From Bartonella callosciuri (GTDB taxonomy: Bacteria; Pseudomonadota; Alphaproteobacteria; Rhizobiales; Rhizobiaceae): DNA of 64,000 bases. Made by a program: the position numbers and the translations under genes. Positions 1 to 64,000 of this stretch are shown here, piece after piece. Under the pieces are notes generated by a model. That model was not told where the DNA came from. It saw only the letters and a program-made list of their open reading frames with translations, and did not search any database. The stretch is from assembly GCF_014203215.1 (NCBI RefSeq), contig NZ_JACHIM010000001.1:248001-312000 (forward strand). Direction: 5' to 3'. Position 1 is the stretch's first letter; the number at the start of each line of letters is the position of its first letter.

Positions 1-952
1 ACAGTTTAAAATGATGAATAAGTGCCTCCATGGAACTTTTCATTTCGCACCGCTTTGGTGGCACTATTTTACGATCTAAACTCGAGACTGGTTCATTTTT
101 TTCCGTACTAAGCAAACGATCCACGCATTGGCGCATAATTTTTGCTGATTGACGCATTTCTTCCATACGAATGAGGTAGCGATCGTAGCAATCACTGTTC
201 TTACCTACAGGAATATCAAATTCCATTTCATCATAACATTCATAAGGTTGGCTTTTACGCAAATCCCACGGCACACCGGCGCCACGAATCATGACTCCAG
301 AAAAACCACGTGCCCAAGCTTCATCAATACTTACTATACCAATATCCACATTACGCTGCTTAAAAATTCGATTTGGCGTTATAAGCGCATCAAGTTTACC
401 AAGAGCAATAAGAAATGGATCAATAAAATTACCGATATCCTCAATTAAAGATTCCGGTAAGTCTTGATGCACACCCCCAGGACGAAAATAATTTGCATGA
501 AGACGTGCGCCACACGCACGCTCATAAAAAACCATCAATCTTTCACGTTGCTCGAACCCCCAAAGAGGTGGTGTCAAAGCACCAACATCCATTGCCTGTG
601 TTGTTACATTAAGCAAATGATTAAGAATGCGCCCAATTTCAGAAAACAAAACACGTATTAACTGCCCACGTTTAGGAACCTCAACACCTAATAATTTTTC
701 AATAGCCAGCACAAAAGCATGCTCCTGATTCATAGGAGCAACATAATCTAAACGATCTAAATAAGGACAAGCTTGAAGATAAGTTTTTGTTTCCATTAAT
801 TTTTCGGTACCGCGATGCAATAATCCAATATGTGGATCTACACGCTCAACAACTTCACCATCCAATTCCAGAACCATGCGTAAAACCCCATGCGCTGCAG
901 GATGTTGTGGTCCAAAATTGATATTAAAGTTCCGAACATTGACCTCAGTCAC
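1..952 (-). CDS. nuoD: NADH-quinone oxidoreductase subunit D, 3' end cut by window edge
   Basis: Subunit of the peripheral arm of respiratory complex I, which with NuoB and NuoC forms the quinone-reducing module at the inner membrane. The minus-strand reading gives about 317 residues starting [20 protein letters not shown], the highly conserved NuoD N-terminus; family members are near 400 residues, so the C-terminal fifth lies outside the window. The start is GTG at 952, preceded by an AAGGGG ribosome binding site, and an in-frame TAG lies just upstream, so no ATG alternative exists. It is last of the visible nuoABCD run, about 125 bases after nuoC. Confidence 0.95.
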
Positions 953-1077
953 TATAAACCCCTTGTTTTTCTAAAAAGCCTCATATAAAATATTAATGAG
1001 AAACCATTATCATAATGAAAACATTTAATTATTTAAAAAGTCTATCACTCTAATCTCAAGCCCTACAAGGTCCAATA

Positions 1078-1689
1078 TCACTTTTTGACATCTGCTTTAT
1101 CATCATGTGGGAAAATATACTCTCTTCCTTCCCAAGGGGAAAGAAAGTCAAAACTGCGCATTTCTTGTCGCAAAACAACAGGTTCATAAACCACCCTCTT
1201 TGTTTCATTATCATAACGACATTCAACAAACCCTGTTACAGGAAAATCTTTACGTAAAGGATACCCTTCGAATCCATAGTCGGTTAAAATTCGCCTTAAA
1301 TCTGGATGCCCTGAAAATAAAACTCCATACATATCATATGTTTCACGCTCATACCACTCTGCCCCAGGATAAACCGCACAAGCAGAAGCAACAGGAGTAT
1401 TTTCATCAGTACGTACTTTAACACGCAAGCGCAAATTCTTACGAGGAGATAAGAGTTGGTAAGAGACATCAAAACGCTTATCACGAAACGGATAATCAAC
1501 ACCACTAATGTCTGTAATATTAACAAACTGACAGCGAGAATCATCACGAACAAACATTAAAACGTCTGTAATTGCATCAAGACGGGATACAATAGTCAAC
1601 TCACCAAATGCAAGAATGGTTTCTTCAAGCTTATTTCCTAATTTGTCTTTCAAATAGGTAGCAAGTTCAACCAGTGATTCATCCACCAT
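1078..1689 (-). CDS. nuoC: NADH-quinone oxidoreductase subunit C
   Basis: Peripheral-arm subunit of complex I (30-kDa subunit family), 203 residues from the ATG at 1689 ([13 protein letters not shown]). The family signature around [20 protein letters not shown] is clear near residues 115-135, followed by [19 protein letters not shown]. The frame stays open upstream to 1878, but that stretch overlaps nuoB and reads as noise, so the downstream ATG is preferred. It starts 14 bases after the nuoB stop, consistent with translation as part of the nuo operon. NuoC and NuoD are separate here, not fused as in some enterobacteria. Confidence 0.95.
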
Positions 1690-1703
1690 GACAATAATGC
1701 CTT

Positions 1704-2285
1704 CTATCGCTCTATGGAACCAGTACGCCGGATTTTTTTCTGCAACAATAATATACCGTATAGTAATGCCTCCGCTGTAGGAGGACACCCTGGAACATAA
1801 ATATCCACAGGAACAATACGATCGCAGCCACGTACAACTGAATAAGAATAATGGTAATATCCCCCACCGTTTGCACATGACCCCATAGAAATCACATAAC
1901 GCGGCTCTGGCATCTGATCATACACTTTTCTTAAAGCAGGTGCCATCTTATTTGTTAGAGTGCCCGCTACTACCATGACATCTGATTGACGGGGTGAAGC
2001 ACGTGGCGCATAGCCAAAACGCTCATTATCATAGTGAGGCATTGAACACTGCATCATCTCGACAGCACAACAAGCCAAACCAAAACTCATCCACATTAAA
2101 GAACCGGTACGCGCCCAAGTAATTAGAGCATCTGCCGAAGTAACTAAAAAACCTTTATCTGATAATTCAGCATTAATATCACGGAAGAAACTGTCGTCAG
2201 ATCCCACCAATTTTTCCCCATTCGGACCAACTAACCCTTTTTCTTGTGGAGCAGTAATAGTTGAATTGTTAGATATTAATCCCAT
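1704..2285 (-). CDS. nuoB: NADH-quinone oxidoreductase subunit B
   Basis: Carries the terminal iron-sulfur cluster N2 that hands electrons to quinone in complex I. The 193-residue product has the four expected cluster ligands: the adjacent pair Cys72-Cys73 in [12 protein letters not shown], Cys137 in [10 protein letters not shown] and Cys167 in [10 protein letters not shown]. Its start overlaps the end of nuoA by 10 bases, indicating translational coupling. The N-terminal 40 residues are poorly conserved, as usual for alphaproteobacterial NuoB, so the exact start is somewhat less certain than the core. Confidence 0.97.
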
Positions 2286-2641
2286 TCAAGAGCTCCTTTT
2301 CTCCACTCATACATAAATCCGATAGTCAAAAGTGCTAAAAATACAATCATCGACCAAAAGCCGAACACACCTACCGAGCTAAATGAAACGGCCCAAGGAA
2401 AAAGAAAAGCAACTTCAAGATCAAAAACAATAAACAAAATTGATACTAAATAAAAACGAATATCAAACTTCATGCGCGCATCATCAAACGAATTAAACCC
2501 GCATTCATAAGCTGATAACTTTTCGGGATCGGGGGAACGATAAGCCACTATATAAGGCATAATTAAAAGCCCCCCCGCAATAACTGCCGAAACAATAATA
2601 AAGATCAAAACCGGTAAATAAGAACTCAGTAAATGAGTCAT
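2276..2641 (-). CDS. nuoA: NADH-quinone oxidoreductase subunit A
   Basis: Small membrane subunit of complex I, 121 residues with three predicted membrane helices (about residues 8-30, 60-85 and 90-112). The loop [20 protein letters not shown] between helices 1 and 2 is the diagnostic NuoA motif with its conserved cysteine. An AGAGG site lies just before the ATG at 2641. It is the first gene of the nuo operon, so the operon promoter should lie between 2642 and tRNA-Asp. A G7 run sits in codons near residue 23 (plus-strand C7 at 2570-2576). Confidence 0.96.
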
Positions 2642-2957
2642 AATCCTCTTCCACCTTAATGAAATGATCTGGGATTAACGCAATCACTCCACATTGTTAA
2701 ATCAAATAGATAAATTATAAACTGCTCTGTTAACTCCGCTCGCACTGTTTCAAGAACACAATAAAGCAATGCTTTTCTTATTAACATAGGTAACGCAGAG
2801 CAAAGAAAGACGCAAGCCCTATTCTTATAAACCACATAAAAAGGAGGAAAATCTGTATTCTAAAAAACATACTAAAGCTAACACTCTAGATACTATATCC
2901 CGCGCATATAAAATGCTCACGCTTAAAAAACAAAAATTCTATGAATAAATTGCGAAA
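2642..2957. other. Intergenic region upstream of nuo operon
   Basis: No coding signal on either strand. It must carry the promoter for the minus-strand nuo operon, but I could not pick a convincing -35/-10 pair by eye in this AT-rich sequence. Confidence 0.5.
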
Positions 2958-3034
2958 TGGCGCGAGTGACGGGGCTCGAACCCGCGACCTCCGGCGTGAC
3001 AGGCCAGCACTCTAACCAACTGAGCTACACCCGC
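2958..3034 (-). tRNA. tRNA-Asp (anticodon GTC)
   Basis: Minus-strand cloverleaf of 77 bases with encoded CCA. The acceptor stem pairs GCGGGTG with CACTCGC (one G-U), the D arm is AGCTCAGTTGGTTAGAGT, the anticodon loop CTGTCAC gives GTC, and the T arm has GGTTCGAGCC. Decodes GAC and GAU. Confidence 0.95.
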
Positions 3035-3209
3035 GCAATTCTTTCTAACCAATTTATTATTGGCATAAGCGGTCGTGTAAGGGGTTCATCCGTTTATGTC
3101 AAGAAGGCTTATGCATTTTTTCAAAAAAATCATCAAACATTATCTTTATTCTTGCGTTTGGAAAAATTTTTCCTTAAAGATTGCCTATTCAATTGCTAAT
3201 CATTGCATC

Positions 3210-3285
3210 GGGCGATTAGCTCAGCTGGTAGAGCGCCTCGTTTACACCGAGGATGTCGGGAGTTCGAGTCTCTCATCGCCCACCA
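3210..3285 (+). tRNA. tRNA-Val (anticodon TAC)
   Basis: A 76-base cloverleaf with encoded CCA: acceptor GGGCGAT pairs with ATCGCCC, anticodon stem CCTCG/CGAGG encloses the loop TTTACAC (TAC), and the T loop is AGTTCGAGTCT. Reads GUA and probably other valine codons. The same downstream repeat follows this gene and tRNA-Ser. Confidence 0.95.
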
Positions 3286-3302
3286 TTTAGCTTTATTTTA
3301 TC

Positions 3303-3385
3303 AATAACCTATTGATTTTATATATCTTTTTCAAGGTGCGGGATAAATAAAGGTTAGGGAATAGCATTTTTTGACATTTTTCCGC
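3303..3385. repeat. tRNA-flanking repeat, copy 1 (boundary segment)
   Basis: The segment beginning AACCTATTGATTTTATAT and containing AAGGTGCGGGATAA starts 17 bases after tRNA-Val. A close copy begins at 4343, 18 bases after tRNA-Ser. Matching distance from two unrelated tRNA genes argues that the repeat was delivered by an element that uses tRNA 3' ends, though no integrase is present. Confidence 0.7.
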
Positions 3386-3612
3386 AACAGAGAATTTTCC
3401 TCTCTTTTCGCTTCGCTAATTACTTCTAATAATTGTTTGAATGCTTCGAAAGCTTCTCGTGAAAAAACATTTAAAATTCTCATAAACATCCCAACAATTT
3501 TACGACTCAATGGATCCCAAGGCTTTATTGTAAAATAACTTACAAAAAGAATCAGCTTCTTTTCTTAAAAGGGATCGCTGTTTCTTGATCTAAAGCATAG
3601 AGTTCAATAATT
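3331..3612 (-). pseudogene. Degraded small gene, repeat family copy 1
   Basis: Read on the minus strand, this gives ELYALDQETA, then after a frame disruption near 3560, DPLSRKIVGMFMRILNVFS and EAFEAFKQLLEVISEAKR, ending at a TGA at 3331-3333. The protein-level match to the copy at 4769-5058 (ELYVLDQETADLL, PLSCEIVGMFVRVLDVRSQ, EDLEAFKKLLEKIS) shows that both descend from one real gene. Function is unknown. Both copies are broken. Confidence 0.65.
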
Positions 3613-4236
3613 TTTTTCCATCCTAACTATAAGCTTTTTATCAATCTCTACAAGAAAACAAAATATGCTTTAAGCTATAAAATGAAAAAGGAGTTTTAGA
3701 ATAAATGTAGCCTGCGATTCGTGATCTGTTTAAAGGCATAAGTAGTAGAAACATAAAAAATGATAAATATAATATCATAAGCACAATCATGTGTGCGCTA
3801 AAGCCACACTTTAGCTGCTTTACTCTAAACGGTTAAGGAAAAATTAATGATTTTTTAGCCCAGAGTTATGTAGTAGTTGTGGATTTTATAATAATACAAC
3901 ATTGTTTTCGATAACCTCAATGTAAAAGGAGATCTAAACCTAACCCAAAAAAAGAAAACCATTTCGAGAAAAAGAATAAACTTGCTCAAGAAGCGCTACT
4001 GTCTTAGTCAATAATAGCATTTTAAAGCTCTGTTATAATATCGTATCTATCTTTCATTTCTTCGGTGTGAAATTATTCATATTATAATGAAGCTAAAATT
4101 AAGCAAAATTTTAAGGATTCAAAGGATTAAAAGTTATTTTTAATAACGCTTCAACCAGTTTTATTAAAAATGCCTAAAAGCACATTTAAATGATTGACCT
4201 TTTGCGAGAACTTTGTAAAAAAGCATATTCAGTTTG
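3613..4236. other. AT-rich intergenic region before tRNA-Ser
   Basis: No supported gene. Short reading frames are interrupted everywhere and no repeat of the neighbouring family was seen here. Confidence 0.5.
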
Positions 4237-4325
4237 GAGGGGTGGCCGAGCGGTTTAAGGCACCGGTCTTGAAAACCGGCGTGCAGGAGACTGTACCGTG
4301 GGTTCGAATCCCACCCCCTCCGCCA
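4237..4325 (+). tRNA. tRNA-Ser (anticodon TGA)
   Basis: An 89-base class II tRNA with long variable arm and encoded CCA. Acceptor GGAGGGG pairs with CCCCTCC, the D arm is GGCCGAGCGGTTTAAGGC, the anticodon stem CCGGT/ACCGG surrounds CTTGAAA (TGA), and the T arm is GTGGGTTCGAATCCCAC. Decodes UCA and related serine codons. Confidence 0.95.
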
Positions 4326-4342
4326 CAGCACTTTTATCGTGC

Positions 4343-4462
4343 TATAACTTATTGATTTTATATGTGTTTTTTTAAGGTGCGGGATAAGTAAACAAAGGTT
4401 CGGGAATAGGATTTTCAAACTTGCTGTTCCAAAACGCATTCTTTTTTACTAATTTTCTCTAG
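4343..4462. repeat. tRNA-flanking repeat, copy 2 (truncated)
   Basis: Begins ATAACTTATTGATTTTATAT, matching the segment after tRNA-Val, and continues through AAGGTGCGGGATAA and GGAATAGGATTTTCAAAC to ACTAATTTTCTCTAG, where the inverted-repeat element starts two bases later. The second half closely matches 4769-4855. On the minus strand it corresponds to the C-terminal end of the same degraded gene as copies 1 and 3. Confidence 0.7.
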
Positions 4463-4463
4463 T

Positions 4464-4768
4464 TGTAGTTTGACAGTAGGTTTTGCATAATTTGACAGCA
4501 GGTTTTGCATCAATTTATTTTTTTTCAAAGAGTTTTAAAGGGGGTCTCAAAGGGTCTTCAAAGACCTTTCAAAGCTTTCTCTCATTTTTACCATGAAAAC
4601 GCTCTTTTTTCTGATTTTTGGTAATTTTCGCAATTTTAGGTGTCAAAATCTATTTTGGCAAAACGCGCTTTTAATGCTAAATTTTATGCATAAAAATAAC
4701 AAATTATCACCTATTCCTAACTAATCCCACCTCTTCTCACTTACTGCAAAACCTACTGTCAAACTACA
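4464..4768. mobile_element. 305-bp element with perfect 24-bp terminal inverted repeats (MITE-like)
   Basis: The sequence at 4464-4487 (TGTAGTTTGACAGTAGGTTT plus TGCA) is the exact reverse complement of 4745-4768. A second, imperfect copy of the terminal motif (TTTGACAGCAGGTTTTGCAT) follows just inside the left end as a direct repeat. The interior has no open frame but contains a hairpin around AAAGGGTCTTCAAAGACCTTT. Size, lack of coding content and perfect termini fit a miniature inverted-repeat element; no matching transposase or clear target-site duplication is visible, so mobility is inference. Confidence 0.6.
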
Positions 4769-5058
4769 GGTGAGGGATGCGTGGATAAAAGTGAGGGAAT
4801 AGGATTTTCAAACTTGCTTTTCCAAAACGCATTCTTTTTTACTAACTTTCTCTAGTATTTACTAATTTTCTCTAGTAATTTTTTGAATGCTTCTAAATCT
4901 TCTTGTGAACGAACATCTAAAACTCTAACAAACATACCAACAATTTCACAACTCAATGGATTACAAGGCTTTATTGTAAAATAACTTACAAAAAGAATCA
5001 GCTTCTTTTATTATAAGAGATCTGCTGTCTCTTGATCTAAAACATAGAGTTCCATAAT
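4769..5058 (-). pseudogene. Degraded small gene, repeat family copy 3
   Basis: On the minus strand the frame reads MELYVLDQETADLL, two consecutive TAA codons, KKLILFVSYFTIKPCNPL, SCEIVGMFVRVLDVRSQE, DLEAFKKLLEKISK, then another stop (TAG) and KNAFWKSKFENPIPS. Apart from the stops it stays in one frame for about 85 codons, so it was recently a gene. It is the better preserved sibling of the copy at 3331-3612. No family was recognised. Confidence 0.65.
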
Positions 5059-5303
5059 CTTTTCTTCGCAATAGTTTATCAGTCTTCTCAGAAACAACTA
5101 AATTCCGTATCAGATATCTGTTACATTATTCTGGATAAAGGAATATATCCTTATTAATTCCATATTCTTTTTCTTTATCCACATGACGTGATAAAAAATG
5201 TTTTCTACTTTACTCCTCATTTATATCATGCTTCGATACGGAGAGATTTTTCATTTTCAGTGTAATTTTAAGCTTAATAATAATTAAAGGGGGCTTCCTA
5301 AAA

Positions 5304-6698
5304 ATGAATGATGAAAAAAACATAAAAGAAAATCCTCAGAAAAAACTGCAACGCGGACTCGACAACCGCCATGTGCAGCTTATCGCTATTGGTGGTGCCA
5401 TTGGAACAGGACTCTTCATGGGATCAGGAAAAACAATCAGCGTAGCAGGCCCTTCAATCCTACTCGTTTACGCTATTACCGGTTGCGCCTTATACCTCGT
5501 AATGCGCGCTATGGGAGAATTATTACTTTCTAACTCACAGTACCGATCTCTTGTAGACTTTGCAACCGATCTGCTAGGACCAGGAACTGCTTTTTTTATT
5601 GGCTGGAGCTATTGGTTGAGTTGGGTTGTAACCGGAGCCGCAGATATTATAGCGATCATCACTTATATGCACTTTTGGTGGCCAACACTCAACCCATGGA
5701 TTATTGTTTTCACGTGCGTTATTTTCTTTCTAAGCTTTAACCTTCTTGCCGTAAAATTATTTGGTGAACTTGAGTTTTGGTTTGGTCTTATTAAAGTCGT
5801 AGCAATTATAGCATTAATCATTGTTGGATTTTATATGATCGCTACTGGCTTTACCTCTCCAAACGGTACCGTTGCCTCTCTTAGCCACGTATGGAACGAC
5901 GGAAATATCTTTCCTCGAGGAATTACAGGTTTTTTTGCTGGTTTTCAAATTGCCATTTTTGCTTTTGTTGGTATAGAAATTTCTGGAACGACTGTAGCTG
6001 AAGTGAAAGAGCCTAAAAAAGTTCTACCAAAAGCAATTAACTCAATACCTATTCGTATTGTACTCTTTTATATCTTTTCTCTTCTTGTGATTATGTCAGT
6101 CACACCTTGGGACCAAGTGAAGCCAGATAAAAGCCCCTTTGTCGCAATGTTTTGCCTTGCTGGCATTCCAATAGCTGCTGGCTTAGTAAATTTTGTTGTT
6201 CTCACATCAGCTGCTTCTTCAGCAAATAGTGGTATTTTTTCTACCAGCCGCTTGATATATGGTCTTGCAACACAAAAAGGAGCTCCTAAACTTTTAGGAA
6301 AACTTTCTGGCAACCGCGTTCCAGCTAACGCTCTATTCTTTTCTTTCTTGTGTATTTTATTAGGGTATACAGTTGCATCGCTGTCTCCAAGCATCATAAG
6401 TGCTTTTACAATTGTCTCCAGTATTTCAGCAATTGCATTTATATTCGTATGGTCTGTGATTTTGATCAGCTATATCGTTTACCGACGCAATCGTCCCCAC
6501 CTACATGCTGAATCCATCTACAAAATGCCAGGGGGCGTTATCATGTGTTGGGTTGTTTTAGTCTTCTTTGCTTTCATTCTCTTTTTGTTAACATTAGAAT
6601 CTGATACCCTAATAGCGTTAAAATATACTCTATTATGGTTTATTTTATTAGGCATAACGTATTTGACATTTGTAAGGAAAAACTCAACTAAAAGATAA
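5304..6698 (+). CDS. cycA: D-serine/D-alanine/glycine transporter CycA
   Basis: Amino acid/proton symporter of the APC superfamily in the inner membrane, 464 residues with about twelve hydrophobic segments. It matches E. coli CycA along its whole length from memory, for example RHVQLIAIGGAIGTGLFMGS near residues 22-41 (with the consensus GGAIGTGLF), RAMGELLLSN, ITGFFAGFQIAIFAFVGIE and SAASSANSGIFSTSR. The start has an AAAGGGGG site 11 bases upstream. It stands alone and is convergent with ilvC. Substrate assignment rests on overall similarity; other small neutral amino acids are possible. Confidence 0.9.
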   Translation: MNDEKNIKENPQKKLQRGLDNRHVQLIAIGGAIGTGLFMGSGKTISVAGPSILLVYAITGCALYLVMRAMGELLLSNSQYRSLVDFATDLLGPGTAFFIGWSYWLSWVVTGAADIIAIITYMHFWWPTLNPWIIVFTCVIFFLSFNLLAVKLFGELEFWFGLIKVVAIIALIIVGFYMIATGFTSPNGTVASLSHVWNDGNIFPRGITGFFAGFQIAIFAFVGIEISGTTVAEVKEPKKVLPKAINSIPIRIVLFYIFSLLVIMSVTPWDQVKPDKSPFVAMFCLAGIPIAAGLVNFVVLTSAASSANSGIFSTSRLIYGLATQKGAPKLLGKLSGNRVPANALFFSFLCILLGYTVASLSPSIISAFTIVSSISAIAFIFVWSVILISYIVYRRNRPHLHAESIYKMPGGVIMCWVVLVFFAFILFLLTLESDTLIALKYTLLWFILLGITYLTFVRKNSTKR

Positions 6699-6728
6699 CA
6701 CATAAAGTTTGTACATAAAAAACATCTT

Positions 6729-6762
6729 TAAAAGGGTTACAAAAGTTACCCCTTTTTATGCA
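6729..6762 (+). terminator. Rho-independent terminator after cycA
   Basis: An imperfect hairpin AAAAGGGTTAC / GTTACCCCTTTTT with AAAA loop ends in a T run 60 bases after the cycA stop. It lies between convergent genes and has an A run on the other side, so it may also serve ilvC. Confidence 0.6.
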
Positions 6763-6795
6763 TAAAATATGCGAACTCTTAGTTCCATATAAACT

Positions 6796-9704
<2,909 letters not shown>

Positions 9705-10439
9705 TCACACCAATAATTGAATAAAACGCTGAACAGTTTCACGCATTCCATACTCTAACGCATCAGCAATAAGCCCATGACCAATAGAAACTTCATCAAG
9801 CCAAGGAATACGATTAATAAGAGAAGGAAGATTCATAATTGTCAGATCATGCCCTGCATTAACACCTAATTGCAGCTCTTGAGCTCTTCTTGCTGCTAAA
9901 ACAAGTTTATTGAGCTCTTGATCCTGTTTTGTTTTATCTTCAAATGCACCACCGTAAGCCCCCGTATAAAATTCTACACGATCAGCACCAATCGCTTTAG
10001 CAATATCAAGACCATCGACAATAGGGTCAGCAAATAACGACACACGAATTTTTTTTGCTTTCAAGCGTTGAATAATAGGCGCTAAAAATTCTGCATTACG
10101 ATCAAAATTCCAACCATGATCAGAAGTTAACTGAGTAGGATCATCAGGAACAAGAGTTATCTGATCAGCATAATTTTCTACTATATCTAAAAATGCATCG
10201 CTTGGATAACCTTCAATATTAAATTCAGCAGTAGGAAATGTGCTGTTAATTAAACGGTATATATCTGGCAAATCAGCAAAACGAATATGTCTTTCATCAG
10301 GACGTGGATGGACTGTCAAACCTGCTGCACCAGCTGTAAGTGCTATATGTCCAACATTCTTGATATTTGGCCAAGGAAGATTACGCCGATTTCGTAAAAG
10401 GGCAACAGCATTAAGATTAACTGAAAGTTTTATTGCCAT
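9705..10439 (-). CDS. pdxJ: Pyridoxine 5'-phosphate synthase
   Basis: Last step of DXP-dependent vitamin B6 synthesis: condenses 1-deoxyxylulose 5-phosphate with 3-amino-2-oxopropyl phosphate to pyridoxine 5'-phosphate. 244 residues from the ATG at 10439 ([19 protein letters not shown]). Diagnostic segments are [32 protein letters not shown] and AGHDLT, and [12 protein letters not shown] near the C-terminus. The reading frame extends upstream into the helicase gene but the conserved start is this ATG. The helicase gene ends 77 bases upstream. Confidence 0.95.
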
Positions 10440-10516
10440 GCACACTCTCATTTCTATATACAATTCTAAAGACAGAAAAAATACATTCTCCAGTATAACC
10501 CTAGAGAATAAATTTT

Positions 10517-11638
10517 CTATCGAACAATTGTTAAACGCTCTGCTGCACGCGTAATTCCTGTATAAAGCCAACGTGAATACATATCACGAAATGCAAAACT
10601 TTCATCAAACAAAACGACATTGTCCCATTGAGATCCTTGCGCTTTATGAACAGTTAACGCATATCCATAATCAAAATCATCATATCTTTTTTTTAATTGC
10701 CATGAAATCTCATTATTAGGATCTTCAAACATTGCTTTTAAAAGCTTAATCTTCGCTACCCCACGATCGCTTTCTTCTGGTTTAATAAGAAAGCTAATAC
10801 CTGGTTTAGTAGTTTCCTTCTGTGAAGTCATTACTTTCCATAAAGAGCCATTCAACAAGCCTTTGGGTGGATCATTGCGCAAACACACAAGCTTATCTCC
10901 CGCTTGTGGATAATCTGCTGTAAATCCCTTCAACACACGCAAACGTTTATTATAACGGTGACGTGTTCGGTTAACCCCAACCAACACCTGATCAGCTTCC
11001 AAAACCAATTCCTGATCGACCTCTTTGCGTGAAATAACCCGAGCAGCCCCATAATCACCATACGCAATATCGCGTCCTTCACGCACATCCATAGCCAGAC
11101 GAACAATCGGATTATCACGAGCTTGCCGATGAATTTCTGAAAGAAGAAAATCCGGTGCACTATTGGAAAAAAAACCGCCTCCTGATATGGGAGGCAATTG
11201 ACCCGGATCACCAAGAACAAGAATCGGCGTCCGAAAGCTCATCAAATCACGCGCTAATTGCTCATCCACCATCGAACACTCATCAATAATGATAAGCTTA
11301 GCTTGCGCAGCTGCACTTTTCCGATTAAGTGCAAATGTCGGTGCAATAGATTTTTTTCCTGTTACTTCATCGGAAACTTCTTCTTCCCCGCGCGGACAAT
11401 AAATCAGCGAATGAATAGTACAAGCATTGCTCGCGCCTTTCGAGCGCAAAACCTGTGCTGCTTTGCCTGTAAACGCAGCAAATTGAACAGAACCATCAAC
11501 TGTTTCCGCAAAATAGCGCGCAAGCGTTGTCTTCCCTGTCCCTGCATAGCCAAAGAGGCGAAAAAGTGGAGAATGCCCATTTTTCAACCACGCAGCAACA
11601 GCTTTCAATGCATTATCCTGTTCCCGTGAAAATTGCAT
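10517..11638 (-). CDS. RecD-like ATP-dependent DNA helicase (superfamily 1B)
   Basis: A 373-residue helicase with Walker [10 protein letters not shown] at 30-38, Walker [12 protein letters not shown], motif [16 protein letters not shown] and a C-terminal UvrD/RecD-type motif [19 protein letters not shown] followed by [14 protein letters not shown]. This motif set is the RecD/Dda type that moves 5' to 3' on single strands. It lacks the long N-terminal domain of RecD2, so it is a short stand-alone form common in Rhizobiales and also in phages. Its cellular role is not known from sequence; DNA repair or replication restart is inference. Confidence 0.85.
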
Positions 11639-12055
11639 AATTTATCAAAATAAGATTCGCATAAAAAGAGCAAGCGTTTTGGAAATAAAACCACTCTCAC
11701 AGCACAATTATCAACCATCGTAGCAATTACTATTGTTCACAATACTTCAACAATCTAAGTTTTATATCCAGACAAAATTTGTATCAGCCTTCTTGAACAA
11801 ATATCACACTTTTTATGAAAAACATTCTTTTTTACAACAAAACACAAACAACCTATTAACATACGCAGAAAATTTAAAATTAAGACACATATGCACTTCA
11901 GCTGCCCCATGTTTAGAACTAAAAAATAGCTAAAGCAAAACTTTAAATTTACAAAATTATAACTGCAAATTTTTCATAAAAAAAACTGCCAAAAATGAGG
12001 AATAGAGGCAAAAACTCAAAAAAATTAATGACTATCAAATCCCTTCATTATTTGA
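11639..12055. other. Intergenic region upstream of helicase gene
   Basis: About 400 AT-rich bases with no coding signal; should contain the helicase promoter. Nothing else recognised. Confidence 0.45.
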
Positions 12056-13871
12056 TTAAAATATTAATTTTAATACAAAAATTTGTCCCTCAGCAGAAAT
12101 AGCATTTGCAACTGCTTCATCATAAGCCTCATCAGGTAACAGCATATCATTATGCGCGCATCCAGATGGGATCATGGGAAAACAATTTTCTAAATTATCA
12201 ACATGGCAATTGAAGAGAAATGGCTTATCAGAATCAATCATTTGCTGAATTTTATCACCAAGTTCATCCGGTTTTGAACAATGAATACCAACCGCCCCGT
12301 AAGCTTGTGCTAATTTCACAAAATCAGGCATCGATTCCGTATAAGAATGAGAAAGACGATTGCCATACAGCAATTGCTGCCACTGGCGGATCGTCCCCAT
12401 ATACCGATTATTTAAAATAAAAATTTTCACTGGTGCATTATGCTGAACTGCTGTTGCTAGTTCTTGAATACTCATCTGAATTGAAGCATCACCAAAAATA
12501 CATACAACCAGGGAATCAGGATGTCCTATTTGAACACCAATAGCAGGGGAAAGACCATACCCCACAGTCCCAAGATCATCAGACGTCATCCAATATTTTG
12601 GTTCATCAAAGCGATAATACTGCGCAGCCCACATTTGATGCTGTCCAACATCCGTTGTGACATAAGCACGCACATTTTGGTAAGTGCATAAAGCCGTTCA
12701 AGAACATATTGTGGCATAATAACATCTTTTTTCACCATATATATGCCAATGAATTACACACTTTCCAACGATTAATTTGTATCCACCACGCATTACGACT
12801 CTCGCTCTTAAATATTGGTTTCTGCATATTCAAGTGTTGATTTATATCTCCTAAAACATCAGTCACCTCACCAATAAGTAGAACGTCTACTTTTACAATC
12901 TTATTAATAGAAGGAAGATCAATATCAATATGGATAATGCGTGCATGAGGTGCAAATGCATCAAGCCGTCCCGTGACACGATCATTAAACCGTGCACCAA
13001 GCACTAACGGCTACCATAACATCACAATCATGCGTAGCCATATTAGCCTCATAAACTCCATGCATTCCAAGCCAGTTTTTGCGAGAAACTGGATAAGCAC
13101 CAAGTCCCATGAGTGTTGAGGTAATCGGAAAATCTCCCAATTGAACCAAATCACGCAAAAGCTGTACAGCTTGAGGACCCGATGAAATAACACCACCACC
13201 AGAATAGATAACAGAGCGTTTTGCTTCTTTTAAAAGAGAAACTGCTCATTCAATAGCCTTTCTATTCTCTTTCGATTGTGGAAAAGAACGCACAAATGCC
13301 GAAACTTGAGGCGCTCTATAAATACCCAAAGCAAATTGAATATCCTTAGGAATATCAACCAAAACTGGCCCTGCACGTCCTGATTGGGCAATCGAAAAAG
13401 TTTTATGAATGATAGTCGCAAGATCATTTACATCTTTAACCAACCAATTATACTTAGTACAGGGTTTTGTAATACCAACCGTATCAGCCTCTTGAAAAGT
13501 ATTTGTTCCAATCAGGGTTGTCGGTACCTTATCAGAAAAACAAACAAGAGGGATAGAATCCATGAGTGCATCTTGCAAAGGTGTTACAGCATTCATTGCA
13601 CCTGGACCAGAAGTTACAAGCATAACAGCCTACCTTTCCCGTGCTCCGTGTATCACCTTCAGCCGCATGACTTGCTGCTTATTCATGACGCACCAAAATG
13701 TGCTGAACTTCATTTTATTGATAAATAACATCAAAAATAGGAAGGACAGCTCCACCAGGATAACAGAAAAGATTGTTTAACGCCTTGATCTATAAGAGCT
13801 TGAACCACCATCTCAGTCCCTGACATCATTTTTCCGTCCATACTCTCTTGTATTCTTGGATGATGTGTCAT
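12056..13871 (-). pseudogene. ilvB: Acetolactate synthase large subunit, multiply frameshifted
   Basis: Remnant of the thiamine-diphosphate enzyme that makes 2-acetolactate. Fragments in order on the minus strand are SGTEMVVQALIDQGVK (start near 13871), MLVTSGPGAMNAVTPLQDAL (13623), a run VIYSGGGVISSGPQAVQLLR (about 13213-13154), RFNDRVTGRLDAFAP (about 12995) and YVTTDVGQHQMWAAQYYRF to the end. Breaks include in-frame stops near 13730 and 13680, a TGA at 13246-13248, and frameshifts near 13755, 13007, 12740 and 12675. Together the pieces cover nearly the full family length, so this is a whole gene dead by point mutation. The small subunit gene ilvN is not next to it. Confidence 0.93.
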
Positions 13872-13895
13872 TTTCCCACTCGCCCACTTGATAAC

Positions 13896-13923
13896 ACAAT
13901 AAAAAAGCCCCCGAAGGAGCCCA
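13896..13923 (-). terminator. Attenuator-like terminator upstream of ilvB pseudogene
   Basis: On the minus strand GGGCTCCTTCGGGGGC is followed by TTTTTTATT: a GC hairpin with a TTCG loop and a T run, placed about 25 bases before the ancestral ilvB start. Just upstream GGCTCTCTTGTGGCCTTTTTT forms a second weaker hairpin. Position and form fit a leader attenuator of a branched-chain amino acid gene; no convincing leader peptide rich in Ile, Leu or Val was found. Confidence 0.6.
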
Positions 13924-14142
13924 TAAAAAAGGCCACAAGAGAGCCTACTACACGCGAAAAGCATATACTGTACGATCACTCCCGCCTTATTCTAATGCAC
14001 AACATATATAAGAATAACAGTCTTTGTAAAATAGTTCCTAATTCCATTGACAACATTCGTCAATCAAAAATTATCCTTCCTAAAAATTTTTCATTCACAA
14101 TAATCTTTCTTAAATTGCTGTTGAAGCTTTTTAGCTCTCTTA

Positions 14143-15015
14143 TCAAGAAATAAGCCTCCATCCTGTATCAAATTGATTACGAAACCATGTCATTTGCCTT
14201 TTCGCATATCTCCTTGTTTGTGTCTTTACCATTTCAAGAGCATGCTCAAAACTTCTATATCCATCCAAATAAGCTATAAATTCAGGTATACCAATCGCTT
14301 TCATTACTGGCACAAAAGGAGAAAGCTTAAGCCTTTTCACTGCAACGACCTCTTCTAAAACACCTTGTTCAATCATAGAATCTAACCGCTTATGAATACG
14401 TTCATAAAGCTGTTGACGTGGTGGAATAAGAAGAATTTTTTCTGCACAATCTGACGAAATCAGAGGAGGAGTTTTTTGCTTATGCCACCAACTGAGCTTC
14501 TTACCTGTGGCATCATAAACTTCCAAAGCACGGACAAGACGCTGGCCATCTTGCGAAGAAATTTTCTCAGCAAGAACAGAATCAACTTGCAATAATCGGT
14601 GATAAAGACTTTCAGCACCCTCTTTATCAAGTCGTAATCGCCATTTTTGCCGCAAAGCATCAGGAATAGAAGGAATTTCTGCAATTCCTTCTAAAAGGGC
14701 ACGAAAATAAAGCCCAGTTCCACCAACAAAAATAAGTGATTTTGTCGTAAACCTATTTAACAACTTCTCAACATCACACAACCATTGCCATACTGAATAA
14801 TTCAGAGAAGGACTCACATAACCATAAAGATAGTGAGGCACAATCGCAGTATCAGCGCCCGACGGCCGAGCCGTTAAAATGTTTAAAACATCATAAACCT
14901 GCATTGAATCGGTATTAATGATGAGAGCATTTTTTTCTTGAGCCATTTGTAAGGCAAGCGCTGATTTTCCACTTGCAGTTGGCCCCGCTATTAATATAAT
15001 TTTCCTCCGTGTCAT
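14143..15015 (-). CDS. miaA: tRNA dimethylallyltransferase
   Basis: Transfers a dimethylallyl group to A37 of tRNAs reading codons that start with U, the first step toward ms2i6A. 290 residues with P-loop GPTASGKSALA at 11-21, NTDSMQVYDVLNILTARP at about 34-51, FVGGTGLYFRALLEG near 96-111 and the C-terminal QTRRYAKRQMTWFRNQ. Length is normal for alphaproteobacteria. It lies next to the ilvB remnant, a pairing common in Rhizobiales. Confidence 0.95.
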   Translation of the reverse strand: MTRRKIILIAGPTASGKSALALQMAQEKNALIINTDSMQVYDVLNILTARPSGADTAIVPHYLYGYVSPSLNYSVWQWLCDVEKLLNRFTTKSLIFVGGTGLYFRALLEGIAEIPSIPDALRQKWRLRLDKEGAESLYHRLLQVDSVLAEKISSQDGQRLVRALEVYDATGKKLSWWHKQKTPPLISSDCAEKILLIPPRQQLYERIHKRLDSMIEQGVLEEVVAVKRLKLSPFVPVMKAIGIPEFIAYLDGYRSFEHALEMVKTQTRRYAKRQMTWFRNQFDTGWRLIS

Positions 15016-15617
15016 GAATGGAAATTCCTATAGCCATCATTCAACAATTTATTGCGATCCGCATAACCAACTCCAAAACGCTATATTTTATCTCCATTTT
15101 TATAAAGTGAGCACTTCAAACCAAAGACAAATAGAACTTCTCTGTTCAACATAGAGAAAGTGCCTATATAACCTCCCCCCTTTGAAAAAATAAAAAAACA
15201 CAATAACGATACCGAAAGAATCTCAAGGCATCTCTTCTTACTATGACGATTCAATAAAAAATACAGCGACAAAATTTCTTTCACACTGTCCATCATAAAC
15301 AAACATACTCTTTATAATCATATAAAAAATATTTAACCTAATACATTATAATCATACAGCTTTTTTTATACAAAAAGAGATGATATTCAGGCTTATAATG
15401 CGGATCCTACAAACTGCTCTTTCATACTCTCTTTTTCTTGCAACTGTTTTTTTTCCATTAACTATGAAACAAAAACACATAGCACTTATAGACTACGAGC
15501 TCTGATATGAAACTTTTTGCATAATTTCTATTTTGCAAATTAAAGAGAAAAACACAAAGGATTAAATACACATTTTTAAAAAATGAATCCCAAAAACAAA
15601 CCTTAATCCCCAAAATA
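15016..15617. other. Intergenic region between miaA and degP-type gene
   Basis: About 600 bases with no convincing gene. A 73-codon minus-strand frame (15081-15302) has no recognisable content. Confidence 0.45.
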
Positions 15618-17129
15618 TCAATCCATTGGAACTGTTACAAATCGTAACTCCCCATTTGGCTGTGAAACAATGAATAAAGCATTTTTGCGTCCAGCTTCAC
15701 GTAATTTATGAATGCGTTTTTTAGCCTCGTCGACTGTTGTGACAGAACTTTGATTGATCTCAACAATTACTTCACCAAGGCGAATACGTTTTTTATCTGC
15801 CGCGCTATTTTGTGCAACAGATGTCACCACTAGTCCCTGAAGTTTATCCGTAATTAAATAACGATGACGTAAATCTTCTGTAAGCTGAGATAATGTCATT
15901 CCCATAAATTGCATTGTCACGCTTTTCGATGCAACACTGCCTTTTTCATTATCAGATTCTTCTTCTGTATTTTCATCTGTCTCAATCAAACGTCCAAGTT
16001 TAACTTTTACTATTTTTTTCTGTTTATTCCGTAAAACAGTAACATCCACTACTTTTCCTTCCGGACTTTCTGCTACTAAACGCGGTAAATCACGTGCATG
16101 TTTAATTTTTGCATTCCCAAAGGCAAGAATAATATCTCCAGTCTTCAGCTGACTATTATCGACATCCGCCTGTTCCATTTTACCAGCCACTAATGCTCCC
16201 ACAGCACTGTCTAGTTTTAAACTTTTTGCAATATCTTCTGTCACCGGTTGAATATGAATAGCCAACCAACCACGCCTTATTTCTCCAAAATCACGTAACT
16301 GATTAATCACAGAAAGAGCCATATCTGATGGAATAGCAAAACCAATACCAATAGATCCTCCAGAAGGTGAAATAATTGCTGTATTAATCCCGATCACCTC
16401 ACCATTTCTATCAAATAACGGCCCACCAGAATTGCCTCGATTGATCGCTGCATCTGTTTGAATAAAATTGTCATAAGGACCCGCATTAAGATCACGATTG
16501 CGTGCGGAAATAATACCAACCGTTACACTTCCACCAAAACCATAAGGGTTACCGATAGCCATAACCCAATCACCAATACGTGCCTTTTCTGATTCACCAA
16601 AACGTACAGCTTTTAATTTTCTATTTCCTGCATCCACTTGAAGCAGTGCTAAATCAGTCTTGCTATCCTTTCCAAGCAATTTTGCTTTTAGTTTTGTACC
16701 ATCGGTAAAGTTAACTTCAATATCATCAGCATCAACGATAACATGGTAATTTGTAACAATAAGCCCCCTTTGTGCATCAATCACAAAACCAGACCCTAAA
16801 GAACGGATTTTTTGAAACTGACTATCTTTTCGACCATCTTTGGGTGTAAAAAAATCACTAAAATATTCTTGTAACAACGAATCTTTTGGTATAACCGGTA
16901 CCGCAGTATGTTCATCCTGTTCGGTTCCATCGACGGTCTGTGCTATAGAAATATTCACAACCGTCTCCAAAAGCTCAGCAGCCAAATCAGAAATAGAAAG
17001 ACCTGCATCTTTTGTATCTTCCCCCCAAGAGAGACTGATTGATCCCGATAACAACAAAACCACACAGACAACAACTCTTGTGACAAAAAACTTCAAAGAC
17101 GTATTTTTATCTACGATATTTCTACTCAT
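15618..17129 (-). CDS. degP: DegP/HtrA-family periplasmic serine endoprotease
   Basis: Periplasmic quality-control protease and chaperone. The 503-residue product has an N-terminal signal segment (hydrophobic residues about 17-33), a trypsin-like domain with catalytic His129 (TNYHVI), Asp159 (SKTDLALLQV) and Ser234 (RGNSGGPLFD), then two PDZ domains (about 265-360 and 400-500). It follows hflK-hflC on the same strand after a 155-base gap, the usual Rhizobiales arrangement. Subtype (DegP, DegQ or MucD) cannot be settled from sequence alone, so the symbol is provisional. Confidence 0.9.
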   Translation of the reverse strand: MSRNIVDKNTSLKFFVTRVVVCVVLLLSGSISLSWGEDTKDAGLSISDLAAELLETVVNISIAQTVDGTEQDEHTAVPVIPKDSLLQEYFSDFFTPKDGRKDSQFQKIRSLGSGFVIDAQRGLIVTNYHVIVDADDIEVNFTDGTKLKAKLLGKDSKTDLALLQVDAGNRKLKAVRFGESEKARIGDWVMAIGNPYGFGGSVTVGIISARNRDLNAGPYDNFIQTDAAINRGNSGGPLFDRNGEVIGINTAIISPSGGSIGIGFAIPSDMALSVINQLRDFGEIRRGWLAIHIQPVTEDIAKSLKLDSAVGALVAGKMEQADVDNSQLKTGDIILAFGNAKIKHARDLPRLVAESPEGKVVDVTVLRNKQKKIVKVKLGRLIETDENTEEESDNEKGSVASKSVTMQFMGMTLSQLTEDLRHRYLITDKLQGLVVTSVAQNSAADKKRIRLGEVIVEINQSSVTTVDEAKKRIHKLREAGRKNALFIVSQPNGELRFVTVPMD

Positions 17130-17284
17130 AACATTCCTTTAACAAAATGCTGCAAAGAGCCACACTAAATTTATCTACGCAAAGTCAAGGTGGCTCAAGA
17201 CTCTTACTATTTTCATCATAAAAGAAAGCAACAATAGATCACACCTCTCATATAAAAACGCGTGCTTACAATCCATTATTTCCC

Positions 17285-18220
17285 TTATTCTCCCCCTGTT
17301 TTGGGACCAGTTTTACTAAGTCCAGTATTCATTGTTGATGAAAACCTTCTCTTTTCCTGCAACGGATTGCGGAAATAGAAAAAGAAATCCTCGTTTGGTG
17401 AAATTACCATCGGAACACGCTCCAAATTCTTATACTGTTCCATTGCTAACCAAAAATCGTAAAAGGACGGATTAGCCTCCCGCGCATTCAATAAGAGACG
17501 AATACTTTCAGCCTGTCCTTCACCACGGGTAATTTCAGCATCACGCTTTGCAGCTGCCACGATCTCTTCATATTTACGATTAGCTTCCGCCACGATACGA
17601 TCTCGCTCCTGCTGACCACGAGCACGAATATTTTCCGCAGCAGCCTCACGTTCAGCTGCCATTTGCCGATAAACATCTTCTGAAACAGCATCTGTTAAAT
17701 CAGTTTTGCGAATACGTACATCAACAATAGTAATGCCTAACGAACCTGCATCTACAGAAAACTGCCGCTGAACTTCAGCCATCATCACTCCCCGCTCATC
17801 TGATAAAGCCGCCCTAAATTCTCTTTTACCATAAACAGCACGCAAAGCATCAATAAAACGCGGTGCAAGATTTTCACGTGCCGCAATTTGCGGACGCCCA
17901 GAAGCGATGCGTTGTAGGAACAACTTAGGATCTGTAATACGATAAATAAAGAACGCATCGACCTCATAATAAGCACCACCACGAACCTGCACAGATTGTG
18001 TAGGAACATCGTAACGCAACAACCGATTATCAACAACAATCATCTTATCTGCAAAGGGCACTTTAAAATAGATTCCGGGATTAGACTCTACCTTAACAAT
18101 TTGTCCAAAACGCTTAATTGCTACTTGCTGACGAGGATAAACGATAAAAATAGACATCCACAAAACTATCAAAAGAAGTACTATGGTACTAAAAGTCAAT
18201 AAGAAACGAGACTGCTGCAT
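17285..18220 (-). CDS. hflC: FtsH-associated membrane protein HflC
   Basis: SPFH/band-7 protein that with HflK forms the large cage around the FtsH protease at the inner membrane and modulates its activity. 311 residues with one N-terminal membrane anchor (about 8-28), then the band-7 domain (VYPRQQVAIKRFGQIV onward) and an Ala/Glu-rich helical stretch (MAAEREAAAENIRARGQQE). It starts two bases after hflK stops, so the two are translated together. Confidence 0.95.
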   Translation of the reverse strand: MQQSRFLLTFSTIVLLLIVLWMSIFIVYPRQQVAIKRFGQIVKVESNPGIYFKVPFADKMIVVDNRLLRYDVPTQSVQVRGGAYYEVDAFFIYRITDPKLFLQRIASGRPQIAARENLAPRFIDALRAVYGKREFRAALSDERGVMMAEVQRQFSVDAGSLGITIVDVRIRKTDLTDAVSEDVYRQMAAEREAAAENIRARGQQERDRIVAEANRKYEEIVAAAKRDAEITRGEGQAESIRLLLNAREANPSFYDFWLAMEQYKNLERVPMVISPNEDFFFYFRNPLQEKRRFSSTMNTGLSKTGPKTGGE

Positions 18221-18222
18221 AA

Positions 18223-19368
18223 TTAGCGTCCTCCAGAAATGCGAGAATCTAAAAGCGATGCAGAACGTGCTGATGTTTTTTTCGCGTTCTCTGATGAATT
18301 ACTGAGTAGAAATTCATTCAGAGGTAAATAGGGCACCGCCGGAGAATTTATTTGATCAAGAACCAACTTATTTGGCGAAGAGAGAACACGCCCTATCGTC
18401 TCCATATAAAGACGATAACGGGTAGCCTCTGGAGAAATTGCAGCTTCACGGGCGATAGCCTGAAAACGTTCAGCCCGTCCTCTTGCCTCTTCAACCATTT
18501 GTGCCTTTTCACCCTTTGCGATTTCCCGTGTACGTGAAGCTTCACCATTTGCTAAACCAATTTTAGTAAAATGCACACGATTCCCTTCCTCAATCATTCG
18601 CCCACGTTCTTGCTCTGCCTGCTGAACAGAATTAAACGCAGCAGCAACTTTTGTAGGAGGAGCAGCTTCACTGATCGACACCCTGCTTATTTCAACACCA
18701 AGTTGATATTTATCCACAGTCAGCTGGATAATTTTCCTAACGTCATTAGCCACTTCTTCCTTCTTGTCACGTAAGACATCATCAACGGGTCTTGAACCAA
18801 TGACTTCACGCATTGCACTCTCAGCAACCTGACGAACTGTCCCTTCTTGATCATTCACATTGAATAAAAATTGACCTGGGCGTGAAATCCGATAGTAAAC
18901 AGAAAAATTAACATTAACAATATTCTGATCACTCGAAAGCATCAAGCCTTCACTTTGTTGTACCTGACCAGGATGTCCACCAATTGCGATTGTTTTTTCC
19001 GTCAAAGGCACTTTCATATAGGCCTCAATCGGCCAAAAATGAAAATGCAATCCATCACCAATAACACCTGCCTTAGGAACACCAAAGCGCAACTCCACCG
19101 CTTGTTCATTTTGCTGAACAATATAAATAGACTGATATAACCAAAGAAACACACCAAGCAAAAGCAACAGAACAAAAAAGCCACTTCCACCAACGCGTTT
19201 AAACTGGTCCTGGCCTTTACGCAAAATATCATCAAGACCGGGGCCATTATCACCACTGTTATTGCCACCAGAACCAAAGAGATTCTTAGCTGATGTTTTT
19301 TTGTTCCCACCGAGTTTACTTTTATCGCCACTCCACGGGCCACCACCATTTTGATTTGTCCAGGGCAT
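18223..19368 (-). CDS. hflK: FtsH-associated membrane protein HflK
   Basis: Partner of HflC in the FtsH-regulating complex. From the ATG at 19368 (MPWTNQNGGGPWSG) the protein is 381 residues: a Gly/Asn-rich cytoplasmic lead (1-60), one membrane helix (about 70-92), then the band-7 domain (SIYIVQQNEQAVELRFG) and a coiled-coil region. An alternative ATG is at 19371 and a GTG at 19374; the GAGAGG site is best spaced for 19368. First gene of hflK-hflC-degP. Confidence 0.94.
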   Translation of the reverse strand: MPWTNQNGGGPWSGDKSKLGGNKKTSAKNLFGSGGNNSGDNGPGLDDILRKGQDQFKRVGGSGFFVLLLLLGVFLWLYQSIYIVQQNEQAVELRFGVPKAGVIGDGLHFHFWPIEAYMKVPLTEKTIAIGGHPGQVQQSEGLMLSSDQNIVNVNFSVYYRISRPGQFLFNVNDQEGTVRQVAESAMREVIGSRPVDDVLRDKKEEVANDVRKIIQLTVDKYQLGVEISRVSISEAAPPTKVAAAFNSVQQAEQERGRMIEEGNRVHFTKIGLANGEASRTREIAKGEKAQMVEEARGRAERFQAIAREAAISPEATRYRLYMETIGRVLSSPNKLVLDQINSPAVPYLPLNEFLLSNSSENAKKTSARSASLLDSRISGGR

Positions 19369-19495
19369 CATCACCTCTCTAACTGAATACTATTATTAAT
19401 AAAATACTAACCATTCACTTGATCTTAATCTTATAGGGTGGTTTCATCTGATTACAATGTGACTGACAGGCTCTTTCCACTTACATTATAAACGC

Positions 19496-20005
19496 TTATT
19501 TTCGCTCATAAACCACAAAGCGCGTTGGATAACTGTCTCTCTCTCCTTGTGGAATATATTGTGTTTGCACAATAGTCCACTTTTCTTTATCAAAAACAGG
19601 AAAAAAACTATCACCTTTAATGGAAGCTAAGACTTCTGTAAGAAATATTTTATCAGCAATATGCAACCCTTGTTGAAAAATTTCGCCACCACCAATAATA
19701 AAAACTGTATCTACACCATTTTGAGAAGCCACCCTTTTTGCAACAGAACAAGCCTGAGATAAAGAGTGCGTAATAACAGCACTTTCAGCTGTAAAGGCAT
19801 GATTGCGGGTAATAACAATATTTATGCGCCCTGGTAAAGGACGCCCAAGAGAATCCCAAGTTTTTCTCCCCATAATAATGGGTTTACCAAAAGTCAAAGC
19901 CTTAAAGCGTTGCAAATCCGTCGATAAGCGCCAAGGCATTGCGCCTTCATGACCAATAACACCATTTTCTGCAACAGCAGCAATTAAACAAACTGAAAAA
20001 GTCAT
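19496..20005 (-). CDS. folA: Dihydrofolate reductase
   Basis: Reduces dihydrofolate to tetrahydrofolate with NADPH, restoring the cofactor oxidised by ThyA. 169 residues; conserved blocks are [19 protein letters not shown] near the N-terminus (substrate site, Trp-Arg at 25-26), [18 protein letters not shown] and [14 protein letters not shown]. Its ATG overlaps the thyA stop (ATGA), so the pair is translationally coupled, matching their linked chemistry. Confidence 0.96.
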
Positions 20006-20796
20006 ACTGCTACCGGCGCCTTGATGTGTGGTTGCGCTTCATAATTAAGCAATTCAAAGTCCTCAAATTTAAAAGAAAAAAGATCTTTTACAGCTGGATT
20101 TATCTTCATAAAAGGTAAAGCATTTGGTATACGAGACAATTGAGACCTCGCCTGCTCAAAGTGATTAGAATAAAGATGCGCATCACCCAGAGTATGAATA
20201 AAGTCCCCTACTTTAAGACCACATACTTGCGCAATCATCATTGTTAACAATGCATAAGATGCAATATTGAACGGAACCCCCAAAAAAATATCTGCTGAAC
20301 GTTGATAAAGCTGGCAAGATAATTTACCATCAGCAATATAAAATTGAAAGAGACAATGACAAGGCGGCAACATCATTTCCTCTATTAACGCAGGATTCCA
20401 CGCTGATACAATTAGGCGACGAGAATCGGGGTTTTTTTTAATCATAGCCAAAAGATTCCTAATTTGGTCAATATGCCTTCCATCATGAGTTGGCCAAGAA
20501 CGCCACTGATAACCATAAATAGGACCAAGATTTCCTTTTTCATCAGCCCATTCATCCCAAATTGAAACACCATGTTCCTTCAACCACGCGATATTTGTAT
20601 CACCTTTAAGAAACCACAAAAGCTCATAAATAATCGAACGTAAATGCAATTTTTTCGTTGTTAATAATGGAAATCCATCCTGTAAATCAAACCGCATCTG
20701 GTACCCAAAAACCGATCGCGTCCCAACGCCGGTTCGATCTGCACGATCAATGCCTTGATTTAAAACATGCGATAAAAGATCAAGGTATACTTTCAT
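20002..20796 (-). CDS. thyA: Thymidylate synthase (folate-dependent)
   Basis: Methylates dUMP to dTMP using methylenetetrahydrofolate. From the ATG at 20796 it is 264 residues, identical in length to E. coli ThyA, with catalytic Cys146 in [13 protein letters not shown], the phosphate-binding [12 protein letters not shown] near 20-31 and [18 protein letters not shown]. The frame continues 32 codons upstream without family similarity. It heads a thyA-folA pair. Confidence 0.97.
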
Positions 20797-20918
20797 AAAA
20801 ATATTATGCCCGATTCTGTTAATATAGGAGATAGAAACTATAAAGTTGATAAAAATACAACTTAAATCTCTCTTCTCAAATAGTTTGCGCAAGAAATAAT
20901 CATGATTTGATGAAATTT

Positions 20919-20946
20919 TTGACGCAAAAGATAAAATACTTATAGA
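20919..20946 (+). promoter_or_regulatory. Candidate sigma-70 promoter for kgtP
   Basis: TTGACG (20919-20924), 16 bases, then TATAGA (20941-20946), about 65 bases before the kgtP start in the divergent thyA/kgtP region. Chosen by eye; AT-rich sequence makes chance matches likely. Confidence 0.35.
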
Positions 20947-21009
20947 CAGCTCTCAAAGAAATAAATACAGGGGAAAATAAAAAAGTGAAGAGAAAAAAGG
21001 GATAGACTT

Positions 21010-22317
21010 ATGAAAAATGAAGCAGCTCTAGCGCCACATAATACAAGAAAACGTGTTCTTTCTATCATATCTAGTGCATCAGGTAATCTGGTGGAATGGT
21101 ATGATTTTTATGTTTACTCTTTTACATCTATTTATTTTGCATCACAGTTTTTTCCCTCCGATGGAGACGTTGTTACCGAACTTTTAAAGTCTTCTGTTGT
21201 CTTTTTTATAGGCTTTCTTATGCGTCCAATTGGTGGTTGGCTCTTCGGATTTATTGCCGATCGTTATGGACGCAAGCGCTCTTTGCTTATTTCTGTTTTT
21301 ATGATGTGCGGTGGTTCGTTCCTCATTGCTTTACTTCCCACATATGAAACCATTGGAGCAACAGCAGCGGTTCTCCTCATTTTACTCCGTATGCTTCAAG
21401 GGCTTTCGGTTGGGGGAGAATATGGCACAACAGCAACTTATATGAGCGAAATTGCTCTCAAAAATCGTCGTGGTTTTTTTAGCTCCTTCCAATATGCCAC
21501 GCTCATTGGTGGTCAACTTCTCGCAAGTCTTGTTATGTTTACTCTAGCACTCTACTTAACAGAAGACCAGTTAAAAGCATGGGGCTGGCGTCTTCCTTTT
21601 GCGATTGGTGGATTAGGGGCAATTGTTGCAATTTACCTGCGTCGTTCGCTTCATGAAACAACAACCAAAGAAAGCCGCTCTCAAAAACAAGCTGGCAGTC
21701 TTAAAGAACTTCTATGCAATCACAGAAAAGCTTTCTTTTTAGTGATCGGTTTTACAGCTGGAGGATCACTCACATTTTATACCTGTACGACTTATATGCA
21801 AAAATATCTCATCACAACGACTGGATTTGATAAACATACGGCTACAACGATAATGACTGCTGCACTCTTTGTTTTTATGTTACTCCAGCCCATATTTGGT
21901 TCTTTAGCCGATAAAATTGGCACAAAAGCTTCACTGCTTATTTGGAGTACTTTATCCGTCATCTTTATAGTTCCTGCACTTAGATACATTGGTAATACTG
22001 ATAATACATGGATTGCATTATTCGTCGTGATTGGAATGCTCTGCATTATGAGCTTTTATACGTCCGTCTCTGGTATCGTAAAAGCGGAAATGTTTCCTGC
22101 TTCAGTACGTGCCATGGGGGTTGGACTCTCTTATGCTATTGCCAATGCACTGTTTGGTGGTTCAGCTGAAACCGTCGCACTTGAATTTAAAAAGACCGGG
22201 TATGAATCTGTCTTCCATTTTTACATAGCCGGTATGATGATTATTGCATTCATCTCAGTTCTCTTGATGCCAGATGCTCGAAAAAAAGGATATCTTCAAG
22301 GAGATGATATTAATTAA
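21010..22317 (+). CDS. kgtP: Alpha-ketoglutarate permease (MFS, MHS family)
   Basis: Proton-coupled dicarboxylate transporter in the inner membrane, 435 residues with twelve expected helices. It follows E. coli KgtP closely: SASGNLVEWYDFYVYSFTSI near residue 22, FLMRPIGGWLFGFIADRYGR (MFS loop 2-3 motif), GLSVGGEYGTTATYMSE and FTAGGSLTFYTCTTYMQKYL. 2-Oxoglutarate uptake would feed the TCA cycle of an intracellular bacterium. Divergent from thyA and closed by a clear terminator. Confidence 0.9.
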   Translation: MKNEAALAPHNTRKRVLSIISSASGNLVEWYDFYVYSFTSIYFASQFFPSDGDVVTELLKSSVVFFIGFLMRPIGGWLFGFIADRYGRKRSLLISVFMMCGGSFLIALLPTYETIGATAAVLLILLRMLQGLSVGGEYGTTATYMSEIALKNRRGFFSSFQYATLIGGQLLASLVMFTLALYLTEDQLKAWGWRLPFAIGGLGAIVAIYLRRSLHETTTKESRSQKQAGSLKELLCNHRKAFFLVIGFTAGGSLTFYTCTTYMQKYLITTTGFDKHTATTIMTAALFVFMLLQPIFGSLADKIGTKASLLIWSTLSVIFIVPALRYIGNTDNTWIALFVVIGMLCIMSFYTSVSGIVKAEMFPASVRAMGVGLSYAIANALFGGSAETVALEFKKTGYESVFHFYIAGMMIIAFISVLLMPDARKKGYLQGDDIN

Positions 22318-22332
22318 CTTTTTAAGTTAACA

Positions 22333-22359
22333 AAAAAGCCCAGGATATTGGGCTTTTTT
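22333..22359 (+). terminator. Rho-independent terminator after kgtP
   Basis: AAAAAAGCCCAGGATATTGG followed by GCTTTTTT: stem AGCCCA/TGGGCT with a T6 run, starting 16 bases after the kgtP stop. Confidence 0.85.
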
Positions 22360-22390
22360 GTCATTCATAAAAAATCAATTTTAATATCTT

Positions 22391-22704
22391 TTAAATTTTA
22401 TGAAGTCTGTCTAATTCTTTGGCTACCAAATAATAAAAAGTCACACGACTTTTTCTCCGATCTCCAGACATCATTGTGCGACTTTTTCAACAGCCATTTT
22501 AGCACTTTGCTCATCAGCACCCAAGACATCTTGAATCCACTTTTCAACGCGTTCTAACTCTTTTGGATCCGATATAGCAATAAGCAATGCATCCTGCTTT
22601 TTCATCACCAAAGCTAAACGATGACTAAGGCGTTATATTACTGCTTCATCGGAATTTGGATCATATAATTTAAATCTATTAGATCATTTATCATTCTGCA
22701 CCAT
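22391..22704 (-). pseudogene. DUF2853-like small protein, inactivated
   Basis: Minus-strand reading from ATG 22704 gives MVQNDK, TGA, SNRFKLYDPNSDEAVI, TAA, RLSHRLALVMKKQDALLIAI, SDPKELERVEKWIQDVLGAD, AVEKVAQ, then a one-base shift into MSGDRRKSRVTFYYLVAKEL ending at a TAA at 22391. The YDPNSDEAV, ISDPKEL and SRVTFYYLVAK segments resemble DUF2853 proteins of Rhizobiales as I remember them. Two stops and one frameshift in about 105 codons show a recent loss; function of the family is unknown. Confidence 0.75.
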
Positions 22705-22821
22705 CTCCTTTCCAAAAATTAGCGGCTCTACTTTACAGCGACATCATATCACTTCATAAATAACTAGAGGATTTAAAATATTAACACCCCCCCCTTTTCC
22801 AAAGAGCATTCTTCATCTATA

Positions 22822-23150
22822 TTTAAAGAGCTGGCTTGCCAGCTATGGTAATAAATGGACAATGAAATAAACCCATTGGACCCGGGGGCGGTACCCGGCG
22901 CCTCCACCAAAATATAAGAAATAAAAATTATATTTTGGTGGGGGCGAAATAGGATCGACAAGGGCGTAAAGATTGCTCTTTTACTCGGCATAGTACCACC
23001 GTTATCGGACTAAATGAGTAGTTGCAAATGACAACTATGCGGAAGCACGTCTCGCTGCTTAATGCAGTGCGAATGTTTCAAACTAAGCCTTAAACCGTCG
23101 CAGGTTTAAGCGGGGTTCGAAGGCACCTGGCAACAGAAGCCTTCACTTTT
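22822..23150 (+). ncRNA. ssrA: Two-piece (permuted) tmRNA
   Basis: Rescues stalled ribosomes and tags the product for proteolysis. Gene order is the permuted alphaproteobacterial type: acceptor piece first, ending CGCCTCCACCA at 22909, then a removable spacer (22910-22939) that folds through ATATAA/TTATAT-type pairing, then the coding piece from GGGGGCG at 22940. The 7-bp acceptor stem pairs GGGGGCG with CGCCTCC across the two pieces. The T-arm GGACCCGGGGGCGGTACCCG lies at about 22878-22898. Outer ends are approximate. Confidence 0.92.
23024..23062 (+). other. tmRNA proteolysis tag reading frame
   Basis: GCA resume codon through TAA encodes ANDNYAEARLAA, the tag form typical of alphaproteobacteria, ending in the LAA degron read by ClpXP. 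The tag N-terminal part is the SspB contact, and the sspB gene follows at 23341. Confidence 0.95.
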
Positions 23151-23272
23151 ATAATGTTACTGATTGATCTTTTAGACATTATTTGTCATAAAATCCCCTA
23201 TTCTTTTTCGCTTAATTGAGATGCATAATAGAAAAAATATTGCTGGCTTTAAAATACATTCTATTGCACAAT

Positions 23273-23312
23273 ATTATTGCATGCTTATCATGATTATTGC
23301 ATGCTTATCATG
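23273..23312. repeat. Perfect 20-bp tandem duplication upstream of sspB
   Basis: The unit ATTATTGCATGCTTATCATG occurs twice head to tail, ending 28 bases before the sspB ATG. It lies where the sspB promoter should be; whether it is a binding site pair or simple slippage is open. Confidence 0.85.
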
Positions 23313-23340
23313 CTACATGAAATAAAAGGAATAGACTTTG

Positions 23341-23886
23341 ATGGTTCAAGATCAAATCCGTTACGATATTCTCGTTCAGGATGCGCTTCGTGGAGTTATC
23401 CGTAAAGTATTATCAGAAGTTGCTAAAGCAGGTCTTCCGGGAAATCACCATTTTTTTATTACTTTTTTGACAAATGCCCCAGGCATAAAAATCTCTCCGC
23501 GGCTTAAAAATCGTTACCCAGAGCAAATGACAATCGTACTACAACATCAATTTAGAGATTTAAGTGTTTCAGAAACAGCCTTCGAAGTTACACTCTCCTT
23601 TAGAGAAATTACCGAAAAATTGGTGATTCCTTTTACTTCTATCCAAGTATTTTATGACCCTGTAGCCTCGTTTGAAGCAGCATTTGATCTCCCCTCAAAT
23701 CTTACCTCTGGAGAAGGTAAAAATTCAGAGAACACTTCATCCACACCACTCATTCTATCCGAAAAACAAAAAAAAGAAAATACACTTACAAAAGAGCAAA
23801 ATCTTAGCACAAATAAGGAACCCTCAAACAATGATACCAAACCAAGTGCAGATGTCGTTTCCTTAGATTCTTTTCGAAAAAAATAA
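23341..23886 (+). CDS. sspB: ClpXP adaptor SspB (alphaproteobacterial type)
   Basis: Delivers ssrA-tagged proteins to ClpXP. 181 residues from the ATG at 23341 (an in-frame TTG at 23338 is less likely; AAAGGA lies 10 bases upstream of the ATG). The folded domain occupies about 1-115 (IRYDILVQDALRGVIRKVL, LPGNHHFFITF, LSFREITEKLVIPF), followed by a Lys/Ser/Asn-rich flexible linker, and a C-terminal DVVSLDSFRKK that fits the ClpX-binding peptide of SspB proteins. It sits directly downstream of ssrA and leads a group with the next two small genes. Confidence 0.9.
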   Translation: MVQDQIRYDILVQDALRGVIRKVLSEVAKAGLPGNHHFFITFLTNAPGIKISPRLKNRYPEQMTIVLQHQFRDLSVSETAFEVTLSFREITEKLVIPFTSIQVFYDPVASFEAAFDLPSNLTSGEGKNSENTSSTPLILSEKQKKENTLTKEQNLSTNKEPSNNDTKPSADVVSLDSFRKK

Positions 23887-23898
23887 ATAAATTTTCTC

Positions 23899-24081
23899 AT
23901 GACTGAACCGATTAACCTTCGCCAATTTCGAAAACAAAAAAAGCGTGCAGAACGAGCTGTTCATGCCAAAGAGAATCGTTACCGTTTTGGACGAACAAAA
24001 GCAGAAAAACTTTTCGAGCAAAAGGAGTCTTTAAAAGCACAAAAATTTCTTGATCAAAACCGTTTATGCTGCGACGAGTAA
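23899..24081 (+). CDS. DUF4169 family protein
   Basis: 60 residues, very basic (MTEPINLRQFRKQKKRAERA; then RYRFGRTKAEK). The motif NLRQFRKQKKR and its place between sspB and an RHH gene match the DUF4169 family of Rhizobiales. Begins 12 bases after the sspB stop, so likely co-transcribed. Function unknown; the charge suggests nucleic acid contact, which is inference. Confidence 0.8.
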   Translation: MTEPINLRQFRKQKKRAERAVHAKENRYRFGRTKAEKLFEQKESLKAQKFLDQNRLCCDE

Positions 24082-24093
24082 GAGCAAAAGAAA

Positions 24094-24339
24094 ATGGATG
24101 ATTCTATAGATTGGTCAAAAGCGATGCCACGAAAAATATCTGTTCGAATTGGTGGACACGCAACAAGTGTATCTTTAGAACAGCCATTTCTGGATATTCT
24201 CAAAGCCATCGCGCACAAAAAAGGACAATCTTTAGCCTTTATTATTAGGAATATTGACAGTAAAAGACCACAGAAAGTGAATCTTTCGGCTTCGTTACGC
24301 GTTTACGCACTTCAGAGCATTCTCACCCAAAATCTTTAA
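24094..24339 (+). CDS. Ribbon-helix-helix domain protein (RHH_4 type)
   Basis: 81 residues. The segment PRKISVRIGGHATSVSLEQP followed by FLDILKAIAHKKGQSLAFII has the strand then two helices of the RHH fold and the family's SVSLE(Q/P)xFW-like turn. RHH proteins usually bind DNA as dimers, but this short family also occurs as an uncharacterised neighbour of sspB. Starts 12 bases after the DUF4169 gene. An internal ATG in the same frame (MPRKISVR) is a possible alternative start. Confidence 0.75.
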   Translation: MDDSIDWSKAMPRKISVRIGGHATSVSLEQPFLDILKAIAHKKGQSLAFIIRNIDSKRPQKVNLSASLRVYALQSILTQNL

Positions 24340-24451
24340 TATTTATTTTGTACGATCTCTACCTTTTTATTCAATCGAAAGCATAGCTTTTCTGAGAAAA
24401 GTTTTTTTAGACCTAGCACTTAAATTTAAAAAATACTACACAAAAGGTACA

Positions 24452-26791
24452 ATGAATAATTTTCCTAATCACATACCATTTTTCGAAGATGCCCCCCCTC
24501 CCCATAAGCATGAAAATAACTCTGGGGGAACCACTGCCCACGCTGTAATAGCAAAAGAGAAAATACAATGTGATGCTGACTATTTAGAAAAACTCAATCC
24601 CGAACAACGGCAAGCTGTGCTAAATACAGAAGGACCTCTTTTAGTACTTGCGGGAGCTGGTACTGGAAAAACGCGCGTTCTGACGACCCGTATTTCTCAT
24701 ATTTTACGTTCCGGCCTTGCTTCCCCTAAGCAAATACTCGCTGTAACTTTCACCAATAAAGCAGCCCATGAAATGAAAATGCGTATTGGTGAACTTATTG
24801 GTGAAATTGTTGAAGGGATGCCCTGGCTTGGAACTTTCCATTCCACCGGTGCGAAGATTTTACGTCGTCACGCAGAACTTGTTAGCTTAAAAAGCAACTT
24901 TACAATTCTTGATGGCGATGATGTTCTTCGCCTTTTAAAACAGCTTATTCAAGCTGAAGGGTTGGATGATAAGCGTTGGCCAGCAAGAAGCCTTGCCATA
25001 ATGATTGATTCTTGGAAAAATCAAGGACTTTCACCAGAACGCATCTCAGAAAGTGATGCCCATTCCTTTGGTAATGGAATGGGTCGTACACTTTATCGCA
25101 GCTATCAGGATAGATTAAAAAGCCTTAATGCTTGTGATTTCGGCGATCTTCTGCTTCATTCTATCTCTCTCTTCCAACATAATCCTGATATTCTTCAAGA
25201 ATATCATTCCAAATTTCGCTATATTCTTGTAGATGAATATCAAGATACGAACACAGCTCAATATCTTTGGCTTCGCCTTTTGGCGCAACAGTCTAAAGGA
25301 CAACATGTCAATCTTTGTTGTGTCGGTGATGATGATCAATCTATTTACGGATGGCGTGGCGCTAAAGTCGATAATATATTGCGTTTTGAAAAAGATTTTC
25401 CTCCTGCAAAAATTATTCGTTTAGAACGCAACTATCGCTCAACATCCCATATTCTCAAAACCGCTTCTCATTTGATTTCTCATAATCAAGGAAGACTTGG
25501 CAAGACCCTTTTTTCTGATCAGCTAAATATCGAAGAAGAAAAAGTAAAAATTCATGCAGCATGGGATTCGGGGGAAGAAGCGCGTGCAATTGGAGAAGAA
25601 ATTGAGCGCGCGCAACAAGCTGGTCATTCATTAAATCATATGGCTATATTGGTGCGCGCATCATTTCAGATGCGTGAATTTGAAGATCGCTTTGTGACAC
25701 TTGGTCTTAACTACCGTGTCATTGGCGGCCCACGCTTTTATGAACGAATGGAAATACGTGATGCTATGGCTTATTTACGCGTTGTTGTTCAACCAGCAGA
25801 TGATTTAGCCTTTGAACGTATTATCAACAAACCTAAACGTGGCTTAGGAGATGCAAGCCTACGCATCCTTTATGAGAGTGCACGTGCACGCGCTATTCCT
25901 CTCTTTTCTGCCGCTGCTGCAATAATTGAAACAGATGAGCTAAAACCCAAGGCACGCAGTGCTTTGCGAAACATTATTGAAGACTTTCGTCACTGGCAAA
26001 ACCTGCTGCAAAACACACCTCATAAAGAGCTTGCCGAAACAATCCTGGAGGATTCAGGTTACACAGCTATGTGGTTAGAAGACCGCTCACCAGAAGCACC
26101 AACACGGCTGGAAAATCTCAAAGAAATGATCCGCTCTATGGAACAATTTGAAAGCCTTCATAGCTTTTTAGAACATGTTGCACTGGTGATGGATGCTGAA
26201 AATAATGAAAATACCGATGCCGTCAACATTATGACTCTTCATTCAGCCAAAGGACTTGAATTTGAAACAGTTTTTCTTCCTGGTTGGGAAGAAGGCCTCT
26301 TTCCCCACCAACGCTCATTGGATGAAGGCGGACGTTTAGGATTAGAAGAAGAACGCAGACTAGCTTATGTAGGACTGACAAGAGCAAAAAAACATTTGCA
26401 TATATGGTTTGTATCTAATCGAAGAATTCATGGCCTTTGGCAACCTGCGCTCCCCTCCCGTTTTCTGGATGAATTACCAGCAGAACATATCGACTTTATA
26501 GAAATGGAAACATCTTATGGGAATTATGGGAAGTTCTACTTTAAGCATCAAAATCCCTTTGCTGATGATTACTCAACACCAGGATGGAAACGTGCACAAA
26601 AAAACATTGAAGGACAAGTCATTGCCCAATCAATCTCTGAAACAACATCAGATTTTTCAATCAATGATAGGGTTTTTCATATAAAATTCGGTTATGGTCA
26701 TATTTCAGCAATAGACGGTCATAAATTGACTATTACATTTGAAAAGGCTGGAGAAAAGCGTGTGCTCGATAATTTTGTAAGCAAAGCCTAG
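24452..26791 (+). CDS. uvrD: UvrD/PcrA-family 3'-5' DNA helicase
   Basis: Superfamily 1A helicase for excision and mismatch repair and for clearing replication blocks. 779 residues with Walker A GAGTGKTRVL at 68-77, Walker B VDEYQDTN, GDDDQSIYGWRGA, RLERNYRST, TLHSAKGLEFETVFLPG and AYVGLTRAKKHLH. The N-terminal 45 residues are a variable proline/histidine lead (HIPFFEDAPPPHKH). The C-terminal 80 residues carry the usual tail ending FSINDRVFHIKFGYGHI. Single transcription unit on the plus strand. Confidence 0.94.
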   Translation: MNNFPNHIPFFEDAPPPHKHENNSGGTTAHAVIAKEKIQCDADYLEKLNPEQRQAVLNTEGPLLVLAGAGTGKTRVLTTRISHILRSGLASPKQILAVTFTNKAAHEMKMRIGELIGEIVEGMPWLGTFHSTGAKILRRHAELVSLKSNFTILDGDDVLRLLKQLIQAEGLDDKRWPARSLAIMIDSWKNQGLSPERISESDAHSFGNGMGRTLYRSYQDRLKSLNACDFGDLLLHSISLFQHNPDILQEYHSKFRYILVDEYQDTNTAQYLWLRLLAQQSKGQHVNLCCVGDDDQSIYGWRGAKVDNILRFEKDFPPAKIIRLERNYRSTSHILKTASHLISHNQGRLGKTLFSDQLNIEEEKVKIHAAWDSGEEARAIGEEIERAQQAGHSLNHMAILVRASFQMREFEDRFVTLGLNYRVIGGPRFYERMEIRDAMAYLRVVVQPADDLAFERIINKPKRGLGDASLRILYESARARAIPLFSAAAAIIETDELKPKARSALRNIIEDFRHWQNLLQNTPHKELAETILEDSGYTAMWLEDRSPEAPTRLENLKEMIRSMEQFESLHSFLEHVALVMDAENNENTDAVNIMTLHSAKGLEFETVFLPGWEEGLFPHQRSLDEGGRLGLEEERRLAYVGLTRAKKHLHIWFVSNRRIHGLWQPALPSRFLDELPAEHIDFIEMETSYGNYGKFYFKHQNPFADDYSTPGWKRAQKNIEGQVIAQSISETTSDFSINDRVFHIKFGYGHISAIDGHKLTITFEKAGEKRVLDNFVSKA

Positions 26792-26853
26792 CAGAGTCAT
26801 AACGCCTCCTCTCTTCAAAAAAAAACATCCATTTTCTCATTTTATTTTGAATA

Positions 26854-27459
26854 TTATTTCCATTTGCGAATAAAAACCTCAAGTGGAAGGTTTTGTATAT
26901 CAGGCAATGCGTTGTAGATTTTATCAAGCGGCCAATTCCACCCAGGCCATCTCCAAAAGGTGTGCGATCACAGGACCCGAAAAACGCATCCGCAACGGCT
27001 TTGCAGGAACACCAGCAACAATCGTCGAAGGCAAAATATCCTTCGTTATAACAGCATTCGCACCAATGATAACCCCATGTCCAATTTTCACCCCAGGCAT
27101 AATAACTCTGCACCATGCCCAATCCATACATCATGCCCAATGATAACACATTTTGCACAACGCCTTTCACGAAAAAAACTATCTAGCGGCATATAGCGAA
27201 AATATTCATTAGGATGATATGTTATTTTATGCGTTGAAAGCCGCTCGACAGGATGCTTTAGTGCATTCACTCATACATGAGATGCAATAGAACAAAAACA
27301 CCCAATATCGCTATAAGTAGTTTCACTGTTACGCTCAAAATGAGAAAAGTCTCCAACCGTTACATCATGTAAAACCACCTGTTCATTGATTTCCACAGAG
27401 CACCCCAATTTACAACCATGTAACCAGGCTGTCGTATTAATACGAGGCCTCATTGTCAT
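26854..27459 (-). pseudogene. Hexapeptide-repeat acetyltransferase, inactivated
   Basis: Left-handed beta-helix acyltransferase of the xenobiotic/phosphonate-associated type, broken. Order on the minus strand: RPRINTTAWLHGCKLG and VVLHDVTVGDFSHFERNSET from about 27453, a TGA at 27271-27273 after FCSIASHV, then MNALKHPVERLSTHKITYHP and IGHDVWIGHGAE, a frameshift near 27105 into MPGVKIGHGVIIGANAVITK and VAGVPAKPLRMRFS, and a second shift near 26930 into LDKIYNALPDIQNLPLEVFI ending at a TAA at 26854. One stop and two shifts; otherwise the gene is complete. Confidence 0.88.
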
Positions 27460-27625
27460 GAAAACGAAGATCCTTCTCAATATCCATTCATCTTTCACCA
27501 ATTGTTTTGCTACAAATAATCTGGAACGATATAGTACCCAAATGAACAAAATTAACCATAAAACAACGATTGCAAAGTTAACCTGCCAATGTTACAATTT
27601 TTTATACATCTAAGAGAGTCAAACT

Positions 27626-28207
27626 ATGAAAAATGTCATACGCATCTTGGGGCTAACAGTCATATTTCTTGCAGGAATTTTTATTTACGATACGTTAAGA
27701 AATAAACCTTTTGGTGGTGATTTTACACTCACTGATTCCAATGGAAAAACGATCACCGAAGCTGATATTCGAAGCAAGCCTTCAATAATTTTCTTTGGCT
27801 TTACCATGTGTCCCGAAAGTTGCCCGACAACACTGCTCAATCTTGATCGATGGCTTACAGCGCTTGGACAAAAAGCTGATAAGTTAGGAATATGGTTTGT
27901 TACCGTTGATCCTGAACGCGATACACCAGAAGTGCTCCATAATTATCTCAGCAATTTTAACAGTCAAATCGTTGGCATTAGTGGAGATCCTGAAAAAGTT
28001 CATAAAATGATAGATTCTTTTAACATTGTTGCTGAAAAAGTACCTGGAACAGATGGTAACTATTTTTATAACCATACAGCTGCAATTTTTTTACTCAAGA
28101 AAGGCGGAAAACTAGCCGGCGTTATCCCTTATGAAACTGAAGAGGATAACGATCAATTAAGAGATGAAACTGCCATTGAACGGCTTAAAAAACTTGTCGC
28201 GAATTAA
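27626..28207 (+). CDS. SCO1/SenC-family copper chaperone
   Basis: Thioredoxin-fold protein that helps build the copper A site of cytochrome c oxidase. 193 residues, anchored by an N-terminal helix (about 5-20). Copper ligands are present: Cys62 and Cys66 in FTMCPESCPTTL and His150 in YFYNHTAAIF. TVDPERDTPEVL is the other family mark. It precedes prmA by 30 bases on the same strand, so the two may be co-transcribed. Confidence 0.92.
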   Translation: MKNVIRILGLTVIFLAGIFIYDTLRNKPFGGDFTLTDSNGKTITEADIRSKPSIIFFGFTMCPESCPTTLLNLDRWLTALGQKADKLGIWFVTVDPERDTPEVLHNYLSNFNSQIVGISGDPEKVHKMIDSFNIVAEKVPGTDGNYFYNHTAAIFLLKKGGKLAGVIPYETEEDNDQLRDETAIERLKKLVAN

Positions 28208-28237
28208 ATTGAAGAGCCGATTAAACGAAAGAACAAA

Positions 28238-29107
28238 ATGTCACAGCAAATTCGTCTGTATTATACAGCTTCTAAAAATGAAGCAGAGCGTTTTTATACT
28301 CTTATGGAAGCAGCTTTTGATGAAGAAGGATATCCTCTTGCTTTGACAGAGATAGATGAAAAAAATGCCGTGTATGAAGTTTCACTTTATGTAAACAAAG
28401 AAAGTCAAGAAAGTGTTTTGAAACGTTTTACACAAATCCTTTCTATAGATCCTGATAAAATCAATGTGGAAATTTTACCCAATATTGATTGGGTACAGAA
28501 AAGCCTTGAAGGGCTAAAGCCAATTCATGCAGGCCCTTTTTTTCTTCATGGAAAGCATAACCGAAACGACATTCCACCAAATGTTTTACCACTTGAAATT
28601 GAAGCTAGTCAAGCTTTTGGAACAGGACATCATGGAACAACAGCCGGTTGTTTAGAAATGATTGCCAAAGTGTTACAAAGTGAAAATCCGCAAAATGCCC
28701 TTGATCTTGGTACCGGTAGTGGAGTCCTTGCCATTGGCATCGCAACGCTTAAACCTATTGCTATACTTGCATCCGATATTGACCCACTTGCTATTCAAGT
28801 TGCGCAATACAATATCCAACTGAATGGTGTAAAAAAATATATCACCGCTGTCATAGCAACAGGTTTTGCCCATGATAAAATTGCATCACGTGCACCCTTT
28901 GATCTCATTGTTGCAAATATCCTTGCCAATCCTCTCATTGAACTTGCACAAGAAATGGTACAGGCACTCCAAAAAGGTGGATCACTCATACTCTCTGGAA
29001 TCCTTGAAGAGCAACATGATGATGTTTTAAAAGCTTATGTAAAACAAGGTCTAGAGCATATTGAAACATACCATCGTCAAGGATGGGTTACTATACATCT
29101 GAAATAA
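28238..29107 (+). CDS. prmA: Ribosomal protein L11 methyltransferase
   Basis: Trimethylates lysines of ribosomal protein L11. 289 residues: an N-terminal substrate-recognition domain, a linker with PLEIEASQAFGTGHHGTT (the GTGxHxTT mark of PrmA), then a SAM-binding domain with NALDLGTGSGVLAIG and LIVANILANPLIELA (NxxxNPP-like NANILANPL). Located between SCO1 and pepP, with its stop 17 bases before pepP starts. Confidence 0.94.
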   Translation: MSQQIRLYYTASKNEAERFYTLMEAAFDEEGYPLALTEIDEKNAVYEVSLYVNKESQESVLKRFTQILSIDPDKINVEILPNIDWVQKSLEGLKPIHAGPFFLHGKHNRNDIPPNVLPLEIEASQAFGTGHHGTTAGCLEMIAKVLQSENPQNALDLGTGSGVLAIGIATLKPIAILASDIDPLAIQVAQYNIQLNGVKKYITAVIATGFAHDKIASRAPFDLIVANILANPLIELAQEMVQALQKGGSLILSGILEEQHDDVLKAYVKQGLEHIETYHRQGWVTIHLK

Positions 29108-29124
29108 AAGGAAAGAAGGTTGTT

Positions 29125-30951
29125 ATGTATCAATCTTTTGAGGCAATAACAAATCCAACTTATGCTCTCGAGCGTATTTCTTCCCTTCGTAGAGAACTTG
29201 ATCGTCTCGGGTTAGATGGCTTTCTAATCCCACGTACAGATGAACATCAAGGAGAATATGTGCCCCCACATGCTCAACGCCTTAGCTGGCTAACCGGATT
29301 TACTGGATCAGCTGGTATTGCACTCATTTTAAAAAACAAAGCCATCATATTCACAGATGGACGTTATAAGCTCCAAGTTCGCCAACAAACTGATCCTCAT
29401 ATTTTTGATTATGAAGATCTAGTGACCTGTTCTCCCTCACAATGGCTTGAAAAAAATGGGAAAAAGCTTGCTATTGGCTTTGATCCATGGCTTCACACCA
29501 TTGCAGCCACAGATGCATTAAGAAAAGCATTAGAATTTAAAGCAGGTGGAAAACTTATAGAAATTCAACAAAATCCTATTGATCTTATCTGGCATAATCA
29601 ACCACCATTACCGCGATCTGCCTTATCGGTTCATCCTCTCAAATATGCAGGATGCAATACCGATGAAAAGCTAGCATTAATTCGTGAAAATATACAAAAA
29701 GCTAATGCGGATGCTTTCATTTTTACAGATCCTTCCTCTATTGCGTGGACGTTCAATATACGTGGCAATGATGTTCCTAATACACCTTTTACCCTTTGTT
29801 TCGCTCTCATTCCCATCAAAGAAACACCAACTTTATTCATTGCATGCAAAAAACTTGGTCTAGAACAGAAACAATATCTGGAACATTATGCAAAATTGGA
29901 TGAACCAGAACAACTTCTTTCAAAGATTAAAGATTATGTTCAAAAAGGAACAGTTTTTGCTTTAGATCCACAGTTAACGTGCGAAAAATTGCGCACTGTT
30001 ATTGAAGAAGGAGGCCACTCTTTTATTACGCTTACTGACCCGGCCACTTTGCCGCGCGCCATTAAAAACAACACAGAGCTAGAAGGTGCACGCAAAGCAC
30101 ATTTGCGTGATGGTGTAGCTCTTACTCGTTTTTTTGCTTGGTTAGAGAGACAAAAACCAGGCACAATGAATGAAATTTCTGCTGCTCAAAAATTAGAGGA
30201 ATTTCGCATCGTGACAGCAAAAGAAATGGGAGAAAAGCTTGAGGACCTCTCTTTTGATACAATCTCAGCAGCAGGTGCAAATGGCGCCATTGTTCATTAT
30301 CGAGTAAACACTGAAACAAATAAACAACTCAATGCTGGTGAACTTTATCTTGTTGATTCAGGTGGACAATATCGTGATGGCACGACAGATGTCACACGCA
30401 CAGTGGCAATTGGAAATATTGGAAAAGAAGAAAAACGCTGTTTTACTCTTGTCCTCAAAGGTATGATTGCTCTTTCAACCGCACGGTTCCCCAAAGGTAC
30501 ACGTGGACAAGATATTGATAGTCTAGCACGCATCGCCTTATGGAAAGCGGGTTTTGATTATGCCCATGGCACGGGTCATGGAGTTGGATCTTATCTCTCT
30601 GTTCACGAAGGGCCACAAAATCTTTCACGCAATGGGGGGCAAGAATTGGTCCCTGGAATGATCATTTCTAATGAACCTGGATACTACCGTGAAGGTGCTT
30701 TTGGCATTCGCATTGAAAATTTGCTTATTGTAAAGCCAGCACAAAAAATTAACGGTGGAAATATAGAAATGCTCTCGTTTGAAACACTCACAAATTGCCC
30801 CATTGATCGACGATTAATCCTTCCTGAACTTTTGACAGTAGAGGAGCGGCAATGGCTCAATGATTACCATGCGCATGTTTATCAGGTTAATGCACCTTAC
30901 TTGAGCGAAGAAGATAAAAAATGGATAAAAGAAGCAACAAAACCTCTTTAA
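29125..30951 (+). CDS. pepP: Xaa-Pro aminopeptidase (M24B)
   Basis: Cytoplasmic dimetal peptidase that removes N-terminal residues before proline. From the ATG at 29125 (MYQSFEAITNPTYALER, with GGAAAGAAGG upstream) it is 608 residues, the long form with two creatinase-like N-terminal domains (about 1-310) and the catalytic pita-bread domain. Metal ligands are in ELYLVDSGGQYRDGTTDVTR (two Asp), HGTGHGVGSYLSVHE (His), IISNEPGYY (Glu) and IRIENLL (Glu). The frame opens 14 codons earlier inside prmA. Confidence 0.92.
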   Translation: MYQSFEAITNPTYALERISSLRRELDRLGLDGFLIPRTDEHQGEYVPPHAQRLSWLTGFTGSAGIALILKNKAIIFTDGRYKLQVRQQTDPHIFDYEDLVTCSPSQWLEKNGKKLAIGFDPWLHTIAATDALRKALEFKAGGKLIEIQQNPIDLIWHNQPPLPRSALSVHPLKYAGCNTDEKLALIRENIQKANADAFIFTDPSSIAWTFNIRGNDVPNTPFTLCFALIPIKETPTLFIACKKLGLEQKQYLEHYAKLDEPEQLLSKIKDYVQKGTVFALDPQLTCEKLRTVIEEGGHSFITLTDPATLPRAIKNNTELEGARKAHLRDGVALTRFFAWLERQKPGTMNEISAAQKLEEFRIVTAKEMGEKLEDLSFDTISAAGANGAIVHYRVNTETNKQLNAGELYLVDSGGQYRDGTTDVTRTVAIGNIGKEEKRCFTLVLKGMIALSTARFPKGTRGQDIDSLARIALWKAGFDYAHGTGHGVGSYLSVHEGPQNLSRNGGQELVPGMIISNEPGYYREGAFGIRIENLLIVKPAQKINGGNIEMLSFETLTNCPIDRRLILPELLTVEERQWLNDYHAHVYQVNAPYLSEEDKKWIKEATKPL

Positions 30952-31568
30952 ATCAATTAACGTAATTTTTACTCTTTCTACAAAACACAGTACCTCTTCT
31001 CTTTTTAAGAGAAAAGTTTGTATTTGCCATCAAAAAATATTTCTCTAAGAGGCTTTAAGTTTTTTACTGATATGGCAAACGCTAATCCACATGGAACAAG
31101 AGGAATGTCCTTGCAAACGAGTAATGCTTATTTTACTCCTATCCTCTACCGCCTCCACACAATTATACTCTTTATTCTGCTATGATGGAAACTTTCATTA
31201 TCACTCTCAGTATATGCTCCATCATATCTATTATAATCAGCTTACTATTATAATGTTCTGAACTCAAAATTTTTGCACACTGATTCAAAGTTTTTATCTT
31301 TTCAGTTTGCCTCACAATGATAATCTCTATATTTTGTGATAATGGAGTTTGTATATTCTTCGTGATAGCGACTAAAGTGTAATATGAGATTCAATGTTAA
31401 TCATTTTTAACATTCAATAAATTACTAAGTTCATGGCGCACTGCTATTGCCAAAAAGTAAATATTAAAACTGCCTTTTTGTGGACAATCATCCATAGTAC
31501 GCTAAAATTGTTGCTCAATTGATTATATTCATACGTACCAATTCGGAACTATTTTCAATATAAGGAAT
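30952..31568. other. Intergenic region after pepP
   Basis: About 600 bases without a supported gene. A weak hairpin TCTCTTTTTAAGAGA at about 30992-31010 followed by AAAGTTTG could end pepP transcription but has only six pairs and a poor T run. Confidence 0.45.
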
Positions 31569-31832
31569 CTATACCCCCGAAAAAGCCTTCTCATACGGCT
31601 TTTTGATAAGCTTCGCTCTATCTAGTTCTTCAAGCTTTAAAGGTATAAGCAATATATTCATTTTTTCGTAATACAGTTGAAGCACTCCAACTACATTTGT
31701 GATGAGATTTTTTTCTTTATCAACAGCAGAAAAAAAGTCCCTCAAAATCAGTAAATTGGACCCAAAAGCAGAATCTTTCTCTTTATCAACAAGCAAAAAA
31801 ATCTTTTCATTTATCACTGTCCTAAAGGACAA
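31569..31832 (-). CDS. Hypothetical small protein (doubtful)
   Basis: An 87-codon open frame with a TTG start at 31832 and no clear ribosome binding site. It contains two related segments, LLVDKEKDSAFGSNLLILRD and SAVDKEKNLIT, so it may be a repeat fragment or a gene remnant. No family recognised. It lies alone in a 1-kb gap downstream of ligA. Confidence 0.3.
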   Translation of the reverse strand: MSFRTVINEKIFLLVDKEKDSAFGSNLLILRDFFSAVDKEKNLITNVVGVLQLYYEKMNILLIPLKLEELDRAKLIKKPYEKAFSGV

Positions 31833-31958
31833 TGTTTCATAGCACTAAAGATAATTATAAAATTCCTTAGGGTTGTAGATTAACTTTCCATGTTAATAAA
31901 ATCGCACCTGATGCAGAATGACAAATACCGGTGCTTTCATCATGCTTATAGAAGATCC

Positions 31959-34133
<2,175 letters not shown>

Positions 34134-34207
34134 TTATGGGCTATGGCCATAAGAATTTTCCCTCTTTATCACGAATAGAATCCAAATGAACACATACTCG
34201 CCAATGA

Positions 34208-34247
34208 GATAATTGATAAGCGATAAAAATATCGCTTATCAATTATC
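34208..34247. repeat. Perfect 17-bp hairpin between recN and ligA
   Basis: GATAATTGATAAGCGAT at 34208-34224 and its exact reverse complement at 34231-34247, with a 6-base AAAAAT loop. It begins one base after the recN stop codon. The stem is AT-rich and no T run follows, so it is not a standard terminator; it could block or protect the recN 3' end, or be a small dispersed palindrome. Confidence 0.8.
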
Positions 34248-34248
34248 T

Positions 34249-35910
34249 TTATGTGAGAAGCTTTTGAGCCGCTGCACGTGCCTCTTCAGTAATCTGTTCT
34301 CCTGCCAACATGCGCGCAATTTCTTCTGCACGCTCATGCTCTTCCATTTTATGAATAGCTGTAACAAAGCAGCCCTTATCATCACTTTCAACCTTTGAAA
34401 TAAGAAAATGACTGTGCGCTTTCGATGCTACCTGCGGTGCATGTGTAATAGCAAACACTTGAACATTTTTCGATAACCGCTGCAACCGTTGCCCAATGGC
34501 AGCAGCAACAGCTCCACCAACCCCCGTATCAATTTCATCAAAAATCAGCGTGGGAGCCGATCCACGATCAGATAAAACAACCTTTAATGCCAATAAAAAG
34601 CGAGATAATTCACCGCCAGAAGCAACACTGAGCATTGGCCCTGCTCGTGTTCCAGGGTTTGTTCGAACCCAATACTCAATACGATCTATCCCCTCTGCAG
34701 TACGTTTTTCAACATCACTTTGCATCTCAACAATAAATTCTGCCTTTTCCAATTTCAATGCTGGTAACTCAACCATAACGCTTTCAGACAAATGCTTTGC
34801 TGTTTCTCGACGCTTTATTGACAACGCTTGCGCTAATGTATCATAATTTTCCTGAGCTTGCGCTGCCTCATTTTCGAAACGCGTTAATGTCACCTGAGCT
34901 TCTTCGAACTCAGCAAGTTCAGCATCCATTTTATCACACAACTGAACCAGCTCATCAGCAGAAACCTGATATTTACGCGCAAAACCTCGAAGAGCAAACA
35001 GGCGCTCTTCTATCCGTTCCAATTCACCAGGTTCAAAATCCAATGCTCGCATTGCCGCCTCGACCCCTTCTTGTGCTGTTCCAAGTGCATGCAATGCATC
35101 ATCAATAGATTTCACAACAGGTGCAATAAGCTCTTGTGCCTCAGGGATTTTTCGCTCCAAACGTCTTACCAAATTAGAAAGAACTGGAATTGGCGATTTT
35201 TGACCACTGAAAAGGTCATCAACTTCTTTAATATCCGTTGCTACTTTTTCTAATTTAAGCATATCTGCACGACGAAGAGAAAGAGCATTCTCTTCACCCA
35301 CTTGAAAATCAAGCTTTTCAAGTTCTTTCACACACGCACGAAGATAATCAGCCTCACGCACAGCAGCCTCAACTTTAATACGCTGTTGTTTCAAACGCTC
35401 TTCACATTCATGCCATATCCGATAACACCGACGTAAATCTTCCACGTCATCTTCAAGTCCACCAAAAGCATCTAATAACTGGCGATGCGTGGAAACATCA
35501 ACAAGCGCACGATCATCATGCTGTCCATGGATTTCAACCAACTGACGTCCAACATTACGCATCAATGCAACGCTAGCCACCTGATCATTAATAAAAACAC
35601 GGCTACGACCATCGCTCGATTGCACACGCCGTAAAATGATATCGCCTTCATCATCAAAACCATTCTCACGGATAAAGTGGCGCGCGGAATGAGAAAGAGG
35701 CACATCAAAGACAGCCGTCACCTGCCCTTGGGCAGCACCATGGCGCACAAGCGAAGCATCACCACGCCCACCAAGGGCCAGTGATAAAGCATCAAGTAAA
35801 ATAGACTTCCCAGCACCAGTTTCACCAGTTAAAACCGATAGCCCCGCTGTAAAATGAATATCGAGCTTTTCGATCAAAACAATATTATGAATCGAAAGCT
35901 GTACCAGCAT
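34249..35910 (-). CDS. recN: DNA repair protein RecN
   Basis: SMC-like ATPase acting early in double-strand break repair. 553 residues with Walker A LTGETGAGKSILLDAL at 28-43, a long central coiled coil (about 155-360), the signature SVASGGELSRFLLALK and Walker B LIFDEIDTGVGGAVA near the C-terminus, and FAITHAPQVASKAHSHF. It starts 6 bases after bamD stops. The bamD-recN-ligA order is the usual one in Rhizobiales. Confidence 0.96.
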   Translation of the reverse strand: MLVQLSIHNIVLIEKLDIHFTAGLSVLTGETGAGKSILLDALSLALGGRGDASLVRHGAAQGQVTAVFDVPLSHSARHFIRENGFDDEGDIILRRVQSSDGRSRVFINDQVASVALMRNVGRQLVEIHGQHDDRALVDVSTHRQLLDAFGGLEDDVEDLRRCYRIWHECEERLKQQRIKVEAAVREADYLRACVKELEKLDFQVGEENALSLRRADMLKLEKVATDIKEVDDLFSGQKSPIPVLSNLVRRLERKIPEAQELIAPVVKSIDDALHALGTAQEGVEAAMRALDFEPGELERIEERLFALRGFARKYQVSADELVQLCDKMDAELAEFEEAQVTLTRFENEAAQAQENYDTLAQALSIKRRETAKHLSESVMVELPALKLEKAEFIVEMQSDVEKRTAEGIDRIEYWVRTNPGTRAGPMLSVASGGELSRFLLALKVVLSDRGSAPTLIFDEIDTGVGGAVAAAIGQRLQRLSKNVQVFAITHAPQVASKAHSHFLISKVESDDKGCFVTAIHKMEEHERAEEIARMLAGEQITEEARAAAQKLLT

Positions 35911-35916
35911 AGAGAA

Positions 35917-36810
35917 TCAACGCGCCTTATTCTTATCACCACTTAAAGCATGTGAGATCCAAGAAGATTTATGCTCCTGTGGTGATATGCTATTCTTTTG
36001 CAATAAATTATAAGAAAGTTTATACCACTCACTTTTTGGATAATTACGTCCTAAAATAGCTGCTGCTGTCTGGGCTTCCGCAGTCAAGCCAAGAGCAAGA
36101 TTAACCTCTGTCAAGCGGAACAGTGCCTCTTCAATTTGATTGGTATCAGAATACTCTTCAACCACTGTACGAAACCTTCTGCTCGCAGCAAGATAACGCC
36201 GCCCCTCTTCATAATAACGACCAACTTGCATTTCTTTACCAGCCAACTGCTCTCGCCCAAAACGTATTTTATCTTTAGCATCCTTGACATACTTAGAATT
36301 CGGATAACTCTCCACAAGAAGCTGCATAGCAGCAATAGCACGTTTTGTATCGCGTTGATCTCGTGTAACATCAGGAATCTGATGGAAAGAAGAAAGACCA
36401 ATAATATAATAAGCATAAGCGACATCCTGCGCTCCTGGATAAAGATTAATATAGCGCTGCGCCATACTAATCGAATCATCATACTTACCAAGTCGATAAT
36501 TTGTAAAAGCACCCATTACTAAAGATTTACGCCCCCAATCGGTATAAGCATAGTGCTTTTCAATGGTAAGAAACTTTTTAGATGCATCCGCAAGCCGCCC
36601 ACTCTTAAAGCTAGCAAGCGCTTGATTATATAAAACATCTGGTGGATCCATTTTTAAAACATATGCAGATGGATCAAGAGTATTTTTCTCTTTAAATAAA
36701 CAACCCGTTAACATGCAGGTACTCCCTAAAAGTACCACACCCAATATTTTGCGTACAACGTTAGATTTTCTATATGCCATATTTGCAATACATAGATAAG
36801 ATTTTGTCAT
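35917..36810 (-). CDS. bamD: Outer-membrane assembly lipoprotein BamD
   Basis: Essential lipoprotein of the BAM complex that inserts beta-barrel proteins. The signal peptide ends in the lipobox LTGC (Cys37 in the long form), followed by tetratricopeptide repeats (VLYNQALASFKSGRLADASK, YAYTDWGRKSLVMGAFTNYR). The ATG at 36810 has GGAGG 12 bases upstream; a second ATG at 36780 gives a tidier signal peptide but no binding site. Either yields the same mature protein. Starts 173 bases after lpxC. Confidence 0.92.
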   Translation of the reverse strand: MTKSYLCIANMAYRKSNVVRKILGVVLLGSTCMLTGCLFKEKNTLDPSAYVLKMDPPDVLYNQALASFKSGRLADASKKFLTIEKHYAYTDWGRKSLVMGAFTNYRLGKYDDSISMAQRYINLYPGAQDVAYAYYIIGLSSFHQIPDVTRDQRDTKRAIAAMQLLVESYPNSKYVKDAKDKIRFGREQLAGKEMQVGRYYEEGRRYLAASRRFRTVVEEYSDTNQIEEALFRLTEVNLALGLTAEAQTAAAILGRNYPKSEWYKLSYNLLQKNSISPQEHKSSWISHALSGDKNKAR

Positions 36811-36983
36811 AGTTTTTCCGGCCTCCAGAGAACATCACCTTGTAGCAAAAATTATTTATTTAAAATTTTTTATATCATATCACTTTAAAATCCACTAACC
36901 GATTTAGCCGTTTAAAATCAATCATCCCCTTAAAAATCAAACAGGCTATACTCAAACTTTTTCAATTTTTCCTTCAACCTTAC

Positions 36984-37859
36984 CTATAAATAACTTTTTT
37001 CGTAACACGATTCATCTGCCAAAACAGCTTTCACCAATTGCGAATTAATTTTATGCCCACTACAATAGGAACGAAATAATCCAATAAAAGGCGCCCCGAG
37101 CAAAGCAGTATCACCAATAGCATCAAGCATTTTATGCCGAACACATTCATTCTCCCAATAAGGACCATCTGGATTCATAATTTTGTCATTAAATCCTATA
37201 ATAAGAGAATTTTCTAAAGAAGCGCCTAATCCTTTTCCAGAAATCCATAATTTTTCCACGTCTTTGACAAAACCAAAGGTGCGCGCACGTGACAAATCAT
37301 CTCTAAACCCTTGTCTAGTAAGATCAAAACTTAATTGTTGTTTACCAATAGCAGAAGAAGGAAAAGAAATCGTTATATCAAAACGACGCCCTTCAAACGG
37401 TAAGAATTCAGCCACGCCACGAACACCCTCAATCCGCAATGGTTTTTTTATAATGAAATAGGAACGTAATGCATTCTGCTGTACGATACCCACTTCTTCA
37501 AAAGCTTGACAATATTGCCACGCAGAACCATCCAAAATGGGTATCTCATGACTTGACACTTCAATAAGAAGATTATCCAAATTATAAGCTGCGATAGCAG
37601 CCATCAAATGTTCAATCGTTTCAATTCTGAACTCTCCCTGCCCAAGCACTGTCGATAATTCAGTCGCTCCTGTTTGCGATGCATGCGCTTGAAATATTTT
37701 CTCTACTCCATCTAATCCACAACGCTTAAAAACAATACCACACCCAACCTCAGCTGGACAAACCTTCATTACAGACAAACACCCGCTGTGGACACCATAC
37801 CCTCTAAATACCACGGCTTTTTTAAGAGTAGATTGATATTTTTGCACCAACTTCATCAT
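36984..37859 (-). CDS. lpxC: UDP-3-O-acyl-N-acetylglucosamine deacetylase
   Basis: Committed zinc-dependent step of lipid A synthesis. 291 residues in the two-domain LpxC fold: substrate motif VVFRGYGVHSG near 16-26, zinc-binding His84 in IETIEHLMAAIAA, LDGSAWQYCQAFEE, and the second zinc site in ENECVRHKMLDAIGD with the catalytic His near GHKINSQLVKAVL. Separated from ftsZ by a palindromic terminator-like hairpin, so it probably has its own promoter. Confidence 0.96.
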   Translation of the reverse strand: MMKLVQKYQSTLKKAVVFRGYGVHSGCLSVMKVCPAEVGCGIVFKRCGLDGVEKIFQAHASQTGATELSTVLGQGEFRIETIEHLMAAIAAYNLDNLLIEVSSHEIPILDGSAWQYCQAFEEVGIVQQNALRSYFIIKKPLRIEGVRGVAEFLPFEGRRFDITISFPSSAIGKQQLSFDLTRQGFRDDLSRARTFGFVKDVEKLWISGKGLGASLENSLIIGFNDKIMNPDGPYWENECVRHKMLDAIGDTALLGAPFIGLFRSYCSGHKINSQLVKAVLADESCYEKSYL

Positions 37860-37930
37860 ACCACTTCATTGATTTTTTACATCTCTTAAAAAGATTTATA
37901 AAGCTATAAAATTTATTTGCATAGCAAATA

Positions 37931-37960
37931 ATAAACCCGCTTATTACTAAGCGGGTTTAT
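37931..37960. terminator. Perfect palindromic hairpin between ftsZ and lpxC
   Basis: ATAAACCCGCTTA, loop TTAC, then the exact complement TAAGCGGGTTTAT: 13 pairs with a GC core, flanked by A and T residues on both sides. Suits termination of the dcw transcript after ftsZ, although the minus-strand T run is interrupted. Confidence 0.75.
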
Positions 37961-38067
37961 AAAAAACAGAAGTATTTTTCTAAAAGCACAATATATTTTA
38001 CTCAAAAAAACTTTTATACATCATAGAAGAAATGCAAAAGCTTTCTCTTTTCTCCACTTTTTGCCAA

Positions 38068-39837
38068 TTAATTTGCCTGACGACGCAAAAACGCTGGTAT
38101 TTCCAACTGATCTTCTTCACTTATAAAAGTATGCTGATCTTGCGGTACATGAGGGTGTAACTCACCAGAACGACGTGGAACATAAATAGTAGCATCTTGA
38201 GGAAGCGCTTGAGAGTTTTTATGATAACCATGAGCATCCTGCTGCTGAGAAGATTTCGCAGCAGGCTCTAGCCGCGCTTCTGGCTCAACTTCCTCACGAT
38301 GTGTCAAGCTCTGTTTCAACCGCTGCCAAAGATTGCGAGGCCCCTGGTCTGTAGTAGATAACCTCTCACGTTGACCCTGAGCGACAGAAGAAAAATCCTT
38401 TAACTCAGGCATACGCATAGGTGAACGCGCTTGCATCTGTTGTGCTTGCCTTTGCTGTACCTGCTTCTCTTTCTGTTTCACAACGCCTGCCATCTCATCA
38501 AGAACATGCGCCGTCGCCTCCATACTCACTGGTGCAGTGATAGGCTGATGGGAACCACGGCTAACCTGCATACGTGGTACATTTGACACCTGCCCATGCA
38601 GAGTGTTTGTCCCATAAGAAGCAGCATTCGGACTGCGTGCAGCCACTGCATCTACAGGCTGTGCAAAAATTTGACTTTTAGGACGGAACTGTTCTCCAGC
38701 CGGTTTGCCCTTTTCTATTTCAAGTGCTTCTATCACTTCTACCATTGACTCAGAACGTAAGGGAGATGACTGAACATGAAAAGAACTCTGCGACATTGCA
38801 GGATCATTCTTACGAATTGAAGCTGCAGGCTTCTGAAATTGAGGATGAGAGGACTGAACCACATCACTCATCTCACGATCAATACCCGTTGCAACCACGG
38901 ATACACGAATAACACCCTCTAACGACTCATCATCAATGGCACCAAAGATAACATTCGCATCTGCATCCACTTCTTCACGAATACGATTAGCAGCCTCATC
39001 GACTTCAAATAAAGTCATATCACGGCCACCAGTAATGGAAATAAGTAAGCCACGAGCACCACGCATAGAAGTATCATCCAACAATGGATTGGCAATAGCA
39101 GCTTCAGCAGCATTCAAAGCACGCCCTTCACCAGACGCCTCACCTGTTCCCATCATCGCTCGGCCCATTTCATGCATAACAGAACGAACATCAGCAAAAT
39201 CAAGGTTAATAAGCCCCTCTTTAATCATTAAGTCCGTAATAGAAGCAACACCAGAATAAAGCACTTGGTCAGCCATCGCAAAAGCATCAGCAAATGTCGT
39301 CTTGTCATCCGCAATACGAAACAGATTCTGATTGGGAATAACAATCAATGTATCAACAGACTTTTGTAATTCTTCAATACCAGCTTCTGCCGTTTTCATA
39401 CGGCGTGCACCTTCAAACTGGAATGGCTTTGTTACAACACCAACGGTCAAAATACCTTTTTCACGTGCAGCGCGAGCAACAACGGGCGCTGCCCCCGTTC
39501 CGGTACCTCCCCCCATACCAGCAGTAATGAAAACCATATGAGAATCTGCCAAATGGTCGATAATTTCATCAATACACTCCTCTGCAGCCGCTTGTCCAAC
39601 TTCCGGTAAAGCACCAGCACCTAAACCTTCTGTAACCGCTGCACCAAGCTGGATGACACGTTCAGCCTTTGACATAGCCAAAGCCTGTGCATCCGTATTT
39701 GCAACAACAAAATCAACTCCTTGAAGACCAGCATTAATCATATTATTCACGGCATTCCCACCACCACCGCCAACACCAAAAACGGTAATGCGTGGCTTCA
39801 ATTCCGCGATATCTGGCCGATGCAGATTAATCGTCAT
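38068..39837 (-). CDS. ftsZ: Cell division GTPase FtsZ (long alphaproteobacterial form)
   Basis: Tubulin homologue that forms the division ring. From ATG 39837 ([20 protein letters not shown]) it is 589 residues: GTPase domain 1-320 with [14 protein letters not shown], the tubulin signature GGGTGTG at 109-115 and [11 protein letters not shown], then a long Gln/Ser-rich disordered linker (about 330-570), and the conserved C-terminal peptide [10 protein letters not shown] that binds FtsA. The long linker is normal in Rhizobiales. An upstream in-frame start at 39861 is less likely. Confidence 0.97.
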
Positions 39838-39905
39838 TTCCTTTTCCTTTTCATAAGACATCGCAAGCCCAAGCGATGAAATTTAACTTACCTTTATAGA
39901 CTTAC

Positions 39906-41207
39906 TTAAAAACTCTCACGCAACCACTGACCAACACGCTGAAAATACCCACGCGTGCCCACCGATAAATAATTCACTGCAACCTTCATTGTTTTCTCTT
40001 CAAAATCCACAAATTGTGGATAAATTAACAATCCAACAGCAGATGTAAACGCCGCCCCTTTTGCAAGAGAAGGAAGCCTCGAAATACCCAAAGGCCTCCC
40101 TATACGAACATTTCTTCCCAATATAGTACGTGCCATCTCTGGCAATCCTGTTAATTGACTTGCTCCCCCAGTTAAAATAACACGCTTACCAATAATGTGA
40201 CCAAAACCAGAACGATTTAAACAGTCACGTACCATCTCTAAGATTTCTTCAACACGTGCACGAATGATACGACCAAGAACAGCACGAGGATATTGAGTTT
40301 CACGATGTTCGTTGCCAATCTCCGTCACATTAATCATATTTCGCTCATCAGCACTTGTCAGAAGTGCTGAACCATAGACAACCTTTAGACGCTCTGCCTC
40401 TGTAACAGACATAGAGAATCCACGCGCCACATCAAGAGTCACATGATGTCCACCAACCGCAAGTGCATCCGCATGGACAAACTTCCCCTCAAAAAACACT
40501 GAAAATGTTGTTGTTCCACCACCAAAATCAATACACGCTGCTCCTAAATGTGCCTCATCATTCATCAAAACAGCAAGACCACTTGCGAAAGGGGTTGCAA
40601 CCATTGCTTCAACACTCAAATGTGCACGATTAATGCAAGTTTCTAAATTACGTAAAGCCGCAGTTTCCGCTGTTACCACATGCACATCCACCCCAAACAA
40701 TTCCCCAGCCATTCCAATAGGGTCAGAAATTCCTTTATCGCCGTCCAATATGTAAGAGATCGGAACTGAGTGCATAACATGACGCTCAGCATCAAAAGCT
40801 TTGCGCGAAACATCTGAAAATGCTACACGCACATCACGCCGAGTGACTTCACGACCATTCAAACGTACCGTGCCATTGATAAGAGCACTTTGTAATCGGC
40901 TTGAGGAAAAATTCACAATCACCGAATCGACTACCAAACCAGCCATTTTTTCTGCTGCATCAACAGCTAACCGTATTGATTGCTCTGCTGCTAACATATC
41001 CATCACAACACCGGACTTGATACCGCGTGAACGCTGCACTCCAAAGCCTAGAATCTCCATAGAATGCGTACGGCCATGTAAATAGTGTGCATGCTTCAAA
41101 GGACGTAAACAAGCAATAAGACAGACAATCTTACTTGATCCAACATCAAGAACCGTCAAAAAACGTGTTTTGCGCCCCCCCCAATGATGTGAACCTAACA
41201 ACATCAT
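39906..41207 (-). CDS. ftsA: Cell division protein FtsA
   Basis: Actin-like ATPase tethering FtsZ to the membrane. 433 residues with LTVLDVGSSKIVCLIA near 17-32 (phosphate 1), the SHS2 (1C) domain, AACIDFGGGTTTFSVFFEGK (phosphate 2) and RVILTGGASQLTGLPEMA (adenosine), ending in an amphipathic tail (YFQRVGQWLRESF) for membrane binding. Its ATG overlaps the ftsQ stop. A G8 run (plus-strand C8 at 41175-41182) lies in codons 9-11, before the ATPase core. Confidence 0.96.
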   Translation of the reverse strand: MMLLGSHHWGGRKTRFLTVLDVGSSKIVCLIACLRPLKHAHYLHGRTHSMEILGFGVQRSRGIKSGVVMDMLAAEQSIRLAVDAAEKMAGLVVDSVIVNFSSSRLQSALINGTVRLNGREVTRRDVRVAFSDVSRKAFDAERHVMHSVPISYILDGDKGISDPIGMAGELFGVDVHVVTAETAALRNLETCINRAHLSVEAMVATPFASGLAVLMNDEAHLGAACIDFGGGTTTFSVFFEGKFVHADALAVGGHHVTLDVARGFSMSVTEAERLKVVYGSALLTSADERNMINVTEIGNEHRETQYPRAVLGRIIRARVEEILEMVRDCLNRSGFGHIIGKRVILTGGASQLTGLPEMARTILGRNVRIGRPLGISRLPSLAKGAAFTSAVGLLIYPQFVDFEEKTMKVAVNYLSVGTRGYFQRVGQWLRESF

Positions 41208-42115
41208 AAGTTTCCTGCCTTTCGCGCTTTTAAAACGCGTTCTTCTTCCACCACAAAAGCACGACGGCGTTCCAAAGCCTCATCAGACAAGGAAACTGTA
41301 ATACGATCAGAAAGCCGTAAATCGACACACAAAACATCGCGAGAAAAAAGATCTTGCGCTATCCCTGACTTAACAAGAAAAGAAAGCCTTTCAAGTGCAT
41401 CATTTTCAGGCAACATAACGCGTATCCCATTATCCAAGACAAGATCCCAACGCCGGTCACCTACACGCACATAAGCACGAACACGACTATACAACTGCGG
41501 ATACGCCGAAAGAGCTTGAATAAACATTTTAGCAGTATTTTGCGCACCCTGACCAACCACAAGAGGTAAATCCCGAACCATCCTTCCTTGAAAGGGCACA
41601 ATGACGCGCCCTGTATTATCAATAATATCCATCATGCCATCATGCTGCCAAACTGCATAGGGTTCACGCTCAACAACTGAAATAAGCACTCTGTTGGGAT
41701 AAATTTTCTGAACATTCGCCGATTGCACCCAAGCCTGCTTCTCTAAAAGAAAACGCGCTCTATCAACATTAAAAGTGAATATGGACGCAGCGGTATCGAG
41801 TCCTAGAATCTTCAAAACTTCCTGTTTTACTAGGCGCTTATTACCACTTATATCGACATCGGTGACCACAAACCCAATATCCGATGCTGCTGTTTTCATA
41901 AGCATTTCCATATGACCACTTGATGAAAGTCCATAAAGCACCGTAACAAAGAAAAACAACAAAACTGCAAAAGAACCAAAATGGCGAGGAACATGAACAC
42001 TGGTCAATACAAGCTCAAACACAAACCAAAGAAAGCGACGATAAAGTCGTGGCAAAGCTGGCACTAACGGCACCTTCATTGGAACACTTGTTTTATTAAC
42101 ATTCAACGCATACAC
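41204..42115 (-). CDS. ftsQ: Cell division protein FtsQ
   Basis: Bitopic divisome protein linking FtsB/FtsL to the inner ring. 303 residues: cytoplasmic lead, one membrane helix (about 42-65), then the POTRA domain ([20 protein letters not shown]) and a beta domain ([20 protein letters not shown]). The chosen GTG start at 42115 has GGAGG seven bases upstream, inside the ddlB end; another GTG at 42136 lacks a site. Overlaps ddlB by 13 bases and ftsA by 4. Confidence 0.92.
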
Positions 42116-43023
42116 GACGCGTCCTCCACCATCCACTGAACAATATCGCCGTAAGTACGACCACTTGCTTTTGCAATATCAGGAACAAGAGAAGTAGATG
42201 TCATACCGGGCTGCGTATTAATTTCAAGCCAGACCAATTCTCCTGTTTTTTCATCAAAACGAAAATCAGAACGGCTAACACCTCGACAACCTATCGCCTG
42301 ATGTGCTGCTAAAGACATTCTTTGCACCTTTTGGTAAATATTTGATGAAAGTTGTGCAGGACAAATATGAAGAGAGCCACCAGTTTTATATTTTGAGTCA
42401 TAATTATAGAATTGAAAGTGTTGATCAGGAAGAATTTCACAAACATCGAGCACCTCATTTCCCAAAATAGCACAAGTAAGTTCACGCCCAGGAATATATT
42501 TTTCAACGAGCACCTCATCTGCATAACCCCACTCAGTCCCTACGATATTACGCGGCGGTGCCGATTCATTTTCTTTTACAATCACGACACCAAAACTCGA
42601 CCCTTCGCATACAGGCTTAATCACATAAGGAGGTTCCATAAGATGCTCCCGCCCAACAGCAAAACGGCTTATAACAAAAGAAGGCGCAACAGAAACCCCA
42701 ACGCTTGCAACAATAATTTTTGCACGCCCTTTATCCATCGCCAATGCTGATGCCATCACTCCAGAATGCGTATAGGGAATTTTCAAATATTCAAGAATAC
42801 CCTGAATCCGACCATCTTCACCAAATGGCCCATGCAATGCATTGAAAACGATATCAGGCTGCAATTGTTCAAGAACAGAAGCAATATGACCATCAACATC
42901 CACGCGGCTCACACGATACCCTTGTGCTTCAAGAACATCAGCACAAGCAGTCCCTGAAGACAAACTTACAGACCGCTCAGAAGAAAACCCTCCCATTAAT
43001 ACAGCTATATGTTCATCTTTCAT
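42103..43023 (-). CDS. ddlB: D-alanine--D-alanine ligase
   Basis: ATP-grasp enzyme making the D-Ala-D-Ala dipeptide for peptidoglycan. 306 residues with [15 protein letters not shown] near 9-23, [39 protein letters not shown] (ATP grasp) and [19 protein letters not shown] at the C-terminus. There is a 227-base gap from murB upstream, so an internal promoter is possible. The end overlaps ftsQ. Confidence 0.96.
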
Positions 43024-43250
43024 AACAACTTACCCTCTTGTGCATACTATATATAGACTACATAAAGATCACCAACACCATATACGGGAAATACTAAGAT
43101 TTATCCTTGCGAATCAATAACCTAGCATTTTGTATAATGAATCAGACTCAAGCGTATGACGCAAGAGTTTCTTTGTTAATTTATTGATTTTTAATGGATT
43201 TTTTTATTATCTCTTTGAAATGACTCAATTTTTTATTCCCATTTTTTTTA

Positions 43251-44231
43251 TTACATTGAATCAGGATTAAAAGAGAGGACAATGCGGTCTTGCTCAAATT
43301 GACCGATACGTTGTATTTCCCACTGTAACAGATGAGCTGAGTGAGAAAAAACACGAGCACGCACTGTTTCTCCCAAAGCTTCAAGATCATAACCTGTTGC
43401 TTGCCCTGTATTGATCATAAAATTACAGTGCATTTCACTCATTTTGGCTCCACCAATCCGCAAACCACGGCACCCTGCTTCATCAATAACACGCCATGCA
43501 GATGTATTTTCAGGATTTTTGAAAGTTGATCCACCTGTTTTTTCGCGAACAGGCTGTACTGTTTCTCGATGAAGCGCAACTTCATCCATAGCTGCACGAA
43601 TATCCTCTTTATTTCCTGGTTGTCCTTCCAATAAAGCAGCAGTAAAAATAAGGTCTTCAGGAATATTACAATGGCGATAGGAATAGTGCATATTCTCAAG
43701 ACTTAAAGTATGACGCCGTCCTTGACGATCAAATGCGTAGACCTCAACAACACGTGCAGCTGTCTCAAGACCATTAGCCCCTGCATTCATTTTAAGTGCC
43801 CCTCCAAGACTACCAGGAATACCATGATAAAAATGAAAGCCTGCAATCTCAGCTTCTAGCGCTGCTGCCGCTAAATGTTTATCCGCCGTGGCAGCACCAA
43901 CCAAAAAGCGCCTTGGAGAAACTTGCTGTACTTGTCCAAAACCTTTGGACGAAAGACGAATAACAACTCCAGGAATTCCTCCATCACGCACCAAAAGATT
44001 AGAACCAATCCCCACAATTGTTACAGGTATAGATTCAGGAAGATTTTGAAGAAAAAAGGCTAAATCTGCCTCATCAGCAGGCTGATAAAAAAGTTCTGCT
44101 CTTCCACCTGTACGAAACCACGCCACCTTACGCATATCCATATTGGGCGCAAGTTTGCCTTTTACTCTGCTTAACGCCGGTTGTAATCGCGCTAACAGCG
44201 CCTCACCATCAATGAGCTGAAAATTTATCAT
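43251..44231 (-). CDS. murB: UDP-N-acetylenolpyruvoylglucosamine reductase
   Basis: FAD/NADPH enzyme that makes UDP-MurNAc. From the ATG at 44231 ([19 protein letters not shown]) it is 326 residues: FAD motifs [37 protein letters not shown] and [18 protein letters not shown], then [20 protein letters not shown] with the catalytic Ser and Glu region of the type I enzyme. Overlaps the end of murC by 23 bases. The frame extends 40 codons further upstream within murC. Confidence 0.95.
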
Positions 44232-45636
44232 TTCTATCAAGTACCGCCAAATAATGAGGCAACGCACAAGCCCACTGTGTGATATTGCCCGCACCAAGAA
44301 AAACAATATAATCCCCTGACTTAGCAAATGTAGAGACAATTGAAACCACATCTTCTAGACAATGAATCAGACGTACATCACGATGGCCAGCCATTTGAAT
44401 ATGTTCTACCAATTCTTTAGCACCAAAACCAGCAATGGGCTCTTCACCAGCTGCATAAACTGGTGCAATCAACACTGTATCTGCATCATTAAAACAAGTA
44501 GAAAAATCATCAAATAAATTATACAAACGTGAGTAACGATGTGGTTGTGCAATCGCAATCACGCGCCCTTTTGAACTTTCACGCGCTGCACATAAAACAG
44601 CTTTTATTTCAACAGGATGATGCCCATAATCATCGAATATTTCAATGCCATGCCAACTTCCTGTTTGCGTAAAACGCCGTTTTACTCCACCAAATGCTGC
44701 TAAGCCCTTTTTTATCGATTCACCTGAAATGCCAAGTTCATGAGCAACAGCAATTGCCGCGGTCGCATTAGAAATATTGTGCTGACCAGACATTGGTAAA
44801 AGTAAATTTTTTAACTCAGTCGTTTTCCCTGTCTTTCGGGAACGAATAAGAACATCAAAATGCGTTTTCTGACCATCCATCGAAAGATTAAGAAAACGCA
44901 CATCTGCTTGGGGATTGGCACCATAAGTGATCACCCAACGATCATCAACACGACTCGCTAACGACTGAACCTCTGGATGATCAAGGCACAAAACAGTAAA
45001 ACCATAAAAAGGAACATTTTCGACAAATTGCCGAAAAGCCTGACGCAGAGCAGTAAAACCTCCGTAATGATCCAAATGCTCAGCATCAATATTGGTAACA
45101 ACGGCAATATCAGCAGGCAGCTTTAAAAATGTACCATCACTTTCATCAGCTTCAACCACCATCCAATCACCTTCGCCCATACGTGCATTTGTACCATAAG
45201 CATTAATAATACCGCCATTAATCACCACCGGGTCAAAATGACCAGCATCAAGAAGTGCTGCTATCATTGATGTGGTTGTTGTTTTACCATGCGTACCACC
45301 CACCGCAATTGCACGACGAAACCGCATAAGCTCCGCCAGCATTTCTGCACGTTTCACAAGCGGCAAATGCCTTTCTTTTGCAGCAATATACTCTGGATTT
45401 GTTTTTTTAATAGCAGTAGAAAAAACAACAACCTCTGCGTTCCCTAAATTTTCAGCATGATGACCTATATGAACGTTAATTCCTTTTCCCCGTAAACGTT
45501 CAATATTTGCACTTTCAACTTGATCTGATCCTTGAACTTTATAACCCAAGTTATGAAAAACTTCCGCAATTCCACTCATGCCAATCCCACCGATTCCAAC
45601 AAAATGGATAACACCTATATTAAGCGGCATTTTCAT
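44209..45636 (-). CDS. murC: UDP-N-acetylmuramate--L-alanine ligase
   Basis: First amino acid addition to UDP-MurNAc. 475 residues: Rossmann motif [17 protein letters not shown] loop [10 protein letters not shown] at 113-122, [26 protein letters not shown] and [14 protein letters not shown]. The ATG at 45636 has AGGAG eight bases upstream; a TTG at 45639 and an ATG at 45630 are alternatives. The start overlaps the murG end by 17 bases. Confidence 0.96.
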
Positions 45637-46756
45637 CAAAAAACTCCTCTTTTATATCTGACAATGATCGCCCCGCAATCAATGCTTCAGCCATATCAGC
45701 AAGGTGACTGGTTGCATGAGGTTGGCCAACCTTTTTTGCAGCAAGCGCTTGTTTTTCCAATAAATGTGGTGCACAACAAGCTTCTGTTAAAAGAGAAACA
45801 AGTTTTTGTGGGTTCAAATCTTTTTCTGATACAATTTGAGCACCTCCCACAGCAGAAAGAAGTGTCGCATTTTCTGCCTGATCGTGATCGAGAGCATAAG
45901 GATAGGGGATGAGCAAAGCAGGCCGACCAATCACAGCTATTTCACAAACGGATGAGGCACCAGCGCGTGATAAAATAAAATGAGACCGCGCCATACGTTC
46001 AGCCATATCATCAAAAAAAGAGGCAACTTCTGCTTGTACACCCATCTTGTGATAGGTTTTGATCAACTCTCCAGCTTCACCCCGAACTTGCTGAACAATT
46101 CGTAGACGTTTACGTACCTTATTATCCAGCAAGGCAACTGCTGCGGGAACAATTCGTGAAAAAAAAGAAGCCCCTTGGCTACCACCAAAAACCAACAAAT
46201 GAAATGGCTCTTCATCTGCAGAAGGATGATAAGGAGTTTCTGCCGCTTTGAGAACAGCTTCACGCACAGGATTTCCAGTCAAAAATGTTTTATGAGCATA
46301 AGTATTATTTTGCGACAACAAACCACCTGCGATTGCATCCACAAAAGCTGCCAAAGCCCGATTGGCACGCCCCATAACGGCATTTTGCTCATGGATAAAT
46401 GTTACACGCCGCGTTAAGACAGCGACAAAAAGAGGAGGAAAGGTAGGATACCCGCCAAATCCACCAACAAGAACAGGACGCAATTTATAAAAAAGCGCTA
46501 ACGATTGCCCCATGCCCTTTAACAAAGACCAAAATGTTTTTACAAATGCGAAAGGGTGGCGTCGTGTAAATGTTGCTGATGCAATGATATGTGTGTGCTC
46601 TTCATCAAAGCAGCGTACATAACATTGAGCCCTCTTATCCGTTGCCAAATGGACATCATATCCACGTTTTCTTAATTCAATAGCAAGTGCTTCGGCAGGA
46701 AAAAGATGTCCGCCTGTACCACCTGCCACCAAAACAATAACTTTTTTATGAGTCAT
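45620..46756 (-). CDS. murG: Lipid II synthase MurG
   Basis: Membrane-associated glycosyltransferase adding GlcNAc to lipid I. 378 residues with [18 protein letters not shown] at 8-25, [26 protein letters not shown] and the donor-binding [20 protein letters not shown] followed by [16 protein letters not shown]. Overlaps ftsW by 11 bases upstream and murC downstream. Confidence 0.96.
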
Positions 46757-47903
46757 AAGTCGTATCCAAGACAGAGGGAGAAGAAAAAGCTGAAAGGCGC
46801 GCTTCTGGCCAGCGACGGGTCAAACTCAGTAAAATCCCCATTGAAAGTGCAATCGCCATCATAGATGAACCACCATAAGAAATAAACGGCAATGTCATAC
46901 CCTTTGGAGGAATCAAATGAAGATTAACGGCCATATTAATCGCTGATTGAAAGCCAATCATCATCGCTATACCACTAATACCAAGACGTATAAATGAATC
47001 ACGCGTATTCAATGCTATAGACAATGAGCGCATAACGATAAAACCAAAAAGCATCATAATTAAAAGACAAAGGGTGATACCATATTCTTCAGCAGCAACA
47101 GAAAACACAAAATCTGTGTGGCTATCAGGAATGATACGTTTTACTGTTCCCTCTCCCGGACCTTTCCCAAACCAACCACCATTCAAAATAGCTTCACGCC
47201 CTACATCTACTTGAAAAGTATCGCCTTCACCTGTCAAAAAACCATTAATACGTTCACGTACATGATGAAGAAAAAAATAGGCAAAGACAATTCCTACAAC
47301 GCCTAAAATGATAAAGAGAAAAATAACAGTAAGAGGTACACCAGCAATAAAAAACAGACCGCCCCATGTTGCACTTATTAAAAGTGTTTGACCAATATCA
47401 GGCTGGAGAACGAGAAGCACACAACAAAAAGCATAAAGCACAGTAGCAAGTATATAGCCAGGAATACCCCTACGCTGTATCTGTTCCGAAAAAAGCCAAG
47501 CAGACATTACTACAAAAGCTGGCTTCATAAACTCTGAAGCTTGAACAGAAAGACCAAATAGAGGGATCCACCGCCGCGCTCCCTTTAATTCTAGACCAAA
47601 AAATAAGGTTGCAACCATAAGAACGAGGGTTACAAGTAACAAAAGAGCACATAAACGGCGAATATTACGAAGTGAGAAAAAAGAAATAGTAACCATCGTA
47701 AAAAACGCCGGAATACTAAAAATGATATGCCACCGAACAAAATAAAAACTATCAGAAATTCCGATCTTTTTTGCAATAGTAGGGCTCGCAGCAAAAGATA
47801 ACATAATGCCAATCCCCATTAAGATCAAACAAGCAGCAAAGATAGAGCGATCAATTGTCCACCACCAATTAGCAACTGGATCTCTATCTGCACGTGTAAC
47901 CAT
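46746..47903 (-). CDS. ftsW: SEDS-family division glycosyltransferase FtsW
   Basis: Polytopic septal peptidoglycan polymerase working with FtsI. About 385 residues, ten predicted helices, with ELKGARRWIPLFGLSVQASE and KPAFVV in the first half and the SEDS motif NGGWFGKGPGEGTVKRIIPD plus HTDFVFSVAAEEYG, then PPKGMTLPFISYGGSS. Starts at 47903 (AAGG eight bases upstream); ATG 47906 and GTG 47912 are alternatives. A 129-base gap separates it from murD. Confidence 0.95.
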   Translation of the reverse strand: MVTRADRDPVANWWWTIDRSIFAACLILMGIGIMLSFAASPTIAKKIGISDSFYFVRWHIIFSIPAFFTMVTISFFSLRNIRRLCALLLLVTLVLMVATLFFGLELKGARRWIPLFGLSVQASEFMKPAFVVMSAWLFSEQIQRRGIPGYILATVLYAFCCVLLVLQPDIGQTLLISATWGGLFFIAGVPLTVIFLFIILGVVGIVFAYFFLHHVRERINGFLTGEGDTFQVDVGREAILNGGWFGKGPGEGTVKRIIPDSHTDFVFSVAAEEYGITLCLLIMMLFGFIVMRSLSIALNTRDSFIRLGISGIAMMIGFQSAINMAVNLHLIPPKGMTLPFISYGGSSMMAIALSMGILLSLTRRWPEARLSAFSSPSVLDTTYDS

Positions 47904-48032
47904 CATATCCACCTTATTTTTTCATAATTCTACTCAAAGTGATATGGTCCCCTGCTTTTTAGCAAAGACTTCAAAAATTGAATTACACAAAAAAAGATTC
48001 CGGAGTCTTAACAGAACAGCATTTTAAAAAAT

Positions 48033-49433
48033 TTATGCTTCTTTTAACTGCATAACAAAAGAAATAAATGCTTCTCCACGCATTTCGTAATTCTTAAATT
48101 GATCATAACTTGCACAAGCCGGTGAAAAGAGAACAACAACCTCTTTCGCCTTGCAACACATTGCATCAGCAGCAGCTTCATGCACCGCATTTTCTAAAGT
48201 TAAACTCATTGAAAAAGGAAAAGAAGATCCAATAATATCAGCAAATTCTTCCGCAGCAGTCCCAATCAAGTAAGCTTTATGAATTTTATGAAAAAATCCT
48301 CTAAGAGCCTCAATCCCACCTTCTTTCGCCTGCCCTCCAACAATCCAAAAAATATCATGAAAAGCAGAAAGTGCAGGAGCTGACGCATCTGCATTAGTAG
48401 CTTTGCTATCATTGATAAACAAAACTGATCCCATTTTACGCACCTGCTGCATACGATGCGCTAATCCTTTATAACTTGCTAAATGCTTTTCTATATGCGG
48501 ATCAGTAATTTTTAAAACTTGCAATGTTGCTAAAGCCATAAGAGCATTTTGCGCATTATGACTACCGCGCAATCCGGTCATAGACGCGAGATCTGCAAGC
48601 ATATGGCGCCGCCCGTAGCAAACAGAAAAGAGCTTAGTCCCATCAGCATAAAAACCATTTTCAACAAAATTTTCCTTGGAAATTGCCTCAACGCGACAAC
48701 CTTCATCAACTAATTGTTGATACAAAGCCTGACAGGCAGCATCATCGACTGAAATGAAAGCATGAGAAGCTGCAGCAACTAAATGTTTTTTGGCTTGCAC
48801 ATAATGAGCAAAACTGCCATGACGATCAATATGATCAGATGTCAAGTTCAATAAGACTCCAATTGTTGGCTGTAGAGAGGGTGTGAGATCAATTTGAAAC
48901 GATGAACATTCAATCACATAAATACGGTTTTTAACAAATGGCTTAAGCGTCAATATTGCAGTTCCAATATTTCCTCCCATCTGCACATCATAGCCCATTT
49001 GTTCCAACAAATGAGCAATCAAAGCAGTCGTTGTCGACTTCCCATTTGTCCCCGTAATAGCAATGAACGGAACATCTTGATCACAAAAACCATGATGCTG
49101 TAAAAAATGATTACGTGCACGAATAAATAATTCAATATCACCAATAATTTCTATATCTTTTTGACGTGCTTTATCAACAACCCAATGCGGCTTAGGATAA
49201 ATCAACGGAACGCCAGGCGCTAAAATCAATGCAACAAATTCAGACCAATTCTCATAACGAAGATCCCTCGTTGCAATATTCTCCCTTTCAGCTGCTTGCA
49301 CACCTGAAATATTATCATCCCACGCAACCACTTCTGCACCGCCACGCATCAATGCTTGTGCCGCTGCTAATCCTGATCGCCCTAATCCAAACAGTGCAAC
49401 TTTTTGGCCTTTATAGCATGCAACAGAAATCAA
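48033..49433 (-). CDS. murD: UDP-N-acetylmuramoyl-L-alanine--D-glutamate ligase
   Basis: Adds D-Glu to UDP-MurNAc-L-Ala. 466 residues with [18 protein letters not shown] at 11-28, ATP loop [38 protein letters not shown] and [17 protein letters not shown]. No ATG is available at the conserved N-terminus: the start is TTG at 49433, with GGTGAG just upstream in the mraY stop region. Four bases separate it from mraY. Confidence 0.94.
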
Positions 49434-49437
49434 AATC

Positions 49438-50508
49438 TCACCGCAATTTAAGTGTTGAAAGACCGATCAAAGCAAGAACAATCGAAATTATCCAAAAACG
49501 TATCACGACTTGGCTCTCAGTCCATCCTTTTTTTTCAAAATGATGGTGTATCGGTGCCATAAGGAACACACGCTTTTTTGTTAATTTGAAATAACCAACC
49601 TGAATAACAACCGAAAACCCTTCGAGAACAAAAAGCCCACCAATAAGAGCCAAAACAATTTCATGCTTGGTTGCTACCGCAACAATACCTAAGAGTCCTC
49701 CAAGTGCTAACGAACCAGTATCCCCCATAAAAATAGCCGCCGGTGGTGCATTAAACCATAAAAAACCAAGTCCCGCACCAACAACGGCTCCCAGTAAAAC
49801 AGCTAGTTCACCCGTCCCCGATACATAATGGATTTGTAAATAATCAGCAAAGTTCATATTACCAGAAAGGTAAGCAATCAGAGCAAAAGACAAAGCTGCG
49901 ACCATCACAGGAACGATAGCAAGCCCATCAAGACCATCAGTTAAATTAACCGCATTGCCCGTTGCGACAATAACAAAAGCAGAAAAAGGAACAAAAAACC
50001 AGCTCAAATTGATCAAATATTCTTTCACAAAGGGTAGAGCTAATCCAGGAGAGCCCACTTGTAAGATGATAAAAGCAGCAATTGCCGCAACAAAAAACTC
50101 CAAACTTAACCGTGCTTTACCAGAAAATCCTTTGTGCGTTTGCTTTGTGACCTTAAGATAATCATCATAAAAACCAATTGCCCCAAAAAAAAGCATAACA
50201 AAGAGCGATACCCAAAAATAAATATTCGATAAATTACACCATAAAAGCGCTGATATCACAGTGCCCGTTAAAATCATCAATCCGCCCATAGTAGGCGTTC
50301 CTGCCTTTTTAAAATGTGTCTGAGGACCATCAGCGCGAATTGGCTGTCCTTTTCCCTGCCGCAATTTAAGAGAGGCAATAATACTAGGGCCAAACAAAAA
50401 CACAATAAGCCCCGATATGAGCATAGCTGCTATAGTGCGAAAAGTAATATAACGAAAAACATTCACTCCTGGAAGCCAGTCACTAAGCGAAGACAAAAAC
50501 AGCATCAT
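49438..50508 (-). CDS. mraY: Phospho-MurNAc-pentapeptide transferase
   Basis: Polytopic enzyme that makes lipid I from UDP-MurNAc-pentapeptide and undecaprenyl phosphate. 356 residues, ten helices; motifs [34 protein letters not shown] (catalytic Asp pair), [27 protein letters not shown] and [14 protein letters not shown] (the HHH magnesium/substrate motif). Lies between murF and murD with small gaps. Confidence 0.97.
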
Positions 50509-50530
50509 AGTATAAAAAACCTATTTAAAA

Positions 50531-51952
50531 TTATAGAGAAACCATCTTATAACGATCAAGCAATGCGGTCACAATATCTGATGAATAAAGACTACGCGAT
50601 GATTTAATCATAAGCAGATCTCCATTAGAAATTTCTGTAAAAATAAGTGGTAAAATTTTTTCAATATTTTCAGCATAATGAACCTTAACGTAAGCAGACA
50701 GATCAATGGCTAAAAACTTCATTGCCTCACCAAATAAAAAAACTGGATTAGCACCAGAAAGACAGATGGGCTTGACTAAATCACGATGGAGCTTTTCACT
50801 ATAAGCTCCTAACTCCAGCATATCACCTAAAATAGCAATTCGCCTACCATTCTTCCCTACTGGCCCTGTAGCAAGCAGATCAAGAGCAGCACGCATAGAC
50901 GCAGGATTAGCATTATAACTTTCATCAATTAAATGAAATTCGCCTCCACTTGGCAAAAACAACCGATAACGAACACCACGCCCCTTTTGAAGAGAAAAAT
51001 GGCTCAAAGAAAGCAAAACACTCTCCAAATCAACGCCAAGGGCATCACAAGCAGCAAGAACACCTAAACTATTTTGTACAATATGTCGCCCGGGAGCACC
51101 AATTTTAATCTCCTTATCTTGCCCCAAAATACGTAACCTCATAGAGGAACAATCTGTTAAAAGACGTATTTCCTTCGCTTGATAATCAGAATTTTCAGTC
51201 TCACCAAAACTTAAGATCTTTTTCACACCACATTGCTTTGCTTTTTGGACTAAATAAGAAAAAAAATCATTATCTGCATTTAAAACGGCAGTACCTTCCT
51301 TATCTAGTCCTTCAAAAATTTCAGCTTTTGCATCTGCAATTTCTTCAAGACTTTTGAAGAATCCCATATGTGCCGCAGAAACATGCGTAATGAGTACAAC
51401 ATGCGGACGAACCAATTTGACTAGAGGGCGAATTTCATCCTTATGATTCATCCCAATTTCAAAGACACCATAATCACTCTGTGCAGGCATTCGCGCCAAA
51501 GTGAGCGGCACACCCCAGTGATTATTTAAAGAAGCAGAATTAGCATGAACCTTCCCAACAGTTGCAAGCACTTGTTTTAGAGCTTCTTTTGTTGTTGTCT
51601 TTCCAACAGAACCCGTTACCGCTATAATTTGAGCCTTTGAGCGCTTACGTGCAGCTTGTGCAAGTTTTTCTAAAGCTTGCAAAACATCAGGAACAACAAT
51701 CAGTGGAGCAGATATTTTTTTCATTTCCGCCAAACTATTTTCTGCAACAATAAGGACGCCTGCACCTCGTGCATAAGCTTGTGCAGCAAAATCATGACCA
51801 TCAAGATGATGCCCTTTAATACAAAAAAAAATATCACCCTCTATAAGAGTACGACTATCAATAGAAATCCCAGAAAAAGTTTCCGGTATACACCCGAGTG
51901 CAAAGCCATCAACTGCGGCAATAAGTGCTTGTTTATCCCATAAAGCCGTCAT
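50531..51952 (-). CDS. murF: UDP-MurNAc-tripeptide--D-alanyl-D-alanine ligase
   Basis: Attaches D-Ala-D-Ala to the UDP-MurNAc-tripeptide. 473 residues with [23 protein letters not shown] loop [37 protein letters not shown] and [20 protein letters not shown]. Its ATG overlaps the murE stop (ATGA). Product chemistry links to ddlB downstream, which supplies the dipeptide. Confidence 0.96.
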
Positions 51953-53400
51953 CTATTACGTTCCTGCAAAGCATCAATCGCTTTCAAACGATCTGAAAAA
52001 GGATATGTTTTTTGCCCTATAATTTGACCATTCTCGTGACCTTTTCCAGCAATGATTAATGTATCCCCTGCTTTTAAAAGCCCAACGGCATAAGTAATAG
52101 CTTCACCACGGTCCGCTATTTCTATGGCTCTTGGCGCTGCTTGTAAAATATCCTTGCGAATTTTTTCTGGTATTTCCGTACGCGGATTATCATCCGTTAC
52201 AATAACAAGATCAGCCTTACTTTCCGCGATTTTTCCCATCAAAGGTCTTTTCCCCCGATCACGATCCCCTCCGCAACCAAAAACAAGAATTAAACGTCCT
52301 TGGGTAAAGGGGCGAACAGAAAGCAATACCTGCTCTAAAGCTTCTGGTTTATGCGCATAGTCTATATAAACAGGAGCATTATTTTCTGTCTTTCCAACCA
52401 ACTCTAAACGACCTGGTGCTCCCTGCAAAGTTTCAAGTGAACGAAAAACTTTCTCAGGAGAAATACCTGTTACAATTGCTAATCCCGCCGCCATAAGCGC
52501 ATTGCTCACCTGAAAATCTCCAGCTAAAGGCAAATCAAATGTATAAATATTGTTGTCCACACGACATTCAACACACTGTTTTGAACGTTGATGTTCAACA
52601 CGATTAATGGTGATAAATTGCCCCTTACGCCCAATTGTCAAGACACGACGTCGTGCTTGTGCAACAATATCAATAACCTTTTGCGAATAAACATCATCTG
52701 CAAAAATAAGGGCAGGAGCATCTCGAGGCAAAAGCGTATCAAGGAGTCTCATTTTAGCACGCAAATAATCCTCTACGCCCGTGTGATAATCCATATGATC
52801 ACGCCCTAAATTGGTAAAGGCAGCAGCTGTTAAACGTACACCGTCAAGCCGGCTTTGATCAAGGCCATGCGAAGATGCTTCAAGGGCTAAATGTGTGACA
52901 CCTTCATTGGCAATTTCAAAAAGAAGACGCTGTAAAATTACCGGATCCGGTGTTGTAAGAGAACAAGAATCATTCTGATTAGGAGAAACAACGCCTACCG
53001 TTCCTATACTGGCAGCACACAATCCTACATGAGTCCAAATCTGCCGAATAAAAGAAACAACCGATGTTTTGCCACTTGTCCCTGTCACAGCAACGACAGT
53101 TTCGGGTTGAGAACCATAGAAACGTGCAGCTGCAACCGCTAAACTATGACGAACATCACGAACACGTAAAACGGGAATAGATAAATTCTCAAGAACAGCA
53201 TTACAATCTGTAACGATTACACATGCACCATGCTTTAGTGCATCATTGATATAGTATCTACCATCACCTTGATTTCCTTGAACAGCTACAAAAACATAGC
53301 CCGGCAAAACTTGCCGAGAATCTGCACTTATTCCTGTTATTTCCATTGAAGAAAGATTTTCATCTTCAACACACTCTGGAAAAACTGTTCCCAACAACAT
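51949..53400 (-). CDS. murE: UDP-MurNAc-L-Ala-D-Glu--meso-diaminopimelate ligase
   Basis: Third amino acid addition. 483 residues with [23 protein letters not shown] loop [36 protein letters not shown], the [10 protein letters not shown] block, and [10 protein letters not shown]: the DNPR tetrad marks specificity for meso-diaminopimelate rather than lysine. Begins 24 bases after ftsI. Confidence 0.96.
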
Positions 53401-53424
53401 GATAACACACCTTTATAATTAATT

Positions 53425-55167
53425 TTACCGTTGTTTAACGAAATTCGAACTGTTCTTTGTGCTCAAAAGAGGCGCGTACTCTTTTTCAAAGTCTGGTTTT
53501 ATTCCCAAAAAACTTGCTGAACGACGAATAATATTAGCAAGCACCGGACCTGCATTCATTGCTGCTGTTGCTGAACGTTGTCCATCTTCAGGTTGAGGTT
53601 CATCCACAATTGTTAAAACAACATAAGAAGGATTCTCAATAGGAAAAGCAGCAAGAAAGCTATTAAAATTTTTTATTTTAGAATATTTTCCATTTTCCAC
53701 TTTTTCGGCTGTTCCTGTCTTACCACCAACACGATAACCTTCGACTTTTGCATTACGCCCAGAGCCAATATCGCTGTTTAACTTATAAAGATAACGCATA
53801 TTTTCACTTGTCTTGTCTTGTAAGACTTTTTTTGCATATCTTAAAGCTTGTTCTTTTGTCCGTTTTAAAAACGTGGGTTCAATCAACCAACCACCATTCA
53901 TTAAAGCAGCAGCACCGACTGCTGTTTGCAAAGGTGTTGTTGCCATACCATGTCCAAAAGAAATTGTCATAGAATGTATATTCTTCCAGGGGTGTGGCAC
54001 AACAGGATGCGCAACTTCAGGCAATTCTGTTGTCATTCGATCAAGTAAACCAAGTCGTTTCAAAAAATCACGATGTCCTTCAATCCCCACGGCCAATGCT
54101 TCCTTAGCAGAACCAATGTTGGAAGAATAAATAAAAACCTCCCAAAGTGCTAAAGGACGATTTCTTCCGTGAAAATCATGAATAAAATAATTATGGCTTG
54201 CTTGAACAGGCTTTGAAGCATCAATGACACTATTTAAATGAAAAAGGTCTGAATCAAGTGCCATTGCAGTTGTAAAACTTTTAATAATAGACCCCATTTC
54301 AAAAGTTCCAGCGGTCATCCGATTGAAGCGATCACTTTTTAGAGCTTCAACAGGATTTCTAGGATCAAAATCGGGTATAGATGCCAAAGCCAAAACTTCA
54401 CCCGTGTGAATATTTAAAATAACAGCCCCTGCAGCAACCGCCTTATAACGCTTCATTGCCTTCGTAAGTTCATCATGAACAATTGTTTGAATACGCACAT
54501 CAATCGAAAGCTGAACTGGCTTTAATGATTCTTCAGTTGCAAGACCAGCAGCACGTAGAGCACTCAAACCGATATCATCAATATATTTTTCCATACCTGC
54601 TATGCCCTGATTATCAACATTAACCATACCGAGAATATGCGAAACCACAGAGCCACTCGGATAAAAACGGCGAATTTCAGTACGAAAACCAATCCCTGGA
54701 ATACCAAGAGCCATAATTTGTGCCTTCTGCATTGGCGTTAACCCACGCTGAATCCAAGAAAAACTAGACTTTCTTTTGAGACGGTTATAAGTTTCCTGCC
54801 AATTGAGATCAGGCAAAACAGTTGAGAGCAATTCAATAGTTTCATCCACATCAATGATACGTCGTGGTTCAGAAAAAAGTGAATAAGTTTTAATATCCGT
54901 TGCCAATAAACGACCATTACGATCAAGAATATCAGGTCGCGCAGTCAATTGAAGAACTCCCGGCCCTTTTGCCTCTTCAATCTGTCCACCTTCAAGCCCA
55001 TAAGAAATAAGACAAGCTCCTATAACACCATATACAATAAGAAAACAGAGCAACGAAAAAAGGAGCCGTGGACGACCAGAGTACGAACGACGAATAGGAG
55101 AGTTATGAACATCCAATGTTTTTTTTAAGCGCTTTTTCTTTTGCGAAAATAAAAAGTATAATTTCAT
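53425..55167 (-). CDS. ftsI: Penicillin-binding protein 3 (FtsI), septal transpeptidase
   Basis: Class B PBP crosslinking septal peptidoglycan with FtsW. 580 residues: short basic tail, one membrane helix (about 34-57), PBP dimerisation domain (RPDILDRNGRLLATDIKTYS), and a transpeptidase with Ser293-x-x-Lys296 (GSIIKSF), Ser348-Ser-Asn350 and Lys483-Thr-Gly485 (GGKTGTAEK). The SIIK loop differs from the more usual STFK but keeps the catalytic pair. Overlaps ftsL by one base. Confidence 0.95.
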   Translation of the reverse strand: MKLYFLFSQKKKRLKKTLDVHNSPIRRSYSGRPRLLFSLLCFLIVYGVIGACLISYGLEGGQIEEAKGPGVLQLTARPDILDRNGRLLATDIKTYSLFSEPRRIIDVDETIELLSTVLPDLNWQETYNRLKRKSSFSWIQRGLTPMQKAQIMALGIPGIGFRTEIRRFYPSGSVVSHILGMVNVDNQGIAGMEKYIDDIGLSALRAAGLATEESLKPVQLSIDVRIQTIVHDELTKAMKRYKAVAAGAVILNIHTGEVLALASIPDFDPRNPVEALKSDRFNRMTAGTFEMGSIIKSFTTAMALDSDLFHLNSVIDASKPVQASHNYFIHDFHGRNRPLALWEVFIYSSNIGSAKEALAVGIEGHRDFLKRLGLLDRMTTELPEVAHPVVPHPWKNIHSMTISFGHGMATTPLQTAVGAAALMNGGWLIEPTFLKRTKEQALRYAKKVLQDKTSENMRYLYKLNSDIGSGRNAKVEGYRVGGKTGTAEKVENGKYSKIKNFNSFLAAFPIENPSYVVLTIVDEPQPEDGQRSATAAMNAGPVLANIIRRSASFLGIKPDFEKEYAPLLSTKNSSNFVKQR

Positions 55168-55571
55168 TACCGCATACCTTTTCGAACAGCGCCATTCCCC
55201 TGGAAAGTACGATTATTTGCCAAAATATCCTTACCCTCCTCCAAGATATTTTGTTTAATCACCTCTTCAATATCATCATGTACAGTTACCGGGATATCCT
55301 CAAACTCTACAATTTGGCGAGGCTGTATGATCTCTAAACCAAGCTCTTTTTGATAACGTTTCGCAAGCTTTTGCATGCGTGAAGGCTCTATCATTACAGC
55401 CCATTCAGCGTGAAGTAAACTTACCGTATTTTTTGCTGCAGCAATTTCATGTTCAAGATGGCGAACTTCACTCATCTGTTTTTGAACATCGTATTTTACC
55501 TTATAAGTAAGACCTGCCATACAAATCATAATCATCACTAAAATCATATCAAATGTACGAAAAACTGTCAT
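55167..55571 (-). CDS. ftsL: Cell division protein FtsL
   Basis: Short bitopic divisome scaffold, 134 residues: N-terminal membrane helix (about 8-24, [16 protein letters not shown]) followed by a coiled coil ([20 protein letters not shown]). Sequence conservation is low in this family; the identification rests on topology, the [17 protein letters not shown] motif and position between rsmH and ftsI. Overlaps rsmH by four bases. Confidence 0.88.
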
Positions 55572-56608
55572 TTCCTGCCGCCTTCAAAACTGGCAATCTC
55601 TGCTAAACCAAATAATTTTATATCGGAATCCTGACTCTCTGCATTGGTGCGTATACCAATACGTAATCTAGCAGAACGTGAACGAGGATTTTTCTCGATT
55701 TCTTCTTGATTTGCGGTCCTTACACCTTTAAACAAAGGAGAAAATGTCGCTGGAGCCGTCTCTATTTCAGGAAGATAGCGTGATCTTATATGCTGTCCTG
55801 AACGCGTAGAAAAAAATCTTTTAACCATACGATCTTCAAGAGAATGAAAACTCACAACACCCAAACGACCTCCTGGTTTCAAAACGCGTTCAGCAGCAAA
55901 TAAGCCACGGGCAAGTTCACCAATTTCATCGTTCACATAAATGCGAAGTGCTTGAAATACACGTGTTGCAGGATGAATACGATCTCCGCTTTTACGCCCC
56001 ACTAACGCCTCAATGGCATGGGCAAGATCACCTGTACGCAAAAAAGGCTGAACGCAGCGGCGTTTTTCAATCATTCGTGCAATTCGACCCGCACAGCGTT
56101 CTTCTCCTAATATTTTAAAGATTCTGGCCAACTCATTCACCTTTAAACGATTTACAACATCACTAGCAGTAAAACCGGTCTGAGCCATTCGCATATCTAA
56201 TGGACCATCTTTTTGAAAAGAAAATCCCCTCTCAGCTTCATCAAGCTGTATGGAAGAGACACCAATATCCAAAATAACGGCATCTACCTTTTCTTCAACT
56301 ACGTGATCCAACTTTGAAAATTCCATTTGCACCAAACGAAGTCGTGGAAAAAACTCATCAACAAGCGATTGTCCATCGCGAATAGCATGAGGATCACGAT
56401 CAAGGGCAATAACCTCTGCTCCTGCATTCAACAGAGCACGTGTATAACCACCAGCACCGAAAGTGCCATCAACCACTCTTGCCCCAACCAATGGTGCCAA
56501 TCCAGCCAAAACTGGCTGCAACAACACTGGAATATGGCGTTCAGCTCTTTTACCCTGCTTTGTCAAAATAATCCGTCTTGATTTATGCTTTTTCAAACCA
56601 ATAACCAT
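55568..56608 (-). CDS. rsmH: 16S rRNA m4C1402 methyltransferase
   Basis: SAM-dependent N4-methylation of C1402 in 16S rRNA (formerly MraW). 346 residues with [37 protein letters not shown] (SAM site), [20 protein letters not shown] and [20 protein letters not shown]. First gene of the dcw cluster here; the usual upstream regulator gene mraZ is not present. Confidence 0.95.
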
Positions 56609-56844
56609 TAATATTAATGGAAACTGATGTCAGAATAACAAAAACTTTAACTCTCACATCTCACAATGAAAGAAAACAAAGCTAAAGTTAATCCAATACA
56701 CATTCTAACTTAACTCATTATATTTAAAGAAATGTTATAATTTTTAAAAACACTCTTTGTTTAAGCATATGCTTTAAAAACACAGACCATAAAAAGCCCG
56801 TTTACAACATCAATGACGGTAAAATAGAATTCGATCATGAAATA
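56609..56844. other. Region upstream of dcw cluster
   Basis: About 235 AT-rich bases between rnpB and rsmH. It should contain the dcw promoter; no mraZ-like reading frame or MraZ-box repeats were recognised. Confidence 0.4.
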
Positions 56845-57231
56845 TCAGTCGACCTATAAGCCGGGTTCTGTATAGTAAAGTTTCACTCTACATGGCAACC
56901 ATTCATCTGGGACGGATGTTACCATCCGCCTCATGCAACCTACCCAAATGACTCGCCCGGAAACCGGCTGCAAGTTAAGGCTTGCGCGTCATTTCTATTC
57001 GGTCTTGCTCCCGGTGGGGTTTACCTTGCCACACTCATTACTGAATGTGCGGTGGGCTCTTACTCCACCCTTTCACCCTTACCTATAAAAATAGGCGGTT
57101 TGCTTTCTGTGGCACTTTCCCTAGGGTCGCCCCTGCCGGGTGTTACCCGGCACCGTTTTTCCATGGAGCCCGGACTTTCCTCACCTGCCCGCCTTTAGGC
57201 ATTGGACAAGCGCGGCTGCCCAGTCGACTGA
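56845..57231 (-). ncRNA. rnpB: RNase P RNA, type A
   Basis: Catalytic RNA that matures tRNA 5' ends. Read on the minus strand, its end sequence is ACCCGGCTTATAGGTCGACT and its start CAGTCGACTGGGCAGCCGCG, with GAGGAAAGTCCGGGCTCCAT (conserved region I near P4) at about 57165-57184 and the AGANNNA-like and GGTAAGGTGAAA-type cores between. About 387 bases; outer ends approximate. Confidence 0.9.
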
Positions 57232-57329
57232 CATATCATTTATAAAGCATTTTTCATTAAGTGAAAATAGCCGTCTCAAGATATTTTACAAATCTGATCA
57301 AGAAAACGTACCGTTTTCAAAGTCCATTT

Positions 57330-57854
57330 TCATTTTAATGAAGCCAAATAAGTTTTGACTTTTGAGCAATATTTTTCTGAAATGGAATTCATTTTTTTTG
57401 CAGCATGACCTGCATTATATTTAAGGATTGTGCCACACGTATTGCCACCACTGAGTTTATATGCCCGTGCCAAATAACGCATACCATATTCAAGATTGGT
57501 CGCAGGATCATAAAGATCTTGTACAGAACCTTTAAAACCCAGGCCTCGCGCCGTAGATGGTTTAATTTGCATCAAGCCTATTTCACCGGCAGCTCCCTTT
57601 GTACGTGCCTTATAATTACTTTCAACTCTTACAACAGCATGTACTAAATTAACGGGAACCTTGTATTTATTTGCAACTTTCTGAATAAGAGACTCATAAG
57701 GACGAGCAGGAATTTTAGCAGCAACAGTCACAGAGCTTTCATTTGAATCTACAACATTTAAAACGGCATGAGACCGACTTATATCAAACATAAAAAATAC
57801 AGCAAATGCTGTATTTAAAAGGATTTTCAAAAATCGCATTTTCTTTCTCTTCAT
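57330..57854 (-). CDS. Lytic transglycosylase (SLT domain)
   Basis: Cleaves peptidoglycan glycan strands. 174 residues: signal peptide (about 1-30), then an SLT domain with catalytic Glu78 in VVRVESNYKARTKG, GEIGLMQIKPSTARGLG, DPATNLEYGMRYLARA and LKYNAGHAAKK. Size fits small periplasmic enzymes of Bartonella/Brucella type; a link to type IV secretion, as for VirB1, cannot be shown here since no vir genes are adjacent. Confidence 0.88.
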   Translation of the reverse strand: MKRKKMRFLKILLNTAFAVFFMFDISRSHAVLNVVDSNESSVTVAAKIPARPYESLIQKVANKYKVPVNLVHAVVRVESNYKARTKGAAGEIGLMQIKPSTARGLGFKGSVQDLYDPATNLEYGMRYLARAYKLSGGNTCGTILKYNAGHAAKKMNSISEKYCSKVKTYLASLK

Positions 57855-58676
57855 TAAAACATTCTTCTTAAAATCCTAGCCACCACGGCGTTTCGGATGT
57901 ATTCTATAAAAAAGAAAGCTAAAAAAGAGCGGCTTAAAAATGAAGATATTAAGATAATTTTAAGATATTTTTTCGCAACAGAAGAAAATCGCTTAACACA
58001 TTAAATATATATTCTGTATCTCAAAAAAAAATAAAAAAACATAACGAAGATTTTAACGTGCAAAAAAAGCGATATACTCTATCAAGTTTTAAAACATCTA
58101 TTACATTACAAAACTGCACCCAAAAAACTTCGAAAAGCTTTTGCTCATCCTCAATAAAAATAATTAAAACCTTCCCTTGAGGTCAATTCCATAATAGCAA
58201 AAAGCAATACCGATCGAAAGACCTCCTCGAGATCCTCTTGATGCTGCAAAATACGTACTCGGAATAGAAGCCGCTATTAACTTTCCCTATAGGCTGATAA
58301 ACACCCTCTGCAAAAACATGCCAGACACGTTATTTATTGATATCAACCGCTTCATGGGATATTTATGAATATATATTTAAATACCCATTCTTAACTGTAT
58401 AGTACAGCTTAAAAATTATTTCTATCTATTTTTAAAAAAGATCGATAAAGGGGCAATACAAATAATCTCAAGAATATTTTGCATAAAAGTTTGTATCATT
58501 CATCCCTATTAAAGTATTTTCCCATACACTATGCTTCCGCAAAGCACGTACACTTCATTCCTTTCTTTAAGAATCATAAAATAAACCAACATCCTAAAAT
58601 CCGAAAAAGTGCAGAAAACACCCTTAAAATAAATTAATTGTAAACGCACAATTCTCAAAGGAAATATAAAATAAAA
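57855..58676. other. AT-rich intergenic region
   Basis: About 820 bases with frames broken everywhere; no RNA or repeat recognised. Confidence 0.45.
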
Positions 58677-59051
58677 CTAAAAATAAGAATCACCAAGAGA
58701 AGGATGAGCAATCGCTTTTAACAGAGCTGTAGCAACGGTTTCACCCAATTTCAGTGCATCCTCACGACTCTGGCCATCCGCAAAAGCAGCAGCAATTGTA
58801 TTTTGGCGCACTTGCTCAATCAATTGTTTTTGCTGCTGAACACTTATTTTAGAAAGATGGTCTATAATATCTGGAAAAGATGTTGCTAATCTTTCTAGAA
58901 TGATATCCTCTGTTACATTAACAGACTGAGGAGAAAAAGATCGATCAGATATAAACCGATAAACCGCGGCATTCCGAGAAGCAAACAAACTGGCTGCAAA
59001 AACAAAAAATACAAATAAAATGAGAAGAAGACGGCGCCAGAAAAGTTCCAT
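58677..59051 (-). CDS. Hypothetical membrane-anchored protein
   Basis: 124 residues with a start at 59051 and AAGAGAT upstream. It opens with a strong hydrophobic helix (residues 7-25, LLLILFVFFVFAASLFAS), then a soluble, helix-rich part (DIIDHLSKISVQQQKQLIEQ; then AFADGQSREDALKLG). Looks like a periplasmic domain held by an uncleaved signal anchor. Coding quality is good compared with the surroundings. No family recognised. Confidence 0.6.
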   Translation of the reverse strand: MELFWRRLLLILFVFFVFAASLFASRNAAVYRFISDRSFSPQSVNVTEDIILERLATSFPDIIDHLSKISVQQQKQLIEQVRQNTIAAAFADGQSREDALKLGETVATALLKAIAHPSLGDSYF

Positions 59052-59270
59052 TATCTCTTACCTAAACATTATAACAAACAAAGAAAATGCCCTAAAAGGA
59101 ATCACCAATCTTTCAAACACCCTATCCCCCCTGATAATGCTGCAACACCACCAACAGTAAAACAACTCCTAACAAATATTGCTCTTCTTTATACAATCTA
59201 TACCATATAATGCAAAGCACTCTAGCTCTAATATCTCCCCTCATAATACTGGATTAGTTTAACCAGTATC

Positions 59271-59307
59271 CCTAAAAAAGCCTGACTGAGGAAATCCTCA
59301 GCCAGGC
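59271..59307 (-). terminator. Strong Rho-independent terminator (minus strand)
   Basis: On the minus strand GCCTGGCTGAGG, loop ATTT, CCTCAGTCAGGC, then TTTTTT: a 12-pair stem with one mismatch. A second hairpin (ATACTGG/CCAGTAT, 59246-59269) follows. No gene ends at it; the nearest upstream minus-strand gene is the pseudogene starting at 61117, so it may end a small RNA. Confidence 0.8.
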
Positions 59308-59330
59308 CAGACAATCTAAGGGATCCACGC

Positions 59331-59340
59331 GGGGGGGGGG
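59331..59340. repeat. G10 homopolymer tract
   Basis: Ten G residues followed by AGGAGG in a region otherwise very AT-rich. On the minus strand a C10 run lies 24 bases before the terminator stem at 59307. Confidence 0.9.
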
Positions 59341-60176
59341 AGGAGGTTCCCTGATTGCCTTCTCACATCAACCATAAAGATGATGCAATACTCTCTCTAT
59401 GAAATAAAACACTTTAAACAACAAGAAAATCTTATCATCTTCCACGCAAAAAAACACAAAAAAAATATAAATTGTTTAAAAATGAAAAAAATTAGGCAAA
59501 AAAACATTTAAAATGATCTAATTTGAAGCAACTTTATTTCTATAAGTATTAATAAGAATTTATCACCATAGTAATTTTTTTGAAAAAAATTGTGACTGGC
59601 CAAGTCTTAAAACACAAGTGATTTGTATGAACGCCTTCCCATTGAAAGAAAAGTGCATAAAAACAACAATCACTTCTTCAAAAACTGTTCCTACAAAAAT
59701 CAAAACACGAATCTTGTTCGCGCTTTAAACCTATAATAATAATATTAAAACACTTGAGTGTATTTGTTCCGAATCATTCACTATCTTGATTCAAGGTGAT
59801 CACAGATTATCTTATAACTAGCAATAAACTCCCATACATTATCATAACAGAGGAGAAGTCAGTGCGAAGTTTTCTTTCAGTTTTTTATTGCTTTAAATCC
59901 ACTGCAAAATGATAAACTGCCTTATAAATCAATAATTTATAAATTGAACAAATACTGTATTAACACATGCTAAATGGCTGCACTAATGACTCCACCTTTA
60001 TAAGAGTACCTTTCATTATACAGCATACTATACCTATTTATTAATAGCATCGATCCTTAATGTAGAAAAACAGAACGCAAGTGTAAAAGACGATTATTTT
60101 TCAAAAGCTTACTAAAATTCTTTCTTTGCACTTTTAATTGAGAAAAATCTACAAAGAAAGAATATTATAAATATGA
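59341..60176. other. Gene-free AT-rich region
   Basis: No open frame of substance. It may hold the 5' part and promoter of a minus-strand transcript ending at 59271, including T-rich stretches around 59450-59530. Confidence 0.4.
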
Positions 60177-61117
60177 TTATGCAAAATCTACCTTTTTGTC
60201 TTTGATATCATCTACTAATAAACGCGGATCCGTGCAAGCCAAACTATACCCCTTAGCCCCTCATTATTTTTATTTTGCATAGGAGCAAGACAAACCGTTT
60301 GTTCTAGAATAAGCCCCGCATTTTTAAGCCATTGTTCTATTTGTGAATCTGAGAATCCAAGATGCATACGCGCATGATAAGGGTGTGAAGAATCAACCTT
60401 ATGCGCAACAAAATTCACAATCAACACACGCCCATGAGGACGCAAAACACGTGCTACCTCATAAAGAGCCATCTCAGGATTCTCAAGAAAATGTAAAGCC
60501 CAATGAAGAAGGACCAAATCAAAAGTTGTATCCCAACAGACAGACGCAAAACATTGCTCTCAAGCGTAACTTCAACTGCACGCCTATAAAGATCTGAAAG
60601 CAATTTTAAGTCAAAGCCTATATCTACGCTAATACTAAGCATAGTCTCAAATGGTTTATCGCCAATGATTTCAAGTAGAGCGCTTTCTACAACCTGATCT
60701 GTAATATACTATAACCGTAAGGCATCCCACTGCGCTGCATTTCGTAAAAAATACTTCTTCGCCATTTGTCCACGCTTTTTTCTAACGTTGGCCAAACGTG
60801 CCAAATCACACGCCAACATCACATCATGCTTTAGCAAAGCTGAAAGAATAGCCATCACAATGTCTTTACCAAAACAACACCTATGACAAAACTTAAAATA
60901 AGTCTCTCCCCCATTCTGATAACACTCAATCAACCGCACCTCATACAGTAAACGTAAAAATGCCGTGAGACAAGTGATTGCGACTGTCCTAGAACAAAGG
61001 TAAAATCAGAGATCGTTAAATTTTCGTAATACAATAGCACCAAAATACGCAAACGATTTGCTTCTGCCAGCGTTTTAGCAGTCCAATCATTGCATCCAAA
61101 CTTGCTCTTTTTTTCAT
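60177..61117 (-). pseudogene. ArsR-type regulator fused to SAM methyltransferase, inactivated
   Basis: Fusion of an ArsR/SmtB winged helix with a class I methyltransferase, common in Rhizobiales, now broken. Start MKKRASLDAMIGLLK at 61117 with AAAGGA upstream; a shift near 61070, helix-turn-helix part DFTFVLGQSQSLVSRH, a one-base insertion near 60950, FGKDIVMAILSALLKHDVML, a stop (TAG) near 60716, loss of part of the SAM-binding core near 60550, then LVLLHWALHFLENPEMALYE to GLRGIVWLARIR and a last shift before the ancestral TAA at 60177. At least four separate lesions. Confidence 0.85.
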
Positions 61118-61434
61118 CAAGATTCCTTTCAGATGAACATTTATTCTTTCTAATAGAAAATCAAGCAGATGACACAGAGTTGCATGACCGCTGTTCGTAT
61201 AATTTTCTGATAGTATGAAAAATGAGTAATTACTAAAAAAACGAGCGATGTCTCTCCCCACTATTCCCAGACGATAATGAAAAGGCTTGTCTTGCAATCG
61301 CAAAACTGCATATGAAAACTTATCAGTCTTGACTATAATATAAGTTGATGAGTAATGGATGTTTATATACGACTAACATATAAAGTATGATAATATACTC
61401 CGTGAAGCCGATGATCAGAACTCTGCATTCTATT
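61118..61434. other. Spacer between the two ArsR fragments
   Basis: No supported gene; frames here are extensions of the pseudogene fragments. Confidence 0.4.
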
Positions 61435-61735
61435 TTATCTAAGGCCAATAACAGCTATGACAAAACTTAAAATAAATCTCTTCCCTTCTTGATAACATGC
61501 CATCAACCGTGCCTCATATAGTAAACGTAAATGCCATGAGATAAGTGATTGAGACTGACCAAGAACAAAGGTAAAATTAGAGATTCTTAAATTTTCGTAA
61601 CATAATAATGCCAAAAGACGCAAACCATTTACTTCCGCCATCATTTTCAGCAACTTAATCATTGCATCAGAAAACTTATAATACAACACGCACTCTTTTA
61701 AAAAACAAAAATACTACAAGCCTTCATCGCCTTTT
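61435..61735 (-). pseudogene. Partial tandem copy of the ArsR helix-turn-helix segment
   Basis: Reads DAMIKLLKMMAEVNGLRLLA, then NFTFVLGQSQSLISWHLRLL, YEARLMACYQEGKRF and stops, matching only the N-terminal part of the neighbouring fusion pseudogene. The DNA match covers about 230 bases (61455-61690 against 60880-61110). The methyltransferase half was never copied or has been lost. Confidence 0.75.
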
Positions 61736-61766
61736 TTTCAATCAAGTTCAAACAGGATAAGAAAGT

Positions 61767-63416
61767 CTATCGTGTTAGCGGCTTATAATTTACACGCTTA
61801 AGATTAAAAGAATCTGGACCAAAACGACGAAGCTTATCAGCCTCATATTCCGCAAAATTACCTTCAAACCATTCCACATGACCATCACCTTCAAAGGCCA
61901 AAATATGGGTTGCAAGCCGATCAAGAAACATACGGTCGTGCGATATAATAACTGCACAACCAGCAAAATTTTCTAATGCATCTTCCAACGCACCTAATGT
62001 TTCAGTATCAAGATCATTGGTTGGTTCGTCAAGAAGCAGGACATTCCCCCCCTCTTTTAAAAGTTTAGCCAAATGTACACGATTGCGCTGTCCTCCTGAT
62101 AAATTTGCCACTTTTTGCTGTTGATCTGCACCCTTGAAATTAAACGCACCACAATAAGCGCGACTATTTATCTCATATTTACCTAACTTAATAATATCAT
62201 TTCCACCAGAAATCTCCTCCCAAACGGTTTTATCACCTGCCAAGGAATCGCGACTCTGGTCAACATAACTCATATGAACTGTTTCCCCGATGCGTATTTG
62301 ACCTGAATCTGGCTGTTCTTGCCCTGTCAACATTTTAAACAAAGTAGACTTTCCCATACCATTAGCACCAATGACTCCCACAATACCACCAGCAGGAAGC
62401 TTAAAAGAAAGACGATCAATCAATACACGCTCGCCATATGTCTTAGAGAGATTATCAACTTCAATAACAACCTGCCCCAATCTTTCACCAACGGGAATAA
62501 TAATTTGTGCCTCTCCAGGGCGGCGTTCATGTGCAACCTGAACTAACGCATCATAAGCTTTAATCCGCGCTTTTGACTTTGCTTGACGCCCTTTGGGACT
62601 AGAGGCTATCCACTCCTGCTCACGTGACAATGCACGCTGACGCGCAGCCTCTTCACGACCTTCTTGAGCCAAACGTTTGGCTTTCGCCCCCAAATAAGCA
62701 GAATAGTTCCCCTCATAAGGAATGCCTTTACCCCGATCTAATTCTAAAATCCAACCTGTCACATTGTCGAGAAAATAACGATCATGCGTAATCAAAAGTA
62801 CTGCACCAGGATATTCACGCAAATGTCTTTCAAGCCAAGCGGTAGTTTCGGCATCTAAATGGTTTGTTGGTTCATCCAAAAGCAATAAATCAGGTTTTGA
62901 CAAAAGTAATTTACAAAGCGCAACACGCCGCTTTTCACCTCCCGAAAGCTTTATCACACTCTCATTTGCTGGCGGACACCCAAGAGCAGCCATAGCCATT
63001 TCCACTTGACTTTCTAAATCCCAAAGGTTCTGACTGTCGATAATATCTTGAAGTCGTGCACTTTCATCTGCTGTTTCTTCACTATAATTCATCATTAACG
63101 CATTATAACGCTCGACAATTGCCTGTTTATCGGCCACACCTTCCATAACATTGCCACGCACATCTTTGCTTGTATCAAGAGTAGGCTCTTGTGGCAGATA
63201 ACCACAACGTGCCCCATCAGAAAGCCAAGCCTCTCCTGTATATTCCTTATCGAGTCCAGCCATAATACGTAAAATGGTTGATTTCCCTGCCCCATTCGGT
63301 CCTAAAATACCAATTTTTGCATCTGGATAAAAAGACAAATGAATATTTTCTAGAATTTTTTTATTACCGTAAGCCTTGTTAAGCCCAGCCATATGATAGA
63401 TAAATTGACGTGCCAT
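61767..63416 (-). CDS. ettA: Energy-dependent translational throttle protein EttA (ABC-F)
   Basis: Cytoplasmic ABC-F ATPase that binds the ribosomal E site and gates the first elongation step according to ATP/ADP. 549 residues: first ABC domain with GPNGAGKST at 39-47 and KLSGGEKRRVALCKLL, an arm/linker with RAKSKARIKAYDAL-type basic helices, second ABC domain with GANGMGKST, NLSGGQRNRVHLAKLL and LLLDEPTNDLD. No membrane segments, which separates it from transporters. Confidence 0.94.
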   Translation of the reverse strand: MARQFIYHMAGLNKAYGNKKILENIHLSFYPDAKIGILGPNGAGKSTILRIMAGLDKEYTGEAWLSDGARCGYLPQEPTLDTSKDVRGNVMEGVADKQAIVERYNALMMNYSEETADESARLQDIIDSQNLWDLESQVEMAMAALGCPPANESVIKLSGGEKRRVALCKLLLSKPDLLLLDEPTNHLDAETTAWLERHLREYPGAVLLITHDRYFLDNVTGWILELDRGKGIPYEGNYSAYLGAKAKRLAQEGREEAARQRALSREQEWIASSPKGRQAKSKARIKAYDALVQVAHERRPGEAQIIIPVGERLGQVVIEVDNLSKTYGERVLIDRLSFKLPAGGIVGVIGANGMGKSTLFKMLTGQEQPDSGQIRIGETVHMSYVDQSRDSLAGDKTVWEEISGGNDIIKLGKYEINSRAYCGAFNFKGADQQQKVANLSGGQRNRVHLAKLLKEGGNVLLLDEPTNDLDTETLGALEDALENFAGCAVIISHDRMFLDRLATHILAFEGDGHVEWFEGNFAEYEADKLRRFGPDSFNLKRVNYKPLTR

Positions 63417-63441
63417 AAATTTCTCTTTATATCGTGTGGTA

Positions 63442-63651
63442 TTAAAGGTTAGGAGTTTGAAAAATTGCTTCTGCTTTCCCTAAACTGCGCAGTAAAAAGC
63501 GCTTGCGTTGTATCAAAAGCTTTTCGGCTTCATATTGATATATTTTTTCTAATCTTACAAGCTCCACTACGGTTCTAAATGCAAAAAAACGTCCCTTCAA
63601 AAAGCAAAGAGCAAATTTTTTTAGCGATACCTGAAACGTGTTATCAGACAT
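63442..63651 (-). CDS. Hypothetical small protein upstream of ettA
   Basis: 69 residues (MSDNTFQVSLKKFALCFLKG; then LVRLEKIYQYEAEKLLIQRK), basic and helix-prone. AGAGAGG lies just before the ATG and it ends 25 bases before ettA, so co-transcription is possible. No family recognised; may be a lineage-specific gene or a remnant. Confidence 0.45.
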   Translation of the reverse strand: MSDNTFQVSLKKFALCFLKGRFFAFRTVVELVRLEKIYQYEAEKLLIQRKRFLLRSLGKAEAIFQTPNL

Positions 63652-63767
63652 TACCTCTCTTTTCCATCCCAGATATAAAATTATGTTTTTATCGTATTAA
63701 GCCATCTTATCAATGTGATATAGTAACCTCAAAAAAGCCAATTCTCTACGCCCCTTCTTTTTTTGCT

Positions 63768-64000
63768 TTGTGGGCTTTACATTACGCAGCAAAAAAAAAC
63801 TCCCTTTTTTCATCAATTTTGTGTCACGGAAAACAATGGACTTCATCCTTTGCATTGATGTGGCTCAAGTTACGTTTACAAAACGACCGCCGCCGTATGG
63901 GATCTGACGTCCCAAGCTTGATGATTATGAAAGCTTTACATCAACATGTAGCAATTGATGACTATAGCGCACTTCCCATTGGCACATGGTTGCAATTCGT
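63768..64000 (+). CDS. Unidentified open frame running off the window end
   Basis: This frame is stop-free from well before 63681 to 64000 and reads YAPSFFALWALHYAAKKNSL, then CHGKQWTSSFALMWLKLRLQ, RRRMGSDVPSLMIMKALHQH, DDYSALPIGTWLQF. Composition is protein-like, richer in GC than the flank. No ATG occurs before 63858; TTG at 63768 is a possible start, so the true 5' end or a frameshift is unresolved. I do not recognise the family. Confidence 0.35.
   Translation, partial: MWALHYAAKKNSLFSSILCHGKQWTSSFALMWLKLRLQNDRRRMGSDVPSLMIMKALHQHVAIDDYSALPIGTWLQF

Follow-up and report, generated by a model that had tools for sequence, protein, structure and literature searches.

The window, that is, the whole 64-kb stretch of Bartonella callosciuri DNA that was analysed, contains on its forward strand a tRNA-Ser(tga) gene (4236-4325) whose 3' end faces, 138 bp away, a short element of 305 bp (4464-4768, no strand assigned). 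By comparison within the window, the ends of this element form a perfect 24-bp inverted repeat (4464-4487 and 4745-4768), with 83% complementarity when the arms are extended to 40 nt, and a near-copy of the end motif (4488-4509) directly abuts its counterpart at 4466-4487, with 91% identity over 22 bp. No open reading frame of at least 60 amino acids lies within 4464-4768. The preliminary description, which had reported the perfect ends, the internal near-copy and the lack of an open frame, was accurate on each of these points at that cut-off. Within 400 bp, perfect inverted repeats reached 24 bp in the window but no more than 16 bp in 60 first-order Markov sequences of 64 kb each that were built from it.

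The element is flanked by forward-strand part-copies of a tRNA-flanking repeat, identified by sequence comparison at 4375-4463 on the left and 4768-4856 on the right and 88% identical to each other. It had been placed exactly between two copies of this repeat; the part-copies do stand on both sides, but the word "exactly" does not hold, since the right one shares base 4768 with the element. This separate repeat of approximately 300 bp follows several tRNA genes of the same genome (Val, Ser, and Lys), with window copies at 3300-3616, 4360-4463, and 4768-5063, and part-copies also lie beside both ends of the prophage described below; outside the window, copies were seen in L044 (9850-9911) and L043 (10658-10725). 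Elsewhere in the window, ARAGORN gave a tmRNA gene, marked with an asterisk, at 22815-23153, with the tag ANDNYAEARLAA.

The element is repetitive. Its own genome contains 16 matching pieces, counting the element itself and its inverted ends, and, among the matches listed, 37 of the 61 genus genomes drawn contain at least one and 24 contain none; exact copies of the 24-bp end occur in contigs of B. tribocorum, B. rattimassiliensis, and B. queenslandensis. Both in the own genome and across the genus, most matches split into two pieces, q1-111 and q84-305 (numbered from the first base of the element), which overlap by 28 bp. The best own-genome pieces, C5:117739-117849 for q1-111 and C5:90731-90952 for q84-305, are the right end (attR) and the left end (attL), respectively, of a resident Mu-like prophage of approximately 27 kb (C5:90731-117849). 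Thus, the genus-wide search and the search for a transposase gene with the same ends, both proposed in the preliminary description, gave a positive outcome, and its view of these termini as those of a mobile element was borne out by a prophage carrying them. An insertion sequence or a miniature inverted-repeat transposable element (MITE) with a small transposase of its own was rejected, since the only transposase found with these ends is the prophage MuA.

In the resident prophage, a CI-type repressor gene is transcribed toward the q305 end, with a divergent Ner-like gene followed by genes for a ParB-like protein, MuA (DDE_2, Mu-transpos_C), and MuB (Phage-MuB_C), and there are also genes for a terminase-like protein and a DUF4815/gpD-type tail protein. 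The layout is that of Mu, with the c repressor toward attL, Ner divergent and the tail genes toward attR; matches to q84-305 sit past the 3' end of the HTH repressor gene, with Ner-like, ParB-like, MuA, and MuB genes inward, and matches to q1-111 sit at the tail/Dam end. The methylase gene beside the q1 end is in pieces in this prophage and whole in a relative. Its MuA, the only one found in the genome, is frameshifted, with overlapping pieces in different frames. Complete relatives, of approximately 35-37 kb between paired ends and with MuA in one frame, occur in G035 (four), G049 (four), G046 (one), and G023 (one); judged by the gene alone, MuA is also in one frame in G017 (three) and G045 (one). 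The domains DDE_2, HTH_Tnp_Mu_2, Mu-transpos_C, and Phage-MuB_C are present in both the resident and the G049 prophages, DDE_2 is present in 8 of 11 genomes searched, and Pfam assigns ParB_N to the G049 ParB-like protein. A search with the c repressor gave matches in 52 of 61 genomes, many of them weak and confined to the HTH half, and no clear nine-copy genome; a link to the Brt RNAs and Trp regulators of B. henselae, in which the Trp proteins would be these repressors, is, as far as they are presented in the part of PMC5387305 drawn on here, unsupported but not refuted.

The two halves of the element are joined in a chimeric junction. The attR-derived part (4464-4574, forward strand) differs from the right end of the resident prophage at a single base, q102, and the attL-derived part (4547-4768, forward strand) is 93% identical to its left end, with 15 mismatches in 222 positions, beside the c repressor. 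The shared 28-bp segment (4547-4574, forward strand) is a direct repeat present in both phage ends. Similarity to attR ends past q111 and similarity to attL ends upstream of q84. The resident attL differs from the element at q91 and q93 and next at q113, and within the shared segment the element agrees with attR at q91 and q93 but with attL at q102, which places the switch at about q94-101 (4557-4564). Such a junction is as expected for the product of an interior loss between direct repeats in the two ends, to judge from the letters of the shared segment. The attL half is closer to a phage of another genome, L009 (95.3%), than to the resident prophage, and the latter is for this reason to be regarded, on these comparisons, as a close relative and not as the proven parent.

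The element is thus best explained, with a probability of roughly 85%, as a Mu-like prophage reduced to its two ends after the loss of its interior, i.e., as a natural mini-Mu in which the phage right end is fused to the left end. The homology of both halves, the chimeric junction, the gene content of the partner and the shared layout of the ends are direct observations on which this explanation builds. According to the proposed course of events, a Mu-like prophage would have sat downstream of tRNA-Ser(tga) with its right end toward the tRNA, and recombination between the 28-bp direct repeats, which lie approximately 84-111 bp inside attR and 195-222 bp inside attL, would have removed an interior corresponding to 27 kb in the resident relative and 35-37 kb in the complete relatives. 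The deletion presumably took place where the element now lies, at tRNA-Ser(tga). The same tRNA bears full prophages in G035, G049, and G023, and the nuo/tRNA-Asp/tRNA-Val synteny of the window is shared by G049 and G023 and was not seen in the short G035 stretch. Across the short copies, a phage end is the best match for 12 of 16 attR halves and for 15 of 22 attL halves, the latter with one tie. However, ten half-comparisons match another short copy best, namely those of L015 and L065 (both halves) and L022, all of which share one site, and those of L159 (both halves), L156, L157, and L049. Also against this reading, the window copy shows no target duplication, and the flanks in the window do not simply rejoin into one copy of the tRNA-flanking repeat and, therefore, further recombination is needed.

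The conservation of the ends and the position after a tRNA could also point to a regulatory or RNA element maintained by selection in the host, yet conservation follows the phage ends, 24 of the 61 genomes drawn have no match, and Rfam gives only tRNAs in window positions 3000-7000, making this reading highly improbable. Selection on the ends, one of the two reasons that had been offered for their perfection, is not needed, since bases 1-101 are identical to the right end of the resident prophage and the perfect ends are explained by recent descent from the phage. The other reason, recent movement of the window copy as a short unit, finds no support either, as this copy lacks a target duplication and its halves are closest to prophage ends. 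The own genome also contains older, decayed short copies with 69-70% identity at C1:106564-106842, C3:60771-61079, and C3:280588-280847, beside tRNA-Pro, tRNA-Gly, and tRNA-Ser.

A site matrix of 22 columns, derived from 49 distinct attR ends, places two abutting sites, R1 and R2, at attR and a single site, L1, at attL in all five prophages tested, and the element retains all of them: R1 (4466-4487, forward strand, 33.0 bits) inside the left terminal repeat, R2 (4488-4509, forward strand, 32.8 bits), which is the internal near-copy, and L1 (4745-4766, reverse strand, 33.0 bits) inside the right terminal repeat. The null for this matrix is crude, with a few stray matches per 200 kb even at 10 bits, and scores near 30 bits are far above that background. 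R1, R2, and L1 look like transposase sites and are putative binding sites for MuA. The element therefore has the make-up of a mini-Mu, with two ends bearing putative transposase sites and the interior gone, and in principle a related MuA/MuB pair could mobilize it in trans. In its own genome it is probably a fossil, because the sole MuA found there is frameshifted.

The bases next to the ends bear on whether short units have moved. Five bases on each side were compared for 22 short copies and 10 paired prophages, the start of one copy (L056) being placed by hand. At least four bases match in 10 of these 32 cases and all five in 5, against means of 1.4 and 0.24, respectively, with shuffled flanks; none of 20,000 shuffles reached the observed values. 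The parent phage does generate a 5-bp target duplication: among the full prophages paired in one contig, two of ten (G049a and G049c) match directly in all five bases, a third, G049b, matches only via the flank outside a stacked partial end, and seven show no match. Matches at four or five bases occur in 8 of the 11 short copies away from tRNAs, three of which (L015, L022, and L065) are one shared site, and in none of the 11 next to tRNAs, including the window copy, which is flanked by CTAGT and GGTGA. Uninterrupted sites were found as well. The short copy L056, in G049, has TCAAT on both sides, and its site is uninterrupted along almost all of the joined flank in G031, G039, G019, and G046 and partially so in G017 and G038; in G054 it is occupied, with the interior unread. 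Prophage G049a has TCGAC on both sides, and its joined flanks are uninterrupted in 38 of 60 other genomes, with only a short piece in G025 and nothing in 21 genomes. For the site shared by L015, L022, and L065, a clean empty site was sought and not found. The comparison of occupied and empty sites proposed at the outset thus succeeded for sister copies, some of them with target duplications and one with an empty site, but gave no duplication for the window copy. The element is accordingly not the single orthologous copy without empty sites that had been named as speaking against mobility.

These duplications give some weight to the idea that an already short mini-Mu, formed elsewhere in the same phage lineage, was inserted at tRNA-Ser. 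The duplication at L056, at a site empty in relatives, means that either a short unit moved or a full phage shrank later. At the window site, the missing duplication and the full prophages at tRNA-Ser(tga) in relatives speak against such an insertion, which is considered unlikely. It is less likely still that the short unit arose only once and was then copied as a unit, in the manner of a MITE, by the phage transposase acting in trans. Most short copies do share one architecture and a similar length, three 22-bp sites are retained, several of the copies away from tRNAs have 5-bp duplications, one of them with an empty site, and the pairs L157/L159 and L076/L156 are partly closer to each other than to phage ends. 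However, among the copies listed, the only ones at least 85% identical to each other are the three at one shared site, so that many near-identical short copies at non-orthologous sites, as in a MITE family, are not seen; the window copy lacks the duplication that would go with them; most halves match phage ends best; and at least one copy, L054, has another junction (q61 to q94). Reduction of a full prophage to its ends remains the preferred explanation, and the element itself can be described as a decayed remnant whose origin is clear.

The ends of this phage lineage are closely associated with tRNA genes. The sample consisted of the listed copies plus the ends in stretches already extracted, giving 84 attR-type ends with at least 200 bp of outer flank each; stacked ends at one tRNA were counted separately and 13 rows typed "other" were excluded from the tRNA counts. 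A tRNA 3' end lies within 200 bp of 62 of these 84 ends, always in the same orientation (62 of 62, none opposite), at 6 to 162 bp with a median of 44 bp, nested ends included. By comparison, 1 of 36 attL ends is near a tRNA (Fisher's value 4e-14, with related genomes and stacked ends not being independent), as are 8 of 16 short copies and 3 of 6 less complete ones. The association extends over 57 distinct genome-by-tRNA pairs in 27 genomes and eight tRNA types, namely Ser(tga), Met(cat), Gln(ctg), Gly(gcc), Lys(ctt), Ser(gga), Ser(cga), and Pro(ggg), and of the eight full-length prophages with paired ends in G035 and G049, six lie at tRNAs, which are of four types. An independent pattern, consisting of a tRNA T-arm, 12-42 bases and TGTAGCTYGYC, matched 28 of 61 genus genomes, and its reversed form, used as control, matched none. 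These 28 do not include the own genome, in which the ends begin with TGTAGTTTGAC. In the order, the pattern matched 2 of 397 genomes, as did the control. Judged by its context, one of the two matches is due to chance, and the other, in G178 from another family, is real.

In G178, a tRNA-Met gene is followed by two partial ends, a right end and then, inward, genes of gpD, gpU, and minor-tail type; its MuA is 50% identical, with adjoining Ner-, ParB-, and CI-type genes. On a second contig, the left end leads into the identical pentanucleotide, TTGCC, and then into the continuation of an older right end, giving a duplication of five out of five bases with the ends on two contigs, which presumably hold one prophage. 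Partial ends of approximately 5 to 125 bp, most of them starting with TGTAG, are often found between a tRNA and attR, and G178 suggests how such stacks arise: a phage inserted 11 bp into an older right end and duplicated 5 bp there. G049c represents the same kind of event, with the duplication GTCAA. Other arrangements were also seen. In the own genome, L049 (C3, 15502-15734) has a second own-genome tRNA-Ser(gga) followed by two stacked diverged right ends, and in L102 (G046:C1:898713-901713) the right end of a prophage follows, by eye, an apparent 3' fragment of tRNA-Ser, with no whole tRNA given there by ARAGORN. In G035, ACTGG precedes the attR in one of two loci, L085 (C1:1520362-1523362) and L091 (C1:1292281-1295281), and equals, in inverted orientation, the five bases after the attL of the other, which suggests that these prophages exchanged ends by recombination, perhaps inverting the intervening chromosome.

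This statistical and comparative result suggests that the phage lineage homes in on tRNA 3' flanks, always facing the same way. In its full form, the proposal that Mu-like phages of one Rhizobiales lineage home to the region just 3' of tRNA genes, right end facing the tRNA, and insert again into the outer bases of their own older right ends, leaving nested fragments and mini-Mu scars that would record the history of each site, is considered probable, at a lower level of confidence than the origin of the element itself. The main rival is survivorship, according to which the pattern reflects random insertions that persisted in harmless places, or recombination among old copies, instead of targeting. 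Here, 22 of the 84 attR ends lack any tRNA in the adjacent 200 bp, a clean insertion lies in a transporter-like gene in G049, a matching duplication is missing from most full prophages at tRNAs, and Mu of E. coli, in the part of PMC7350765 drawn on here, enters the 5' leaders and 3' tails of tRNA genes. The single orientation of all 62 tRNA-adjacent attR ends against 1 of 36 attL ends, the six of eight full-length prophages at tRNAs of four types and the combination of a tRNA site with a 5-bp duplication in G049b, G049c, and G178 argue against survivorship, which is regarded as rather unlikely. Regarding the means of target choice, none of the seven early-region proteins scanned in one prophage matched TniQ/TnsD; position alone makes the ParB-like protein and two small ORFs that lack a Pfam match candidate selectors.

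Homing to tRNA genes is known for Tn7-like CRISPR-associated transposons (CASTs), integrase phages and some eukaryotic retrotransposons, and phage Mu is commonly taken to exemplify widely dispersed transposition combined with immunity close to its ends. If true, the proposal would extend the tRNA-homing habit to the MuA/MuB machinery and make MuB-type target choice testable in a laboratory phage such as Aussie; the finding also explains non-coding repeats that follow tRNA genes in Bartonella. In the open-access literature, as far as its text was available, no report was found of natural mini-Mu or of a Mu-like phage with fixed-orientation insertion, or a preference, behind tRNAs; the available portion of PMC5977238 describes hotspots near BIMEs and does not contain the word "tRNA", nor does that of PMC11080155.

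Among known systems, bacterial MITEs resemble the element in being short and non-coding with perfect terminal inverted repeats, but the element comes from a phage of 27-37 kb and gives no clear sign of copying as a unit. Tn7-like CASTs of types I-D and I-B2, as far as the available portion of PMC10293859 describes them, combine a DDE transposase with an AAA partner and insert near a tRNA gene, and the I-D system CyCAST homes 30-33 nt downstream of the tRNA gene using TnsD; in contrast, the spacing here is 6 to 162 bp and the scanned early proteins are those without a TniQ/TnsD match. A Mu-like prophage in Bartonella was already known, since a 35-kb one with gpD, gpX, and gpU genes is described for B. 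tribocorum (PMC2697382); the Bartonella prophage was compared with it and with phage cluster IV of B. grahamii, and section 13 of that source mentions neither ends nor tRNA sites nor short derivatives. Closest in MuA are Sinorhizobium phages Aussie and StopSmel and Ochrobactrum POA1180, with 52.2%, 50.4%, and 52.7% identity, respectively, over the whole length. Aussie has the early order c, Ner, ParB-like, A, and B of the Bartonella prophages and a methyltransferase near the other end, StopSmel has c, Ner, ParB-like, and A, and POA1180 has two regulators, ParB and two transposases. In the deposited genome of Aussie, the right terminus reads inward TGTAGCTCGCC and then, from base 26 (27 in Bartonella), TTTTGACACC, so that the second site-like stretch is one base nearer, and the left terminus begins with TGTTGT; in Aussie, unlike in the Bartonella prophages, three additional genes separate c from the left terminus. 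Mu itself has 22-bp end sites, as do the Bartonella ends, and shares with this lineage the MuA/MuB domains and the two-end derivatives. In the text available from the respective sources, its target is 5 bp, the same as here (PMC7350765), and mini-Mu is in laboratory use (PMC5847225); the present element, unlike Mu and laboratory mini-Mu, is natural, 305 bp long and, by the matrix, equipped with a single left-end site. In E. coli, according to the same portion of PMC7350765, Mu avoids mature tRNA sequence and the DNA adjoining its own ends. This cis-immunity would lead one to expect that a Mu-like phage does not re-enter its own older ends; unlike those of Mu, the Bartonella ends are found downstream of tRNA genes with a single orientation, and within older ends.
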